The notes under the pieces are model-generated. The model did no database searches, had not been told where the DNA came from, and was given only the letters and a program-made list of their open reading frames with translations. A program made the position numbers and the translations under genes. A DNA stretch of 64,000 nt, from assembly GCF_000158175.1 (NCBI RefSeq), contig NZ_DS999411.1, positions 2,065,918 to 2,129,917 on the forward strand, given 5' to 3'. Below are positions 1-64,000 of the stretch, one piece after another. Each line of letters starts with the position of its first letter. The stretch's first letter is position 1. This DNA comes from Luminiphilus syltensis NOR5-1B. Its GTDB lineage: Bacteria > Pseudomonadota > Gammaproteobacteria > Pseudomonadales > Halieaceae.

Positions 1-463
1 GCCAGAAAAGGGAAGGGTTCTTTAAGGAGTGGAGCGCAATATTACCCGGCAGACTGACAATGCCCGATATGGTTGCCGCGAGAATCAGCTTTCGGCATCG
101 CGCCGGGTAATCCAGAGCCAATTGCTGTGCGACCATGCCGCCCCACGACATGCCATAAACATCGACGGTGTCATACTCCAGCTTGTCCAGCAGTTCATTG
201 AGAAGCGTTGCCAGAGTGGAGAAGCGATACGGCAGTAGCGTCGCGGGTGACCCTCCGATCCCCGGTGCATCGAATCGAATGACGGTGACGTCCTTCAGTT
301 TTGCAACAATCGGATCGAGCACATCGAGTGGCAAGCCATAGCCATTGCAAAGCAGCAGCGGTGGTAATGGTCCGGGGCGTTCCGGGATATTCACTTTTAC
401 CCGTATTTTGAACTTGCCCAGGCGATAGACCCGATCTGTTGCCGAGGCGTGGGCACCACTCAT
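1..463 (-). CDS. alpha/beta hydrolase, PHA depolymerase (PhaZ, medium-chain type), C-terminus off window
   Basis: Reading the minus strand from an ATG at 463 gives an open frame to the window edge (about 154 residues). It has an alpha/beta-hydrolase core: an oxyanion-type stretch LLCNGYGLP near residue 40, FDAPGIGGS near 70, and a nucleophile elbow YGMSWGGMVAQQLALDYP near 107-124. The GxSWGG box and the following AQQ-DYP-RC-KLILAAT resemble intracellular poly(3-hydroxyalkanoate) depolymerases of pseudomonads. These hydrolyse stored medium-chain PHA in the cytoplasm. The C-terminal catalytic Asp and His lie outside the window. An in-frame stop 18 codons upstream limits the start. It follows the second depolymerase on the same strand after 75 bp, so the two are probably co-transcribed. 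A related non-PHA esterase is possible. Confidence 0.75.
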   Translation of the reverse strand, partial: MSGAHASATDRVYRLGKFKIRVKVNIPERPGPLPPLLLCNGYGLPLDVLDPIVAKLKDVTVIRFDAPGIGGSPATLLPYRFSTLATLLNELLDKLEYDTVDVYGMSWGGMVAQQLALDYPARCRKLILAATISGIVSLPGNIALHSLKNPSLFW

Positions 464-538
464 GGGTTGGCCGCTCTTGACGGTGCATCCGGACAATTCA
501 AAGGCGAGCGTAGACTATGTGCTTTGAAAATGTGCTCG

Positions 539-1765
539 CTAAGTTGCATGGTGGCTGGCGATAAACTCTTGCACTTTGGGCGCGATACCCTCACGGAAAC
601 CGGTTCCGCTGAAAACACCATAGTGACCAACGTTCTCCTGTAAATGATAGGACTTCTTCGAGGCGGGCAGGTTGGTGCACAAATCGGCAGCAGCCTGGCA
701 CTGGCCCGGTGTCACCATGTTGTCCTTACCCCCTTCCACCGTAAGAATCGGTATTTTCTTAACGGCCCCGCAATTGACCTTCTGACCATTCACCTCAAGT
801 GTTCCCTTGGCCAGGGTCTGGTCGATGAAGACATTTTCCAGTGTCTCGATATAAAACTCCGCCGTCGCGTCGAGGAGCGAAAAATACTCATCGTAAAACT
901 CACGGAACTTGCCGGTTTCGTCGTGCTTGTCTTCTTTGACCTGCCAGAAGAACCGACCGTGGCTATTGATATGGCTGTGCATACTCAGCGACATAAAATT
1001 ACTGAGCTGCACCATACCCGGATAGACGCGACGTCCTCTGCCAGGGTAAAACTTCGGTACCTTATGAATGACCAGGGCTTCGAGTCGCTCGCGGTTCAAG
1101 TGCCTGGATACCCGTGTCAGTACGCCGGGGTTCACCCTGACGTCCATGGGGCTGGCAAGAAACGACATGCTGCTGGGTGCATACTTGCTTTTTTGCTCCG
1201 CCAGCAGTGCTGCCGCTGCGAGACCGGGTGGGCCGGCCTGGCAGAGGCCGATCAGATGAGTATTGGGGCCGGTCTCGCGAAGAAAGTCCATTACATAGCC
1301 GATGTACTCGAAGTAGCCAAACCTGCCCTCGCTCAGCGGCACCTGCCGAGCGCAGGTCCAGTCGGTAACGTAGACGTCGTGATCGGGCAAAAACTCCTGA
1401 AATGTCTCTCGCGACAGCGTGGCGTGATGCCCCGACATTGCGGCAACAAACAAGACTTTTGGCGCATCGGCCGGTAATTCTGCGCGACGAAAGCGCATCA
1501 GTTTGCAGAAGGGCTTCTCTGCGTGGACGGTTTCCTCTACGGGATAATGGCTGTCACCGACAGCGATGTCAGAGAAGTTCCAGTCACGTTTCGGGTAGTG
1601 CTGCAGCAGTCGGATCCCGGTTTCGAGCACTGCGTTTTGAGTCCGGCCCAGCCTTGTATCTCTCAGTGGATTGATCCGGCTGTTGTGTATTGATTTAGCG
1701 ACCTCTAGCAGGTCGGCGCTCTTTCCAAGACCCCGGGTCATGGCGTCGGCAATGGTGTATCTCAA
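539..1765 (-). CDS. phaZ: intracellular polyhydroxyalkanoate (PHB-type) depolymerase
   Basis: A 408-residue protein, full length for the intracellular PHB depolymerase family (about 400-420 residues). Recognisable blocks are the N-terminal VEETVHAEKPFCKLMRF segment, DVYVTDWTCARQVPL, and HLIGLCQAGPP. In the last, a cysteine (about residue 175) sits where lipases have serine; in this family that cysteine is the nucleophile. The probable Asp is in VEGGKDNMVTPG and the His in ENVGHYGVFSG near the C-terminus. The enzyme depolymerises native short-chain PHA granules. The chosen start is a TTG preceded by GAGGGGGAAG with short spacing. It keeps the conserved N-terminus; the next candidate is ATG at 1741. 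No PHA synthase or phasin gene is visible here. Confidence 0.88.
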   Translation of the reverse strand: MRYTIADAMTRGLGKSADLLEVAKSIHNSRINPLRDTRLGRTQNAVLETGIRLLQHYPKRDWNFSDIAVGDSHYPVEETVHAEKPFCKLMRFRRAELPADAPKVLFVAAMSGHHATLSRETFQEFLPDHDVYVTDWTCARQVPLSEGRFGYFEYIGYVMDFLRETGPNTHLIGLCQAGPPGLAAAALLAEQKSKYAPSSMSFLASPMDVRVNPGVLTRVSRHLNRERLEALVIHKVPKFYPGRGRRVYPGMVQLSNFMSLSMHSHINSHGRFFWQVKEDKHDETGKFREFYDEYFSLLDATAEFYIETLENVFIDQTLAKGTLEVNGQKVNCGAVKKIPILTVEGGKDNMVTPGQCQAAADLCTNLPASKKSYHLQENVGHYGVFSGTGFREGIAPKVQEFIASHHAT

Positions 1766-2407
1766 GTCTTCCCCCTCAAACGCGACCTCGACAGAGGTCG
1801 CTTTCTGCGTATCTCATTTTTTTATCGACGTTAGAGCAAATCAGGGTGCAAGGGAAGCATTAAGTAGGGGTCTTTTGTCGAACTCCTGAGGCGGAAAATC
1901 GTGGTTTTCAGGTGCAAAAGTCGATTAGGGCCGATAAGCGGGTAAAAACGGAGTATCTGGGCCTTAATCGAGCTATTTTCAGGCAGATTTAGCCACTAAG
2001 TCTTTGTGATTCGAGGACGGGTGCCGGGTGCTCGGTTGCAGACAGGCCACTCCTCGGCCACCATTTCAACGGTTTGCACGGCTTACAGGCGCCACCCCAT
2101 GGTTTGATCCGGTTGCTATGGGTGAATCGAAGACTGAAAGTTAAGCGTCCCTCCGCCGGTAATTGATGCGGCCATCTGCCGCTGTTTAGTGATAAACAAC
2201 AGGCCTTTCACCGATTTCCGCACCGTTAGATCCCCGTGGTCTCTAGGCGGTTACGATTTTGAATGGCGCTCCGGAAACAATCAAGGCGTTGAGTCAATGA
2301 GTATGGCGATGGAGGCGCAGGAGTTTGTTACTCTGCTGCCCCGGCTGCAAATGGCGGTGGCGCCCAGGCGCCGAACATCAAATACGGAAGCAAGCGGATA
2401 TTATCGA
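1766..2407. other. intergenic region between divergent phaZ and sulfotransferase genes
   Basis: About 640 bp without a recognised gene. An open frame continuous with the downstream sulfotransferase begins at a GTG at 2189, but its first 73 residues do not look like the family, so they are treated as untranslated. No terminator, operator or RNA fold was recognised by eye. Confidence 0.4.
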
Positions 2408-3517
2408 ATGGTACGCAATGTCATTTTGCATATCGGTATGCACAAGACGGGCACGACGTCCCTGCAGAATTCACTGCAGGATTATGACGACGGTGACATC
2501 TTTTACGCGCCACTGGGCGATCCCAATCATTCTGAAGCGCTGTTCACGGCGTTTTCTTCAGACCCATCGGACTACCATATCTGGCGGGACCGGGGTTATT
2601 CGCCCGCCCAGATTGAGGAGCAGCGTACTTTATATCTCTCGAAGCTGAATACGGCATTGCTGCGCGCCAATCGCTCCACCGTCGTATTTTCTGGAGAAGA
2701 CGCCGGCGTCCTGGACGCCGAGGGAAAGAAACAGCTGATCGATTATCTGCAGTCCAATGGCCGTAGTGTTCGGGTGATTTGCTACGTTCGGGATCCGCGA
2801 TCTTTTGCGGCATCGTTTTTCCAGCAGGCGCTGAAGGGCGGCTTGGCTGAAGTTCCCAAAATCAATCCTAATTATCGGCTTCGCCTGGAAACCCTGAAAC
2901 ATCTTTTACCCGAAAGCCAATTGACCGTGAGGAGGTTCGATCGAGAATCGCTAATCGGCGGCAATATCATCTCCGATTTTGCCGCTCTGACGGGTTTGCA
3001 AACCGAGCTTCTGGTCGATTTGAAAGACAATAGCTCGTTGCCCTTTTCTGCGATGAAAATGCTCTTTATTTTTAATCGAGGAGCTATGCTTTCGTCGGGG
3101 GACGACACGCTGTATCGCGCCCGAATTATGTTTATTGGCGCCCTGCGGACGGCCTTTGCCGATCAGAGTGGTCCGCCCCTATCACTATTTGACGACTGTG
3201 CAATTTATGCCGGCTGTGCCTACCTGGCCAAGCATTTTGGCATCGCTTTCGAGGATGAAGCAGCGAGCAGAGGCGAATCGGGCGACGTCGAAAGTGCCGA
3301 GCAGAAACTACTGGATATTGAAGATTGGGAAGTCGAGGTACTAAATCAGGCGCTGGGCGAGCTGGGTTTGACCGGTGATTTTCCGACGGTGGGAGACAAA
3401 CTCAACCGTTTATTTCTGCACTACGTGTATCGATCCCATGAGTCTTTAGCTCCCAGGGAGACCGCAGATACAGGTCTGGATGAAGAGCCAGACACGTCCG
3501 CTTTATCCGGGGAGTAG
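2408..3517 (+). CDS. sulfotransferase-family protein
   Basis: The protein opens with MVRNVILHIGMHKTGTTSLQ, the PAPS-binding P-loop (5'-phosphosulfate loop) of sulfotransferases. About 110 residues later comes ICYVRDPRSFAASFFQQ, matching the 3'-phosphate-binding Arg/Ser segment. The family moves a sulfuryl group from PAPS to a sugar, lipid or protein acceptor; the acceptor here is unknown. I place the start at ATG 2408, directly before the P-loop, because family members usually start there. A GTG at 2189 and an ATG at 2297 would add up to 73 unconserved residues. The last 30 residues are acidic and probably disordered. It is a single gene with no surface-polysaccharide partners in view. Confidence 0.72.
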   Translation: MVRNVILHIGMHKTGTTSLQNSLQDYDDGDIFYAPLGDPNHSEALFTAFSSDPSDYHIWRDRGYSPAQIEEQRTLYLSKLNTALLRANRSTVVFSGEDAGVLDAEGKKQLIDYLQSNGRSVRVICYVRDPRSFAASFFQQALKGGLAEVPKINPNYRLRLETLKHLLPESQLTVRRFDRESLIGGNIISDFAALTGLQTELLVDLKDNSSLPFSAMKMLFIFNRGAMLSSGDDTLYRARIMFIGALRTAFADQSGPPLSLFDDCAIYAGCAYLAKHFGIAFEDEAASRGESGDVESAEQKLLDIEDWEVEVLNQALGELGLTGDFPTVGDKLNRLFLHYVYRSHESLAPRETADTGLDEEPDTSALSGE

Positions 3518-3671
3518 CCAACATCGGCGGGGCAGAGGCATTGCGTCTGCGGTTCCTTCATACACTGGCGGGGGACGCAGCAGGAGCGAGCACCAAGTCA
3601 ACTATTGGGTTGTGGTCGTAACGCCGACACTCGGCCGAGTGGCGCGTGATGGAAGACGCTAGCAACCGAAA

Positions 3672-4235
3672 TTACGCGGCTGTCGCTTCATCCTCAACGA
3701 CGCTTTCGTCCTCAGTTTCAATCGCCGCGAGTTTCGCTTCTGCTGCTTCGAGCTGACGCTTCAGGTCGGCATTCTCACGCTTGCTTTCGTTGAGCGTCTT
3801 TTGCAGGGTATCCGCTGCTTTGGTTTTTTCCGCCAGCTTCTTCTTGCTGGCGTCTAGGTTCTTTTTCATACGCTCGGGGTCGAGGCGGGTGAGGGTCTTG
3901 TTCTCCTCGCGGACCGCGGCCAAATCCTTCTGCAGAGTCTTGACACGCTTTTTTATCTCGGCGATTTCGGTCTGTAGATTCTCAGAGCGGTTATGCAGTT
4001 CGCGGTTCCGCTGCTCGATTTTCTGAGTGCCGGTAGCCTTTTCGGAGAGCTCCGTGATGGTCTCAAGCTGTTTGTTAACAGTGGCCCGGAGCTCGGCCTC
4101 GGTTGACGTCAGCGCCTTGACTTCCGCGTTCCTGGCTTCGATCTCGGCCGTTTTGGCGTCGAGCTGTTCCTGATATTCTGCGCGAAGCTCGGCTTCAAGC
4201 TCCATGATCTTTTCTAGTCGGTTGGCTGTGAGCAT
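3672..4235 (-). CDS. coiled-coil protein, function unknown
   Basis: A 187-residue soluble, highly charged protein. Almost its whole length is heptad-like and rich in Glu, Lys, Leu and Ala, with no signal peptide or membrane segment. The only break is near residues 115-122 (LTRLDPERM). The C-terminus is acidic (ETEDESVVEDEATAA). I do not recognise a named family. It resembles the many small coiled-coil scaffold or granule-associated proteins of bacteria. The flanking genes give no functional hint, and it is transcribed convergently with the sulfotransferase gene. Confidence 0.6.
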   Translation of the reverse strand: MLTANRLEKIMELEAELRAEYQEQLDAKTAEIEARNAEVKALTSTEAELRATVNKQLETITELSEKATGTQKIEQRNRELHNRSENLQTEIAEIKKRVKTLQKDLAAVREENKTLTRLDPERMKKNLDASKKKLAEKTKAADTLQKTLNESKRENADLKRQLEAAEAKLAAIETEDESVVEDEATAA

Positions 4236-4719
4236 AATTTCCTTGGCTGTGTTCCTGTCTGGTGTTCGGGCGAGCGATTGAAACCGACGGCTCCTAAGCG
4301 ATCATCTGCCTGGTTGGCAGTGGGGCGGAACAGTGGTCCATTAAACGGGGTCACAAAGGCCGCCCGTGCTGCAGCGCCTCGGTCCTACTATCATCAATAA
4401 CAAAGTTTCGCCTGCCGGACTCGTGCGTGTAATGGAGCGATTTGCAGGCGGCGGAAGAATGCCCGAACAAGCGCATAATTGCAAGGAATATGCGTCATCC
4501 TCTTGCGGTTGGCCGTTATGTCTGAATGTCGACCCCAAACCAAGCCGATCGGAAGCCAACCTGGGCCCCGGGCCGGTACGTTAAGCGATTAATCCGGGTG
4601 TTTCGAACAAACTGAGGGCCACTACCGACCCTGTTGCTACCAACGGAAATGCGACAAGTACACTGCGCGTGTTCTGGATCGCCCCGCGCGCAACAAAATC
4701 GGGCATCTGGACCTCGTTG
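4236..4719. other. 484-bp intergenic region, nothing recognised
   Basis: It lies between the start of the coiled-coil gene and the end of the ridA-like gene, both on the minus strand. It must hold the promoter of the former. I see no convincing ORF, terminator, repeat or structured RNA. Confidence 0.4.
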
Positions 4720-5223
4720 TCAGATGAATTTGACTTCGGCTTCAATCTCTACCGGAATATCCATGGGGAGTTCTGCCATGCCTACCGCGGAGCGGGAGTG
4801 TTCGCCAATGACGGGGCCAAACAGCTCGATAATCAGTTCACTGAACGCGTTGATCACCTGCGGTTGCTGAGAAAACCCCGGCGCCGAGTTGACCATGCCA
4901 AAAACCCGGGTCCAGGCCGTTATTCGATCGAGTGAACCCAGCGCGTCTTTTAGGCTGCTCAGCATCGATAGGGTGGTCAATTGGCTGGCCTGAATGCCTT
5001 GCTCCAGCGTGAGCACGCTGCCTACTTTGCCCAGGGGTTGAGCGAGGGTGCCATCGGCATTCAAGGGGCCATGACCCGATAAGTAAGCAGTATTGTCAAA
5101 CATACGCACGCTCGGGCATATGAGCTTCACCCCAGGCGGCAATTTCAGTGGGCCGGGAAGCTTCAGATTCATTTCAAGAAGCTTTTCGGCAATCAAATCG
5201 TTCTCTTGGTTTTGATTCGTCAT
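4720..5223 (-). CDS. RidA/YjgF/YER057c/UK114-family protein
   Basis: A 167-residue protein, longer than the usual 130, with RidA-family features: TAYLSGHGPLNADGT, a central GxVGSVLTLEQGIQASQLTTLSMLSSLKDALGSLDRI, and a C-terminal GMAELPMDIPVEIEAEV strand. The Arg normally found at the centre of RidA in CXXXR-type ends is replaced here by the SRSAVGMAELP form, so it belongs to a YjgF-like subfamily rather than canonical RidA. Canonical family members hydrolyse reactive enamine/imine intermediates released by amino-acid oxidases and dehydratases. It is last in a probable minus-strand operon after a DauA-like FAD dehydrogenase and a transporter. That order fits imine clearance, but whether this subfamily has the activity is untested. 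Confidence 0.8.
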   Translation of the reverse strand: MTNQNQENDLIAEKLLEMNLKLPGPLKLPPGVKLICPSVRMFDNTAYLSGHGPLNADGTLAQPLGKVGSVLTLEQGIQASQLTTLSMLSSLKDALGSLDRITAWTRVFGMVNSAPGFSQQPQVINAFSELIIELFGPVIGEHSRSAVGMAELPMDIPVEIEAEVKFI

Positions 5224-5296
5224 GGTGTGGTTTACCTATCTGAAACTGCAGGATTGGAACTTCGGTCGTATTCTCCGCGGTGGCCTTGCGGCGTGA

Positions 5297-6418
5297 TTAA
5301 TGAGTTGCACCGGCAGAACTACTTTTGTCTCGTCCCGAGCGGACTATCTGCCACAGTCCTTTCGTCATTACCGGCAAGACGAAGACGGCTAAAAAGACAT
5401 AGGTTAATGTTCCGTATCCATCAGCAATAATACGGACAATGCCAAAGTTTGCTGCCAATACGATGGACAGGGTCAAGACGCTGATCGCGACAATGGGCCG
5501 CCAAACAGCGGCAACCGCTGATCGCTGATCCAGATTAAATGCTCCGCTAAGGCGCTCATTGAGCGCGTGAACCAGGGCGGTGCCTGTTTCAATAAACGTT
5601 CCCAGTATTATCAGCTCGAATAGGTAGCGAAAATACGTCGCATCAAGTTTGGCGAGCATAAAGGTCAACGGAAGCGGTTCTGACAGTATTCTCGGATAAT
5701 ATCCCACCATGATGATGAAAAATAAGATCGCCGGGACCATGGCTATCAAACCCGCAAGCAGACCGGAAGAGACGGCTTCACGACGGGTAGAGCAGTGCCT
5801 CAGGCTAAAGAGCACCGCGGGTATCGCTGCAATATTAACGCCTGAGTAGGCAATGCCTCCCCGGTACCAATCATCGCTGATGGTCGATTGGGAAAAGCCC
5901 TGCGTGATGAGATCCCCAAAACTCGCCAGACTGACGACGAACAGGGTGATATAGGCGGTGTACAAAATAACGGTCCAGAATGAGAAGACCTTCACGATCA
6001 GCGAGGTGCCGTAAAAGGTCAGTAGTCCGATCAGAACGGCCAACAGGACCGTACCGAGATGATCGGGAACATCCAGGCGTGCCGATAGCATGACATCAGC
6101 GGCAGAGCACAGAACGGCCAGCGTCATGACCATAATCAGCAAGAAAGGTATTTCAAACAGGAACCAGCCACGTCCCAGTAAATGGCGGAAAAAACTCCGA
6201 TAATCATAGCTGCGGGTTATTCGTGAGAATTCGAAACAGGTGGCCAGCACCACACTCCATATCGACATGGCCAACAACATGCCCAACAGCCCGCCAACAG
6301 GGCCCTTGGAAACAAAGAATTCCACAATTTCTCTGCCCGTTGCGTAGCCCCCGCCGACAACAACGGACTGGAATATAAAACCCGGCAGGAGGTAACGCTG
6401 AAAGAAGGTCGCAGACAT
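5297..6418 (-). CDS. YkvI-like membrane protein, putative amino-acid/amine carrier (LeuT-fold type)
   Basis: A 373-residue polytopic inner-membrane protein with about ten hydrophobic helices. The first carries QSVVVGGGYATGREIVEF, a glycine-rich unwound-helix motif as seen in APC/LeuT-fold carriers and in the YkvI family. The C-terminal 15 residues are polar. It starts 22 bp downstream of the FAD oxidoreductase gene and ends 73 bp before the RidA-like gene, so the three are probably one transcript. Its substrate is then likely to be the amino acid or amine used by the oxidoreductase; this is inferred from context only. Confidence 0.7.
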   Translation of the reverse strand: MSATFFQRYLLPGFIFQSVVVGGGYATGREIVEFFVSKGPVGGLLGMLLAMSIWSVVLATCFEFSRITRSYDYRSFFRHLLGRGWFLFEIPFLLIMVMTLAVLCSAADVMLSARLDVPDHLGTVLLAVLIGLLTFYGTSLIVKVFSFWTVILYTAYITLFVVSLASFGDLITQGFSQSTISDDWYRGGIAYSGVNIAAIPAVLFSLRHCSTRREAVSSGLLAGLIAMVPAILFFIIMVGYYPRILSEPLPLTFMLAKLDATYFRYLFELIILGTFIETGTALVHALNERLSGAFNLDQRSAVAAVWRPIVAISVLTLSIVLAANFGIVRIIADGYGTLTYVFLAVFVLPVMTKGLWQIVRSGRDKSSSAGATH

Positions 6419-6440
6419 AACGTGCTCTTGTGTAGAGAAG

Positions 6441-7571
6441 CTATCTGAATCGCGCGGGTGACAATAACTCTAAATCAACGCCAATACCCGCCGCCATCGC
6501 CTCCGCCTCGTCATTCAGGGCGATTCTGGCAGCAAGCTTTGACAGGGCGGGCGCGGTTTCTATCCCCGAGCCACCCTGCCCAACGCACCAAAAAAAGTGT
6601 TTATCCTCCGGATCGGGACCAATAACCGGCAGCCTGTCCGGTGCAAACGTTCTCAGCCCAGCCCAGGAGTGATTGATTTTTTTTATCTCCAGATGAGTGT
6701 TTTGTTCAATCGTGTAAGCCGCCGTGGCAATGTCAATTTCTTCCGGCTGGGCATCACACGGCGGCGATGGGGTTTCATCGGAGAGCGATCCCGCCAGCTG
6801 GCCCGCATCGGGCATGTAGTAATAGCTGCCATTAAAATCTCCGAGCGGCGGCCAGGAGGTAATATCGTAATCTTGCGGAGCATCGAAGGTAATCATCGTG
6901 CGCCGCCTCGGATCAAGGCCCATTGGCGCAACCCCTGCCAGCTCTGCAATACGATCCCCCCAGGCTCCAGCCGCATTGATAAGCGTTGACGCACTGAACG
7001 GTCCCTTGCTTGTTGTTATCACCCATTGGTTAGCTGATTTTTCAAGAGCGAGTACTGCCGCCTTTTTAGCGATTACTCCGCCTCTGGCCGTTATTCCTTT
7101 GACATAGCTTTGCATGAGTTGGTCGACGTCGATTCGCATCGCATTGGGCTCAAACAAACCGCAAAAAACAGCGTCAGCATGCTGTCGTGCAACCGGGACT
7201 CGTTTGGCAATGTCATCGCCGTCAATAACCTGGCACTCAACACCCAGATCATTCATTCTCTGGCAGGCGGCCTCGATATTTTGTTTATCCTTTGACCCGC
7301 CGACAAACAGGCATCCGCAGGTCTTTACTAAGGGCGTCTGGGCAAAGAGATTGGGAGGGTCAATAAAAAAACGCTTACTCTCCACCGCCAGACTCAGTAG
7401 CGTTGGCTCGAGCATCAATTCGGAGTAGATCGCGGCTGACCGACCCGTGGTGTGATACCCGGGTGCGTCTTCCTGCTCCAACACCAATAGACGCGATGAT
7501 GCGCTTAGTTCATAGCCGAGTGAGAGGCCGGCAATCCCGCCACCCACTATGACAAAGTCGTAGTTTTTCAA
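6441..7571 (-). CDS. FAD-dependent amino-acid dehydrogenase, D-arginine dehydrogenase (DauA)-like
   Basis: A 376-residue DAO-family flavoprotein. The dinucleotide fold is VIVGGGIAGLSLGYELSA at the N-terminus. As recalled from Pseudomonas DauA, shared blocks include PGYHTTGRSAA (active-site His region), AAGAWGDRIAELAGV, the QPEEIDIA segment, SWAGLRTFAPD and the C-terminal LLSPARF. DauA oxidises D-arginine and other D-amino acids to imino acids at the membrane. A Gln in FAQTPL appears to stand where DauA has the Glu that binds the guanidinium, so the substrate may differ. Start: TTG at 7571 preceded by GGAGG nine bases upstream. Longer starts would add about 54 residues of non-family sequence. 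It heads the operon with the carrier and the RidA-like gene. Confidence 0.82.
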   Translation of the reverse strand: MKNYDFVIVGGGIAGLSLGYELSASSRLLVLEQEDAPGYHTTGRSAAIYSELMLEPTLLSLAVESKRFFIDPPNLFAQTPLVKTCGCLFVGGSKDKQNIEAACQRMNDLGVECQVIDGDDIAKRVPVARQHADAVFCGLFEPNAMRIDVDQLMQSYVKGITARGGVIAKKAAVLALEKSANQWVITTSKGPFSASTLINAAGAWGDRIAELAGVAPMGLDPRRRTMITFDAPQDYDITSWPPLGDFNGSYYYMPDAGQLAGSLSDETPSPPCDAQPEEIDIATAAYTIEQNTHLEIKKINHSWAGLRTFAPDRLPVIGPDPEDKHFFWCVGQGGSGIETAPALSKLAARIALNDEAEAMAAGIGVDLELLSPARFR

Positions 7572-7878
7572 GCGGCCTGACCTCCGTAAAGAATTCCAAA
7601 TTACCTGCTGAACTAATGGTGTTGGTAAACGCCGGCAAGTAACGTGCAGGCAAGCGATGATCCTACACGGATTCTGTGTTCGATACCGTCTGACTAGGCA
7701 CTTACCCGACGCGTAATGTATGGGGTTGTTCAAACGCTGGTTTTTTTAACTGGCGTTCAAGGGATTCTGCGCATTTCAAAGCGACAATTCGCACCGTATG
7801 ATGGTGATCGACCGTCGCGGCAGCTTTACCGCCGATAAATGGGAATTATCCTTACGTATTTTTGTGCTGGAATAACTT
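7572..7878. other. divergent intergenic region, 307 bp
   Basis: It separates the DauA-like operon (minus) from the amidohydrolase gene (plus) and should hold both promoters. Only the ribosome-binding sites are clear (GGAGG for the minus gene, GGAATAACTT before ATG 7879). No operator was recognised. Confidence 0.4.
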
Positions 7879-9921
7879 ATGAAATTACCCCAACGCTTCG
7901 CTCACAGACCTGTGGTCATCACCTTGCTTACGGGCCTGTTGTCCCTTGCCGGCTGCGGGCGTGAGGATTCTTCCGAATCCGTCGCGGTCGAGGCCGCTGA
8001 TCTTGTGTTGCTCAACGGGTTTGTCTACACCGTTGACACAGAGAATTCCACCGCGGAAGCCGTGGCCATTGATGAGGGCAGGATCGTGTTTGTCGGAAGC
8101 AATGATGGCGCTTCGGCTTTTATCGGTGAGGGCACGGAGCAGCGTGATCTGGGCGGGCAGATGGTGTTGCCGGGGCTGCATGACATGCACATACATGCCC
8201 TTGCAGTGGTCGCGCCGGAACGCTGCGAACTGCAATCAAAGCCACTTTCGCTGGAGGCTATGGTTCCGGTGCTCGAGGCATGCATTGATCGCTTTGAGAT
8301 CGCTCCCGGCGACTGGCTGGTCGCCGGTCAGTGGTCCTTTTCCGCAGGTAACCAGCCTGGCGCTGACTTACCGACCATTCGCGCCGCTCTCGATGCGGTT
8401 TCCCGGGATCACCCGATTATTATTTATGGCGATGACGGTCACCACGCAGCGGCGAATAGTGCGGCACTGGCGCGCGCTGCCATTCCCGGTGGTGAAACGG
8501 TACCCATTAGCGCAGAGTCGTTAGCAACTACTTATGCGGGCTACGCACCCTACATAGAGGTCGATGCCACTGGAGAACCCGCGGGTGGTATCCACGAATC
8601 CGCACGGGGCTTGCTGCGCCCCATCTGGGTCGACGTTCTTGGGCTCGAAGGTGATCTCGCGGAGCGGTTACAGGAAATTGGGCCGATTCTGGCCGCTCGC
8701 GGTATTACAACGATTCAGGACCCTTTGGTGTACGCCAATATGTTGGAGGCCTATGCGCACTATGAGGCCAGCGGCACTATGCCATTTCGCGTACGGGCTG
8801 CCATGATGACCCCGAGCGCTGCCACGCTTGAAAATATCGCGCCACATATCGCGGAACTCGCCGAGGTGAGAAAGCGCTACGCAGATAGCGACTATATTCA
8901 TGCCGATGGGGTGAAACTGTTCGCCGATGCGGTACTCGAGGGGAACCCGCTGATCAACCCACCATCAAACCCTGTTGCGGCGGTACTCGACAAATTTAAG
9001 CAGCCCATTTTTTCCGGTAGCTTAGAAGACGATACCTTTGAACTGACCGGGTATGTCGATCAGGAGAGTGCTGAGTGTGCGGTCGTACAGCAATCGCCGG
9101 AGGCCTACAAGAGCGCTGAGGCGGCGGGCCGGTTCTTCGATAAGTTCGGTTTCTACCCAAAGCAGTGCATCCCCAATAGCGGTGTTCTCGAGCACAGCGA
9201 AGATTTTATTCGTCAATACATCAGCGCGGCTACCGAGGCGGGCTTCCATGTTCATGTGCACGCCCTGTCCGATAAGGCGGTAAGAATTGCCGTCGATGAA
9301 CTAGCGAGCGTTAAGCCCATCGCTGACCGCTTCGGTGTTTCGCAGAGTCTTGCTCATCTGCAGTTGGTACATCCCCAGGAACAGCAGCGTATCGGTGAGC
9401 TCGGTCTCGCGACCGTATTTACCTTTAATTGGACGGGACCTTTTTTCCCCTATGAAGTTTCTGTAAGACCCTTTATCGACGAGCTCGATGGTCTGGAAGA
9501 TATGTACAGGCCCGATGGGTATTACATCGAAAACCTGTATACGGCACGAACACTGCAGGATAATGGTGCATTGATTGTTCATGGCAGTGATGCACCCGTG
9601 GGTGGCAGAGATCCTGTGCCGTTTATCAATCTGATGTACTCGCTTTATCGCAGCGATGGCGACGTGGTACTCAATGCCGATGAGCGACTTGATATTGAAA
9701 GCGCTATCGAGGCGTTCACCATCAATGGGGCCAAGCTGTTCGGTCATGACGATGAGCTGGGTAGCATAGAGGTCGGTAAGATCGCCGATATTATTGCCAT
9801 CGATCAGAATTTACTCGCGCTCGCGCAAAGTGATGACATTGAACGGATTGCTGATACGCAGGTATTGCTGACTGTGTTTGATGGTCGGATCGTTTACGAG
9901 CGCTCAGCGAATGATCAGTGA
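7879..9921 (+). CDS. amidohydrolase family 3 (YtcJ-like) lipoprotein
   Basis: A 680-residue protein with a lipoprotein signal peptide: basic start, hydrophobic core and lipobox LAGC (Cys about residue 26). The mature enzyme should be membrane-anchored in the periplasm. It has the amidohydrolase-3 pattern: an N-terminal beta strand LVLLNGFVYTVD, the metal-binding DMHIHALAV near residue 102, further metal His/Lys candidates in HVHVHALSDKAV and LAHLQLVHP, a catalytic Asp region VHGSDAPVGGRDP, and the closing ADIIAIDQNL. Family members hydrolyse amides or formamides; the substrate cannot be deduced. A cysteine-containing insertion lies near residues 355-440. It is a single gene with its own ribosome-binding site. 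Confidence 0.82.
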   Translation: MKLPQRFAHRPVVITLLTGLLSLAGCGREDSSESVAVEAADLVLLNGFVYTVDTENSTAEAVAIDEGRIVFVGSNDGASAFIGEGTEQRDLGGQMVLPGLHDMHIHALAVVAPERCELQSKPLSLEAMVPVLEACIDRFEIAPGDWLVAGQWSFSAGNQPGADLPTIRAALDAVSRDHPIIIYGDDGHHAAANSAALARAAIPGGETVPISAESLATTYAGYAPYIEVDATGEPAGGIHESARGLLRPIWVDVLGLEGDLAERLQEIGPILAARGITTIQDPLVYANMLEAYAHYEASGTMPFRVRAAMMTPSAATLENIAPHIAELAEVRKRYADSDYIHADGVKLFADAVLEGNPLINPPSNPVAAVLDKFKQPIFSGSLEDDTFELTGYVDQESAECAVVQQSPEAYKSAEAAGRFFDKFGFYPKQCIPNSGVLEHSEDFIRQYISAATEAGFHVHVHALSDKAVRIAVDELASVKPIADRFGVSQSLAHLQLVHPQEQQRIGELGLATVFTFNWTGPFFPYEVSVRPFIDELDGLEDMYRPDGYYIENLYTARTLQDNGALIVHGSDAPVGGRDPVPFINLMYSLYRSDGDVVLNADERLDIESAIEAFTINGAKLFGHDDELGSIEVGKIADIIAIDQNLLALAQSDDIERIADTQVLLTVFDGRIVYERSANDQ

Positions 9922-10048
9922 TGCTGGAATCATTAAGTATTTTTTACTATCCGCCGTTGCTCCGTGCTTTGTCCAAAATTTCTTTGACTACACTCGTGTT
10001 TAAACGAGCGGCCGTCACTTAACCAAGAATCCATCGATAGGAAAAATA

Positions 10049-11194
10049 ATGACATCTGAATTGAAAAACTCACCTTTTTACAACTTACAATTGGCAGTCA
10101 ACCCCGATATCGAATGGAGCCCCTGGGCCGGCTGTAAAACGCCGGTCGCAATCCATGAACTCGACGACGAGTTACGTGCGGTGCGTAATGGCACGATTGT
10201 TTTCGATATGTCACCGGTGGTTAAGTATCAGGTCACAGGCACTGACGCTCAGGTTTTTCTAGACAAGATTTCTACACGTTCGATGGCGATTAAGCCAGGT
10301 CGGGTTACATATACCTGCTGGACTAATGCGCAAGGCATGTTAGTGGACGATGGCACGGTGTTTCGTTTCTCTGAAACCGAGTTCAGAATGTTGCCGAATT
10401 CGCGAGACGATGACTATTACGCTCAGCAAGCGGAAGGCCTCGATGTAGAGGTAACAGACGTTTCTCATAACAGTGCAGCCCTGACCGTACAGGGCAAAAC
10501 AGCGGCGACGGTGTTAACCCGGATGGGCATCAAAAATCTCGTGGATATGAAGCCCTTTGATTTTGCCACATTCGATTCTCCCGCTGGGGAGCTCATGATA
10601 TCGCGCACCGGTTTTTTTGGGGATTTGGGCTATGAGTTGTGGTTCAGCCTTGATCAGGTAGAAGCGGTGTGGGACGCCGTGCTGGCTGCGGGAGCGTTGC
10701 CTGTCGGTATTGTCACCTTGTGCAATGCGCGATTGGAGGCAGGCCATATTATTCCAGATAATGAGTTTGAACTGGAACCGGCCAAATATGATGGCAGTGA
10801 ACCCGATTCCTTTAACAGGACACCGTTTGATCTCGGTCTGGGCTTTGTCATTAATCTGGATAAGGGCGACTTTGTTGGTCGCGATGCGCTGATAGCGGAA
10901 AAGGAGCGAGGTTCGACATGGCAGCTGGTTGCTTTGGAGCTTGACTGCGACCACGGCGCTGCGCAACGAGATGTTGTCGCTGTCAATGGTGTTGAGGTGG
11001 GTTTTGTGACATCCGGTCTGTTTTCTGTGAACCTGGGGAAAAGTATTGCATTGGCCACCGTTAAATCCGGCAGCACCAGCCCTGGTGGCAGTGCATCGGT
11101 TGTTGTCAACGGGGTTAAGGTGGATGCCGTAGTGGTTGATACGCCATTTTATAAGTCACCGCGTAAAGCGCAGACACCAGCCCCGATGCTATAA
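10049..11194 (+). CDS. GcvT-fold aminomethyltransferase-family enzyme, probable folate-dependent demethylase
   Basis: A 381-residue protein with the GcvT fold: N-terminal AVRNGTIVFDMSPVVKYQVTGTDAQVFLDKI, the YTCWTNAQGMLVDDGTVFRF folate-binding strand region, SRTGFFGDLGYELWF in the middle, and a C-terminal barrel with the GFVTSGLFSVNLGKSIALATV pattern. Proteins of this type transfer a methyl or methylene group from an N- or S-methyl substrate to tetrahydrofolate. Examples include glycine cleavage T-protein, sarcosine and dimethylglycine demethylases and DmdA. No glycine cleavage partners (gcvH, gcvP) are adjacent, so a role in methylamine, betaine or DMSP catabolism is more likely than glycine cleavage. 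The substrate is open. ATG 10049 has an AGGAAAA ribosome-binding site. Confidence 0.75.
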   Translation: MTSELKNSPFYNLQLAVNPDIEWSPWAGCKTPVAIHELDDELRAVRNGTIVFDMSPVVKYQVTGTDAQVFLDKISTRSMAIKPGRVTYTCWTNAQGMLVDDGTVFRFSETEFRMLPNSRDDDYYAQQAEGLDVEVTDVSHNSAALTVQGKTAATVLTRMGIKNLVDMKPFDFATFDSPAGELMISRTGFFGDLGYELWFSLDQVEAVWDAVLAAGALPVGIVTLCNARLEAGHIIPDNEFELEPAKYDGSEPDSFNRTPFDLGLGFVINLDKGDFVGRDALIAEKERGSTWQLVALELDCDHGAAQRDVVAVNGVEVGFVTSGLFSVNLGKSIALATVKSGSTSPGGSASVVVNGVKVDAVVVDTPFYKSPRKAQTPAPML

Positions 11195-11247
11195 ATCGGT
11201 TCCAACCCGTTAACTGGTCGCTATGAAAAGTGTGCGGACCTCTAAGG

Positions 11248-13026
11248 TCAGTCCGGCGCGGCCCAGACCAGTGCGACGAGCTTGCTGCCGGGATCCAGGG
11301 GCGGCTCCTCGTCCTGAGTACAGACACGCAGTTTCTGCCCCTCGCCGAGGGCGAAAAGCGGGATCAATCGGTTGCCCGTAGTCTGCTTCCAGTTGTCCAG
11401 GTCAAAGGATTCGGTGAGATTGATTACCTTAAGCTCTGCGCCCTGGGCAAGGAGGCTGGCAAACTTCTCATAAGACAGGTCCTCGCTGAACATACGCGGT
11501 ACCTGGTAATCCTCTGACAGGCGCTCGCGCTCGCTCGCGTCCCGGTCCTCGCCGGTTCGCAGGCTGAATACCCGGTTAGGGCCGAACTCGCTCCGGAACT
11601 TCATGCAGGCCAGCGTATTCCAGCGGGAGCGCCGGGACACGGCGAAGAGCCAGCCGATGCCGACCCGCTCCAGGTACTGGTCTGCATGCGAGGAGACCGG
11701 GTCGCCGAAGTAAGTCTCGAGGCCGACCATGCGCGCCGCACGGACCTCCTCATAGGAGGTATCGGCGAGCTTGATCCGAAAGCCCTGACGCTGGAGCACA
11801 TCACCGATGGCCCGCGCCACGCGGTTGGCACCGACGATGAGCATGCCATTGGGCTCTTCTTCGGCTAGGCCCAGGGCGCGGGTAACGGGGCGGGCAGTAA
11901 TGCTCTGCAGGACCACCGTGGCGATGATTACGAGGAAGGTGTAGGGCACCAGGTCAACCGCGTCAGCATAGCCGGCATCGGCCAGGCGCAGCGCAAAAAG
12001 GCTGGACACAGCGGCGGCGACGATTCCCCGGGGCGCTACCCAGGCCAGCAGCGCCCGCTGCTGCCAGCTGTAGCCTGCGCCCAGAGTGCAGGCCCAGACC
12101 ATCACCGGCCGCGCGAGTAGCACTACCAGCAGTACGGCCGCGCCCGACCAGCCGGTGGCGAGGATGTCCATGGGGTCGACTCGGGCGCCGAGAACGACAA
12201 ACAGCACGGAGATCACCAGGATCGACAGGCTCTCCTTAAAGCTCAGAATTTCGCTGACGTCGACGTCCTTCATGTTGCCCAGTAACACGCCCATTACCGT
12301 GACCGCCAGCAGACCGGACTCGTGAGCCGTGTAATCGCTGGCGGCAAAGACGAGCACCACCCAGGCCAGGGTGACCACGTTGGCCAGATATTCGGGCACC
12401 CAGTGCCGGCGCAGCGCAAAGCCGAGGCTGAAGGCCCCGGCAATGCCGACTCCAAGACCCGCGGCAATGCTTTTGCCAAAGACCATGAAGCCCTGGCTGC
12501 CAGTAACGAGGTACTGAAAGACAAGCACCGCGAGCAGCGCGCCCACCGGATCGATGAGAATACCCTCCCAGCGCAGCACCTGGCTGACATCGGCGCGGGC
12601 GCGCATGGTGCGCAGCAGCGGATTGATTACCGTCGGTCCGGTCACCACCATGAGCGCGGCGAAGAGCAGGGCCAGGTAAGGCGTAAATCCAGCCAACAGA
12701 ACACAGCCACCGGCGATGAGCAGCCAGTTCAGCAGCGCACCCCAGCTCACCAGGTTGGTCACTGTGCGGCCGTGGCCGCGCAGGTCGCGGAAGCGCAGCG
12801 TGAGCCCACCCTCGAAAAGGACCAGCGCGACCCCCAGGGAAATGAACGGGAACAGCAGATCGCCGAACTGCTCGTCCGGACGCAGGAGTCCGGTCACGGG
12901 GCCGGCGACGATGCCCAGGATGAGCAGGGCGAGGATGGAGGGCGTTCTCAGCCGCCAGGACAGCCACTGTGCCCCTACGCCGAGGACCAGCACGGCGGCG
13001 AGAATATACAGTAGTTGGTTTTCCAT
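11248..13026 (-). CDS. CPA1-type Na+(K+)/H+ antiporter with C-terminal RCK/TrkA domains
   Basis: A 592-residue protein. About 12 membrane helices occupy residues 1-390, with the CPA1 signatures LFEGGLTLRFRDL, VVTGPTVINPLLR and WEGILIDPVGALLAV; the IDP Asp is the likely cation/proton site. A cytoplasmic nucleotide-binding RCK_N domain follows (NGMLIVGANRVARAIGDVL, about 395-520), then a TrkA_C-like end. The protein exchanges Na+ or K+ for protons across the inner membrane, probably gated by a nucleotide. Base composition looks more GC-rich than in its neighbours. Downstream it converges with the GcvT-like gene. Upstream lies a repeat-filled intergenic region. Confidence 0.88.
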   Translation of the reverse strand: MENQLLYILAAVLVLGVGAQWLSWRLRTPSILALLILGIVAGPVTGLLRPDEQFGDLLFPFISLGVALVLFEGGLTLRFRDLRGHGRTVTNLVSWGALLNWLLIAGGCVLLAGFTPYLALLFAALMVVTGPTVINPLLRTMRARADVSQVLRWEGILIDPVGALLAVLVFQYLVTGSQGFMVFGKSIAAGLGVGIAGAFSLGFALRRHWVPEYLANVVTLAWVVLVFAASDYTAHESGLLAVTVMGVLLGNMKDVDVSEILSFKESLSILVISVLFVVLGARVDPMDILATGWSGAAVLLVVLLARPVMVWACTLGAGYSWQQRALLAWVAPRGIVAAAVSSLFALRLADAGYADAVDLVPYTFLVIIATVVLQSITARPVTRALGLAEEEPNGMLIVGANRVARAIGDVLQRQGFRIKLADTSYEEVRAARMVGLETYFGDPVSSHADQYLERVGIGWLFAVSRRSRWNTLACMKFRSEFGPNRVFSLRTGEDRDASERERLSEDYQVPRMFSEDLSYEKFASLLAQGAELKVINLTESFDLDNWKQTTGNRLIPLFALGEGQKLRVCTQDEEPPLDPGSKLVALVWAAPD

Positions 13027-13231
13027 GGAGCGTCCCCGGAGCAGTAGGCCGCCCTCAGGGCGACGTCAGTCGTGGTCGCTACAGTACATCCTCCAGAGGG
13101 CGTTGACGACTGGATCGCCAGATGTCGTTCCCTACGGCGCACCCATAAAGCGGGGTAGGCTCTTTGGCTCTACTACCGATTCAGCATTAGCCATCGAGAT
13201 ATCGGAGACGTCCTTACGGAGCGGGGCATTA

Positions 13232-13262
13232 CTGCCAAACAATAAAAAAGGGCTGTATCGCG
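13232..13262 (-). terminator. possible weak intrinsic terminator of the RND operon
   Basis: On the minus strand AAAGGG and GCCCTTTTTT can pair across a loop of about 12 bases and end in a T run. It lies downstream of the RND pump gene and its repeat array. The stem is short, so termination is uncertain. Confidence 0.4.
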
Positions 13263-13360
13263 AAAACCCTTTGCTATAGAAAAAAATGGCTCCCTCGGCC
13301 CGCAAGCACAGCGCGCAGTCGTTCGAGGGCTCGCAGCGGTGTCGCTCGAATTCACCGTTC

Positions 13361-13423
13361 CTCCAGCCCTCGCGGTACGCTCGGTCGTTCGAACGGCGTC
13401 GAGCGCTGCTCGCAAAAACCCCG
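13361..13423. repeat. 63-bp segment related to the tRNA-Asn tail array
   Basis: This segment (opening CTCCAGCCCTCGCG on the plus strand) aligns nearly end to end with the matching part of each unit in the array at 18700-19230, for example 18774-18836. By eye about 85 percent of positions agree. Orientation is the same relative to the RND operon. It directly abuts the 49-bp tandem array. Confidence 0.75.
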
Positions 13424-13669
13424 GCTCGTCGCTCCCGCACATCCGTGTGCTCCGCGAAGCGCCACCGTCTCCGGCTCGTCGCTCTCGCACATCCGTGTGC
13501 CCCGCGACGCGCCACCGTCCTGTCTCGACGCTCTCGCACATCCGTGTGCTCCGCGACGCGCCACCGTTCTGTCTCGTAGCTCTCGCACATCCGTGTGCTC
13601 CGCGACGCGCCACCGTCCTGTCTCGTCGCTCTCGCACATCCGTGTGCTCCGCGACGCGCCACCGTCCTG
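13421..13669. repeat. five tandem copies of a 49-50 bp hairpin repeat
   Basis: The core GCACATCCGTGTGC recurs at 13437, 13487, 13536, 13585 and 13634, giving periods of 50, 49, 49 and 49. Copies differ by only a few substitutions. Each can fold: GCACA pairs with TGTGC around TCCG, and flanking GTCG pairs with CGAC. There are no variable spacers, so this is not CRISPR. The open frames through it on both strands are by-products of a repeat without stop codons. It lies between the RND pump gene and the antiporter gene, which are on the same strand. Confidence 0.85.
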
Positions 13670-13711
13670 GTGGCGACCCCGCCCGTTTCGAGCTGTCGTG
13701 CCCGGTCGGGC

Positions 13712-16700
13712 TTACGGGCTGATTATGGGTGAACTCACTTCAGTATTCTTGCTGGCGAGCGACAGTGATTGATCGGAGATCGACGCGTTGCTTCTGCCTC
13801 GCGTCAGCCACTGGTAGGTATTTGACCCCAGCATCAGCAGGCAGGGCGTCAGAACCAGGGTCAGGACGGTGGCGAAAGTCAGTCCGCCAGCGATGGCGCT
13901 GGCCAACCCCTTCCACCACTGGGTCGATGGCGCGCCGAATGAGAGCTCGCGTCCGGCCAGATCCGCGTTAAGCCCGATTACCATGGGCATCACCCCGAGA
14001 ATGGTGGTGAGCGCTGTCAATAGCACCGGCCGCCGCCGCTGCAGTGCGGTTTGCAGGATAGCTGTCTGGGGATCAATGCCTTGAGCACGGTGCCGGTTGT
14101 AGGTATCGATCAGCACGATGTTATTGTTGACGACGATGCCAGCGAGGGCAATAACGCCGATGCCTCCCATCACCACACCGAAAGGGTTTCCGGTTACCAG
14201 CAATCCGAGCAACACCCCGGCAGTCGAGAAGACGATGGCACTGAGCACCACGAACGCCTGGTAGAAGCTGTTGAATTGGGCGACGAGTGCCGCCAGCATC
14301 AGGACAATGGCCACAGCGAACGCACCCAGAAGAAAGCCGATTGATTCCTGCAAGTCCTTGTCCTCTCCTTTGAACCTGACCAAAACGCCTTCGGGTATTT
14401 CGGTAGTATCGAGTTGGGCACTGAGCAGCCGGGTCTGTGTGTCCGGGAGAAGCCCGGTATCAACATTGGCCTTCACCGCCATAATGCGTTGCCCGTTGAC
14501 TCGGTTAATCGCCCCTGTTGGCTGGGACGCCTCGAAGTCCACAAAATTCTTCACAGGAACCTGGCCGTTTTCTGTAGGAACGTGCAGGGATTGCAGCCGC
14601 TCTATCGTGCGTTCCCTGAAAGGAAAACGAATGCGAATGTCTACCGAATCATCGACGTCTTCCGGTCGGTACTCCCCGAGCAAAATTCCGTTGGTGGTCA
14701 GTTGCACCGCTTCTCCGAGAAGTGCGATATCTGCGCCGACCCGGGCGGCCTGCTCACGGTCCACCCGCAGCCGCCATTCGACCCCTTCCAGCGGGCGGCT
14801 ATCCTCCACATCAACGAAGCCGCCAACATGGTTCATGGCCAGACGAATTTCTTCGATGGCGGATGCGAGCCGACGCGGGTTTGGCGAACTGACTTCGACC
14901 TCGATTGGCTTGCCGGCCGTGGGGCCCGAGGCCGCCTCCTGCACCTGAAGCACGATACCGGGCAGGTCGGCAGTACGCTTACGAACTTCGGCGATGATTG
15001 CTTTCGCCGGTCGCCGTTGGTCCCACTCGGTAAAAATGAGTTGCAACGTGCCGATGACATCTTCTGCGCGATTCTGGACGACACCACCTTTGCCGTAGGT
15101 TCGCGTGTACAGGCTCTTGACCCCGGGAAGTCCGATCAGCCGTTGTTCGACTTCGCGCACGATCGCGTCACGCTCATACACCGATAAGTTGCCACGGGCC
15201 CGGACTTGTACCTGAGCGGTTTCAGGTTCTACTTCTGGGAAGAACTCCAGTCCATTACCGAGACTGCCGTAAGCGATGTAGGTGCCGATCAGGAACGCCA
15301 TGGCGCCCATCAGGGTTTTTCCTGGGTGAAGCAACAATCGCTTGAGGACACGATAGTAGCGATCGTCCTCGTTCACTACCTCGAGATCATCGTCTTCGAG
15401 ATCATTGCCAACAGGAGGTTCAGATGTGCTCTTGCCGCTCAATCGGGATGTCAATAAGCCGCCCAGAACCGGCACGAACACCAGCGCCATAAATAAGGAT
15501 GCGCCCAACGTCACGATGACGGTGGCCGGCAGGTATTTCATGAATTCGCCGACAATTCCCGGCCAGAACAGCAGGGGTACGAATACCGCCAATGTCGTCG
15601 CGGTTGAGGCGATGATCGGCCATGCCATGCGCTTGGCAGCACCGGCGTAAGCCGTTTTTCCATCCATGCCGCGGCTCAGTCGTCGGTCTGCAAGCTCAAC
15701 GGTGATAATTGCTCCGTCGACGAGCATGCCGACGACGAGAATGAGGCTGAACAAGACGACGATGTTCAGGGTATAACCCAGCGCAGAGATCGCCAGAATG
15801 CCGGCGAGAAACGAACCGGGAATCGCCACTCCCACAAGGAGTGCCGGCCGCGGTCCGAGGGCTATAATAGCGACCACCATCACCAGGAAAATAGCGCTGA
15901 TGACATTGTTCTGCAGGTCGCCGAGCATATCGCGGGTCTGCTTGGATTTGTCCTGTAAGTAGTCGGCTTGCAGATCACCTTCCCAATCGGTGAGGTGTTG
16001 CCCGATGATCTGGCGGGCCTCTTCTACGGTCTCGATAATGTTGGCACCCACGCGCTTTTTGACCTCGAGTGCGATCGCGGGCTCGCCGTTGACTCGGGCG
16101 AAGCCGTTCGGATCCTTGAAGGTTCGGTAAATACTGCCTACATCGCCGAACGTCACCACCTGTTCCCCGTCGACCTTCAGTGGCAGGCGCTGGACATCGC
16201 TATAGCTTTCTATGACCCCGGGTACCTGAACGCTGATGTTGCCAGCCTCAGATTCGACAGCGCCCGCAGCAACCAGTCGATTATTGCGACGCACTCGGGT
16301 AAGGACCTCGTCAAAGGACAGATCGTAGGCCTGAAGACGATGGGGGTCGACGATGATATCGACCACGGATTCACGATCTCCCGCAATATCGACCTCCAAC
16401 ACCGAACTGATGCCCTCAAGGGCATCGCGGAGGGTGCGGGCGCGTGCCAACAGCTCGCGCTCGGGCAGCGACCCGGAGAGCGCGACGGTGAGTACTGGGA
16501 ACAGGGCGGGATTGATCTCCTGTACACGCGGCTCTTCGGTTTCTGAGGGGAGTTCACTCTTTGCCACATCGACTTTTTCCCGGACATCGCGCAACGCCTC
16601 GTCGGGGTCGAAGCCGGCATCAAATTCCAACGTCAGCGATGCATGACCCTGGCTGCCCACCGAGCGGATTTCCTCCAGTCCCGGTATCGCCCGCAACTCC

Positions 16701-16909
16701 TGCTCCATCGGGCGCAGCAGTAAACGCTCCGCATCTTTTGGCGATATGCCCTCATGCACTAACGAGACATAGATCGTCGGAATGGTCACATCCGGTTCTG
16801 CCTCTTTCGGGATAGAGGTATACGCCTGTGCGCCCGCAAGAAGGATGGCCAGCAAAGCGAGTATAACGAGGCGAGTGCGTGAGAAGGCGGCATTGATCAA
16901 GGTGTACAT
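13712..16909 (-). CDS. RND-family efflux pump, inner-membrane permease (HAE1/AcrB-like)
   Basis: A 1065-residue protein of typical RND length. Twelve membrane helices fall in two repeats, with a large periplasmic loop after TM1 and another after TM7. Landmarks are the N-terminal ILLAGAQAYTSIPKEAEPDV (family form SIPKEAEPDV), VVGMLVDGAIITVELADR with the TM4 Asp of the proton relay, PIIASTATTLAVFVPLLFWPG, and the TM11 segment VLLTALTTILGVMPMVIGL. The protein exports a substrate using the proton gradient. It begins five bases after the adaptor gene and is the last gene of a regulator-adaptor-pump operon. No outer-membrane channel gene is adjacent. The substrate cannot be deduced. Confidence 0.93.
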   Translation of the reverse strand: MYTLINAAFSRTRLVILALLAILLAGAQAYTSIPKEAEPDVTIPTIYVSLVHEGISPKDAERLLLRPMEQELRAIPGLEEIRSVGSQGHASLTLEFDAGFDPDEALRDVREKVDVAKSELPSETEEPRVQEINPALFPVLTVALSGSLPERELLARARTLRDALEGISSVLEVDIAGDRESVVDIIVDPHRLQAYDLSFDEVLTRVRRNNRLVAAGAVESEAGNISVQVPGVIESYSDVQRLPLKVDGEQVVTFGDVGSIYRTFKDPNGFARVNGEPAIALEVKKRVGANIIETVEEARQIIGQHLTDWEGDLQADYLQDKSKQTRDMLGDLQNNVISAIFLVMVVAIIALGPRPALLVGVAIPGSFLAGILAISALGYTLNIVVLFSLILVVGMLVDGAIITVELADRRLSRGMDGKTAYAGAAKRMAWPIIASTATTLAVFVPLLFWPGIVGEFMKYLPATVIVTLGASLFMALVFVPVLGGLLTSRLSGKSTSEPPVGNDLEDDDLEVVNEDDRYYRVLKRLLLHPGKTLMGAMAFLIGTYIAYGSLGNGLEFFPEVEPETAQVQVRARGNLSVYERDAIVREVEQRLIGLPGVKSLYTRTYGKGGVVQNRAEDVIGTLQLIFTEWDQRRPAKAIIAEVRKRTADLPGIVLQVQEAASGPTAGKPIEVEVSSPNPRRLASAIEEIRLAMNHVGGFVDVEDSRPLEGVEWRLRVDREQAARVGADIALLGEAVQLTTNGILLGEYRPEDVDDSVDIRIRFPFRERTIERLQSLHVPTENGQVPVKNFVDFEASQPTGAINRVNGQRIMAVKANVDTGLLPDTQTRLLSAQLDTTEIPEGVLVRFKGEDKDLQESIGFLLGAFAVAIVLMLAALVAQFNSFYQAFVVLSAIVFSTAGVLLGLLVTGNPFGVVMGGIGVIALAGIVVNNNIVLIDTYNRHRAQGIDPQTAILQTALQRRRPVLLTALTTILGVMPMVIGLNADLAGRELSFGAPSTQWWKGLASAIAGGLTFATVLTLVLTPCLLMLGSNTYQWLTRGRSNASISDQSLSLASKNTEVSSPIISP

Positions 16910-16914
16910 GCGCG

Positions 16915-18078
16915 TTAACCCCGAGTGCCGGATTGCGCCGCAATGGACTGGATTTCACCTGTTGTTAGCGTCTGGGCGCGAACCCGCTCGCCAACGCCGA
17001 CAAAGCCGGCGCCGCGCACAATAAGACGCACGTTGTCAGGTAAACCGGTAACCCAGGCAGCTTCGGGGGAGGTCTGAACAATATCGATGGCATGGAACAC
17101 GACATCGCCGCCGCTATTGACTGCCTTGACACCCAGCTCCCCTTGCGCGCTCAGCGTTAGCAAGGCGGGGGAGATCCGATGTGCAGTCACCGTACCGGTG
17201 ACAATGCGCATGTCGGCACTGATTCCCGCGGCCATACCCTCCGGGTTGGACATCTGTACCTCCACCCGGAACGTGCGTGTCGCCGCTTTGCTGCGCGGTG
17301 CCACCTCCACTACCTGCCCGGTGCGCACCTCGCCGGAGCGCAGCGCAATGGTCGCCGTTTGGCCCACGGCCAGCGCATTAACGGCGTCCTGGGGGAAATG
17401 GGCGACAACGCTTAAGGGATTATTGTCAACGAGGGTGAGCGCTGGATCGCCAATACCGAGATAGTCCCCGGCGTCAACGTGCACACGGTCGACAATGCCT
17501 TCCCAGGGTGCGAGCAACTCCGTGTAGTCGATGTCCTTCCGAATGCGTACAAGCAGTGCCTGAGCCTGTTCGAGTGCCGCCCGCGATTGCTCGAGCTGCA
17601 CGGCAGCCTGATAACCCCGCGTCGACAATCGCTCTGCAGCTTCAAGCTCGACCTTGCGTTGCGCCACCAATGCCTTTGCTTCACGTAGTTTTGCATCCCG
17701 ATCGCCGGGTGACAGGCGCAGCAGCAGATCCCCACGAGCGACCTTTTGGCCTGAAGTGACCAGCACTTCGGTGATTTCCCCCGCCGTTTGCGCTTTTATT
17801 TCCGCGGCTCTGTTGGGTTGCGTATCTGCCTGTGCGGAGAACACTCGCTCGATCTGTTCGGCGCCACGTGCGACGACCGCGACCGAGAACAGGCTGTCCT
17901 CTTGCTCCGCCGGTTCGAGGATTGTGTTCGTATCATCGCTGCCCGACGGTACTCCGGAGGCCATCCACGCGCCGACCGACACGACCAGTAGGCCCGCGAG
18001 GGTCCAGCGTCGGTGTCGGGGATCGACCAGCCAGTCTCTAACACTAGCTTTTTGCATGGTCTTCGGCTCCGTTTTCAT
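16915..18078 (-). CDS. RND efflux periplasmic adaptor (HlyD/MFP family)
   Basis: A 387-residue membrane-fusion protein. A single N-terminal anchor (WTLAGLLVVSVGAWMASG, about 29-46) is followed by a beta-barrel strand and the split lipoyl domain: AEIKAQTAGEITEVLVTSGQKVARGDLLLRL, then YTELLAPWEGIVDRVHVDAGDYLGIGDPAL. A coiled-coil hairpin (KLREAKALVAQRKVELEAAERL) lies between the halves. It links the inner-membrane pump to an outer-membrane channel. The ATG at 18078 overlaps the end of the regulator gene by about 35 bases. An ATG at 18057, with GGAG nine bases upstream, is an equally good start. Confidence 0.9.
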   Translation of the reverse strand: MKTEPKTMQKASVRDWLVDPRHRRWTLAGLLVVSVGAWMASGVPSGSDDTNTILEPAEQEDSLFSVAVVARGAEQIERVFSAQADTQPNRAAEIKAQTAGEITEVLVTSGQKVARGDLLLRLSPGDRDAKLREAKALVAQRKVELEAAERLSTRGYQAAVQLEQSRAALEQAQALLVRIRKDIDYTELLAPWEGIVDRVHVDAGDYLGIGDPALTLVDNNPLSVVAHFPQDAVNALAVGQTATIALRSGEVRTGQVVEVAPRSKAATRTFRVEVQMSNPEGMAAGISADMRIVTGTVTAHRISPALLTLSAQGELGVKAVNSGGDVVFHAIDIVQTSPEAAWVTGLPDNVRLIVRGAGFVGVGERVRAQTLTTGEIQSIAAQSGTRG

Positions 18079-18538
18079 AACTACCTACAATGCCTTCAGT
18101 GGCTTTATGTATTCGCTGGTAAAAAGCGTCGAGGTCGGCGAGGCGTGCTTTGGCGCCTTTCCAACTGTCGGGTAGATCAGCGTGGGCGTGGGCTATTCCG
18201 GCACTGGCATCCCTGGCCCGGGCGACGATTCCCCGGAGCAAAGCGGGGAAGGGGTCCGCGGTTAGTTGAAAATAATCCTTACGATCACCCCGCCGGCTGA
18301 CTCGCTCGAGGAGACCCAGTTGCTCCAGAAGACGGGTGTTGGTGCTGACGCTGCCTCGACTGACCTCCAGTTTTACCGCCAGTTCGCCGAGTGCGCAGGG
18401 GCCTCCATAGAGTATAAAGAAGCCAAATAATCGGCCGGCAATCCGAGGCAGTCCATCAGCCCTGGCGACCCGGCCCATATGCTCAATGAATTCGTTGGCC
18501 TGCTCGGGCGCGCTGTCGTCGGGCATCGAGTCGTTCAT
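18044..18538 (-). CDS. GbsR/MarR-type transcriptional regulator of the RND operon
   Basis: A 164-residue DNA-binding protein. The winged-helix part is visible at GGPCALGELAVKLEVSRGSVSTNTRLLEQLGLLERVSRRGDRKDYF, the arrangement of GbsR-type MarR proteins; helical dimerisation arms flank it. I start at ATG 18538, with AGGA eight bases upstream; a TTG at 18580 is less likely. It is the first gene of the operon. A near-perfect palindrome lies 47 bases upstream of the start, so autoregulation of the whole efflux operon is likely. The inducer is unknown. Confidence 0.85.
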   Translation of the reverse strand: MNDSMPDDSAPEQANEFIEHMGRVARADGLPRIAGRLFGFFILYGGPCALGELAVKLEVSRGSVSTNTRLLEQLGLLERVSRRGDRKDYFQLTADPFPALLRGIVARARDASAGIAHAHADLPDSWKGAKARLADLDAFYQRIHKATEGIVGSYENGAEDHAKS

Positions 18539-18584
18539 GCAGGGTGTCCTGGGATGTAGCAAGGAAAGGAAGGAGTACAAATAG

Positions 18585-18608
18585 TTTGTTCAGTTTAAAC
18601 TAAACAAA
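18585..18608. promoter_or_regulatory. 24-bp palindrome, probable operator for the GbsR/MarR-type regulator
   Basis: The half-site TTTGTTCAGTTT is followed by its reverse complement with one mismatched pair, symmetric about 18596/18597. It sits about 47 bases upstream of the regulator start, where an autoregulatory operator of a dimeric MarR-type protein is expected. Binding is inferred from symmetry and position. Confidence 0.75.
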
Positions 18609-18699
18609 ATGAATTTGCAGCCGCGAAACGTCGCCGATCGGTCGCATTTCTATGCTCGGCTGCAGACTGCTGCGGGTTTGCGGCTTATCGACAGGCTTT

Positions 18700-19225
18700 G
18701 CTCTTCTCGCCCAGCGCTGCGCCGGAAATAAAAAAAGGGCAACCTTTCGGTTACCCCTTTTTGTATTTGGCTTCTCCAGCCCTCGCGAGACGCTCGGTCG
18801 CTCGACGCCGTCTGAGCGGTGCTCGCCGAAACCCCGTCCTCGCCCAACTGGGCTCTTCTCGCCCAGCGCTGCGCCGGAAATAAAAAAGGGGCAACCTTTC
18901 GGTTACCCCTTTTTGTATTTGGCTCCTCCGGCTCTCGCGAGACGCTCGGTCGCTCGGACGGCGTCGAGCGGTGCTCGCCGAAACCCCGTCCTCGCCCAGC
19001 TGGGCTCTTCTCGCCCAGCGCTGCGCCGGAAATAAAAAAGGGGCAACCTTTCGGTTACCCCCTTTTTGTATTTGGCTCCTCCGGCTCTCGCGAGACGCTC
19101 GGTCGCTCGGACGGCGTCGAGCGGTGCTCGCCGAAACCCCGTCCTCGCCCAGCTGGGCTCTTCTCGCCCAGCGCTGCGCCGGAAATAAAAAAGGGGCAAC
19201 CTTTCGGTTACCCCCTTTTTGTATT
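18700..19225 (-). repeat. tRNA-Asn tail array: tandem terminator-bearing units of 152-153 bp
   Basis: Four copies of one unit follow tRNA-Asn on the minus strand. The GGAAATAAAA landmark recurs at 18724, 18876, 19028 and 19181 (periods 152, 152, 153). Each unit has an intrinsic terminator: GGGG-AACC, a GAAA tetraloop, GGTT-CCCC and a run of T. It also has the perfect palindrome GCCCAGCTGGGC (or a variant) and a GC-rich spacer. The junction before each terminator reads GGAGCCAAATAC, or a close variant, as at the 3' end of the tRNA gene. The layout resembles the rtT repeats behind tyrT in Escherichia coli. The open frames crossing it are spurious. Confidence 0.88.
19184..19220 (-). terminator. 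intrinsic terminator of tRNA-Asn (first of four)
   Basis: Directly after the tRNA CCA end, the minus strand forms a G-rich/C-rich stem closed by a GAAA tetraloop and followed by six T. Near-identical copies lie at about 19031-19067, 18881-18915 and 18728-18763. Confidence 0.88.
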
Positions 19226-19301
19226 TGGCTCCGCCTGCTGGGCTCGAACCAGCGACCCATTGATTAACAGTCAATTGCTCTACCAACTGAGCTAAGGCGG
19301 A
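19226..19301 (-). tRNA. tRNA-Asn(GTT)
   Basis: A 76-base cloverleaf on the minus strand. Acceptor stem TCCGCCT pairs with AGGCGGA; D arm GCTC/GAGC; anticodon arm ATTGA-CTGTTAA-TCAAT with anticodon GTT; T arm GCTGG-TTCGAGC-CCAGC. The discriminator is G and CCA is encoded. It is followed by the tandem terminator array. Confidence 0.96.
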
Positions 19302-19696
19302 AAGATGCTCGCTTTCACGAGGTCGCGAATGATATAGAAAACCCACTTTGCCCGTCAACTATCTTTCGTCCGGATAGATGGGTATCGAAGCCGCTGATGC
19401 CCAAGGCGGTTTAGGGGAAGCTGAATGGAAACGGCACTTTCTTGCCCTGCGCCCGGACGATAACGGTCGCGTAGAAAGCCATGGTCTGCAAACAAGGTCG
19501 CCATCAAGTGGTTTGAGTGGAAGCGTGTGCTCCGATGGAGCGGTCCTAACATTGGTGTAATTAGTAGCTTACTTTCCCCCACCCTGATAGCTTGGCGTGC
19601 GTCGGTTCCCCTGTGGGAGGGAATGTGCAGGCGGCCGATTTTGTTCCGCCGCCCAAAACCGCAATACTTCACTGCTAGCGTTTTTTCTGGACAATC
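19302..19696. other. 395-bp intergenic region between tRNA-Asn and uvrB
   Basis: It holds the tRNA-Asn promoter near 19329-19358 and must hold the uvrB promoter. I saw no LexA-type box of the CTGT-N8-ACAG form. An open frame reading antisense from uvrB into this region is rejected as a shadow. Confidence 0.4.
19329..19358 (-). promoter_or_regulatory. probable sigma-70 promoter of tRNA-Asn
   Basis: On the minus strand TTGACG (19358-19353) is followed after 18 bases by TATCAT (19334-19329); TATATC at 16 bases is an alternative register. The start site would fall about 20 bases before the tRNA, with a GC-rich discriminator. Confidence 0.65.
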
Positions 19697-21718
19697 ATGT
19701 CGCGTCAATTTGAGGTCAAATCGAACTACCAACCGGCGGGGGATCAGCCGTTCGCTATCCAGAAACTGGTAGATGGCATCAACTCGGGATTGGCCGAGCA
19801 GGTTTTGTTGGGTGTAACCGGCTCGGGAAAGACCTTCACTATGGCCAACGTAGTACAGCAGCTCCAGCGTCCGACGATTGTTATGGCGCACAACAAGACC
19901 TTGGCGGCCCAGCTCTACGGTGAGTTCAAGGAGTTTTTCCCCAACAATGCCGTCGAGTACTTCGTCTCTTATTACGATTATTACCAGCCGGAAGCCTACG
20001 TCCCGTCCTCGGACACGTTCATCGAGAAAGATGCGCAGGTCAACGACCACATCGAACAGATGCGGCTCTCGGCGACCAAGGCCCTGATTGAACGAGAAGA
20101 CTGTCTGGTGGTTTCAACCGTCTCCTCGATCTACGGCCTCGGCGATCCCGAATCTTATTTCAAGATGGTTATGCATCTGTCCCGGGGCGAAATCATTGAT
20201 CAGCGCGGTATTCTGCGCCAGTTGGCGGAGCTCCAGTACACCCGGAACGATATCGACTTCAAGCGAGGCACTTACCGCGTCAGGGGTGATGTCATCGACG
20301 TCTTCCCAGCGGATTCAGATGAGCTGGCTATCCGTATCGAGCTGTTTGATGAGGAAATTGAGAACCTCACCACCTTTGATCCTCTCACCGGCGTGATCGT
20401 GGAGAAGCTTCCGAGGATTACCATATTCCCCAAAACCCATTACGTCGCATCCAGAGACACGATGCTGGGCGCTATCGACCTGATTGAGGAAGAGTTGGAG
20501 GGGCGGGTCAAACAGCTCAAGGAAGCGGACAAGCTGCTTGAAGCTCAGCGGATCCAGCAACGCACGCGTTACGATATCGAGATGATCCGTGAGTTGGGTT
20601 ATTGCCAGGGTATCGAGAACTACTCGCGCTATCTGTCAGGGCGTGCTCCGGGCGAGCCGCCGCCGACGTTGTTTGAGTATTTGCCCGACAATGCCTTGAT
20701 AATGGTCGATGAATCTCACGTGACCGTGCCGCAAATCGGCGGCATGTACAAGGGCGACCGTTCGCGCAAGGAAACACTGGTGGAGTACGGATTCCGCCTA
20801 CCTTCGGCACTGGATAATCGTCCGCTTCGGTTTGAGGAGTGGGAGGCGCTGCGCCCTCAGGCCATTTATGTGTCAGCGACTCCCGGGGCCTATGAAACCG
20901 AGCGTTCGGGTCAAACGGTAGAGCAGGTGGTGCGGCCAACCGGGCTTGTCGACCCGGAGGTGGAGGTCCGTCCCGCCCGCACCCAGGTCGATGACCTGCT
21001 GGGTGAGATACATACTACGGTGGCGGCGGGCAGCCGCGTATTGGTGACCACGTTGACCAAGCGCATGGCCGAGGACCTCACCGAGTATTTGAGCGAGCAC
21101 GATATCCGGGTGCGCTACCTTCACTCAGACATCGACACCGTTGAACGCGTCGAAATTATCCAGGATTTACGACTGGGAAAATTTGACGTTCTGGTCGGTA
21201 TTAACCTGCTTCGGGAAGGACTCGATATGCCCGAGGTGTCGCTGGTCGCCATCCTCGATGCCGATAAAGAGGGCTTTTTGCGCTCCGACCGATCGCTGAT
21301 CCAGACGATAGGGCGCGCCGCACGGCACATCGATGGCAGAGCTATTCTTTACGGTGATCGTATGACCGGCTCAATGGAGCGCGCCATCGCCGAGACCGAG
21401 CGGCGGCGCGTCAAACAGGTGGAGTTCAATACTGAGCATGGCATCACGCCCAAGGGTATCGAAAAGAGCGTTCAGGATATTCTCGAGGGCGCGAGACGAA
21501 TGCCGACCAAACCGCGCAGCGCACGCGACCGGAAGGTGGCGGAAGAGCGTGCCGCGTATACCGCTGAAGTGGTCAATCTATCCCCCAAAGCCCTGGCCCG
21601 AAAGCTGGAGTCCATGGAGGCGCAGATGCTCGAACACGCCAAAAACCTTGAGTTTGAGCAGGCGGCCCAGCTCCGCGACCAGTTGACTGAGATCAAGCAG
21701 CAGGCATTCGTGGGTTAA
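19697..21718 (+). CDS. uvrB: excinuclease ABC subunit B
   Basis: A 673-residue protein of normal UvrB length. Walker A is GVTGSGKT at residues 39-46. The damage-probing beta-hairpin region [12 protein letters not shown] lies near residue 94, helicase motif II with MVDESH near 337, and motif [11 protein letters not shown] near 538. The C-terminal UVR domain binds UvrC ([25 protein letters not shown]). In nucleotide-excision repair UvrA loads UvrB on damaged DNA, and UvrB then recruits UvrC. It is a single gene here. The start ATG 19697 keeps the conserved [15 protein letters not shown]-terminus. Confidence 0.98.
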
Positions 21719-22040
21719 TAGGTGCGCCCCCTGACTTGACGCTCCACCATTGTGTGACGGCCCATCAGATTTCGGCATGCGAGGGTCGTAAACGCGAGCC
21801 GGGATTCGCTGGTTTCGGGACGAATGTGCGCCCATCTGAACTCCCGGTTAACTGTACGCAGCGCCTTTGAGCCGGGCCTTGCGCCGGGTCATTGATGACC
21901 GTTGCGTGAACACCGTCACGATTTCCGAGCAATCCGGGATAAATGTCCGCCACAATGACGATGTTGGATGAACAAATCATGCGGGTGGTTTAGACTAGTG
22001 TCCAATTAAGGTGCCAATAATCTTTTCAGGGGAACCACTC
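21719..22040. other. 322-bp intergenic region, nothing recognised
   Basis: It lies between uvrB and the OmpA-like lipoprotein gene. No terminator with a T run, ORF or repeat was identified. The promoter of the lipoprotein gene should lie in its right part. Confidence 0.4.
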
Positions 22041-22766
22041 ATGGCGAAACTAAGCAAACGTCCAATCAGGACAGGAGCGGCTTTGGCGGCAACGCTGGTA
22101 CTTGTGGGCTGCGGAGCGAATCCCATCAGTGATGAAGATCGTTGTGCGCTGCTATTTGGCGCACTGGGTACCGGGGCAGGAGTGGCATCAGGTGGAGCCA
22201 GTGTTATCGGTGGTGCGCTCGTCGGCGGTGGTCTTGGCTATCTCGCCTGTTATCCCGATCGTGGACCCGAGCTCCCGGAAGAGCCTGCAGTCCCAACGGC
22301 ACCCATGATGGTTCAAGAGACACCGGAGCCGCCAGGGGATGAAGACGGTGACGGCGTGACCGACGATCGGGATAAGTGCCCCGGAACACCCGCAGGTCAG
22401 GCCGTTGATGACAATGGCTGCGCACTGATTGTGTTCTCCGGCGACGTACTGCGGTTCGCGTTTGACAGCGCTGAGCTGCCCGCTGACGCGGCTTCGGTGC
22501 TCGCCGATGCTGTTGAATTTGTGGATGCGATGGGCGGCAAGAAATTGATAGTCTCCGGTCATGCCGATTCTTCGGGTCCTGACGCCTATAATCAGTCGCT
22601 CTCCCAGCGACGCGCGGATGCCGTGAAAGCGTTCTTGGTTGAATCCGGCATTCCGGAGCGCCAGCTCGAAGCCGTTGGTTATGGTGAAACCATGCCGGTA
22701 GCCGACAACGCCACGGCGTCGGGTCGCGCGCAAAACCGCCGTGTCGAGATCAATGCTGCCCAGTAA
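22041..22766 (+). CDS. OmpA-family outer-membrane lipoprotein
   Basis: A 241-residue protein. The signal peptide ends in a lipobox LVLVGC (Cys about residue 24). A glycine-rich hydrophobic stretch follows (GALGTGAGVASGGASVIGGALVGGGLGYLAC). Next is a thrombospondin-type-3-like calcium motif, DEDGDGVTDDRDKCPGTP. The C-terminal OmpA/Pal peptidoglycan-binding domain has RFAFDSAELP, ISGHAD-type VSGHADSSG and SQRRADAVKAFLVESGI. It should anchor the outer membrane to the cell wall. ATG 22041 follows a strong AGGGGAA site; an upstream in-frame ATG at 22011 would spoil the signal peptide. Confidence 0.9.
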   Translation: MAKLSKRPIRTGAALAATLVLVGCGANPISDEDRCALLFGALGTGAGVASGGASVIGGALVGGGLGYLACYPDRGPELPEEPAVPTAPMMVQETPEPPGDEDGDGVTDDRDKCPGTPAGQAVDDNGCALIVFSGDVLRFAFDSAELPADAASVLADAVEFVDAMGGKKLIVSGHADSSGPDAYNQSLSQRRADAVKAFLVESGIPERQLEAVGYGETMPVADNATASGRAQNRRVEINAAQ

Positions 22767-22829
22767 GTAGCGGCGATCGCGGGTTTAGGCGCAAGCCTTA
22801 AGTTCGACAAAAAAACAGATGGTTTTGTA

Positions 22830-22861
22830 TCGGGGCCAGTGAAGCGATTCACAGGCCCCGA
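22830..22861 (+). promoter_or_regulatory. strong GNRA-capped hairpin between the ompA-like gene and thrS
   Basis: TCGGGGCC, a mismatched A, and GTGAA pair with their complements around a GCGA tetraloop. No proper T run follows (GTGCATTTT). It may be a weak terminator of the lipoprotein gene or part of the thrS leader. Confidence 0.6.
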
Positions 22862-22899
22862 GTGCATTTTAAAATTAGCAATAGACGACGAAACAGCAA

Positions 22900-22920
22900 G
22901 CGGCCCTTCGTAACGGCCGC
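22900..22920 (+). promoter_or_regulatory. predicted thrS translational operator (tRNA-Thr anticodon-arm mimic)
   Basis: Stem GCGGCC/GGCCGC encloses CTTCGTAAC. If the two terminal C residues are unpaired opposites, the 7-base loop is TTCGTAA, matching an anticodon loop with U33, anticodon CGU (Thr) and A37. It ends 18 bases before the thrS start. Escherichia coli ThrRS represses its own mRNA through such a hairpin. Confidence 0.65.
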
Positions 22921-22938
22921 CACTGAAAAGGATTGAAC

Positions 22939-24870
22939 ATGCCTGTTATAACCTTGCCCGATGGTTCCGAGCGCCGCTTCGATCGGCCCGTATCTGTTCA
23001 CGAGGTGGCCGCTGATATCGGTCCCGGTCTTGCAAAGGCGGCCCTGGCGGGTGTGGTGGACGGTGAACCCCGGGATACCAGCCATGTTATCGCTGACGAC
23101 GCGGCGCTCAGTATTGTGACCGAGCGCGACGAGGCAGGGGTCGAAATTCTGCGGCACTCCACTGCGCACCTGCTCGCCCAGGCGACGCAGCAGCTGTTTC
23201 CCGATACGCAGGTCACCATTGGCCCCACGGTAGAGGACGGCTTTTACTACGATTTTGCAACCGAGCATCGATTTACCCCTGAAGACCTCGAGAAAATCGA
23301 GGCGCGTATGGCGGAGATTGTGGCGCAGGACTTGCCCGTTGAGCGGGTGGTTTGCAGCCGGGAAGAGGCCGCCAAACTGTTTGCCGAGATGGGGGAGCAT
23401 TTCAAGGTGCAGATCGTTGAGGATTTGCCTGAGGGCGAAGAAATTTCGCTCTATCGCCAGGGGGAATGGGTCGATCTATGCCGTGGCCCCCATGTGCCGT
23501 CCACCGGCAAGATCAAAGCCTTCAAGCTGACCAAGGTGGCGGGCGCCTACTGGCGAGGCGACGCCAGCAATGAGCAGTTACAGCGTGTATACGGTACGGC
23601 GTGGGCGAACAAGAAGGCGCTGAAGGCTTACCTGAATCGAATTGCCGAGGCGGAGAAGCGCGACCATCGCAAGATCGCCAAGAAACTCGGCCTGTTTCAT
23701 CTGCAGGAGGAAGCGCCAGGCATGGTGTTCTGGCACCCTGCGGGGTGGGTGATCTATCAGACCATCGAGCGGTATATGCGCGAGCAACAGTTGGCCTATG
23801 GGTATGAGGAAATCAAGACGCCCCAGCTCGTCGATTACAGCTTGTGGCAACGATCCGGCCACGCGGATAAATTTGCTGATGGCATGTTCATGCTAAAAAG
23901 CGATGAGCGGGATTTCGCGGTCAAGCCAATGAACTGCCCCTGCCATATTCAGGTGTTCAATCAGGGTTTGAAATCCTACCGGGATTTACCTCTGCGTTTG
24001 GCTGAGTTTGGCAGTTGTCATCGAAATGAGCCCTCGGGCTCCCTGCACGGCATTATGCGGGTGCGTGGCTTTGTACAGGACGACGCCCATATTTTCTGTA
24101 CCGAGGATCAGATTCAGGGCGAAGTCGGCGATTTTATCGACATGTTGCACGACGTTTATGCAGATTTTGGTTTCAGCGAGGTGATTTATCGCCTGTCGAC
24201 GCGACCCGAACAACGGGTCGGAAGCGATGCCGACTGGGATCGTGCCGAAGCCGCCCTCGCCAAGGCATTGGATGCCAAATCGCTGCCCTGGGAGGAGTTG
24301 CCGGGAGAGGGCGCGTTTTATGGCCCCAAAATCGAGTTTTCCCTGAAAGATTGCATCGGGCGGGTCTGGCAGTTGGGCACCATACAGGTCGATTTCTCCA
24401 TGCCGGGACGCCTCGACGCTCAGTATGTGGCCGAGGATGGTAGCCGCAAGGTGCCGGTCATGTTGCACCGTGCGGTGCTCGGATCATTCGAGCGTTTTAT
24501 CGGGATTTTGATCGAACACTTCGAGGGTGAGTTTCCCACCTGGCTGTCGCCACAGCAGGCGGTAATCGTGAATATTACGGATAAGCACGCCGATTATGCG
24601 CTTTCTGTGCAAGAAACCTTGAAAAACAACGGCTTCCGGGCTGTCTGCGACTTGAGAAACGAGAAGATCGGCTTTAAAATCCGCGAGCTTGAAATGAAGA
24701 AGACTCCCTACATCATCGTCGTCGGTGATCAGGAGGTAGAGTCTGCAACGGTTTCAGTTCGCGCCCGCCACGGCAGGGACCTCGGTTCCATGGATCTTGA
24801 CTCGCTGGTGACTACGCTCACGGATGACGTTGGGCGTCGCGGACGATTGATGGGAGAAGATAAGCATTAA
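22939..24870 (+). CDS. thrS: threonyl-tRNA synthetase
   Basis: A 643-residue class II synthetase with the full bacterial layout. The TGS domain (about 1-62) opens with [19 protein letters not shown]. The editing domain includes [10 protein letters not shown] and [12 protein letters not shown]. The catalytic core has motif 2, [22 protein letters not shown], and zinc ligands in [11 protein letters not shown] and further His residues. The anticodon-binding domain follows from about 535. It charges tRNA-Thr and edits Ser-tRNA-Thr. ATG 22939 has AAAAGGA eight bases upstream; a TTG two codons earlier is discounted. The stop overlaps the infC start. Confidence 0.98.
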
Positions 24871-25393
24871 GAAAGACAGCAAGAGCAAAAAGGCTCTAAC
24901 TAACGACCAGATAACAGCAGACCCTGTGCGCCTGGTCGGCGCAGAGGGCGAGCAAGTCGGTATTGTGTCCAATGCAGAAGCGCAGGCTCAGGCCGAAGCC
25001 GCGGGTATGGACCTGGTCATGATGGCCGACAGCACACCGCCCGTGTGCAAGATCATGGATTACGGAAAGCACGTCTTTGAAGCTAAAAAGCAGAAGGCGG
25101 CGCAGCGCAAGAAAGCCAAGCGCATCCAGGTCAAAGAAATGAAATTTCGTCCAGGGACGGATGAAGGTGACTACCAGGTAAAACTACGCAACCTGGTACG
25201 TTTCCTCGAGAACGGCGATAAGGCCAAGGTTACGCTCCGCTACCGCGGACGTGAAATGGCCCACCAGGAGATCGGTATGGAACTACTCAAACGAGTAGAG
25301 AACGATCTCAGTGAACTGGGAAGTGTCGAGCAGTTTCCGAAGATGGAAGGTCGACAACTGACCATGGTGATCGCACCCAAGAAACGAGGTTAG
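24866..25393 (+). CDS. infC: translation initiation factor IF-3
   Basis: A 175-residue protein read from an ATT codon at 24866, which overlaps the thrS stop (ATTAA). An AUU start is the family habit; in Escherichia coli it lets IF-3 repress its own synthesis by rejecting non-AUG starts. A GGGAG ribosome-binding site precedes it. The N-domain includes [20 protein letters not shown] and the C-domain [27 protein letters not shown], both standard. Reading from the later GTG at 24926 would lose the first 20 residues. IF-3 binds the 30S subunit and checks start-codon/initiator pairing. Confidence 0.97.
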
Positions 25394-25460
25394 TGGCCCG
25401 TGAATGCCCTAGCTCTCGCTAATGCAACGCCCATTAAGGGCCCGAATGCGGAGTAACATC

Positions 25461-25655
25461 ATGCCAAAAGCAAAAATTCACAGCGGAGCCGCCAAGCGGT
25501 TCAAAAAAACAGCCGGTGGTTACAAGCGCAAGAGCGCTTACAAGAGCCACATCCTGACCAAAATGACGACAAAGCGTAAGCGTCAGCTGCGCGGTACGTC
25601 CATGGTTGATCAATCAGACAAAGTGCTGATCGATCGCATGCTGCGCACCAAGTAA
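25461..25655 (+). CDS. rpmI: 50S ribosomal protein bL35
   Basis: A 64-residue basic protein beginning [20 protein letters not shown] and ending with the [11 protein letters not shown] tail, the usual bL35 length. ATG 25461 is chosen over an upstream in-frame start at 25422, because bL35 begins MPK after Met. It lies between infC and rplT in the conserved operon, where ribosomal protein L20 represses translation in enterobacteria. Confidence 0.97.
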
Positions 25656-25684
25656 TCGTTGTCACTTAGGATTAGGAGAAAGCA

Positions 25685-26044
25685 ATGTCTCGTGTAAAAC
25701 GTGGAGTGACTGCTCACAGGCGTCACAAGAAGATACTTAAGCAAGCCAAAGGTTATTACGGTGCGCGGTCGCGTATTTTTCGTGTGGCCAAGCAGGCGGT
25801 TACCAAGGCTGGGCAATACGCCTACCGCGATCGTCGCCAGCGCAAGCGCCAGTTTCGTGCGCTTTGGATCACCCGGATCAATGCTCAATCGCGCGCTAAC
25901 GGTTTGACCTACAGCCGCTTGATCAACGGGCTGAAGAAAGCGGAAATCGCGCTCGACCGTCGCGTACTGGCGGATCTTGCCGTTCACGATAAGCCGGCTT
26001 TTGCGGCCGTAGTAGAACGCGCCCGCGCCGCCCTCGCCGCCTAA
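25685..26044 (+). CDS. rplT: 50S ribosomal protein bL20
   Basis: A 119-residue basic protein: [32 protein letters not shown] at the N-terminus, which threads into 23S rRNA, and a globular C-terminal half with [23 protein letters not shown]. It is needed for early 50S assembly and is the known autogenous repressor of the rpmI-rplT message in Escherichia coli. An AGGAGAAA site lies seven bases before ATG 25685. A strong terminator follows. Confidence 0.98.
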
Positions 26045-26074
26045 CCGGCACCCGCTAGACGGGTCCGTGAGTAA

Positions 26075-27154
<1,080 letters not shown>

Positions 27155-27165
27155 GGAGCGGAACG

Positions 27166-29538
27166 ATGATTATTTCTGAACAGTGGTTGCGACAGGATTG
27201 GGTCGATCCATCGATAGACACCGAGACGCTGTCGCACCAACTGACCATGGCTGGCCTCGAGGTCGATTCAGTGGCTCCGGTGGCGGGGTCGTTTTCCGGT
27301 GTCATCGTTGCCGAGATTGTCGCGGCGGAGCAACATCCCAATGCCGATAAGCTGCGCCTCTGCGAGGTGGATACTGGCGATGGCCGCGTGCAAATCGTGT
27401 GCGGTGCACCCAATGCCCGCGTGGGTTTAAAGGCCCCGCTGGCACAGGTTGGCGCGGTGTTGCCCGGTGATTTCAAAATCAAAAAAGCCAAACTCAGAGG
27501 TGTCGAGTCCCGGGGCATGCTCTGCGCTGAGGCGGAACTGGAGCTGTCCGAGGAGAATGCGGGGCTTATGGAACTCGCTTCCGATGCGCCGGTCGGTGCT
27601 GATTTACGGGATTACCTGAGCCTCGATGACAACGCTATCGAGATCGGCCTCACCCCCAATCGCGCGGATTGCCTTGGCCTGGCGGGAGTCGCGCGCGAGG
27701 TGGCGGTGCTCAATGGGCTCGCCGTCAAAAATCCCCTGGGCGGATCGATCGCGGCGACGATTGACGATGACTTTCCTATCCGTATCGAGGCGCCTGAACA
27801 GTGCCCGCGTTATCTGGGTCGCGTAATACGTAGCATTGATCTCAGCAGACCCTCGCCACGTTATATGGTCGAACGGCTGCGCCGGTGCGGCCTGAGGAGT
27901 ATCGATCCGGTAGTTGATGTCACCAACTACGTCATGCTCGAGTTGGGTCAGCCGCTGCATGCGTTTGACCTGCAGTCGCTCAGTGGTGGAATTGTCGTTC
28001 GTGAGGCGCGCAGCGAAGAACGGATAACTCTGCTCGATGGTTCCGATGTGGCGCTCTCGCCGGGCACGCTGCTGATTGCCGACGAGGAGCGACCCCTGGC
28101 CATGGCAGGCATTATGGGTGGCGAAAACAGCGGGGTCAGCGAGTCAACCACGGATCTATTTTTGGAGAGTGCGTTTTTTGCGCCGGAGCCGATTGCCGGC
28201 CGAGCGCGCAGCTACGGCTTGCATACCGATGCCTCACACCGCTACGAACGCGGTGTCGATCCCGAATTACAGCGTGTGGCTATCGAGCGTGCCACGGAAC
28301 TGTTGCTCGAAATAGTCGGTGGTGAGGCGGGGCCCGTCAGTGAAAAGACCGCCGCTGAATACCTGCCAACGGCAACGCCGGTACTCCTGCGACCGGCGAG
28401 AATCGCCCGTGTCCTGGGTTTTGAAATGGATGCCGCTGAGGTCGAGTCTATCCTGACCGGTCTGGGTTTCAGCGTGACCAGCGATACCGAGGGTTGGCAC
28501 TGTGCGGCGCCAAGCTGGCGTTTCGATATCGAGCAGGAAGTCGATCTGATTGAAGAACTGGCACGGGTGTACGGCTATAACCGATTGCCTGTGAGTCGAA
28601 TTCATGCCGCGTTGAACTTTGCCCCACAGCCCGAAGCGCGCAAGCCGCTGACCCGACTCAAACACGAACTGGCGGCGCGCGGTTTTACCGAGGCGATCAC
28701 CTACAGCTTTGTGCCCTCCGATTTACAGTCCGCCTTTGACCCCGAGGTGACGCCGGTCGGCCTTCGCAACCCCATATCATCAGAAATGACGGTGATGCGA
28801 ACCAGCCTGATTCCCGGCCTGCTTAAGGTGCTGTCCCACAATCGCAATCGTCAGGCAAGTCGACAGCGCTTTTTTGAGGCGGGACTCCGTTTTCTTCCGG
28901 GCGAATCGCTGGATCAGCAACCGATGGTAGCGTTGGCGATGACCGGTTTGCGGGATAGCGAGTCCTGGACATCGACGACTGAGCCCGTCGACTTCTATGA
29001 TATGAAAGCGGCCATCGAAATGCTGTTTGGTCACCGGGAGCATTCGCCGTTGTCATTTGTCCAGATCGAGCGTCCGGGGCTCCATCCCGGTCAGACCGCA
29101 GAGGTACATGTGGACGGTCAGGCGGCGGGTGTACTGGGTGCCGTGCATCCATCGATTGCCGATCTTCTCGACTTGCCCGCGGCGACATTTGTGGCCGAAC
29201 TGGACCAGCGCCTGTTGATGGCGACAAGCTTGCCCGAGGCTCAGGAAGTCTCTCGTTATCCTTCTGTGCGGCGCGATCTTGCCCTGTTGATGGAGCACAC
29301 CGTGCCCGCCAGTGCGCTGATGCGCGTGGCCGCCGAATCAGCGGGCGCCTACCTTGATGATGTGGTGGTGTTCGATGTTTACTCGGGTGCGGGGGTCGGC
29401 GAGGATCAAAAAAGTCTGGCCATCGGTTTGACTTTCCGACATCCAGAGCGCACCCTTAGTGATTCCGAAATCTCCGAGGCAATGACTCAAGTTATTGATT
29501 CATTGGGAGAAAAGCTGAACGTAAAACTCAGGAGCTGA
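27166..29538 (+). CDS. pheT: phenylalanyl-tRNA synthetase beta subunit
   Basis: A 790-residue protein of normal length. The N-terminal tRNA-binding EMAP-like domain is about residues 40-150 ([26 protein letters not shown]). The B3/B4 editing region contains [17 protein letters not shown] and [11 protein letters not shown]. The B5 domain (about 405-475) and the catalytic-like domain ([21 protein letters not shown]) follow, then a C-terminal FDX-ACB anticodon-binding domain ([20 protein letters not shown]). It supplies editing and tRNA recognition to the PheST enzyme. It is part of the pheS-pheT-ihfA-merR operon. Confidence 0.98.
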
Positions 29539-29546
29539 CTGTTTGC

Positions 29547-29861
29547 ATGGCTGCCTTGACCAAATCAGAGATGGCTGAAAAGTTGTTCGAAGAGTTGGGT
29601 CTCAACAAGCGAGAGGCCAAGGAACTGGTCGAGCAGTTTTTCGAGGAAATCCGAATCTGCCTCGAGAACAACGAGCAAATGAAGCTGTCGGGCTTTGGTA
29701 ATTTTGATCTGCGCGACAAAAGCCAGCGGCCTGGAAGAAACCCTAAAACCGGTGAAGAAATTCCCATCTCCGCCCGTCGCGTGGTGACGTTTCGACCCGG
29801 TCAAAAATTAAAGGCGCGGGTAGAGCAGTTCGCGGCTGATGAGGCAAACCGCCGTGCTTGA
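29547..29861 (+). CDS. ihfA: integration host factor alpha subunit
   Basis: A 104-residue HU/IHF-family protein. The helical N-terminus is [29 protein letters not shown]. The beta-arm has [44 protein letters not shown], in which the [11 protein letters not shown] arm inserts into the minor groove and bends DNA. With IhfB it acts in transcription, replication and recombination. Its place directly after pheT is the classical gammaproteobacterial order. It overlaps the start of the merR gene by 23 bases. Confidence 0.97.
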
Positions 29862-30216
29862 ACCTACCCACAACAGTGAACTTCCCCCCATACCCGGAAA
29901 GCGCTATTTCACCATTGGTGAGGTCAGCGATCTGTGTGCGGTAAAGCCCCATGTCCTGCGTTACTGGGAGCAGGAATTCCCGCAGCTCAAGCCGGTAAAA
30001 CGCCGCGGTAACCGTCGCTATTATCAGCGGGAAGACGTGGAAATGATTCGGACCATCCGCGGTCTGCTCTATGAGCAGGGCTATACCATTGGCGGTGCCC
30101 GCCAGCGGATGTCCACCGAAGGTGAGGGCCCCACGCCGACCGAGGTCCAATCCGTGGTTCGCGACTGTATCGACAATCTGACGCAGGCCAGGGCGTTGCT
30201 GGTTTCCGGGGATTGA
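29839..30216 (+). CDS. MerR-family regulator downstream of ihfA
   Basis: A 125-residue protein. The MerR winged-helix domain is [70 protein letters not shown] (about 22-92). A short dimerisation helix follows, with no cysteine-rich or ligand-binding C-terminal domain. Pseudomonads and relatives have the same small protein after ihfA; its target is unknown. ATG 29839 lies inside the end of ihfA, suggesting translational coupling. Confidence 0.88.
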
Positions 30217-30242
30217 GACTACCTTTGGCGAATTTTTGTGCG

Positions 30243-30248
30243 TATAAT
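30243..30248 (+). promoter_or_regulatory. TATAAT -10 box of tRNA-Pro promoter
   Basis: A perfect TATAAT lies 11 bases before the tRNA, followed by a GC-rich discriminator (CGCCGCCG) of the kind found in stringently controlled tRNA promoters. The -35 at 17-base spacing (TACCTT) is weak. Confidence 0.65.
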
Positions 30249-30259
30249 CGCCGCCGTCT

Positions 30260-30336
30260 CGGGGCGTAGCGCAGCCTGGTAGCGCACCACACTGGGGGTG
30301 TGGTGGTCGCAGGTTCAAATCCTGCCGTCCCGACCA
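30260..30336 (+). tRNA. tRNA-Pro(GGG)
   Basis: A 77-base cloverleaf: acceptor CGGGGCG/CGTCCCG, D arm GCGC/GCGC, anticodon arm CCACA-CTGGGGG-TGTGG with anticodon GGG, T arm GCAGG-TTCAAAT-CCTGC, discriminator A, CCA encoded. It follows the pheST-ihfA-merR operon with its own promoter. Confidence 0.96.
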
Positions 30337-30352
30337 AATTTCCTGAATTTTT

Positions 30353-30384
30353 AAAAGCCTTGCTTCAGCAGGGCTTTTTATTTA
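30353..30384 (+). terminator. intrinsic terminator of tRNA-Pro
   Basis: AAAAGCCTTGC pairs with GCAGGGCTTTT around a TTCA loop, ending in a T-rich run. Confidence 0.85.
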
Positions 30385-30498
30385 CCCCAAACGGGATTTA
30401 TTGCAGATCCCTGCCTGCTCATTGGCTCGTCACACTCTATTTTTTGTACCTGACCTTATATGTAGGACGACCAATAGACTGGGTAGGGCAGGGGAAGA

Positions 30499-31392
30499 CT
30501 ACAACGCCATTAGTTTTTGTGCGAGACATCCAGCCAGTTCTATCCGATTGGTCGGATGAGGAATACTGTCAGTACTCCAGATTTCATTTGCGCCCGCGAT
30601 CTTCAGTCTTTTCAGTGCGTCGCCGGCAAACAGCGCATGCGTCACCATGACTGTAATGCTGGCCGGCTGGTAAGGTTGGATTTCTTTGATTGCGCTTTCG
30701 ATAGTTCGACCCGTGCTGATTACGTCATCTACGAAGACTACATGCCTTTCCCGGTAATCTGCGTTGGGTAAGGACACGCTGACATCTCTGTCACCAAAAC
30801 GTAACTTTCGGGCTACATAAAACTCCAGGTCGTTTTGTTGGGCGATGGCCGCGACCCATTGCTCAGATTCCTCATCGGGCCCAATGAGAATAGGCTTTTC
30901 TAACTTTCCCTCCAGATAACTGGACATGGCAGTTGTAGCGCTTAGCGTTAACGCTAGCGGGATGGGAACCGCGTCTTCAATGCGATGTACCCGGTGTAGG
31001 TGGGGGTCGACGGTAATCAGTGCATCGAAAAAGGTTGCTAGCAGGTTTCCCACTATTTTCTGGCTGACGGCCTCACCAGGGTGGAAGGCTTTATCCTGGC
31101 GCATGTAGGCCAGGTAAGGCGCCACAAGTGTAATTTTCCTTGCGCCAAGTTCTCTGGCCGATGAAACCGCAAGAATGAGTTCTATTAGTTTTTCGTTCGG
31201 CTGATTCAAACTGCGACATATGAACACCGTTTCGGGAAGATGCTCCGGGAGCCGGATCCGGCTCTCGCCATCGGGGAAGTGGTGGACCTCGATTTCAGCA
31301 AAATTCAGACCTGCCGCTCTGGCCAGACCTTTAGCTTGCGCGCTGTATTCAGGAAACCCGAGCAATAGCCCTTCAAGGCTGTTAACACTCAT
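30499..31392 (-). CDS. ribose-phosphate pyrophosphokinase-like protein
   Basis: A 297-residue protein with PRPP-synthetase landmarks: an N-terminal domain with HHFPDGESRIRLPE, the conserved MRQDKAFHPGEAVSQKIVGNLL, DALITVDPHLHR, and the PRPP-binding loop VVFVDDVISTGRTI. It is shorter than housekeeping Prs (about 315) and diverges in the catalytic flexible loop (ARKLRFGDRDVS). It is probably a paralogue; the housekeeping prs normally sits with ispE. Prs makes PRPP from ribose-5-phosphate and ATP. It follows a phosphorylase gene on the same strand after 45 bases, so the two are likely co-transcribed in one nucleotide/ribose-phosphate pathway. Confidence 0.82.
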   Translation of the reverse strand: MSVNSLEGLLLGFPEYSAQAKGLARAAGLNFAEIEVHHFPDGESRIRLPEHLPETVFICRSLNQPNEKLIELILAVSSARELGARKITLVAPYLAYMRQDKAFHPGEAVSQKIVGNLLATFFDALITVDPHLHRVHRIEDAVPIPLALTLSATTAMSSYLEGKLEKPILIGPDEESEQWVAAIAQQNDLEFYVARKLRFGDRDVSVSLPNADYRERHVVFVDDVISTGRTIESAIKEIQPYQPASITVMVTHALFAGDALKRLKIAGANEIWSTDSIPHPTNRIELAGCLAQKLMAL

Positions 31393-31437
31393 CGGCTTGG
31401 CAAACCTCGATATGTCGCATGCAGTGGCTGAGTGGCT

Positions 31438-32961
31438 TCATGGGCTCTCATCGACAACGGCATTACCAGTAGTAAAGCCTGAATTCTGTTCGGCTGATTC
31501 TCGGGCAAATTCGAAATCAGCCGGAAATTCCGCATAGATTGAAAAGAGAGTCTCGCCGACCTCTACCGGATCCCCTAGTTTCTTGTGCAAATCAACTCCC
31601 GCGCCTTTATCCATTGGGGCCCCCGCAAGGCGGGCGATGTGTGCCAGTTGCAGGTTATCGATGGAAGTGACTTGCCCGCTGTCAGTGGCGGTGACGTCAT
31701 GGCAAAAATGCCCGATTTGCGGGGGATTTGGGTTTCGACCCTGTGCATCGACAATGGCCTGCATCTTCGCCAGTGCCCTTCCCGATTCGAGAATGTCCCG
31801 GGCAATCACATAACCCTGCCCGCCGCGCACATCGGGATCAAATTCAATAATTCTACCGGCGAGCTGCAGGGATTTTTCTCGCAGGTCAAGGGGTGCTGCG
31901 GGATCGTTATTGAGCACCTGCATGACGTCGCGTGATTCCAGTGCGGGCCCGATGCCCCGTCCTACAGGTTGTCGGCCGTCTGTAAGCACGACCTCAATGC
32001 TCAGTCCCAAATGGTCGCCGACATACTCAAATAACCTGCGCAGCGCCAAAGCTCTGCTTCGATTACTTATTTTAGCCGTTGCCCCAATGGGAATGTCGAT
32101 GATTAGGTGAGTAGCGCCGGCCGCGAGCTTTTTCGACAAAATCGAGGCAACCATCTGCCCCGGGGAGTCCATCGACAACGGACGCTCTACCGCGATCAGG
32201 ATATCGTCTACAGGCGCCAGCTCTGCAGTACCGCCCCAGGCCAGGCATGCACGTTGAGCGCGCACAATTTCATGGAGTTCATGGGGGGAGAGTTCCACCC
32301 TGGCCAGTACTTCCATGGTATCTGCGGTCCCGGCTGGGGAGGTGATGGCGCGACTGGAGGTTTTAGGAATCAGCATGCCGTGTGCGGCCACGATGGGCAC
32401 AATGAGCATCGTAGTCCGGTTTCCCGGAATTCCGCCAATACAGTGTTTATCAACGACCAGAGGTTCGCCCCAGTTGAGGCGCTTACCCGTCTCGATCATG
32501 GCCTTGGTCAGGTACAGTACTTCATCGCGCTCAAGCCCGGTTTGAGAACATGCGACGAGAAAAGCGGCCATCTCTATTTTCGAGTAGCGGTTACTGGCTA
32601 TATCCCGGGCGATACCCTGGTAGTCCTCAAGACCCAGGTTATCGCCGGAAATCTTGCGGTGTACGGCCTTGAGTGAGGCTGGCAATCTGGCGTGTGCGAT
32701 GTTCACGGCAACGCCTGCTTCTCCACCCATCTGGCGAAAAGCCTGTTCGCACAAACCCAATTCGTCGGGTTTGGTTATGCAATCATCATCGACGACATTG
32801 AGTACGGCAATTATCGACACTGCACCATCTAGACTGTGAATTTCGATCTTATTCAACGCCTGAAAACCTTCACTGCGATAGAGTTTGCAATCACGATGCA
32901 GGTAGGCAACGTTCTCCCTGTAGGTATCGATAGCGACTTTTCGAAGCGTTAGGGTGCTCAT
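31438..32961 (-). CDS. thymidine phosphorylase-family protein (AMP phosphorylase-like)
   Basis: A 507-residue protein of the long class of the family. An N-terminal domain of about 90 residues precedes the catalytic body, as in archaeal AMP phosphorylases. The helical and phosphate-binding parts are visible: [45 protein letters not shown] and [28 protein letters not shown]-terminal domain follows ([27 protein letters not shown]). Members cleave a nucleoside or nucleoside monophosphate with phosphate, giving a base and (5-phospho)ribose-1-phosphate. Adjacency to a Prs-like gene supports a nucleotide-level substrate, but that is inference. The divergent neighbour is a beta-CASP nuclease. Confidence 0.85.
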
Positions 32962-33676
32962 TTTCTATCCTCCCAGATCGAGCCATGGGTGCGGGGGCAT
33001 TGTGTGCCTACCCGGATCGCTGGTCCGTCTGCCGTCAGATCGCTAATCTTGCGACAGATTCCAGTCTTGCGCAAAAGTCGCAAATACGTAACCGGGAAAT
33101 ATTCGGGAAAAGCGCCTATGGTTAGGTAAAAAGAAACCTTTGCTGCGACTCGCATAGTGATTCCAGAGTTGCAGTCGCCCGAATCAATGGGGTACCTCCA
33201 TGAAGTGCAGGCTCCGGTGTGGTGATTCGTTGTGATCCGATGCTCCCCTGCGACAGGCATTGTCCCCCCGACTTGGCGGCGAAAAGGCATTTTTTGAAGT
33301 GCATCAGTGTCCCGATGAACACCATGTGCACGCGGCCACCTGATTGAGGTTGTCATCGCTCGCTGACCGGCTTTCCGGTCGAGGCTTTGAATTATTCTGT
33401 GTATCGGCGGCCTGGCCTGAACAATTCCCATTGGTTTTAGAGGTCACGCTATCAGGTGTCCTGAGAAGCCCAATCCGATCACGAACCGGTTTTTGAGCAG
33501 CTGATTTAATTTATCGATTTGTCGTTGGTAACGCGCGGCCAAGGGGCGCGAATATTCCGTTCGGAACGGGCCCATTGACGCATTGAATGTATGTGTGCGA
33601 CTAATGATATGAAGAGACTAAGATTCAAACTCGCTGAATTTTTCGGCGAACAGAAGAATCCATGAGGGGAGGTAGC
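32962..33676. other. 715-bp intergenic region between divergent phosphorylase and beta-CASP genes
   Basis: This is unusually long for this window. An open frame at 32958-33431 (minus) has no family resemblance and is not accepted. A dyad TTCCGTTCGGAA lies at 33555-33566. No canonical FNR box (TTGAT-N4-ATCAA) was seen. It could hide a regulatory RNA or a small gene, but I cannot support one. Confidence 0.4.
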
Positions 33677-35080
33677 ATGAAAATTTCATTCCATGGAGCC
33701 GTGCAAGGTGTAACTGGCTCTTGCTATCTCGTCGAATGCGCCGGTAAACGCGTCCTGATTGACTGCGGAATGTACCAGGGCGGGCGTGAGCTTAGGGAGG
33801 AGAATTCCGAGCCGTTTGATTTTAAAGCACCGTCCATCGATTATTTATTGCTAACTCATGCGCATCTTGATCACTGTGGTCGCATACCGCTTCTGGCAAA
33901 GCGCGGCTTCAAAGGTGAGATAATCGCAACGGCGGCGTCGCTGGAGCTGGCGCGACTGGTGATGTTGGATTCGGCCGGTCTACAGGAGGAAGAGGCGCGT
34001 TACCAGACGCGGAAGGCGCAACGGCGTCGCGGTGGCCGCAAGGGAGACATTGAGCCGCTTTATACAACACTGGATGCTCTCAATTGTTTTGAGTTAATGG
34101 GACGACACGCTAGTTATGATCAAGCCCTGCAGTTAGCTCCTGGAATAAAAGCCACCTTTATCGACGCCGGGCATATTCTTGGTTCAGCGAGTATCCTCCT
34201 GTCGCTCGAAGAACATGGACGGCACCAAAGTCTGCTGTTTTCCGGTGACCTCGGTTATAGCGGGCGCGCAATACTGCGAGACCCAACTCCCCCTCCTGAA
34301 GTGGATGCCGTAGTGATGGAAACAACTTACGGTGATCGCCTGCATAAGCAATTGCAGCCGTCGATTGATGAGCTTTATGAGGTCATTAACGAAACCCTCG
34401 CGCGCGGAGGTAATGTGATTATTCCTACCTTCGCACTGGAGCGCGCTCAGGAGATTATCTATTACCTGCGTGAAGGAGTAGAGAATGGACAAATAAAATA
34501 CTACACCAATGTATTTCTAGATTCGCCCATGGCAATTTCCGCCACGGAAATATTTGAGCGACATCCCGAGTGCTTCGACAATGAGACGCTAAAACTATCC
34601 GCCGATGGTTCGGATTGTTTTGCGATGCCAGGCCTGCACTTTACCCGCGAGACAGCCGAGTCGATGGCCATCAATCAGATTAATGGAGGCGCCGTGATCA
34701 TGGCTGGCTCCGGCATGTGTACCGGCGGCCGTGTACGCCACCATCTGAAACATAACCTTTGGGGAAAACAAAACAGTGTGGTTTTTGTGGGCTATGCGGC
34801 GAATGGAACACTGGCCCGCCGAATTATCGATGGCGCCAAGAAAGTGCGTATTTATGGTGAAGAAATCAACGTGAATGCGAGCGTACACACGATTGGCGGG
34901 TTTTCAGCCCACGCCGATCAGGCCGAACTACTGGCCTGGCATAAACAGACGGGGAACCCCAAGACAACTTTTCTTGTCCATGGTGAAGATAGCAGTATGC
35001 AGGCCTTCGCGAAACAACTGAACAACACTCAGGTAGAAATACCGGTTTTGTATCAGGAGTACGAGCTCGGCGTTGATTGA
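33677..35080 (+). CDS. metallo-beta-lactamase-fold nuclease with beta-CASP and RMMBL domains
   Basis: A 467-residue protein. The MBL metal site is THAHLDHCG near residue 60, with further ligands in IDAGHILGSAS and FSGDLGYSG. The beta-CASP domain follows (VIIPTFALERAQEIIYYL to MAGSGMCTGGRVRHHL), then the C-terminal RMMBL motif with HTIGGFSAHADQAELLAW. It belongs to the CPSF73-like/YsH1 RNA-processing nucleases. Bacterial members are zinc-dependent RNases; the target is unknown. ATG 33677 follows a strong GGGGAGGT site; an ATG at 33662 is too early. It is transcribed away from the phosphorylase/Prs pair. Confidence 0.9.
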   Translation: MKISFHGAVQGVTGSCYLVECAGKRVLIDCGMYQGGRELREENSEPFDFKAPSIDYLLLTHAHLDHCGRIPLLAKRGFKGEIIATAASLELARLVMLDSAGLQEEEARYQTRKAQRRRGGRKGDIEPLYTTLDALNCFELMGRHASYDQALQLAPGIKATFIDAGHILGSASILLSLEEHGRHQSLLFSGDLGYSGRAILRDPTPPPEVDAVVMETTYGDRLHKQLQPSIDELYEVINETLARGGNVIIPTFALERAQEIIYYLREGVENGQIKYYTNVFLDSPMAISATEIFERHPECFDNETLKLSADGSDCFAMPGLHFTRETAESMAINQINGGAVIMAGSGMCTGGRVRHHLKHNLWGKQNSVVFVGYAANGTLARRIIDGAKKVRIYGEEINVNASVHTIGGFSAHADQAELLAWHKQTGNPKTTFLVHGEDSSMQAFAKQLNNTQVEIPVLYQEYELGVD

Positions 35081-35368
35081 GTTTTATCCCCTCGGCAACG
35101 AACCGTCTCGCTAGACCAGGCTAGAGGGAAACTCCGACTGCCGTGATGACGAACAGATTTGCAGCGTTTGCCTCGATCCGCGTGGACCTGGTGAATACCC
35201 GTTTACGGAATTGGAGGAGTGGCAGCCCATTGGATAGTCGAGCGTACTGCGGCATTTTCAGCGTGCGTTTTTGGGCGTCTTATCAAGCCGTATGCGGTCG
35301 ATCTCACCGGTACAAATGAGGCGCTTAGCCCCCAACGCCTGTCAGGCGAGGTGTGTTGGGTTCTCACT

Positions 35369-36019
35369 TCAGATTAGCCTGGCGCTCCAGGCGAGCATCA
35401 TTTGTGAGGCAAAATAAAGGGGCAACCCCCAGGCACGGTAGCGCAATCCAGCTTGCTTAAACTGCTGTCCCGCCACCGACAAGTCTGAAGCCGCAAAACC
35501 CCATGCGCCGACGAGTATCCACCCGCTGAGGCCGGTTTTCCAAGTGCCGCCTGCAGCGACCAGCACAAGGCAGATTACAACGATATAGGTGAATACCGGT
35601 GTGACCCGTTTTGCCGGTAGATCCCGATACAACCAGCGAACGGTAGCTATTCCCAATATCCCGGCGGGTGCCACACTCATCAACAGGCCGTAGGTATTAA
35701 CCGGAAGTTGCAGGAAAGCAGCGGCGTAAAATAAATGTGCCAATAAGAACGCGGACAGGCCGAAGGTAAAAGCCTTCTCGTTTTTCGGAATCAGCATCAG
35801 ATCCCCGATAACGCTCAGGCAAAGCCCGCCGAGAATCAGTGCGCCATAGGTTGAGTCTTGTGCGCCTCCTGACATTGCCAGCAGTACAAAACAGACCGAC
35901 GCCAGAGGCTTGAAAAGCCATTCCATCGGTGGGTGATTCCGATCGCACCAGAGCAATGCGATCACGCTAATCACTGCGACCAAAATAATGCCGATATCAA
36001 TGTGTTGGAGGGTCGCCAT
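35369..36019 (-). CDS. lysoplasmalogenase (YhhN family)
   Basis: A 216-residue integral membrane protein with about eight helices in the YhhN/TMEM86 pattern: LGGLCLSVIGDLMLI (the GDxxL Asp), FTFGLSAFLLAHLFYAAAF (the FxxGLxxFxxxHxxY motif) and a C-terminal SDLSVAGQQF helix with the second Asp. Family members hydrolyse the vinyl-ether bond of lysoplasmalogens; in bacteria the real substrate is uncertain. The gene stands alone, about 290 bases from the nuclease gene, with which it converges. Confidence 0.85.
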   Translation of the reverse strand: MATLQHIDIGIILVAVISVIALLWCDRNHPPMEWLFKPLASVCFVLLAMSGGAQDSTYGALILGGLCLSVIGDLMLIPKNEKAFTFGLSAFLLAHLFYAAAFLQLPVNTYGLLMSVAPAGILGIATVRWLYRDLPAKRVTPVFTYIVVICLVLVAAGGTWKTGLSGWILVGAWGFAASDLSVAGQQFKQAGLRYRAWGLPLYFASQMMLAWSARLI

Positions 36020-36190
36020 AAATGGTCCTAAAGACCGGTTAATCGGTGGAACATATCAGTTGGGGGAAATCCGGACATTCAGGAACGAAGAAATACTCCT
36101 CAGAAAGCTGAGCTAACTCCGAAAATGCCCCTGGGGTATCCCGCGTAAAAACTACTCAAGCCCATAAGGTACGCCATCCCTGTTTAACCG

Positions 36191-36688
36191 TTATGCGGTC
36201 CGGGAAATCAAGGCTTCGAATCGATTCTTCGCTACATTCTTTTGTACGTTATCAATATCGAATACTCGGCCATTCACGGCGATGTATACGCCGGGGCTTG
36301 CACGCTGTAGGGCGCCAATCGCGCAGCCAATATTGAAGACCGCATCAGAATTTCGAAATGCAGCGGGCTGCAGGGCACCAGTGAGAACAATGATTTTATT
36401 GTCAATGTTCTGCAGAGCTTTGCCAGTGGTCACCATGCCGTCGGTGCCATGGGTGATCAAGACATGAGCCTCGTCACAGCGGTTCACACAGGCCCGAATC
36501 TTTTCGCGGTCCGAATCGTCCATATCGAGGCTGTCTTTGCGCATCGCTGACTCGACGGTGTAGGGAAAGTGAACCCCCAGAGCATCCAGCATTTCGCCGA
36601 TTACGGGAGCGCCTACTTGGTAATCGCTCTTGGCGTCAAAGTAGGTCTTATCGATCGTTCCACCTGTGGTGATGATGTGTAGTTCCAT
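36191..36688 (-). CDS. short asparaginase-like protein (single N-terminal domain)
   Basis: A 165-residue protein that matches only the N-terminal domain of L-asparaginases. The TGGTID motif is at residues 8-13 (catalytic Thr region), ITHGTDGM near 81 replaces the usual HGTDTM, and VLTGALQPAAF near 102 corresponds to TGAMRP. The C-terminal domain of type I/II asparaginases (another 150-170 residues) is missing, and no frameshifted remainder was found downstream. Such stand-alone domains are known in proteobacteria, but activity is unclear, since full-length enzymes complete their active site across subunits. It lies just beyond the dab-usp operon on the same strand. Confidence 0.78.
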   Translation of the reverse strand: MELHIITTGGTIDKTYFDAKSDYQVGAPVIGEMLDALGVHFPYTVESAMRKDSLDMDDSDREKIRACVNRCDEAHVLITHGTDGMVTTGKALQNIDNKIIVLTGALQPAAFRNSDAVFNIGCAIGALQRASPGVYIAVNGRVFDIDNVQKNVAKNRFEALISRTA

Positions 36689-36813
36689 TACGGCCTTGTA
36701 TGGGGAGTGTTCTGCAACTGATTCGATAGCAACGATACCGCATCGGTCGCAAGTTCTGGGTGCGTAGCATCGTCCGATCCTGGCAGGCCGCTGTCAGATC
36801 GATGCTCGGAACA

Positions 36814-37755
36814 TCATCGATTCAGCGGTGACTGATAACCCGGTGGCTTCAGCGCCAGAATCGGCGTGCCCACCCCGGACATGATCGACTCCGCGGTGGC
36901 GCCAATCAATATTCCCGGCTTGGCGCTGGTGCCCACATTACCGAGAACGAGCATGTTGGCATGAAATTCGCTGATCACATCGCCAACGACCTGAAAGGCC
37001 GGGCCTTCGATGAGGTGGGACTTGATACGACTGGGAGAATACGCATGCTGTTTGATACGAGTCACCATCGCTTCAAACCAGCGCTTTGCCATCGCGTATT
37101 GCTGTTTGCGGTAGCTATCGATTTCATCCAGCCCCAGCTCCAGACTACTGTCGGATAGCAAATCATGGCCAAAGGGTTGCCAGGCGTGGACGATATGGAG
37201 GTCCGCATCCTGTGCCGCACACAGTGTGAGCGCGGACTCCGCCAGGGACACCGCGAAATTATCGGCTAACTGGCTGTCAATGCTGTGGTCATTATCTAGC
37301 GCGAGCACCACGTTGTTTTGTAAAGACGGGGTCTGTGGGTGCAGTGCCCATACGGTGCAAGGACATTTTCGCATCAGGTGCATGCCGGTGGCGTTCAGGC
37401 CGACGCCACTGATTTTCTGTACGGGTGCGCTGATGTGAACCACAAGATCAAAGCCCTGCTCCAGCACCTGCTCTGTAATCGTGACAAAGGGGATGCCCGT
37501 CAACACCGAGTGATCGATCGTGAGTCGCTCAGAAAAATACTGCTGCACACGCCTAAGCCGCTCAAATGACAACGCCCAGCGGCGTTTGAACAGGCGATCG
37601 GCAACACCCTCGTCATCCACCAATCTGGGCGGTGGCTCGATGACATCGCAAACCGTAACCGCGGCACCGTGCGCCTCGGCCAACTGAGCGACCTGATCAA
37701 TGCAGTAAGTATCGTAGACCTCTGCAAAGACAAGGATATCCTGGAATTGTTTCAA
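36814..37755 (-). CDS. tandem universal stress protein (UspA/UspE-like)
   Basis: A 313-residue protein with two Usp domains (about 1-150 and 150-305). The second has an ATP-binding signature, LGNVGTSAKPGILIGATAE, a G-x2-G-x9-G-type motif. The first is less well conserved. Usp proteins accumulate under starvation, oxidative or energy stress; tandem forms resemble UspE. It starts four bases after the dabA stop, so it is co-transcribed with the inorganic-carbon transporter. That link is uncommon and informative. Confidence 0.87.
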   Translation of the reverse strand: MKQFQDILVFAEVYDTYCIDQVAQLAEAHGAAVTVCDVIEPPPRLVDDEGVADRLFKRRWALSFERLRRVQQYFSERLTIDHSVLTGIPFVTITEQVLEQGFDLVVHISAPVQKISGVGLNATGMHLMRKCPCTVWALHPQTPSLQNNVVLALDNDHSIDSQLADNFAVSLAESALTLCAAQDADLHIVHAWQPFGHDLLSDSSLELGLDEIDSYRKQQYAMAKRWFEAMVTRIKQHAYSPSRIKSHLIEGPAFQVVGDVISEFHANMLVLGNVGTSAKPGILIGATAESIMSGVGTPILALKPPGYQSPLNR

Positions 37756-37759
37756 GTTT

Positions 37760-40303
37760 TCAGCCCTTATTTTGCTGTTTCATATCGTGTTCGGAATGTG
37801 ACTCCCATTCCAGGTTGCCACGGTAGCGTGCAACAATATCGCCATCTTCGTAAAGCGCAAAAAGATTCAGCCAACCATTGTCCACGAGATTTTTAATGTT
37901 CTCGTGGCGTTCGATAATGGTATTGATCGCCACAATGGGGGCTGCGATAAATACCGATAGGCGCATCGGTTCATGGATATAGCGCTGACCATCATGCACC
38001 GATTGTTTGGAGAGTCCCACCCGCAGGTCACCGCCGTTACCCTCGAGTACGCCAATGCTGTGGCCAACGACGTTGTGCAGTGTTTTGTCACCACTACCAA
38101 AAACACGGTTATCGACGGTCGAGCCGTAATATTGCAAATTGATCCAGCTGGCGACCACCATCGGCGCGGTCATAATCAGTTCCAGCACGCTGAAATCGGG
38201 GTCGTCGCGGTAATCATAGGAATGAAGGAATGCCCGGCCTTCGAGGTTCTTACTACGAGTCATTGCCCGGGGCGCCGCAATAAAACCCGCGCAGCCAGCC
38301 AGCCCCCATTCGGGGCGTACATCGCTCCAGTCGGCGCTTTTTCGGGCCATTTGTTTGCGCGAGCTGGACTTCTTGGGGGCAACTCCCAGAAGCACTGAAC
38401 GCTCTTGTCGTGAGGCTTCGGAGGCCTTGTCGAGCGTCTCCTGCAGATCGACAATCTCCTGAGTATGGGTCTCAGGGGCGGCTTTGGTATCAAACAGCGT
38501 GACTTCGTCGGTTGTCGTGTTGTGAACGGCAGCGATGAATAACGTGTCGTCCGGAATGCAGATTCCTCTAAGATTCAAAGCCGATCGTACCGATGGGCTG
38601 TTTAGAATCATGGCCCCAATTCGGGCATTGGTCTCGCCCGACTGTCCACCGCAGGCGCCACAATCAAGTCCGGAACCATGGGCGTTATTGGTCGTCGCTG
38701 ATCCGTGACCCGTCAGGAGGACGATACGCGCATGATTCTTGGTCAGCGACATCCCTCGAAGCATGGACTCGGCAAATTCGATCTGGCGCTCCAGCGCCAG
38801 GCCAGATTCGTTGTCAGCGATTGAAAGTAACTGCGGTGCGAGCTCCCTGGCGGTTCGCGCCGACAAGCCGCGATGCCGGGGAAGGGGTTCCGGGCGTCCA
38901 ATGCCCAGCGTATGGGCCAGCAGCTTGACGCCGTAGGCCAAACCATAGCTCTCGACAAAAACAAAACATGATACGGCGGAATTCTTGAAGGCGCGCCAGC
39001 CGTGGGTTAACTGTCGCTTTAGCCGGACGCGGTTCGCCAACCGGGTGGTCAGCTCACTGGACGTGTCATTCATCGACTCGTGTAGCGTCACATCGGGTTT
39101 AAGTAATACCGGGCAGTGAGCGACGCCCGATTCGGCGCCAATGGGCACATACTCGATAGGTAGACCAAAAAAGCCGGCAAAACCCGTCGTCTCGATATGT
39201 GGGTTGATACCCTCAATAGCCCGGCGCAGGACTTCCGATCGAACATCGATGCAAAAAACCGCCTGGACTTTAGGTCGATTCGTCTCGATCTGCTCGGCAG
39301 GCTGCTGTATTTTTTCAACCGTAGCATCCTGCCAGGCATATTCGTAGGCACCGAGCAGGATCTCATCGATGATGGGCTGGTCGTCGCTTGTGGCGGCCGA
39401 ACTAAGCTGGCGCACACCATTGGCCAGGTGTCGACGCCACCGCAGCTGACCCCCGGCATCATCGTACTCGTTAGCCAGCATGAGCTCCCAGCTCAGGCGA
39501 ATCGCCAGCATTTCCAACACCAGAGCCGGGGACCCACCCGCGAGCTCGTCATGCCAACCGCGATAACGAGCATAGGCGACCCAACCGCCGATCGTCATCA
39601 GTAACCGGTGCAGGTAGAGATCGAGCAGGCTTTCGTGTACGCCGAGTCGGCTGATCGCGTATTCACAGGCCGCCATCGGTGACGGGGGCAGCGAGTCAAT
39701 AAAGTCATCGTGCTCACTGATATTCATGAGCAGCGGTGTGCAGTCGATTTTGGTTTCGGCGCGCCAGGCGTCAAACGGCGACAGGTTGCTGAATGGTGAT
39801 GGCCAGGCGGCCTGACCTGCATCAAAGTAGCCGCTGGCCCAGTGTGATACCTGCTGGGTAATCAGCGCCTGCCAGTCTTTCCCACTTTGCTCCTCCGCCA
39901 CATCGGCATAGGTACGCATGGCGCTACCGGTTTTATCCGTGGCGTCTGACTGCGCACTGGTGTGGAGTGCGTCAAGCACGTTCTTAAGCGTTACCGATGC
40001 ATTCAATCGACCGATCGCTGCATGGATGTCATCGTTGTTGAACTTTCCCGCACGGTAGGCTTCCAGGAAAAAGCGTCGTTCCATCACCATTTTTCCGCCC
40101 GATGTCAGCGCGACGCGCTGGATGGCGCGACCAAAGGATTCATCGCTGAACCCCTGATAGGGATTTACAGCGACAAATTGATCGAGTGGCCACAATGGCG
40201 CTACTCGCTGTAACGCGCCATTGATCAGCTCCTGGATTCGGCTGGGGGAGGGCGCGCGAGGGCCCGGAAAAACGGTGACGTTGGACTTGTTTTTTGTGGA
40301 CAT
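37760..40303 (-). CDS. dabA: DabA, inorganic carbon transporter/vectorial carbonic anhydrase subunit (DUF2309)
   Basis: An 847-residue DUF2309/UPF0753 protein. The beta-carbonic-anhydrase-like zinc site is present: Cys351 and Asp353 in VFCIDVRSE, His533 in TGHGSATTNN, and Cys548 in GLDCGACGG. Spacing matches the Cys-x-Asp/His/Cys set described for Halothiobacillus DabA. The N-terminal LWPLDQFVAVNPYQGFSD is also typical. DabA works with a membrane partner to hydrate CO2 to bicarbonate inside the cell, driven by a cation gradient. It starts 14 bases after dabB. The organism shows no autotrophy genes here, so anaplerotic CO2 supply is the likely use. Confidence 0.93.
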   Translation of the reverse strand: MSTKNKSNVTVFPGPRAPSPSRIQELINGALQRVAPLWPLDQFVAVNPYQGFSDESFGRAIQRVALTSGGKMVMERRFFLEAYRAGKFNNDDIHAAIGRLNASVTLKNVLDALHTSAQSDATDKTGSAMRTYADVAEEQSGKDWQALITQQVSHWASGYFDAGQAAWPSPFSNLSPFDAWRAETKIDCTPLLMNISEHDDFIDSLPPSPMAACEYAISRLGVHESLLDLYLHRLLMTIGGWVAYARYRGWHDELAGGSPALVLEMLAIRLSWELMLANEYDDAGGQLRWRRHLANGVRQLSSAATSDDQPIIDEILLGAYEYAWQDATVEKIQQPAEQIETNRPKVQAVFCIDVRSEVLRRAIEGINPHIETTGFAGFFGLPIEYVPIGAESGVAHCPVLLKPDVTLHESMNDTSSELTTRLANRVRLKRQLTHGWRAFKNSAVSCFVFVESYGLAYGVKLLAHTLGIGRPEPLPRHRGLSARTARELAPQLLSIADNESGLALERQIEFAESMLRGMSLTKNHARIVLLTGHGSATTNNAHGSGLDCGACGGQSGETNARIGAMILNSPSVRSALNLRGICIPDDTLFIAAVHNTTTDEVTLFDTKAAPETHTQEIVDLQETLDKASEASRQERSVLLGVAPKKSSSRKQMARKSADWSDVRPEWGLAGCAGFIAAPRAMTRSKNLEGRAFLHSYDYRDDPDFSVLELIMTAPMVVASWINLQYYGSTVDNRVFGSGDKTLHNVVGHSIGVLEGNGGDLRVGLSKQSVHDGQRYIHEPMRLSVFIAAPIVAINTIIERHENIKNLVDNGWLNLFALYEDGDIVARYRGNLEWESHSEHDMKQQNKG

Positions 40304-40317
40304 ATCAGGCTCCTGGT

Positions 40318-41895
40318 TCAGGCTCGGTAGCGGCTATCGGAATCCCCGGCCTGGGGTAGTACCAAGTGATTAATGATTTGATTGACGTAAAAGCCGTTGG
40401 CGAGATGAACCCAGAAGGCCCGCCACCGATCGCTGGCCTGGGCGCTGGGCAGGAACCATTGCAGCGCAATCACCGCGCCGAAGGTGACAAGCATCAGCAG
40501 CATCAACAGGAACTGCAGTGGCAGGAGCTGACCCTCGCTGGGTACAGCGCCTTCAAAGATCTGTGCAGCACCGATCTGCAGCATAAAATAGAGCCCCGAT
40601 ACCACGCTGGCAGTCAGGCCTGCTTTCGCAAACAGCACGAGGGAGCGGGTCTGACGGTTCGACTGGATGAGCAAGTGCATTGTGGCGAAAACCAGGATGG
40701 CGCCGAGGCCTACGATGGTTGGCTTGGTGTCTAAAGTCAGTCCGCTGAGGTGACTCCCCCCTATAAACAGACCACCCGCGATGATCAGACTAATCGCCAC
40801 AGCGACGGGCCTCACTTCGGCAGCCCGGGTCTGGAAACCATTGCCCCGTGCGGCATCAACGATGCTACCCGATGCGAGAAAGGCATGGGCCTTGTACAGT
40901 GAATGCGCGACGATATGCAGCATCGCCGAAGAGAAGGCGCCCAAACCGCATTGCAGCAACATGAATCCCATTTGCGCGATGGTCGAGTAGGCGAGCGCGG
41001 ATTTAATGCTTCTCTGGGTCATCATCACCAGCGAGCCGAACAGCGCCGTTACACCACCCACGAGCAGTAGTACATAGAGAGCGAGCTCGCTGGACACTAC
41101 AACACCTGAAAATCGCAGGATGAGAAAGCCACCCGCGTTTACGATGCCAGCATGCAGCAGAGCAGATACGGGCGTCGGGGCCTCCATCACTTCAGTGATC
41201 CAGCCATGGGTCGGAAACTGGGCAGATTTTAAAAGGGCTGCAGTCACCAGCAGCAGGGCGGGTGCCACCAGTGATAACCCGTTATTTTCGCTCGCGATCG
41301 TTGCAATCTCGGCGATATCGATGGTGCCTGTTCGCTGATAGAGCTGTAAGCAGGCCATACCCAGTGCGGCATCTCCGAGACGTGCCAGCCAGAACTTCTT
41401 TTTTGCCGCGAGCCGGGCCAGGGGCCGCTCGGGATAGAACAGCAGTAAGCGATGCAGCGAGAGGCTCATACCTACCCATGCTATGAGAAGCAGTATCAGG
41501 TTGCCTGCCAACACCAGTAGCGATACCGCCGCCAGGGTTTGACAGAGGTAGCGGATGAATTCAGCTTGCCGCGGGTCACCCGCAAGATAGTTGTGGCTAA
41601 AACGCACCACCACGAGGCCCACAAAGCTGATCAAAACCGTCATGGTAGTACTGATCGCATCGAGCCGTAGCGAGAGAAACTGGCCCGCTTCGCCAGGTAA
41701 GGTCGGTGTGGTGGCCTCTGTTGCGATCAATATTCCCACTGCTAAGAGGGAGAGGAGTAGCGCCGAGAAGGCGCAGCACAGGCTTCGTTGCCGCATCGCG
41801 GGCTGGCGGTAGTCAGGTCCCTGACGCGTCACGATTCCACCAATGAGCCACATCATGGGTATCAATGCTGGCGGCAGGATGGCGAGTAATGGCAT
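40318..41895 (-). CDS. dabB: DabB, NuoL/ND5-like membrane partner of DabA
   Basis: A 525-residue polytopic protein of the proton-conducting NADH dehydrogenase family (PF00361). It has LLIAWVGMSLSLHRLLLFYPERP, the core AQFPTHGWITEVMEAPTPVSALLHAGIVNAGGFLILRF and SALAYSTIAQMGFMLLQCGLGAFSSAMLHIVAHSLYKAHAFLASG. There are no other nuo genes nearby, and DabA directly follows. It is therefore the cation-coupled membrane half of the DAB system, not complex I. It heads the operon dabB-dabA-usp and is divergent from a LysR gene across an AT-rich region. Confidence 0.92.
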   Translation of the reverse strand: MPLLAILPPALIPMMWLIGGIVTRQGPDYRQPAMRQRSLCCAFSALLLSLLAVGILIATEATTPTLPGEAGQFLSLRLDAISTTMTVLISFVGLVVVRFSHNYLAGDPRQAEFIRYLCQTLAAVSLLVLAGNLILLLIAWVGMSLSLHRLLLFYPERPLARLAAKKKFWLARLGDAALGMACLQLYQRTGTIDIAEIATIASENNGLSLVAPALLLVTAALLKSAQFPTHGWITEVMEAPTPVSALLHAGIVNAGGFLILRFSGVVVSSELALYVLLLVGGVTALFGSLVMMTQRSIKSALAYSTIAQMGFMLLQCGLGAFSSAMLHIVAHSLYKAHAFLASGSIVDAARGNGFQTRAAEVRPVAVAISLIIAGGLFIGGSHLSGLTLDTKPTIVGLGAILVFATMHLLIQSNRQTRSLVLFAKAGLTASVVSGLYFMLQIGAAQIFEGAVPSEGQLLPLQFLLMLLMLVTFGAVIALQWFLPSAQASDRWRAFWVHLANGFYVNQIINHLVLPQAGDSDSRYRA

Positions 41896-41941
41896 CGGGG
41901 CTGTCTCGTTGTAGGACCCGAGGACTTTAACGTGGCGCTTG

Positions 41942-41971
41942 AATAATAAAAAATTGAATGTTTTTATTGTT
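41942..41971. promoter_or_regulatory. AT-rich inverted repeat between dabB and lysR
   Basis: Arms of 11 bases (AATAATAAAAA and TTTTTATTGTT, one mismatch) are separated by 8-9 bases, in the 113-bp divergent region. This is a plausible binding site for the adjacent LysR-type protein. TTGAAT (41954) and TTAAAT (41977), 17 bases apart, could be the lysR promoter. Confidence 0.55.
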
Positions 41972-42008
41972 ATGTTTTAAATTTATTAACTATAGGGTGG
42001 GGTGATCG

Positions 42009-42935
42009 ATGGAAAACACAATGGCGGGGCGGCTTAATTTCAAGCATCTCCGGTATTTTTGGGCGGTAGCCAAGGAGGGGAGCCTCGCGCGCGCCTCCGA
42101 GGTATTACATGTGTCTGCTCCGGCACTGTCGGTACAAATCCAGAAACTGGAGGAGCAGCTGGGCACCCCCTTGTTTGATCGAAAAGGTCGTCAGCTGGTT
42201 CTCAACGAGGCCGGACGGGTGGCGCTCGACTACGCCGAAACCATCTTTACCGCAGGCAATGATCTGGTCGGCACTTTGCGAGGACTGGACCCGCTACTGG
42301 GGAGGTCGGTACGCATTGGTGCAATGGCCACGCTGTCGCGGAACTTCCAGGTCAAATTTCTGAGGCCCGTGCTCGACCGAAAAGACATTGAGATTGTGGT
42401 TCGTTCCGATGGATTGACTGCGCTCCTTGGGGAGCTCGAGTCACTGCAGCTCGACGTGGTTTTGGTGAATACGCCGCCAACGATTAGCCATCACGTACCC
42501 TGGTTGACCCATTTGTTGTCCGAGCAGCCGGTCAGCATTGTGGGCGTACCCGATCGTGTTTCGGAGGACGCGGATATCGATCAGCTCCTGTCGAAAGAGC
42601 CCCTGATTTTGCCGTCGACGGATAGCAGCATACGGAACAATTTTGACGCCTGGCTGAATCGTCGGGGGATTCGCCCCAGTATTGTTGCGGAAGTCGACGA
42701 CATGGCAATGATCCGATTACTGGTTCGCTCGGGGATTGGTATTGCGGTAGTGCCACCGATCGTCGTGAGGGATGAACTTGATTCGGGCCTGCTCGTGCAG
42801 GCAAGGCGCTTTGATGCATTGACCGAGCGCTTTTACGCCATCACGCTCAAACGGCGTTTCCAAAATCCGGTCATCAATACCTTGTTGGAAAACAGTGAAA
42901 TAAGCCCATCGGTATCGTCAGGGGATGAACCCTAA
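42009..42935 (+). CDS. LysR-family regulator, NhaR-like, beside the dab operon
   Basis: A 308-residue LysR protein. The N-terminal helix-turn-helix (LNFKHLRYFWAVAKEGSLARASEVLHVSAPALSVQIQKLEEQLGTPLFDRKGRQLVL) is of the NhaR subgroup. It is followed by an effector-binding periplasmic-binding-like domain to about 290. Its gene is divergent from dabB, so it is probably the activator or repressor of dabB-dabA-usp. Because DAB uptake is cation-coupled and NhaR senses Na+, a cation or CO2/bicarbonate signal is possible; this is inference. ATG 42009 is used; MAGRLNF at 42021 is an alternative. Confidence 0.88.
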   Translation: MENTMAGRLNFKHLRYFWAVAKEGSLARASEVLHVSAPALSVQIQKLEEQLGTPLFDRKGRQLVLNEAGRVALDYAETIFTAGNDLVGTLRGLDPLLGRSVRIGAMATLSRNFQVKFLRPVLDRKDIEIVVRSDGLTALLGELESLQLDVVLVNTPPTISHHVPWLTHLLSEQPVSIVGVPDRVSEDADIDQLLSKEPLILPSTDSSIRNNFDAWLNRRGIRPSIVAEVDDMAMIRLLVRSGIGIAVVPPIVVRDELDSGLLVQARRFDALTERFYAITLKRRFQNPVINTLLENSEISPSVSSGDEP

Positions 42936-42992
42936 AAAAGCCATACGTTGATGCGGCGTTGCTGGCAGGGGGTGTTCATGGTTGCAACGAGC

Positions 42993-43021
42993 ATAAAAAA
43001 AGCGGGCTCCTGGAGCCCGCT
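42993..43021 (-). terminator. intrinsic terminator of the DUF3718 gene
   Basis: AGCGGGCTCC pairs with GGAGCCCGCT and is followed on the minus strand by a run of seven T. The plus direction lacks a T run. Confidence 0.88.
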
Positions 43022-43047
43022 TCCGGTTCCACCTGGCTTCGCTCTAC

Positions 43048-43380
43048 TCAGCGCTCGATGGCAGCAACTTCCGCGTTTTGCTTGCCGGTAAGTTGGGCCA
43101 GTGCTTGTCGCGAACCCACTTGCTCGGCGAAAGCCTCGAGGTCGAGGCCATTACAGGTGATTTGATTGGCGGGCTTGCCAATAGTCATCATGCTTCCTCG
43201 GGTTCTCACGATCTTGCGGAGATTGTCCTGCATCGCTCTCGCATCGTCCTCGATAATTGAGCGACATACCGCAGCGGCTTTTTTGTCGCCATCGTACGAT
43301 ACGTCCGCGCTTGCTGGTAACGCACAGACTGCAGTGATAGCGATGAGTGATGATCCCAATACAATATTCTTCAGCTTCAT
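43048..43380 (-). CDS. exported DUF3718-family protein
   Basis: A 110-residue small periplasmic protein. A clear signal peptide (MKLKNIVLGSSLIAITAVCALPASA, cleavage after ASA) precedes a mature part of about 85 residues. Two conserved cysteines lie at AAVCRSIIEDD and ITCNGLDLEAFA and may form a disulfide; the pattern is that of DUF3718. Its function is unknown. It has its own terminator and sits alone between lysR and the patatin gene. Confidence 0.72.
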   Translation of the reverse strand: MKLKNIVLGSSLIAITAVCALPASADVSYDGDKKAAAVCRSIIEDDARAMQDNLRKIVRTRGSMMTIGKPANQITCNGLDLEAFAEQVGSRQALAQLTGKQNAEVAAIER

Positions 43381-43635
43381 AGTGAACTACTCCTTGTTCA
43401 ATGGTTGTTTGGCTGATCAGAACCAATCCCTGGCTCCGATGGACGAAGTATCCCCCTGACCCAGTGAGGTTCAAACATCAAAAGCGGTCATTAGCCGTCA
43501 CTTCCGAGCACGCGGGTAGCTTATGGCGTCAATGCCCATCATTTACCTGCCTTTCGGGCTCTCTGGCGGTGACGCGGAACAATATCCAGGGTGTCAAAAA
43601 GTTGAGATAATGAACGAAATGCTGGGGGAAGCGCG

Positions 43636-45093
43636 ATGTTGATGACAAAGCGAAAGCTTGAGCGAGCTCTGGCAGGGGCGAGGGACTATGATCAGTGGCG
43701 CGAGATAGCAGAGCAGATTGACCGGCGCAGTGGCGCTATGCGCTGGCGCGAGGTTGACCAGTCGAATCAGTACGATTACCTGTCGATTCGGTCGCGTCTG
43801 GAGCGATTACGTGACCTGCGAACCCGAGATGATTACAGCGGACTCCTGTTCACCCTCAATGAGGGCATTCACGGCAACATGGGGGGGATGGGCAATGCGG
43901 CGCTCTACACCCGTGCACTTTCGGGAACCAAGCACCTGATAGAAGCCTACATCGGTGAGGTATCCGATGCCCTTGAGCTACTTGCGGGCCTCGACGATTC
44001 CCAGATTGATGTGGAGGAGAAATCTGATTTCTTCCGTCGCGCTGACCAGTGTTTCGGTCACAGCGCGCTGATGATGAGTGGGTCCGGGGCGCTGCTCTAT
44101 TTCCATGCGGGAGTTGTCAAATGCCTGTGGCAGCATCGCCTGTTACCCCAGGTGTTATCGGGCTCGAGTGGCGGTGCGATTGTCGGCAGTTTGCTGGCCA
44201 CTCATTCGGACGAGGAACTGGAGGGTGTTTTTGATCCGGACTACCTGGCCTCCGCCGTAGAGCATACAAAAGGGTTTCTGGGTGCTCTGGGGTTCAGGCC
44301 GCCACGGGTGCTTAAACCCGAAGAAGTCCGAGCAAGGATTGACCACTTCATTCCAGACCTGACTTTTCAGGAGTCCTTTGAACGCAGCGGAAGACTGATA
44401 AATATCTCGATTGCACCCGCAGAGACCCACCAGACATCGCGCCTCCTCAATGCGACCTCCTCGCCGAATGTGCTTATTCGTGAGGCTCTCATGGCTTCTA
44501 CCGCGGTACCCGGTATTTACCCGTCGGTAATGTTGCTGGCCAGAGATAAGTACGGGGATAAAAAGCCCTACCTACCTTCGCGGAAGTGGGTAGACGGCGC
44601 GGTGAGTGATGATCTGCCGGCGAAACGACTGGCAAGGCTGTATGGCGTCAATCATTTTGTGGTCAGCCAAACCAACCCACATGTCATCCCTTTTATTGGG
44701 GATGCGAAGCGACAGTCCAAAGCTCTGCCCGTGCTGCGTGTTGCGGCAACACGAACCGCGCGCGAATGGCTGAATGCGGGTGCGACACTGCTGCAGAAGC
44801 CGCTTTCGAGATCACCGGCGATTCATCAACTACTGAATACAACGCTTGCCGTGGTTAATCAGGATTACGTCGGCGATATCAATGTGTTGCCCCCGTTTCG
44901 ATTCAGAAACCCAATGCGCTTACTCGATAGCCTGTCGGTGGGGGAAATCGATGATCTGATTGGCATCGGTGAACGAGCGACCTGGCCAAAGCTGGAAATG
45001 GTAAGGCTGCAAACCCAGATTAGTCGCACCTTGCGTCGAATTCGCGACACTTCGGATCTTATTGAAAGCCCGGGCTATCGGCGAGCCGGCTAA
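43636..45093 (+). CDS. patatin-like phospholipase with N-terminal DUF3336
   Basis: A 485-residue protein. The N-terminal DUF3336 (about 1-145) contains DYDQWREIAEQIDRRSG and LRTRDDYSGLLFTLNEGIHGNMGGMGN. The patatin domain has the oxyanion MMSGSGALLYFHAGVVKCL, the nucleophile elbow LSGSSGGAIVGSLLA (GxSxG Ser) and the dyad Asp in WVDGAVSDDLPAKRL. This is the architecture of TGL3/4/5-like lipases, which hydrolyse acylglycerols or phospholipids. There is no signal peptide, so it acts in the cytoplasm or at the inner membrane. ATG 43636 follows GGGGGAAGCG; an ATG at 43642 is also possible. Confidence 0.9.
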   Translation: MLMTKRKLERALAGARDYDQWREIAEQIDRRSGAMRWREVDQSNQYDYLSIRSRLERLRDLRTRDDYSGLLFTLNEGIHGNMGGMGNAALYTRALSGTKHLIEAYIGEVSDALELLAGLDDSQIDVEEKSDFFRRADQCFGHSALMMSGSGALLYFHAGVVKCLWQHRLLPQVLSGSSGGAIVGSLLATHSDEELEGVFDPDYLASAVEHTKGFLGALGFRPPRVLKPEEVRARIDHFIPDLTFQESFERSGRLINISIAPAETHQTSRLLNATSSPNVLIREALMASTAVPGIYPSVMLLARDKYGDKKPYLPSRKWVDGAVSDDLPAKRLARLYGVNHFVVSQTNPHVIPFIGDAKRQSKALPVLRVAATRTAREWLNAGATLLQKPLSRSPAIHQLLNTTLAVVNQDYVGDINVLPPFRFRNPMRLLDSLSVGEIDDLIGIGERATWPKLEMVRLQTQISRTLRRIRDTSDLIESPGYRRAG

Positions 45094-45103
45094 TCCCGGC
45101 TCG
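45082..45103 (+). other. perfect 8-bp-stem hairpin over the patatin stop codon
   Basis: CGAGCCGG and CCGGCTCG flank CTAATC, which contains the TAA stop. It is A-rich rather than T-rich downstream, so it is not a standard intrinsic terminator. It may protect the mRNA end. Confidence 0.5.
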
Positions 45104-45417
45104 CGGGCGAAAATAAAATAAACCCCCTGAAAACCCCTTGTACCCCGCATTGCGTCTAATCCATAAACCTCGCAGGGAAGCGGCGTCTTGACAGGGAAGT
45201 CATCGGATAGGGGGTACATCGAATGTTGCTTAAACGATGAAGTCGGTGCATTCGAATCGCCCGGGTACGGTCATGTGTCAATAGAACTATTCGGATTCAC
45301 TGCGAATGACTCGCTTTCCATAAAGATGAGCGTTTATCCGGGTATTTAAATCGACACCCCAGTATTTGTGATGGGCTCGGGTTTTGTGGGTGGGCGGATG
45401 CGTGTGACAATAGGCCG
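45094..45417. other. 324-bp intergenic region upstream of the amidoligase gene
   Basis: No gene or repeat was recognised. The promoter of the amidoligase pair should lie here. The ribosome-binding site before ATG 45418 is weak. Confidence 0.4.
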
Positions 45418-46410
45418 ATGCAATCAACTGAACAACCTTTTACATCGCCCCCCGACACCCATACCGGTGATGGGAATGAAAGAAACGTGGGGTTTGAGCT
45501 CGAATTCTCGGGAATCGGTCTCGAACACGCCAAGGATTGCCTTATCGAGTCGCTCGGTGGTGAGGTGGTTAAAAGCACCGCGGCTACCCAGACCGTAGAA
45601 GTCCCCGACCTTGGCCCCTTTATCGTTGAAATTGACTGGCAGTTTTTGAAAGACAAGGCCGCGGCAGTGGTCGCTGACGATGACAGCTCTCCGTCTCCGA
45701 TGCTGGTAGAGAAACTCAGCGAAGCAGCCCCACTGTTGGTTCCGATCGAGGTTGTTTGTCCGCCGATTCCTATCTCGCAGCTGCATAGACTCGACGCCCT
45801 GGTGACTGCTTTGCGCGATGCCGGGGCTCAGGGTACCGCTGAGTCGCTGATCGCCGCTTACGGTGTGCATATCAATCCTGAAGTCCCGTCGCTGGATGGT
45901 GACACGCTACTTGCCTACCTGCGTGCTTTTGCCGCATTACAGTGGTGGCTGGTCGAGGCTCACGATGTCGACCGCATGCGTAAATTGTCGCCCTACATCG
46001 ATCTGTGGCCTGAGGCGTACTTGCGTTTGCTATTTTCCAGCACGCCAACCGATACACAGCAGCTAATCGATGACTATCTTGCGCACAATGCGACCCGCAA
46101 TCGGGCGCTGGATTGTCTACCCCTGTTTGCCGAGATCGATGAAAAAAGGGTGCAGGCGGCGGTGGACGATCCCAGGGTAAAACCACGACCGACGTTTCAC
46201 TATCGAATGCCCAATTGCGCTATCGATGTGGAGGGCTGGTCGCTCGCGGAGAGTTGGAGCCGGTGGTGCGCGGTGGAGCGATTGGCCAGCGATACAGAAG
46301 CTTTGAAACAGGTGGGTGAGCAGTTTCTCGCGATGGATCGACCCGTCATTGGCGTTGATCGAAAGGCCTGGATACAGTGGTTGGATGAATGGCTAGCAGA
46401 CCCGTCGTAG
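45418..46410 (+). CDS. putative amidoligase (COOH-NH2 ligase type, Amidoligase_2 family)
   Basis: A 330-residue protein. It begins with a polar segment and then NVGFELEFSGIGLEHAKDCLIESLGG, the opening strand-helix of the glutamine-synthetase-like amidoligase fold. Acidic metal/ATP ligands are likely in FELEF, FIVEIDWQFL and PIEVVCPP. A later AAYGVHINPEVPSLDG block carries the conserved His. Families of this type were predicted, with linked class I amidotransferases, to form amide bonds in unusual peptides or tags; none of their products here can be inferred. The downstream glutamine amidotransferase gene overlaps it by 22 bases, so the two are translated together. Confidence 0.78.
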   Translation: MQSTEQPFTSPPDTHTGDGNERNVGFELEFSGIGLEHAKDCLIESLGGEVVKSTAATQTVEVPDLGPFIVEIDWQFLKDKAAAVVADDDSSPSPMLVEKLSEAAPLLVPIEVVCPPIPISQLHRLDALVTALRDAGAQGTAESLIAAYGVHINPEVPSLDGDTLLAYLRAFAALQWWLVEAHDVDRMRKLSPYIDLWPEAYLRLLFSSTPTDTQQLIDDYLAHNATRNRALDCLPLFAEIDEKRVQAAVDDPRVKPRPTFHYRMPNCAIDVEGWSLAESWSRWCAVERLASDTEALKQVGEQFLAMDRPVIGVDRKAWIQWLDEWLADPS

Positions 46411-47057
46411 CCGTAACGGGTGACTCACGCCGATGGGCGCCCAGCTGGTGGTGTATTGCGACCGCGCTAACGCTTGCTGGTGCAAAACCCATCCGGTTAA
46501 CCACGCGCCGGCCGGACTTGTCGATAATGCCTGATGCGCTATTGGTTAGCGGTGGTAATGATATTGGCCCCGAGTTGTATGGAGAGCCGATCAATCCAAA
46601 GGTGAAAATCGATTCTGACAGAGATAAGTTGGAGATGCAGTGGATTCGAACGGCGCTTGATCACGGTTGGCCGCTGCTCGGTATTTGTCGAGGGGCTCAG
46701 CTGATTAATGTGGTTCTCGGTGGAACGCTCTATACGGATATTCGAGCGTTAAGACGGCGTACCTATAATCGCCCCAGTTTGTTGCCGACCAAGCAGGTGG
46801 CTGTCGAGCAGTCGTCTTTTTTGCATCGAGTGGTTAGAAAAACCCGGCTCCGGGTTAATAGCCTGCACCATCAAGCGGTCAACATGAGTGGGTCAAATCT
46901 GCGAGTCGTCGGTCGCGATCTTGACGAATTCTGTCAGGCTTTTGAGGGCACACTGCCGCAGCGGATTATTGGTGTCCAGTGGCACCCAGAGTACCTTTTT
47001 TACCTGCCCGCGCAGCTTCGACTATTCCGTTGGCTGGTAAACGCCGCCAGATCATAG
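46389..47057 (+). CDS. class I glutamine amidotransferase / gamma-glutamyl hydrolase-like (peptidase C26)
   Basis: A 222-residue protein of the PuuD/C26 type. The nucleophile elbow is LLGICRGAQLINVVLGG (Cys about 99), an early strand has ALLVSGGNDIGPELYGE, and the catalytic His-Glu pair is in GVQWHPEYLFY (about 196-200). Family members hydrolyse gamma-glutamyl amides or release ammonia from glutamine. Overlap with the amidoligase gene suggests that this enzyme supplies ammonia to, or reverses, the bond made by its partner. It starts at ATG 46389 inside the end of the previous gene. Confidence 0.86.
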   Translation: MASRPVVAVTGDSRRWAPSWWCIATALTLAGAKPIRLTTRRPDLSIMPDALLVSGGNDIGPELYGEPINPKVKIDSDRDKLEMQWIRTALDHGWPLLGICRGAQLINVVLGGTLYTDIRALRRRTYNRPSLLPTKQVAVEQSSFLHRVVRKTRLRVNSLHHQAVNMSGSNLRVVGRDLDEFCQAFEGTLPQRIIGVQWHPEYLFYLPAQLRLFRWLVNAARS

Positions 47058-47126
47058 GTTCCCACGCGTTCTGAAAAAGTGCGGTAGCATGCTCCACATC
47101 AGTTCCCGGTAGAAGGCACCCTAAGT

Positions 47127-47504
47127 ATGAGCACGCAAAATCAACTCAACGTACTCGGCGAGCCTCTTGAATGCTGTTGCCAGGATCCTTTAACGGGCTT
47201 TTATCGCGATGGGTTTTGTAATACCGGCCCCGGTGATGCCGGATTGCACACGGTGTGCGCCCAGGTGGATGACGACTTTTTGGGGTTTTCGGCGCAGGCG
47301 GGTAATGATTTGAGCACGCCGCGCCCGGAGTTTGAGTTCCCGGGCCTCCAGTCGGGAGATGCCTGGTGCCTGTGCGCCGCGCGGTGGGCCGAGGCGCATC
47401 AGATGGGCCTGGCTCCCAAGGTCTTTCTTCGCCGAACGAACATTAAGACGTTGGAGCTGATACCACTGGAATGGCTCAAGGCCTATGCTATCGACATATC
47501 GTGA
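47127..47504 (+). CDS. DUF2237-family protein
   Basis: A 125-residue soluble protein with the DUF2237 signature: NVLGEPLECCCQDPLTGFYRDGFCNTGPGDAGLHTVCAQV at the start and GDAWCLCAARWAEAHQMGLAPKVFLRRTN at the end. The conserved cysteines and acidic residues suggest a metal site, but the function is unknown. It lies 69 bases after the amidotransferase gene and could be read with it, though the family is generally found in other contexts. Confidence 0.85.
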   Translation: MSTQNQLNVLGEPLECCCQDPLTGFYRDGFCNTGPGDAGLHTVCAQVDDDFLGFSAQAGNDLSTPRPEFEFPGLQSGDAWCLCAARWAEAHQMGLAPKVFLRRTNIKTLELIPLEWLKAYAIDIS

Positions 47505-47624
47505 GGGTGCCCCGTATTGGCCTAAAAATGGCTATTCGGATTTAAAGGCTTTTGCCATTATGTACCGCTCATAGCAGCGTTCAACAGACACCCTGACAAC
47601 CACTGTGACTCCCAGAGAGATGTT

Positions 47625-48044
47625 ATGACGCCGACCAGCATCCGCGACTGCATGTACCCCAATCCGCTGACGATAAGCGAGCACGCGCCGTTGGTGCAGG
47701 CGATTCAAGTGTTGACCGAATTCAAACTTACCGGGTTAACAGTGCTCGATGATTCGGGCAAACCCTGCGGCAAAATAACCGAGCTCGACTGTATTCGTTC
47801 GATTCTTAATTCGGTTTATAACGACGGCAATCCTGAAAACATTCAGGTCGCACAGGCCATGACCCACGAGATTCACTCCTGTGGCCCCGAGGATAGCATT
47901 GTCGAGGTGGCACAACGTATGCTCGACACGCATCAGCGCCGCAATGCCGTCATCAAGGACGGAGCACTGGTCGGGCAGGTCAGTTCCAGCAATATTTTAT
48001 GGGCGCTGATGGAGCACTCGAGAGCACGCCAAAATATGCGTTAG
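47625..48044 (+). CDS. CBS-domain-pair protein
   Basis: A 139-residue protein of two CBS motifs: IRDCMYPNPLTISEHAPLVQAIQVLTEFKLTGLTVLDDSGKPCGKITELDC and AQAMTHEIHSCGPEDSIVEVAQRMLDTHQRRNAVIKDGALVGQVSSSNIL. The pair forms a Bateman module that usually binds an adenine nucleotide. There is no attached enzyme or transporter domain, so it probably senses energy state for a partner. It is convergent with the YeeE/YedE pair (13 bases apart). Confidence 0.87.
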   Translation: MTPTSIRDCMYPNPLTISEHAPLVQAIQVLTEFKLTGLTVLDDSGKPCGKITELDCIRSILNSVYNDGNPENIQVAQAMTHEIHSCGPEDSIVEVAQRMLDTHQRRNAVIKDGALVGQVSSSNILWALMEHSRARQNMR

Positions 48045-48057
48045 CGCGAAACCGGGC

Positions 48058-48468
48058 TCAGGCAAGCTTGAGTAGTTTTGCCAGCCCCATCCCGGCCAGC
48101 ATCGCGGCGATGAAAACCACGGTTGATTCGGTGCCGTAAGCTAGCGCGGCAATCGCAGGTCCGGGGCAGTACCCGACCAGTCCCCACCCGATACCGAAGA
48201 GCACCCCGCCACCGATGAGTCGTCGATCAATGACGGCCGATGCGGGGAGTGAGAAGGCCTCCGCAAAAATGGGCTTGGATCGCTGAAGAATAAACGGGGT
48301 GGCCCCCAGTGATATCAGCAAGGCACCGCCCATGACGAAGGCGAGGTCGGGCTGCCAATCGCCGAATAGGTCAAGAAAGCCCTGTACTTTTGCCGTATTC
48401 GTCATTCCGGAGAGGGCGAGACCGATGCCAAAAAGAATCCCGGATACCAGCGCAGCAAGTTTACTCAC
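48058..48468 (-). CDS. YeeE/YedE-family transporter half (second subunit)
   Basis: A 136-residue membrane protein with four hydrophobic segments. The family motif is GGGVLFGIGWGLVGYCPGPAIAALAYG, where the Cys of GYCPGP is thought to guide thiosulfate-like sulfur species. The start is a GTG at 48468 that overlaps the stop of the first subunit (GTGA), so translation is coupled. The open frame extends further upstream in a register belonging to the neighbouring gene and is not used. With the other half it equals one full YeeE. Confidence 0.85.
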   Translation of the reverse strand: MSKLAALVSGILFGIGLALSGMTNTAKVQGFLDLFGDWQPDLAFVMGGALLISLGATPFILQRSKPIFAEAFSLPASAVIDRRLIGGGVLFGIGWGLVGYCPGPAIAALAYGTESTVVFIAAMLAGMGLAKLLKLA

Positions 48469-48884
48469 AGGCCCAACCCCAGCACGTGACGCAGGATAAA
48501 CACAGTGATGATGCCTGCGCTTATGAACGTGAGGGTAGCGATGAGCGATCGGGCCGAGCGGCGACCTATTCCACAAACACCATGGCCGCTGGTGCAGCCG
48601 CTGCCAATTCGTGTGCCAATCCCCACAAACAGGCCCGCGACGACAATCAACCACAGTGGCGCTTCAGGCGGTGCCGGTATCGCCATTCCTGAAAGCGTGT
48701 GCAACAACCAGGCGCCCACAATCAGACCACCTACAAAATAAACCCGCCACTGACGATCCGGACCCGTTATTGCGCCCCAGACGATCCCGCTGACGCCGGC
48801 GACCCGCCCGAGTGATGCCAGGAGCGACATCGCCGCAAGGCCAATAAACAAGCCACCGATGGTGGGCAAAATATAGGCTGTCAT
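48465..48884 (-). CDS. YeeE/YedE-family transporter half (first subunit)
   Basis: A 139-residue membrane protein with four helices and the motif GIGTRIGSGCTSGHGVCGIGRRSARSL. The GCTSGHG cysteine is the YeeE/PmpA-type sulfur-handling residue. ATG 48884 has a TGGAG site; an upstream TTG is rejected. The two coupled halves (PmpAB-like) probably import a reduced sulfur compound such as thiosulfate. No sulfurtransferase gene is adjacent. Confidence 0.87.
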   Translation of the reverse strand: MTAYILPTIGGLFIGLAAMSLLASLGRVAGVSGIVWGAITGPDRQWRVYFVGGLIVGAWLLHTLSGMAIPAPPEAPLWLIVVAGLFVGIGTRIGSGCTSGHGVCGIGRRSARSLIATLTFISAGIITVFILRHVLGLGL

Positions 48885-49140
48885 TCGAAACTCCACAGCA
48901 ATCGCCGTCAAAAACCGCGTTTAGAAAATAGTCGGGAATAGGGCAGGGCTGCCAGCCGTCAACGTCACATACGCTTCAAGAGCGGAGCCGCTAGCGCCTT
49001 CGTTCTGGCTACCAGGGCCCGTCGTCGACATGGGGCGGCGGGTCCTGCCTTACCTTCTTCTCATTTCACCTACTTACTATCGCAACCGCGACGCATTCTA
49101 GCATTTTGCGTACCGCTGTGGCCCGTATGTTGGCACCCAA

Positions 49141-49172
49141 AAAAAAGCCCCGCACTGGGTGCGGGGCTTTCG
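49141..49172 (-). terminator. intrinsic terminator of the sigma/anti-sigma operon
   Basis: AAAGCCCCGCAC pairs with GTGCGGGGCTTT around a short loop, with a run of T on the minus strand, just downstream of the anti-sigma gene. Confidence 0.88.
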
Positions 49173-49197
49173 CTGCACGTTGGTTCAGGCGGCTTGA

Positions 49198-49968
49198 TTA
49201 AGGGGCATCTTCCCATTTTGACTGCAGTAACGCTTCTTCTTCCTGCCACCCCAGCGCAACACCTGCCGCGGTTTCATCGATAAAGCGCGCCACTTGATCA
49301 TCGGTTTGCCCCGAAGCCGGTCGGTAGTAGGTCGATTGCTCGAGAAAGACCTCTCGGCCCATCACCTGGGTAACCCAGCTGCCATCGTGGCGGCAGGCCA
49401 CGCCTCGCCAGTGATTCTCGCTCGATGCGACCATGAATTCACGACACCACTCGCCATCAGCGGCGGGGAACGTCAGCACGGCGCGCATCTGTCGATCGCC
49501 ATCGAGTGCATCCCAGCCCTCTGCTCGTGATGCGTTGCTGTTCAACGCATTGGCGAGCGCACTGTCCATCACCATCGGGTTGTCGATATTCTCCTCCTGC
49601 ACGGCAATAGTGAAGACCATAACAGCGAGAATTGACGCGGCTACCGCCATCGGCTGCGTCGCGCGGCGCCATAGAGGCACGACATTGGACGGTACATCCG
49701 GCAACTCATCATCGGATTGCACCGTTCCAAAGGCCTCCTGAACGTCGGCAGGGACGGCAGCTGAGGCCGTGCTTCGGTAAAAATCGCGTAGCTTTTCGTC
49801 GTTGTCGCGTCGCTCGAAGATCATTTGCTTCAGCGTGCTCGAAGCCGCGATCTCCCGCTCAAACTCGTGACGCTCATCACGTAGCATTTCGCCGTCAATA
49901 TAACGGGAAACACGGATTTCGCGCCGTAAGGCCTCATCTTCGAGGTTGTGAATTTTACCATCGGCCAT
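49198..49968 (-). CDS. probable anti-sigma factor for the adjacent ECF sigma factor
   Basis: A 256-residue protein. The cytoplasmic N-terminal part is acidic-helical (RREIRVSRYIDGEMLRDERHEFEREIAAS), like the start of RseA-type anti-sigma domains. One transmembrane segment (PMAVAASILAVMVFTIAV, about 105-122) follows. The periplasmic domain has two cysteines (WCREFMVAS, GVACRHDGSW). I see no zinc-binding HxxxCxxC motif, so it is not the ZAS type. It is encoded after the sigma gene on the same strand with an 83-base gap. ATG 49968 has an AGGAG site. Periplasmic proteolysis may release sigma; the divergent protease gene is suggestive. Confidence 0.75.
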   Translation of the reverse strand: MADGKIHNLEDEALRREIRVSRYIDGEMLRDERHEFEREIAASSTLKQMIFERRDNDEKLRDFYRSTASAAVPADVQEAFGTVQSDDELPDVPSNVVPLWRRATQPMAVAASILAVMVFTIAVQEENIDNPMVMDSALANALNSNASRAEGWDALDGDRQMRAVLTFPAADGEWCREFMVASSENHWRGVACRHDGSWVTQVMGREVFLEQSTYYRPASGQTDDQVARFIDETAAGVALGWQEEEALLQSKWEDAP

Positions 49969-50051
49969 TGCCGTTACTCCTGCCTGCAAACCAAGGGGAC
50001 ATCCCAAGTACCCCTGTTACGCCCCTGAAGGCGCCTGAAACAGCCCAGACC

Positions 50052-50552
50052 CTAAGAACCTGGACTCCACTCCACTTTCTCTGCAAGGCTCTTTCGGCCT
50101 CGCGCGATCCTACTCATCACTGTTCCGATGGGGATCTCCAATATCTCTGCGACCTCGGCGTATGAATAGCCCTCGACCGCAACAAGCACCAGTGCCGCCC
50201 GCTGGTCTTCGGGTAACGCCGCCATTGCCTGGCTTACCCGATCAAGCTGCAGCGAACCCTCTCCTGTCGCCGCATCCTGTGGTGTGCCGCCGCCGTCCTC
50301 TTCCGCGGCGCTGTGACGCTGTCTTACCTCGCGCCACCGGAGCTCATCTATCCAGAGGTTCTTGCACACCCGGTATGCCCATTTGGCCACGTGGGCATCA
50401 TCGGGCATTCCTCGCTGCAAGAGCCGTTCCACGGTCACCTGCAGCAGGTCGTCTGCGTCCGCTGGCTCAGCGGTAAGCGATAGGCAAAACCGTTTGAGTC
50501 CGGGTAATTCGCCCATCAATAGTTGACGTTGAGCTTTGTCGAGCGCTGCCAT
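50052..50552 (-). CDS. ECF-type RNA polymerase sigma factor
   Basis: A 166-residue sigma factor. Region 2 contains FCLSLTAEPADADDLLQVTVERLLQ and WAYRVCKNLWIDELRWREVRQR, which binds the -10 element. An acidic linker follows, and region 4 reads AMAALPEDQRAALVLVAVEGYSYAEVAEILEIPIGTVMSRIARGRKSLAEKV, which binds the -35. A minus-strand GGAAT-N17-CGTT pattern lies 21-46 bases before its start, and an identical pattern faces the divergent protease gene. It is therefore probably autoregulated and drives the protease. Its signal is unknown. Confidence 0.9.
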   Translation of the reverse strand: MAALDKAQRQLLMGELPGLKRFCLSLTAEPADADDLLQVTVERLLQRGMPDDAHVAKWAYRVCKNLWIDELRWREVRQRHSAAEEDGGGTPQDAATGEGSLQLDRVSQAMAALPEDQRAALVLVAVEGYSYAEVAEILEIPIGTVMSRIARGRKSLAEKVEWSPGS

Positions 50553-50572
50553 TGCCTGCCTGTTAAACTATT

Positions 50573-50598
50573 AACGTCCGGAGTGGTCGAATTATTCC
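50573..50598 (-). promoter_or_regulatory. predicted ECF promoter of the sigma gene (GGAAT-N17-CGTT)
   Basis: On the minus strand GGAAT (50598-50594), exactly 17 bases, then CGTT (50576-50573). This is the general form of ECF promoters (GGAAC-like -35, CGT-like -10). The start site would be near 50566, giving a very short leader. Confidence 0.65.
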
Positions 50599-50606
50599 CA
50601 CGATCT

Positions 50607-50632
50607 GGAATTTTTATGTGTTGCTGAACGTT
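50607..50632 (+). promoter_or_regulatory. predicted ECF promoter of the subtilisin gene (GGAAT-N17-CGTT)
   Basis: GGAAT (50607-50611), 17 bases, CGTT (50629-50632) on the plus strand. Hexamer sequences and spacing are the same as in the divergent pattern. It lies about 42 bases before the chosen start of the protease. Confidence 0.68.
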
Positions 50633-50674
50633 ATCCATTAGATGCAGAGACCCTCTGCAAGGATCAAGGCTCAA

Positions 50675-52567
50675 ATGATGACTTTACCCGTTAACAGTAC
50701 CCCTGCAGCCCCCCGTTGGAAAGTCATTCCCTTGTTCGCCTGCGCGGTGTGGCTTTTCAGCCAGGCCAGCTATTCGCAGGAGCTCACCGTGGGTGGCTAT
50801 GCTGATTTCGGCGATGACGTAGACGAACAGGTCGAGGAGCAGGTCGCTGATCAGCTCGAAGAGCAGACCGAGCAAGGGGTTGCTGACGCCACCGAAGACG
50901 AAGTGAGCGATGGGGTGGTGGATAGTGTGGAAGACCGGGTCGAAGACCAGCTCACCGTCGGCGGTTACGTCGACTTCGATGAGCAAGTCGAAGAGCAGGT
51001 CGAGGATCAAGTAGAGGATTCGGTCTCAGATGAAGTCGTCGACGGTGTGGTGGACCAGGCCGAAGATGCCGTGCTGGATGATATTACCGAGGGCGCCGAG
51101 GAGGAGATTGTTGTCACCACCGAGGAGGTAATTGCCGAGGAAGTGGAAGACTCGCTGGAGACTTCGGTAGAGCAGTCGGTTGAGGAGGACACCGAAGAGG
51201 AAGTGGTGGCGACCGTCGAGGAGCAGGCCGCCGAGTCGGCGGAGCAACAAATTGAAGAGCAGGTCGCCGATGCCGCTGAAGATGCGGTAGCCGGTGACGT
51301 GACTGCTGCGACCGAGGTGGCTGTCGAGGAATCCGCCGGCGATGCGGCGGAGGCGTCACTGGAGGAGCAGGTCGCTGAGTCCATCAGCGCCGACGCGGAA
51401 GAAGAAGTGATCGACGACGTTTATGACACCGCTGAGCGGGTTGCCCTGGTTTCAACAGAGGATCTTCTGGCCTCCGAAGTCGAGGAATTGATTGACGATA
51501 TCGAGACGGGAATTGGGATCGATAAGCATCGGATCCACAGCGATCAGTGGCTGGTGATGGCTGAACCTGAAGTCTTCGATGAACTGGCCGATGAGGGCTA
51601 TCTGTTTGATACCTTCACGGAACTGCCGGGGCTGGGACTGCGGCTCGCGGAGGTTGCTGCGCCTGCGAGTTTCGATATTTCGGTTGCTCGTGACGGTATT
51701 CTTGATGTGGTCGGTGATCGCGCTGAAGTGGATCTGAATCACATTTATACCGCTGGCGTTCCCGATGCCGGCGACGCCGCATCGGGGGTTTTGCCGCGAG
51801 ATGCGATGACCTTCCCCGACGATATTGGATCACTGAATCTGCGTATTGGTGTGGTGGACAGTGCGGTTGATATGACACACCCCGCGCTCGCCAAGGCATC
51901 TATTACCGCTCGCGCCTTCGTGGGTAATGACACCGATATGCCCGCTTTTCACGGCACCGCCATAGCGTCTATTTTCTCGGCAGATTTCGAGGATTTTCAG
52001 GGCATCGCCCCGGGAGCAACACTGTATTCCGCGGCAGTATTCGAATCGTCCGAGAACGACGGGGAAATAGCCAGTACTGTGAGCCTTGTCAGGGCAATCG
52101 ATTGGTTGTTGGCCACGGGCGTAGACGTTGTGAATCTGAGCCTGGCCGGGCCCGCCAACCGTTTGCTTGAGGTCGCATTGAAGCGGGTAGCCGAACGGGA
52201 TGTCATTGTTCTGGCCGCTGCCGGTAATGGTGGGCCTATGTCTCGCCCGCTATACCCCGCGGCCTACGATAGCGTTGTGGCAGTGACGGCCGTTGACCGG
52301 GAAGGGCGGGTATTTCGATTGGCCAACCGAGGCGATTACCTCGATTTGGCTGCACCTGGTGTGAATCTTCGTCATGCCCTTGCCGGTGGTGGTTATGCGA
52401 CGTCATCCGGGACCTCTTTCGCCGTCCCCTTCGCCGCAACCGCAGCGGCGGCTATTAAGCATCGCGAACCGGAAACCGACGTGCTCGACCGTCTCTACGC
52501 GTCGGTAACCGATCTGGGCCCACCCGGGCGAGATACTATTTACGGTTATGGCTTGCTGCGCCCCTGA
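50675..52567 (+). CDS. subtilisin-family (S8) serine protease with long acidic repeat region
   Basis: A 630-residue exported protein. The signal peptide includes VIPLFACAVWLFSQASYS. An acidic, low-complexity region of about 240 residues follows, rich in Glu, Val, Asp and Ala with EEQVE/EDQVE/VEDS periodicity. It contains two copies of a LTVGGYxDF motif. A linker and the S8 catalytic domain come next, with Asp in GVVDSAVDMTHP, His in AFHGTAIASIF, Asn in AAAGNGG and Ser in SSGTSFAVPFAAT. The acidic part could bind calcium, act as a pro-region or hold a partner. I use ATG 50675 (AAGG upstream) rather than 50642. The gene faces the sigma operon. Confidence 0.88.
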   Translation: MMTLPVNSTPAAPRWKVIPLFACAVWLFSQASYSQELTVGGYADFGDDVDEQVEEQVADQLEEQTEQGVADATEDEVSDGVVDSVEDRVEDQLTVGGYVDFDEQVEEQVEDQVEDSVSDEVVDGVVDQAEDAVLDDITEGAEEEIVVTTEEVIAEEVEDSLETSVEQSVEEDTEEEVVATVEEQAAESAEQQIEEQVADAAEDAVAGDVTAATEVAVEESAGDAAEASLEEQVAESISADAEEEVIDDVYDTAERVALVSTEDLLASEVEELIDDIETGIGIDKHRIHSDQWLVMAEPEVFDELADEGYLFDTFTELPGLGLRLAEVAAPASFDISVARDGILDVVGDRAEVDLNHIYTAGVPDAGDAASGVLPRDAMTFPDDIGSLNLRIGVVDSAVDMTHPALAKASITARAFVGNDTDMPAFHGTAIASIFSADFEDFQGIAPGATLYSAAVFESSENDGEIASTVSLVRAIDWLLATGVDVVNLSLAGPANRLLEVALKRVAERDVIVLAAAGNGGPMSRPLYPAAYDSVVAVTAVDREGRVFRLANRGDYLDLAAPGVNLRHALAGGGYATSSGTSFAVPFAATAAAAIKHREPETDVLDRLYASVTDLGPPGRDTIYGYGLLRP

Positions 52568-52572
52568 ATCTT

Positions 52573-53493
52573 TTAGAAGCGGATTTCCACACGCGTTCCA
52601 ACCACGGTTTGGTCGTAATCTGCAGCGGGTAAATTAGAGCTGTAGTCTCCGTAGGCTCCGTAGACCTGCCAATTGAGATAAGAGGTAACGGGGATCTCTA
52701 GTTCAGCTTTCAGCCGCAGGCGATCATCGTCTCTCTCCTCACCAATGCTGGGCGTGTCGGCACTGTAATCGCGCTGCTCAAAGCGTGCCGAGAGCTCCAC
52801 GGTTGAAAGACGCTCAAATGCTGTGAATCGCTGCACGAACCTGAGTTTCAAACCATGGCTTCGATAATCAAAGCGGTCGGCCTGGCTGTTCTCCGATTTG
52901 TAGTTGTAGCCCGCATTGATGTAGCGCCGTAAGCCTTTCCAAAAAAAGTAGGCATCCAGCTCGGCACCGTCGGTGATAGCGTCACGACCGGATCGCGTTT
53001 CGATCGATTTTTCGCTGCGCACGTAAGCGCCACGAAAGAACCAGCGCTTGCTGGCAAACCCTGATATCGAGGGGGAGAGGCGCTTGTAGGTGAGAAAGTC
53101 ATTGCCGTCGAGTAGGGCGTTGATATAAAAGTAGTTAAGCCCCGTTGATATCGCACCAATATTGGCGCTTAGGTTGGCACCTAAAATATGGGTTTGTCGG
53201 CTGAGTCTGCTGTAGGTGTCATAGGCAGTCTGGCCAAAGCTGTAGGACAGGGAGGCTTTGGCGTTGTCCCCCAGTGTTTGGTCGACACCGATGTCGGCAC
53301 CGTAAACCAGCGCATGGTCACTGCGCCCACTCGAGGCCTCCACCTCGTCTATAGAGACGTTGCTATCGTATTCCCGGCCTACGTTAACGCCGCCGGACAG
53401 CGTTGTTTCGGCATGCACCTCACCAAAAGAAAGCGCGCAGCAGACGCTGATGCCAAGCAATCGCTGAAAGTAAGGGGCGGGGCACTGATTCAT
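52573..53493 (-). CDS. outer-membrane beta-barrel protein
   Basis: A 306-residue protein. The signal peptide ends SFGEVHA. The rest is alternating amphipathic strands: GVNVGREYDSNVS, AKASLSYSFGQTAYD, GLNYFYINAL, RYINAGYNYKSENS, STVELSARFEQRDYS. It ends in VGTRVEIRF, a C-terminal Phe typical of BAM substrates. Its length would allow a barrel of about 14 strands. It resembles DUF560/surface-assembly-modifier-like barrels but has no TPR part. It converges with the protease gene with five bases between stops, so a functional link is possible. I do not know the substrate. Confidence 0.75.
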   Translation of the reverse strand: MNQCPAPYFQRLLGISVCCALSFGEVHAETTLSGGVNVGREYDSNVSIDEVEASSGRSDHALVYGADIGVDQTLGDNAKASLSYSFGQTAYDTYSRLSRQTHILGANLSANIGAISTGLNYFYINALLDGNDFLTYKRLSPSISGFASKRWFFRGAYVRSEKSIETRSGRDAITDGAELDAYFFWKGLRRYINAGYNYKSENSQADRFDYRSHGLKLRFVQRFTAFERLSTVELSARFEQRDYSADTPSIGEERDDDRLRLKAELEIPVTSYLNWQVYGAYGDYSSNLPAADYDQTVVGTRVEIRF

Positions 53494-53607
53494 GATGGGG
53501 TGGGTTGGAGTAGCGATAGCAGAGGCTAACGGATTGCCACGGCGAGCTCAATACGCGTGAGCCAAAGCTCGGCCTCTGTTATCCTGCTTTTTATTTATGG
53601 AGCTTAG

Positions 53608-53892
53608 ATGATGACAGAAGAACCCGATCAGCACCTGGATGCAATGAACCAATTTATCAATCTGGCCAACGAGCTTAAGAATAATGGTACACCGACCCAT
53701 ATCGTATCCTGGGGAATGATGACGGCGTCTGCGGTTTACGCGACCTTCTCAGTGGCGGGTAATACCGGGGGTCTCAATGCCTCCGGAGTCGACAAGGTCG
53801 TTGAGACCTATCGCCAGTGCCTTGATCAGGTTCAGGAGGCTCGAAAAAAGGAGCTGGAAAACCAGGGCGCTGAGATACGAAACGAGAACTGA
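53608..53892 (+). CDS. DUF3144-family protein
   Basis: A 94-residue soluble helical protein with DUF3144 blocks: DQHLDAMNQFINLANELKNNGTPTHIVSWGMMTASAVYATF and a charged C-terminal helix YRQCLDQVQEARKKELENQ. The function is unknown; the family is widespread in gammaproteobacteria. Two adjacent ATG codons begin the frame, with GGAG upstream. It converges with the GGDEF/EAL gene after 11 bases. Confidence 0.82.
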   Translation: MMTEEPDQHLDAMNQFINLANELKNNGTPTHIVSWGMMTASAVYATFSVAGNTGGLNASGVDKVVETYRQCLDQVQEARKKELENQGAEIRNEN

Positions 53893-53903
53893 AGTTGCCG
53901 CCG

Positions 53904-56198
53904 TTATTTGGTGAGGTCCTGCAATAGGGCTAGAAAAGGTCGCTCCCGACTAAATTCCTGAAAATACTCCGGGTCGAGAGGCTTACTGAATATAAAGCCC
54001 TGTATGACGTGCGCTCCGAAGTCCTGCAGCATCTTGAACTGGTTTGGATTGTCCACGCCCTCGGCGACGATCTCCAATTCCAGTTCTCTGGCCATGGCGA
54101 TAATTGCCCCGGTTACCTTTGCTGAGTTGGCATCGTTCTCCATAGCGACGACGAAACTGCGATCGACCTTGAGTTCGTTGAGTGGGAATTTGGCCAGGTA
54201 AGCCAGTGAGCTGTAGCCGGTCCCAAAATCATCTACGGATAGTCTGACGCCAACTTCACTATGCAGTCGCTGCAGCTTGGCGAGTGTACCGTCAACATCT
54301 GCGACCAGTGAGCTCTCCGTGAGTTCCAGCTCGAAGCGGGCAGGATCCATCGCGGTTTGCCGCAGCGTCTCAGCTACCAGGTCGATGAACCGGTCGCTCA
54401 GCTGCAGCGCAGAAACGTTGACGGAGATTTTGGGCGGGGCAACGCCTGCGCGTTCAAACGTCTGAAAGTCCTCGCAGGCCTTACGGATTATCCAATCGCC
54501 GATTTCTATAATGATTCCCGAATCTTCGGCAATAGGGATGAACTGGAAAGGTGGGACCATCCCCCGATTTGGGTTGTCCCAACGCAGTAACGCTTCGGCA
54601 CCCACGACTGTGCCTTTTTCAGTATCAATTTGCGGTTGGTAGTGGAGCTGCAGTTCAGCGTCAAAATCAGCCGCTCTAAGTTCGCCTTCAAGCTGAAAGC
54701 GAATGCTGCCCGCCTGGTCAATTTTCAGGTTATAGATTTCCGGGGTCCGGCTCCGCTCGTTTTTGGCATGGGTTAACGCAATATCGGCGGCACGCATCAG
54801 GTCTTGAGGCTTCCTACCATGCTGCGGAGCGACCGCAAACCCCATCACGCACTGCATGGGCAGGATTTGTCCATCGACATCCAGGGGGTGGTTGAGTTCA
54901 TCGAGAATGCGCCGTGCGGTTGTGTGCACATCCTCTGAATTTTCGATCCCGTGCAGTACGATTGAGAATTCATCGGTCCCGACGCGGGACACATCGCGGT
55001 TATCACCGTTTCTACCGACAACATCACTGTTGCGCGTCGCGGTAACCAAACGCTTCGAGAATTGTCGAAGCACTTGATCGCCTATCTCCCTGCCCAGGGT
55101 TTCGTTGATCCGCCTGAGATTATCAAGATCGACAAACACCAGGCCCACATGCTTTCTTTCCCGCTCAGCGATACGCATCAGGGTGTTGAGCTGTTCGGTC
55201 ATCAGTTGGCGATTGGGAAGGTCGGTTAGTGCATCGTAATTGGCCGCTCGCTGGAGCTTCTGTTGTGTTTCGTTGACCTCTTCCTGCGCCTGGTCGAGCT
55301 GTTTACTTTGCGAATCCATTCTCAAGGTAAGTAGATTTTTGTCGGCGTTGAGTTGAGTTTTAAACTTATGCACGCCATCGATAACGCCGTTGAGTACCGT
55401 TGCGATATGGGCGATTTCATCGTGCCTTCCCCTGCGGATCTTGATTTGCTCCGGCAGCTGCCCGGTTGATATTCGATCGGCGGTCTCGGCGAGTAGTTCA
55501 AGGGGTTTGCTGATCGATCGAGACAAAATCTTGACCAGCAGAAAAAGAATCAGAATCGATACAGCGACGCCACCAGTCAGCAGCGAGGCCGTCTGCTGCA
55601 TACCCGCATAAATGGCTGAAACCGGAATGGCAGCTTCAACATACCCGGCAACGAAGCGTGCACCATCTCCGCCGTCAACGGCCAACTGCTCGCGGTAGTC
55701 TTTTTCGGTGATGCGCTCATCGAGTGGGTTGATGGTGGTGCTGATCGGAACACTGATGGCGAGTATCTGCTTTGCACCGGGTAGTAGAGAGATCCAGGTT
55801 GAGAGTTCATTACTATTTTGGGTCCCCTCGATGGATAGCACTAGGGTGTCAGTGGGGTCGTTCTGCTCCGGTCGTGACAGGGTTGCGTTATCAAAGGGCG
55901 CCAACAGATTGCGAGATGTCTTGGCAATGAGACCGCCATCGACATGAAATACCGCGGCAGAGGTGGTTTCTTCGATATAGTGGAGTAGCCACTTTAACTC
56001 CTTAGCTGCCGCAGATTGTTTGCGAAAGTGAACAATGTCCGGCCAATAGCTGGTGCTGGCAATGTTGATCTCGACCTGGGCCAGAAGTAGTTTTTTTCGC
56101 GCCGAAAATTCCCATTGCAAGAGTGTCGCAAGCACGACCGCACCCGCAAGTAGGGCGACGAGCAGTGAAAAAACGGTAAACCTATCGCTGACCTTCAT
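53904..56198 (-). CDS. membrane c-di-GMP protein: periplasmic sensor, HAMP, GGDEF-like and EAL domains
   Basis: A 764-residue protein. TM1 is at about 10-26, a periplasmic sensor runs to about 200, TM2 is TGGVAVSILILFLLVKIL, and a HAMP segment follows (SISKPLELLAETADRISTGQLPE). A coiled coil leads to a GGDEF domain whose signature is VGTDEF, with an insertion of about ten residues before it. Diguanylate cyclase activity is therefore doubtful. The EAL domain looks intact: GAEALLRWDNP, ISVNVSALQL, LELTESSLV, VDDFGTGYSSLAYLAKFPLNELKVDRSF. It is probably a sensor-controlled c-di-GMP phosphodiesterase at the inner membrane. Confidence 0.9.
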   Translation of the reverse strand: MKVSDRFTVFSLLVALLAGAVVLATLLQWEFSARKKLLLAQVEINIASTSYWPDIVHFRKQSAAAKELKWLLHYIEETTSAAVFHVDGGLIAKTSRNLLAPFDNATLSRPEQNDPTDTLVLSIEGTQNSNELSTWISLLPGAKQILAISVPISTTINPLDERITEKDYREQLAVDGGDGARFVAGYVEAAIPVSAIYAGMQQTASLLTGGVAVSILILFLLVKILSRSISKPLELLAETADRISTGQLPEQIKIRRGRHDEIAHIATVLNGVIDGVHKFKTQLNADKNLLTLRMDSQSKQLDQAQEEVNETQQKLQRAANYDALTDLPNRQLMTEQLNTLMRIAERERKHVGLVFVDLDNLRRINETLGREIGDQVLRQFSKRLVTATRNSDVVGRNGDNRDVSRVGTDEFSIVLHGIENSEDVHTTARRILDELNHPLDVDGQILPMQCVMGFAVAPQHGRKPQDLMRAADIALTHAKNERSRTPEIYNLKIDQAGSIRFQLEGELRAADFDAELQLHYQPQIDTEKGTVVGAEALLRWDNPNRGMVPPFQFIPIAEDSGIIIEIGDWIIRKACEDFQTFERAGVAPPKISVNVSALQLSDRFIDLVAETLRQTAMDPARFELELTESSLVADVDGTLAKLQRLHSEVGVRLSVDDFGTGYSSLAYLAKFPLNELKVDRSFVVAMENDANSAKVTGAIIAMARELELEIVAEGVDNPNQFKMLQDFGAHVIQGFIFSKPLDPEYFQEFSRERPFLALLQDLTK

Positions 56199-56246
56199 TG
56201 TACTGGCAGTAACATCATCGTCGAGTGGCTCTTTTATCGGTGAGTT

Positions 56247-57785
56247 TTAGGCGGCAGTATCAGTGTCACCGCGGAACTGAGGTAATGTCATGATATCGGG
56301 ATACCGATGGTTCAGGGGCTCGGGTACCCCAGCGTCAGAGACAATAGCCGCATGCTGGCGCTCCAGACGATGCGGATCCAGTACACCGCAACTATGCGCC
56401 ATCACCCCCACCTCGTGAAGCATGTTTTTCGCATAGTTGGCCACCCGTTCTGATTTCAGTTGCGGGTTCAGCCCCTTTTGCAGCTTTTTATCATGAGTGG
56501 TAATGCCGGTGGGACAGGTATTCTGGTTACATTGCATGGCTTGAATGCAGCCCAGTGCAAACATGAAACCTCGTGCCGAATTGACGGCATCGGCCCCAAG
56601 GCAGAGCGCTGCGGCGACGTTTGAGGGCGTTACGAGTTTCCCGGACGCGATAATCCGAATCCGTTTGCGCAGTCCGTACTCGTTGCGCTTATCCACCAGG
56701 ACCGGCAGGCTCGACCATATCGGCTGCCCCATTGTGTCCATCAGGCTCTGGGGTGCAGCACCGGTACCTCCGTCGGCGCTGTCGAGAGTAATAAAGTCTG
56801 GCGCCGAAGCGACACCGCGTTGGTGGATCATGGAGAATAGTTCGTCCAACCAGGCTGGCTGCCCGAGCACGAACTTGATGCCGGTCGGTTTGCCGGTAAG
56901 TTTTCGCACCCGCTCAATCATATCCAGTAAGTCACTGACGTTGCCGACATCTTCGTGGCGGTTTGGGCTGATCGAATCGTGCCCAACAGGAATGCCCCGG
57001 GTACTGGCAATGACATCGGTAACCTTATTGCCGGGCAAAATACCGCCCTTGCCAGGTTTTGCCCCCTGGGAAAGCTTGATCTCGAACATGCGCACCTGTT
57101 CGATCGCGGCGATTTCTTTCAGCTTTTCATCGGATAAGGCGCCGTTCTCATCCCGGACGCCATACTTGGCTGTGCCAATTTGAAAGACAATGTCACAGCC
57201 ACCTTTCAGGTGATAGGGGGAAATTGCCCCCTCGCCGGTGTTCAGATAGATACCGGCCTTCTTGGCGCCATGGGACAGGGCCGTGATAGCAGGCGCAGAA
57301 AGGGCACCAAAGCTCATCGCTGATATATTGAAAAACGAGTAAGTCTGGTAGGGCTGCCCCACGTATTGGCCACCAAAAACGATGGGTGTTCGTTCCTGCT
57401 CAAGGGCTTCACTTTCCAGTAGGGGGAAGGCACCGTTTAAAAAAAGAAAATCACCGGGACGGTTTATGGGCATGGTCGAGCCAAATGCCAGCGTCGAATC
57501 AATATTTTTGGCGGAGCGGGCGACCCAGGATCGCTGCGCCCGATTAAAAGGCAACTCCTCGCGATCCATCGCAAAAAAGTACTGGCGGAAGAAAACGCCG
57601 ATATGCTCGAAGAAATAACGCAGACGGCCAATAACGGGGTAATTTCTGCGAATCGCCTGCTCGGTCTGGGTGACATCAACCACGTAAATAACGGCGAGCA
57701 CGACGCCGCCACCAACGAGCAACAGGGCGAGAAACACCAGTGCGATATCGCTCACCCAGATCAGAAAATCGTGCACCGTCCCCAT
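56247..57785 (-). CDS. FMN-binding glutamate synthase-family protein
   Basis: A 512-residue protein. One N-terminal membrane helix (IALVFLALLLVGGGVVLAVIYV) precedes a glutamate-synthase alpha-subunit-like FMN barrel. Blocks include FNISAMSFGALSAPAITALSHGAKKAG, LNTGEGAISPYH, IKLSQGAKPGKGGILPGNKV, LDSADGGTGAAPQSLMDTMG and GRGF-type SARGFMFALGCIQAMQCNQNTCPTGITTH with cysteines for a cluster. It lacks the glutaminase domain of GltB. Related archaeal-type enzymes act on glutamate; in proteobacteria the reaction is uncertain. It is a single gene just upstream of the GGDEF/EAL gene on the same strand (48 bases). Confidence 0.87.
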   Translation of the reverse strand: MGTVHDFLIWVSDIALVFLALLLVGGGVVLAVIYVVDVTQTEQAIRRNYPVIGRLRYFFEHIGVFFRQYFFAMDREELPFNRAQRSWVARSAKNIDSTLAFGSTMPINRPGDFLFLNGAFPLLESEALEQERTPIVFGGQYVGQPYQTYSFFNISAMSFGALSAPAITALSHGAKKAGIYLNTGEGAISPYHLKGGCDIVFQIGTAKYGVRDENGALSDEKLKEIAAIEQVRMFEIKLSQGAKPGKGGILPGNKVTDVIASTRGIPVGHDSISPNRHEDVGNVSDLLDMIERVRKLTGKPTGIKFVLGQPAWLDELFSMIHQRGVASAPDFITLDSADGGTGAAPQSLMDTMGQPIWSSLPVLVDKRNEYGLRKRIRIIASGKLVTPSNVAAALCLGADAVNSARGFMFALGCIQAMQCNQNTCPTGITTHDKKLQKGLNPQLKSERVANYAKNMLHEVGVMAHSCGVLDPHRLERQHAAIVSDAGVPEPLNHRYPDIMTLPQFRGDTDTAA

Positions 57786-58129
57786 AGACCCTTCGTCCTC
57801 TGACGCCCGGCTCGTTTGCCTGCTTTCCCTAAATACAATACACCATAGAGCGGTGGAAGAGTGCTGTGGCAGGCGACGAATTCGGGCAGTTTTAACACCT
57901 CGGGCTACTTAGTTTAACGACACCAGAAGGACCAGCCCCTCAATGCATACCAGCGCGTTTTATCCAATATGGGGCGTTGGCCAGTGCATGCTCATTAGTC
58001 ATTCACCAATTGGTGTAGAGTCCGGGCGCGCCTGAAGCGTTAGTCGGCCCTGGTTGGTAAGACCGCTCTATAGCGTTACGACCGGTGGCTTGAGGTCGGG
58101 CAATGAGTTGATTGCTGGCTAAAACGTTG
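57786..58129. other. 344-bp intergenic region, nothing recognised
   Basis: It lies between the FMN glutamate-synthase-like gene and tRNA-Leu. It has no convincing ORF, repeat or T-run terminator for the tRNA. Confidence 0.4.
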
Positions 58130-58216
58130 TGGTACCGAAGGCCGGACTTGAACCGGCAAGGCATTGCTGCCGGGGGATTTTGAATCCCCTGTGTCTACCA
58201 ATTCCACCACTCCGGC
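58130..58216 (-). tRNA. tRNA-Leu(CAA)
   Basis: An 87-base type II tRNA on the minus strand. Acceptor GCCGGAG pairs with CTTCGGT with wobble pairs. The anticodon loop TTCAAAA has anticodon CAA and is closed by GGGGA/TCCCC. A long variable arm (CGGCAGCAATGCCTTG region) and T loop TTCAAGT follow; CCA is encoded. Confidence 0.95.
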
Positions 58217-58236
58217 ACAAATCTGCAGCGGGCGGG

Positions 58237-58264
58237 AGTATACCAATATTGAGCGCGCCGGCAA
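58237..58264 (-). promoter_or_regulatory. probable sigma-70 promoter of tRNA-Leu
   Basis: On the minus strand TTGCCG (58264-58259), a 16-base spacer and TATACT (58242-58237), with a GC-rich discriminator before the tRNA. Confidence 0.65.
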
Positions 58265-58367
58265 TTGTTAGTGCACTGAAAAAAGGTTGTGGGTATACTA
58301 CGTCGCGACTCACACGCGCCGGGATTGGCCCGACGCGACGCTCTGAGTATCTCAAGGGAGAAAAGAC

Positions 58368-58619
58368 ATGGCGATGAAGCTGATCAAGAAGACGGCCGAT
58401 TACAAGGTTTTCAAGCGCGGCGATGAGCGATACGCGGTTCAGGACGCGGCCGGAAAGCCCGTTAACGGCGAGGAGAAGGTCAAAATTCTGCTCTCGGAGG
58501 AGCTGATCAAGGTCTCTCTGCCGGGCGAGTCCGTGGCTGAAGAGGCTGAAGCCGAGGAGCCCGCGGAAGAAGTGGCGCCCGAGGAAGAAGCGGCGCCCGA
58601 GGAAGCTGCCCAGGCCTGA
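58368..58619 (+). CDS. small conserved protein with acidic Ala/Glu/Pro tail, function unknown
   Basis: An 83-residue protein. The compact N-terminal 50 residues (KLIKKTADYKVFKRGDERYAVQDAAGKPVNGEEKVKILLSEELIKV) look folded, with two or three strands. The tail is almost only Glu, Ala and Pro. There is no signal peptide or membrane helix. I recognise it only as a small protein seen in related gammaproteobacteria. It has a strong site (AAGGGAGAAAAGAC before ATG), a TATACT box at 58294 and its own terminator, so it is likely a highly expressed independent gene. Confidence 0.72.
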   Translation: MAMKLIKKTADYKVFKRGDERYAVQDAAGKPVNGEEKVKILLSEELIKVSLPGESVAEEAEAEEPAEEVAPEEEAAPEEAAQA

Positions 58620-58641
58620 TGCGCCCTTGAGCAGCATCGTG

Positions 58642-58669
58642 AAGCCGGCGATTGTGCCGGCTTTTTTTT
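58642..58669 (+). terminator. intrinsic terminator after the small acidic-tail protein
   Basis: AAGCCGGC pairs with GCCGGCTT around GATTGT, followed by eight T in total. It separates the gene from queA. Confidence 0.92.
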
Positions 58670-58699
58670 AGCTTCCATTCAGGCTGAGGCCGTCCGCCG

Positions 58700-60872
<2,173 letters not shown>

Positions 60873-60895
60873 GGCGACCCAGGGGAGGCCAGCAA

Positions 60896-61423
60896 GTGAA
60901 ATATGCATTGGGTAACAAGCGGGTGGTGTGTGAGGGCAGTGGTCATTTCATTGCCCCGAATGCCGCAGTCATTGGGGATGTGTGCCTGAAGCCACAGTCG
61001 AGTGTTTGGTTTTCTGCTGTGATACGGGGCGACGATGAATACATCGAAATTGGCGAGGGCTCCAATATTCAGGACGGTGCCGTGGTTCATGCTGATGCCG
61101 GCCAGCCCTGTATCGTCGGTGACAATGTCGTGGTCGGCCACAACGCCATGCTACACGGTTGTGATATCGGCGCCGGTAGCCTGATCGGTATCAATGCCGT
61201 TGTGCTCGATGGCGCCAGGCTCGGCAGGGGTTGTCTCATCGCCGCCAATGCGCTGGTCACCTCGGGTACCGAAATTCCGGATGGATCGATGGTGATGGGT
61301 TCCCCCGCGAAGGTCACCCGGTCGCTCAGCGAAAAGCAGCAGGCCATGCTGCTTGAAGGCGCAAAGCACTACGTGATTAATGCGGCTGCATTCTCTGAAA
61401 CGCTGGAGGAGATGGATGACTGA
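60896..61423 (+). CDS. gamma-carbonic anhydrase-family protein (YrdA-like)
   Basis: A 175-residue left-handed beta-helix protein with hexapeptide repeats. Metal-binding His candidates are in [25 protein letters not shown] and neighbours, as in YrdA/CaiE-type gamma-CAs. The Gln/Asn surroundings ([12 protein letters not shown]) are conserved. It could hydrate CO2, but many family members show no activity and act as acyltransferase-like or scaffold proteins. The start is GTG 60896, with GGGGAGG upstream. It lies 23 bases after tgt and overlaps the next gene, so all may be one operon. Confidence 0.9.
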
Positions 61424-61604
61424 GTCAGTACAATCGCCGTGTATCTCGGTATGTCTGCTCAACGAAGACGATGTGTGCACCGGTTGTTATCGAACCAGTG
61501 ATGAAATCGTGGACTGGTTCATGGCGGACGACACCCGGAAGCATGAAATAATAAAAGCCTGCGCCGAGCGGCGTGACCTCGCCAATCCTATCAAGCTGCT
61601 GTAG
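61416..61604 (+). CDS. DUF1289-family small cysteine-rich protein
   Basis: A 62-residue protein with the DUF1289 pattern: [32 protein letters not shown], in which four cysteines probably bind iron or zinc. Its function is unknown. The ATG at 61416 overlaps the gamma-CA stop by eight bases, so it is coupled. A longer frame starts at 61380 but would read through the upstream gene. It overlaps the convergent corC-like gene by 14 bases. Confidence 0.87.
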
Positions 61605-62880
61605 GCCGCACTGAGCGGATATCCTCGTCATTGGGGGTGATGCGCAGCCTTGAAATCAGGTTGCCATCGATGGCCACTACCTCGATGACATAACCGGGTA
61701 TTTGTACCGCCACCGGGCCACAGGGAAATGTTTCGAGGGCTTCAAGCGCCAGTCCGCTCAGGGTTTTGGGTCCATCCGTCGGTAGGTCCCACTCCTGTTG
61801 TCGATTCAGTTCGCGGATACTGATAGTCCCGGTGCACACCGTGCCGCCGCCCTTGAGGGCGATGACCTCCTCCTGCTCTTCGATCAGGTTGGAGGTGAAC
61901 TCGCCCACGATTTCTTCGAGAATATCTTCCAGGGTGGCCAGTCCCATGACGTCACCATACTCGTCAACCACGATTCCCAGGCGCAGCTTCTTCTGTTGAA
62001 ACTGGAGCAATTGCGTGTGCAGTGGAGTGTTTTCCGGAATGAAATAAGGGGCCTGAATTTCCACCATTAGCGCGTCGCGATTCAGCCCGTCGCCGTCGAG
62101 GACCCGGCTGAGCTTGCGCAGGTGTAGCACGCCCTTGATGTCATTAATGTCTTCATTCCAGACCGGGACCAGGGTATGGGTGCTGTGCTGCAGTTGATCG
62201 AGGATGGTGGCATCGTCATCATTGAGGTCGATGCCAAAGACTTCATTGCGCGGCACCATAATATCGTCGACCGTTACCTCCTCAAGGTCGAGAATATTGA
62301 CGAGCATGCGTTGGTGACGCCTCGGTATCATTGATCCAGATTCGGTCACAATCGTGCGCAGTTCCTCTTGTGACAGCGCCTCGCTGTCGGTTGCGTCGGG
62401 CTTGAAGCCCATTAACCGAAGAATTCCATTGGTGATGCTATTGATTGCAGCGACGAGGGGAAGGAATAGTTGCAGCAGTGGAAGCAGTACCAAACTGAAG
62501 GGGAAGGCGACGCGCTCAGGGTGAAGCGCTGCGATGGTCTTGGGCGTAATTTCAGCAAAGATCAATATGACGATCGTGAGCAAGACGGTCGCAATGGCAA
62601 TCCCGGCGTCGCCATATAGGCGTATGGCGATAACGGTTGCGATGGCGGACGCCATGATATTGACAAGATTGTTTCCGATGAGGATCAGCCCGATCAGTCG
62701 GTCCGGTCGATCAAGCAACTTGCTGGCGCGACGTGCACCACGGTGTCCCTGACCACGCAAATGCTTCAGCCGATAGCGATTCAAGGCCATCATGCTGGTT
62801 TCCGAGCTGGAGAAGAAGCCCGACATTAGAATCAGGACCGCGAGCGCGGCGAACAGAAGTCCGATGGGGGTGTCGTTCAA
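61591..62880 (-). CDS. CNNM/CBS-domain transporter of the HlyC/CorC family (YfjD-like)
   Basis: A 429-residue protein. The CNNM (DUF21) membrane domain is about 1-185, with SGFFSSSETSMMALNRYRLKHL and NNLVNIMASAIATVIAI. A CBS pair (about 205-330) includes MVPRNEVFGIDLN and GIVVDEYGDVMGLATLEDILEEIVGEF. A C-terminal CorC_HlyC domain follows. Members move or regulate Mg2+ and Co2+. The start is a TTG at 62880, giving LNDTPIGLLFAALAVL, which matches relatives; the first ATG would cut into the first helix. It is followed on the same strand by nothing and preceded by the ccsA-like gene, a pair often beside ffh. Confidence 0.93.
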   Translation of the reverse strand: MNDTPIGLLFAALAVLILMSGFFSSSETSMMALNRYRLKHLRGQGHRGARRASKLLDRPDRLIGLILIGNNLVNIMASAIATVIAIRLYGDAGIAIATVLLTIVILIFAEITPKTIAALHPERVAFPFSLVLLPLLQLFLPLVAAINSITNGILRLMGFKPDATDSEALSQEELRTIVTESGSMIPRRHQRMLVNILDLEEVTVDDIMVPRNEVFGIDLNDDDATILDQLQHSTHTLVPVWNEDINDIKGVLHLRKLSRVLDGDGLNRDALMVEIQAPYFIPENTPLHTQLLQFQQKKLRLGIVVDEYGDVMGLATLEDILEEIVGEFTSNLIEEQEEVIALKGGGTVCTGTISIRELNRQQEWDLPTDGPKTLSGLALEALETFPCGPVAVQIPGYVIEVVAIDGNLISRLRITPNDEDIRSVRPTAA

Positions 62881-62956
62881 GAGTGGCTATAGCCTGCTTT
62901 GGAGGATCCACCGATGGTGGAGAAAAACGCCCGTGGATACAAGTCGATATGTTCTG

Positions 62957-63775
62957 TCAGGCGGCGCCCAGAAGTAGCTCGGAAACCAGCTTCGAGCCAA
63001 AAAATCCCAGCGCCAGTAGGCCAAACGCCAGCAGCACCAGGTTTATCGCGGTATTGATCCGCCAGCCCTGGCGCACGTGCACGGCGACAGTCACCAGAAG
63101 AATCAGCCAACCGATGGTGGTGAGTACCGTTTTGTGGACCAGCTTTTGCCCGAGCAGGTCATCGACGAAAAACGCCCCCGACGCAATGGCGAGTGTCAGC
63201 AGAATAAAGCCCAGGGTAATCAGTTCGTAGAGCATCGACTCCATTCGCTGGAGCGGTGGCAGAATTCGAATTAGGTCTTTTGTTCGATGCTGACGCAATC
63301 GATTGGACTGGACCCTGACGATTACCGCCTGGACGGTGGCCAGTGAGATCACGGCGTAGGCAATCAACGATAGCGATACATGTATCAAAACGCCGTGGCT
63401 GAGTCCGGCGAGAGGTGTCCCACTGGCCGGAGAAAACGTGCTCACCATGACGGCCAACGCAGAAAATGGGAAGATGACAATGACCAGCATGTGTAGTGGC
63501 CGGAACAGCAATATGATCAGATTGACCAATGACATCGTGACGAAGGCCAATGACGCGACCTGATAAAACCCAAAGGTGACGGTTCCCGCCTGGCCTGCGA
63601 TTATCTCTACACCCAGGTGTATTGTGAGTGCCAAAAGTCCGAGCACCACGACGCCCTGGTTGGGTTTGTCCGAGGCGCGCTCCACTTGCAGCAATTGTCG
63701 AGCGCCGGCGGCGAGGTAAAGCACCGCCGCCAGAATGGCTAGGGCCGAAATCAGCAGGCTGTTGGCGTCGTTCAC
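62957..63775 (-). CDS. CcsA/CcmC-family cytochrome c assembly protein (YpjD-like)
   Basis: A 272-residue inner-membrane protein with about eight helices, of the cytochrome c assembly (PF01578) type. It has ILIHVSLSLIAYAVISLATVQAVIV with a conserved His, and SMLYELITLGFILLTLAIASGAFFVDDLLGQKLVHKTVLTTIGWLILL with another His that could bind heme. The full WWD motif of true heme handlers is absent or degenerate. In YpjD members the role is unclear. The start is a GTG at 63775 (VNDANSLLISALA). It is divergent from ffh, the usual order in gammaproteobacteria. Confidence 0.87.
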   Translation of the reverse strand: MNDANSLLISALAILAAVLYLAAGARQLLQVERASDKPNQGVVVLGLLALTIHLGVEIIAGQAGTVTFGFYQVASLAFVTMSLVNLIILLFRPLHMLVIVIFPFSALAVMVSTFSPASGTPLAGLSHGVLIHVSLSLIAYAVISLATVQAVIVRVQSNRLRQHRTKDLIRILPPLQRMESMLYELITLGFILLTLAIASGAFFVDDLLGQKLVHKTVLTTIGWLILLVTVAVHVRQGWRINTAINLVLLAFGLLALGFFGSKLVSELLLGAA

Positions 63776-63792
63776 TTAGCGGTATCCGGTCA

Positions 63793-63821
63793 TTGGGTCA
63801 AAAGTCTGAGCATCGTATACT
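63793..63821 (+). promoter_or_regulatory. probable sigma-70 promoter of ffh
   Basis: TTGGGT (63793-63798), 17 bases, TATACT (63816-63821). The ffh ATG is 50 bases downstream with an AGAGG site. Confidence 0.7.
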
Positions 63822-63870
63822 ACGCGCTCACGACCACTTTGTGATCACTTCTCTGACAGGTAGAGGTTTC

Positions 63871-64000
63871 ATGTTTGAAGGATTGAGTCAGCGGCTTTCT
63901 GCCAGCTTGAAGGCGATGGCGGGAAAATCGCGCCTTACGGAAGATAATATCCGGGATACGCTCCGGGAAGTGCGTATGGCACTGCTTGAGGCAGACGTCG
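63871..64000 (+). CDS. ffh: signal recognition particle protein Ffh, N-terminal fragment (runs off window)
   Basis: The first 43 residues are visible: MFEGLSQRLSASLKAMAGKS, then LTEDNIRDTLREVRMALLEADV, the N-domain four-helix bundle of Ffh. The rest (G and M domains) lies beyond the edge. Ffh binds 4.5S RNA and signal sequences and delivers ribosomes to FtsY for membrane-protein insertion. The ccsA-corC-like neighbours support the identification. The AGAGGTTTC site precedes ATG 63871. Confidence 0.95.
   Translation, partial: MFEGLSQRLSASLKAMAGKSRLTEDNIRDTLREVRMALLEADV

Follow-up and report, generated by a model that had tools for sequence, protein, structure and literature searches.

The window analyzed here, a stretch of 64,000 nucleotides from Luminiphilus syltensis NOR5-1B, carries two genes that point away from each other across a region of 122 bp, counted, as in the initial annotation, from the ATG of a sigma factor gene (50552) to the probable ATG of a protease gene (50675). 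The minus strand encodes an ECF sigma factor, followed by a putative anti-sigma factor, and the plus strand encodes an exported protease of the S8 (subtilase) family, whose gene converges with that of an outer-membrane beta-barrel-like protein (Table 1). The protease displays an N terminus that resembles, by eye, a signal peptide, a long acidic repeat region, and a C-terminal catalytic domain in which Asp395, His426, and Ser581 are invariant among the 14-15 aligned proteases. Translation of the protease probably starts at 50675, since this ATG is preceded by the sequence AAGGATCAAGG, while the alternative ATG at 50642 lies 9 nt after a candidate -10 box, and no ribosome-binding site was found before it. 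The region that precedes the catalytic domain (50765-51790, plus strand) is highly variable in length, the whole protein measuring 424 aa in one related locus (L061) and 1063 aa in another (L073), where Asp and Glu make up 62% of this region.

Table 1. Features of the divergent sigma factor and protease genes, with positions in the window.
Feature	Position	Strand	Remarks
Putative anti-sigma factor	49198..50007	minus	probable start ATG 49968
ECF sigma factor, 166 aa, probably ECF26 (RpoE6-like)	50052..50552	minus	Pfam Sigma70_r2 and r4_2; NCBIfam sigma70-ECF
Predicted sigma-side (autoregulatory) promoter, ECF26-type	50573..50598	minus	-35 GGAATAA from 50598; -10 CGTT 50576-50573; N17 spacer
Gap between the two -35 boxes	50599..50606		8 bp
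Predicted protease-side promoter, ECF26-type	50607..50632	plus	-35 GGAAT 50607-50611; -10 CGTT 50629-50632; N17 spacer
Probable ribosome-binding site of the protease gene	50659..50669	plus	L042-L046 likewise have AAGGA ahead of the ATG
Exported S8 (subtilase) protease	50675..52567	plus	Pfam Peptidase_S8, E 2e-30; longest frame from 50642
Outer-membrane beta-barrel-like protein, convergent with the protease	52573..53493	minus	weak Pfam SlipAM and BBP2_2 matches

The protein encoded downstream of the sigma factor is regarded as a putative anti-sigma factor on the basis of its position, a weak profile match, and a partial model. Its gene follows the sigma gene in every close locus whose contig extends that far, and relatives are found in 18 genomes, including G022, where the gene lies at the start of a contig, and G015, which has a fragment; neither of these two has a close sigma match. 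It matches an NCBIfam anti-sigma profile weakly (24 bits where the cut-off is 100, E 3.2e-05) and no Pfam family, and a search of its profile against solved structures returned nothing useful. The AlphaFold2 model (mean pLDDT 73.8, pTM 0.46) comprises N-terminal helices and a C-terminal beta domain, both predicted with confidence, and a helix at residues 120-140 within a stretch with pLDDT below 50. This predicted layout would agree with that of ECF26-type anti-sigma factors, which involve an N-terminal anti-sigma domain, one transmembrane segment, and a periplasmic C-terminal domain, but the low pLDDT of the helix and the weak profile match make the agreement tentative; helix 120-140 is a possible membrane segment. 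Cys188 and Cys205, invariant in an alignment of 10 relatives, lie on neighboring strands of the predicted beta domain and could form a disulfide.

The beta-barrel-like protein, which might export or anchor the protease, has a relative in 15 of the 80 genome-contig loci recovered by the search described below. Control of its gene by the promoter motif of the divergent region was considered and rejected, since no site lies between 250 bp upstream and 30 bp inside the estimated start in the window and in 14 of the 15 relatives (the start in L075 being unusable). Beyond the anti-sigma gene, the minus strand carries a Sulf_transp (YeeE/YedE-like) gene (48058-48911), with an overlapping ORF in another frame, and a relative of this gene also adjoins the module in most of the close loci examined for it (11 of 15). 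By analogy, a link of the module to sulfur is tempting, because other ECF26 sigma factors respond to sulfite; RpoE1 and RpoE4 are known to be controlled in this way, and preliminary data on RpoE6 speak against it, according to the text available of PMC3511301.

Within the 122-bp region, the pattern GGAAT-N17-CGTT occurs once on each strand, with boxes, coordinates, and spacers exactly as the initial annotation had described them, and the two -35 boxes are indeed 8 bases apart. The sigma-side site lies 20 nt 5' of the sigma ATG. The identity of the two N17 spacers had been taken as a telling sign; it is incidental, spacers across relatives being either N16 or N17. Occurrence of the motif by itself says little. 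In the window, GGAAT-N15..18-CGTT is found three times against 2.78 expected, without enrichment, and the genome scan that had been suggested as a check (GGAAT-N16..18-CGTT) returns 61 matches against 37 with the pattern reversed, with GGAAT-N16/17-CGTC giving 52 against 25, an excess that is uninterpretable because the reversed control does not preserve dinucleotides; the motif alone is weak evidence. When the 122-bp region was shuffled 20,000 times with its dinucleotides preserved, for a motif that had been chosen after looking at that region, a sigma-side site arose 9 times, a protease-side site 5 times, and both together 0 times. Conservation in relatives is a stronger test of the pair than these shuffles.

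A search of 58 related genomes, that of the window included, identified close orthologs of the sigma factor (60-67% identity) in 15 further genomes from the genus of the window, as well as a truncated copy (L048); the loci that carry names point to Luminiphilus and other Halieaceae. Start codons in relatives were chosen by script, and one locus whose contig ends at the sigma gene (L039) and the duplicates L061-L064, L067, and L068 were dropped. A sigma-side GGAAT-N16/17-CGTY site is present in all 20 distinct close loci, where approximately 0.03 would be expected, at 20-22 nt from the sigma start codon in 19 of them and at 27 nt in the truncated copy. The alignment of relatives proposed at the outset bears out the sigma-side box in full and the protease-side box in part: the latter occurs in 9 of the 20 loci (the window, L038, L041-L046, and L069; again approximately 0.03 expected), with a GGAAC variant at the same position in L066. 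Wherever contigs extend far enough, the close loci retain the order of sigma factor, anti-sigma factor, and divergent S8 protease, with the exception of L070, in which no S8 match was found and where the sigma-side site is present and the protease-side site absent. The possibility that both sites match a loose pattern of nine bases by chance could draw on the absence of enrichment in the window and on the 94 GGAAT-N16/17-CGTY sites of the genome; it is refuted by the shuffles and by the recurrence of the sites at matching positions, 20/20 on the sigma side and 9/20 on the protease side, and retains a negligible probability.

The same arrangement extends further afield. Among 28 more distant loci that were chosen for comparison, 17 have a site on the sigma side, 13 on the protease side, and five on both (within 200 bp), against 0.09 and 0.08 expected by chance on the two sides, respectively. 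Taken together, a divergent S8 gene is present in 40 distinct loci, among which are 30 with a sigma-side site, 21 with a protease-side site, 13 with both, and 38 with at least one (200 bp), L088 and L143 being the sole two with neither. L143 comes from a plasmid of Neorhizobium galegae; the annotation of its divergent gene (3445-4847, minus strand) is in two pieces, a hypothetical protein and an S8 peptidase, and no motif was found; this protease is perhaps frameshifted or split. Of the eight other tallied loci, L077 alone carries a site that points away from the sigma gene, on a contig that stops 625 bp upstream of the match. Sites facing away from the sigma gene also occur in L132 and L134, both outside the tally, where no S8 match was found. 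The comparison covered 80 genome-contig loci, 33 of which have an S8 match (27 of them divergent), and 3 plasmid loci taken from 890 matching records; the tally left out L087 and L105, where the S8 gene is not divergent, and all but L070, L077, and L078 of the 47 loci without an S8 match. Eight alphaproteobacterial loci have the protease-side site only. Ten two-sided loci, all gammaproteobacterial, keep their -35 boxes 7-12 bp apart: the window and seven further loci of the genus, L069, and L072 from Aliidiomarina. In five alphaproteobacterial loci, the distance is 48-152 bp.

The initial annotation had named, as evidence against a shared sigma factor, boxes that are not kept in relatives with the same gene order, and this is found for one half of the pair: eight loci (L032-L037, L040, and L065), which form a single clade with L039 (support 100/99), retain both genes and have no plus-strand site. 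Seven of the eight have TAGACT exactly 6 nt ahead of the protease start codon, in the form TAGACT-N2-CATC-ATG, and in L037, TAAGCT is found 3 or 6 nt before the ATGATG of the protease; the pattern is absent from the remaining 12 close loci. This box is read as the probable -10 element of a leaderless transcript, and no good -35 was found for it. Loss of the protease-side site on the branch leading to this clade is the simpler reading of the tree, since L066 (as a variant), L069, and L072, which lie outside the genus, have the site; L048, L070, L071, and L076 also do without it, and the deep branches of the tree are weak. A second upstream candidate seen in L032, L033, and L035 was rejected, as it lies inside the protease coding region and is missing from L034 and L036. 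A tie between protease length and the protease-side site was likewise discarded: proteases of the clade measure 422-426 aa and those of L066-L069 641-823 aa, and the two-sided locus L038 (G002), with a frame of only 445 aa, breaks the rule.

This clade lends some substance to a rival explanation, in which the sigma-side site is real and the protease of L. syltensis is expressed mainly from another promoter, the plus-strand site being a relic or of minor importance. In its favor, this sister clade lacks the site and has a -10-like box before the protease ATG. In the window itself, however, no sigma-70-like promoter is present in 50400-50800, no TAGACT-like box precedes the protease start, and L069 and seven further loci of the genus retain the plus-strand site, all of which makes this explanation improbable. 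Control of the protease by its own plus-strand site remains the preferred reading for the window.

The reach of the motif in the genome of L. syltensis may be small. A strict scan yielded 42 CGTT and 52 CGTC sites with N16/17 spacers, a total of 94 distinct sites that were viewed with their flanks; 95 were scored, one of the 19 N18 CGTT sites being included. The score ranks the window pair 5th and 8th of 95 and does not single it out. Eighteen of the 94 sites fall outside ORFs of at least 100 aa, and two of these are the window pair; at seven of the other 16, an ORF of at least 80 aa begins 5-200 nt downstream, with products that, by eye, include leuC-like, ABC permease-like, and sigma-54-activator-like ones. 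The GGAATAA form is found at none of these seven sites, and is also absent from the protease-side site of the window. The top-scoring site, in L165 (1979200-1981600 of the genome), reads GGAATAAA...CGTC and contains within its spacer, by eye, the start codon of a lipoprotein-like ORF, whose probable ribosome-binding site the match also overlaps; as this case shows, GGAATAAAATG mimics a -35 box. No further convincing target was found among the 94 GGAAT-N16/17-CGTY sites, and the simplest interpretation would be a small regulon confined to this locus.

Sigma factor and protease also co-occur across genomes. Among the 58 genomes, 16 have both, one has the sigma factor only, one has the protease only, and 40 have neither, so that each is found in 17 genomes (with the truncated copy in G003 counted for the sigma factor, and the catalytic domain for the protease). 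The genome with only the sigma factor is G029, where the contig ends at that point, and the one with only the protease is G004. Fisher's test, which ignores kinship, gives p of approximately 4e-12 overall and 2e-8 within the genus. Two single-contig genomes of the genus (G006 and G031) have neither gene, which suggests that the module is accessory.

The identity of the sigma factor is likely, by sequence, to be that of an ECF26 member. It shares 41% identity with RpoE6 of Sinorhizobium meliloti, and in a 59-row tree rooted at its midpoint, both fall within a clade of 44 rows (support 85/85), while RpoE5, of group ECF15, is placed in a separate clade of five rows (support 98/97). The region-4 helix is identical to that of RpoE6 at 15 of 26 positions, and likewise at 15 of 26 to that of another ECF factor of the same genome; the core IPIGTVMSR, common to the window sigma and RpoE6, is the one part of it that favors RpoE6, and is also present in the Sinorhizobium paralog L149. 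This paralog and L150, which has an rpoE1-like promoter with five mismatches, may themselves be ECF26, and because both fall outside the 44-row clade, membership is likely rather than settled. The promoters of the window fit the targets of the group (-35 GGAAT(A), -10 CGT(C/T), from the consensus in the text available of PMC6180224 and PMC6527743), and divergence of the sigma gene from a serine protease gene, a trait of ECF26, is present. It is this combination of promoter code and gene context that makes ECF26 the best name. The initial annotation had proposed that the sigma factor defines its own motif; the pair does recur with the sigma gene, and the motif was already known as the ECF26 consensus.

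EcfG-type factors (ECF15) recognize GGAAC-N16/17-CGTT. A different sigma factor could drive the pair, either of the EcfG/ECF15 type involved in the general stress response or another ECF factor of the genome: the targets of RpoE6 and RpoE2 overlap and their motifs are similar, as are the promoter forms of the two groups, as far as the text of PMC6180224 goes; the window sigma gives a weak Pfam match to the PhyR sigma-like family; and eight places in the genome pass the cut-off for the region-4 family, the window sigma among them (three others were compared). Against this, the -35 box is GGAAT, often within GGAATAAA, and differs from the EcfG box in its fifth base, and RpoE5 falls in a different clade from the window sigma, both of which speak against EcfG/ECF15 membership. 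In Alphaproteobacteria and Gammaproteobacteria alike, moreover, the sites accompany this sigma gene. Such a substitute is decidedly improbable, more so than a relic site, and the ECF26 factor encoded next to the pair remains the favored candidate.

The closest known system is that of RpoE6, EcfR6, and SMa0142 in S. meliloti, which comprises an ECF26 sigma factor, a downstream anti-sigma factor, and a divergent S8 protease with a GGAATA-N-CGTT promoter that responds to the sigma factor; the window has the same layout, with a probable ECF26 sigma factor, a putative anti-sigma factor, and a predicted protease promoter. The text available of PMC6180224 describes the divergence of rpoE6 from a serine protease gene as widely conserved in ECF26, lists the SMa0142 promoter as GGAATA...CGTT, gives a cross-species consensus of -35 GGAATA and -10 GT, and reports an increase in SMa0142 upon RpoE6 overexpression (table value 4.7, log fold change). 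On pSymA (L141), the published SMa0142 promoter was found between rpoE6 and the S8 gene, directed towards the protease. The two loci differ in that S. meliloti has only the protease-side site, no GGAAT...CGTY being present in the 300 bp upstream of rpoE6, whereas the window has both sites back to back; the S8 catalytic domains share 39% identity, and the protease frame is longer in the window (641 aa, against 466 aa in S. meliloti). Other members of the same group, associated with the sulfite response, are the S. meliloti factors RpoE1 and RpoE4 and the Starkeya novella factor SigE; they share the consensus of -35 GGAAT and -10 CGTC (PMC6527743, where spacing varies by 1 bp, and PMC3511301) and control sulfite oxidation genes; RpoE1, RpoE4, and RpoE6 all activate a heterologous ECF26 promoter (PMC10880074). 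In the portions available, PMC8175422 mentions SMa0142 as a table entry only, and PMC8103513 and PMC8999054 hold nothing on a link between sigma factor and protease. Literature searches on a Luminiphilus sigma factor and serine protease, and on RpoE6 and SMa0142, gave no account of the pair in Halieaceae among the matches listed, which is a weak negative.

These observations make it very probable, at the level of sequence, that the locus is an ECF26 module of RpoE6 type, in which one sigma factor drives, through back-to-back promoters, the operon that encodes it as well as the gene of an exported S8 protease. The initial proposal that a single sigma factor stands behind both divergent genes is supported by the recurrence of the boxes with the gene order, by the kinship with RpoE6, and by the published response of SMa0142 to RpoE6. 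In such a module, the anti-sigma factor, probably membrane-anchored, would keep the sigma factor bound until an envelope signal is received; the released sigma factor would then bring RNA polymerase to GGAAT-N16/17-CGTY promoters, the sigma-side promoter providing feedback on the sigma/anti-sigma operon and the protease-side promoter leading to expression of the acidic subtilase, which would act in the envelope or outside the cell. With just 8 bp between the -35 boxes, full binding of two holoenzymes at once is probably impossible, and the two outputs may compete. A bolder and rather doubtful extension would see the 7-12 bp gap of Halieaceae-type loci and Aliidiomarina as a mutually exclusive switch, in which feedback and protease expression share the holoenzyme, from which one Luminiphilus clade has freed its protease by means of a leaderless promoter, and in which the protease may cut the anti-sigma factor, closing the loop.

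Both the promoter code and the arrangement are already known for ECF26; the fresher points are the tight spacing of the paired promoters and the clade that has no protease-side site, which offers a natural experiment on the purpose of sigma control over the protease. The locus provides a clean and testable pairing of a sigma factor with its promoters in a marine group, and it indicates that the link between ECF26 sigma factors and S8 proteases, for which the literature consulted gives experiments in S. meliloti, extends across Alphaproteobacteria and Gammaproteobacteria under a common promoter code.
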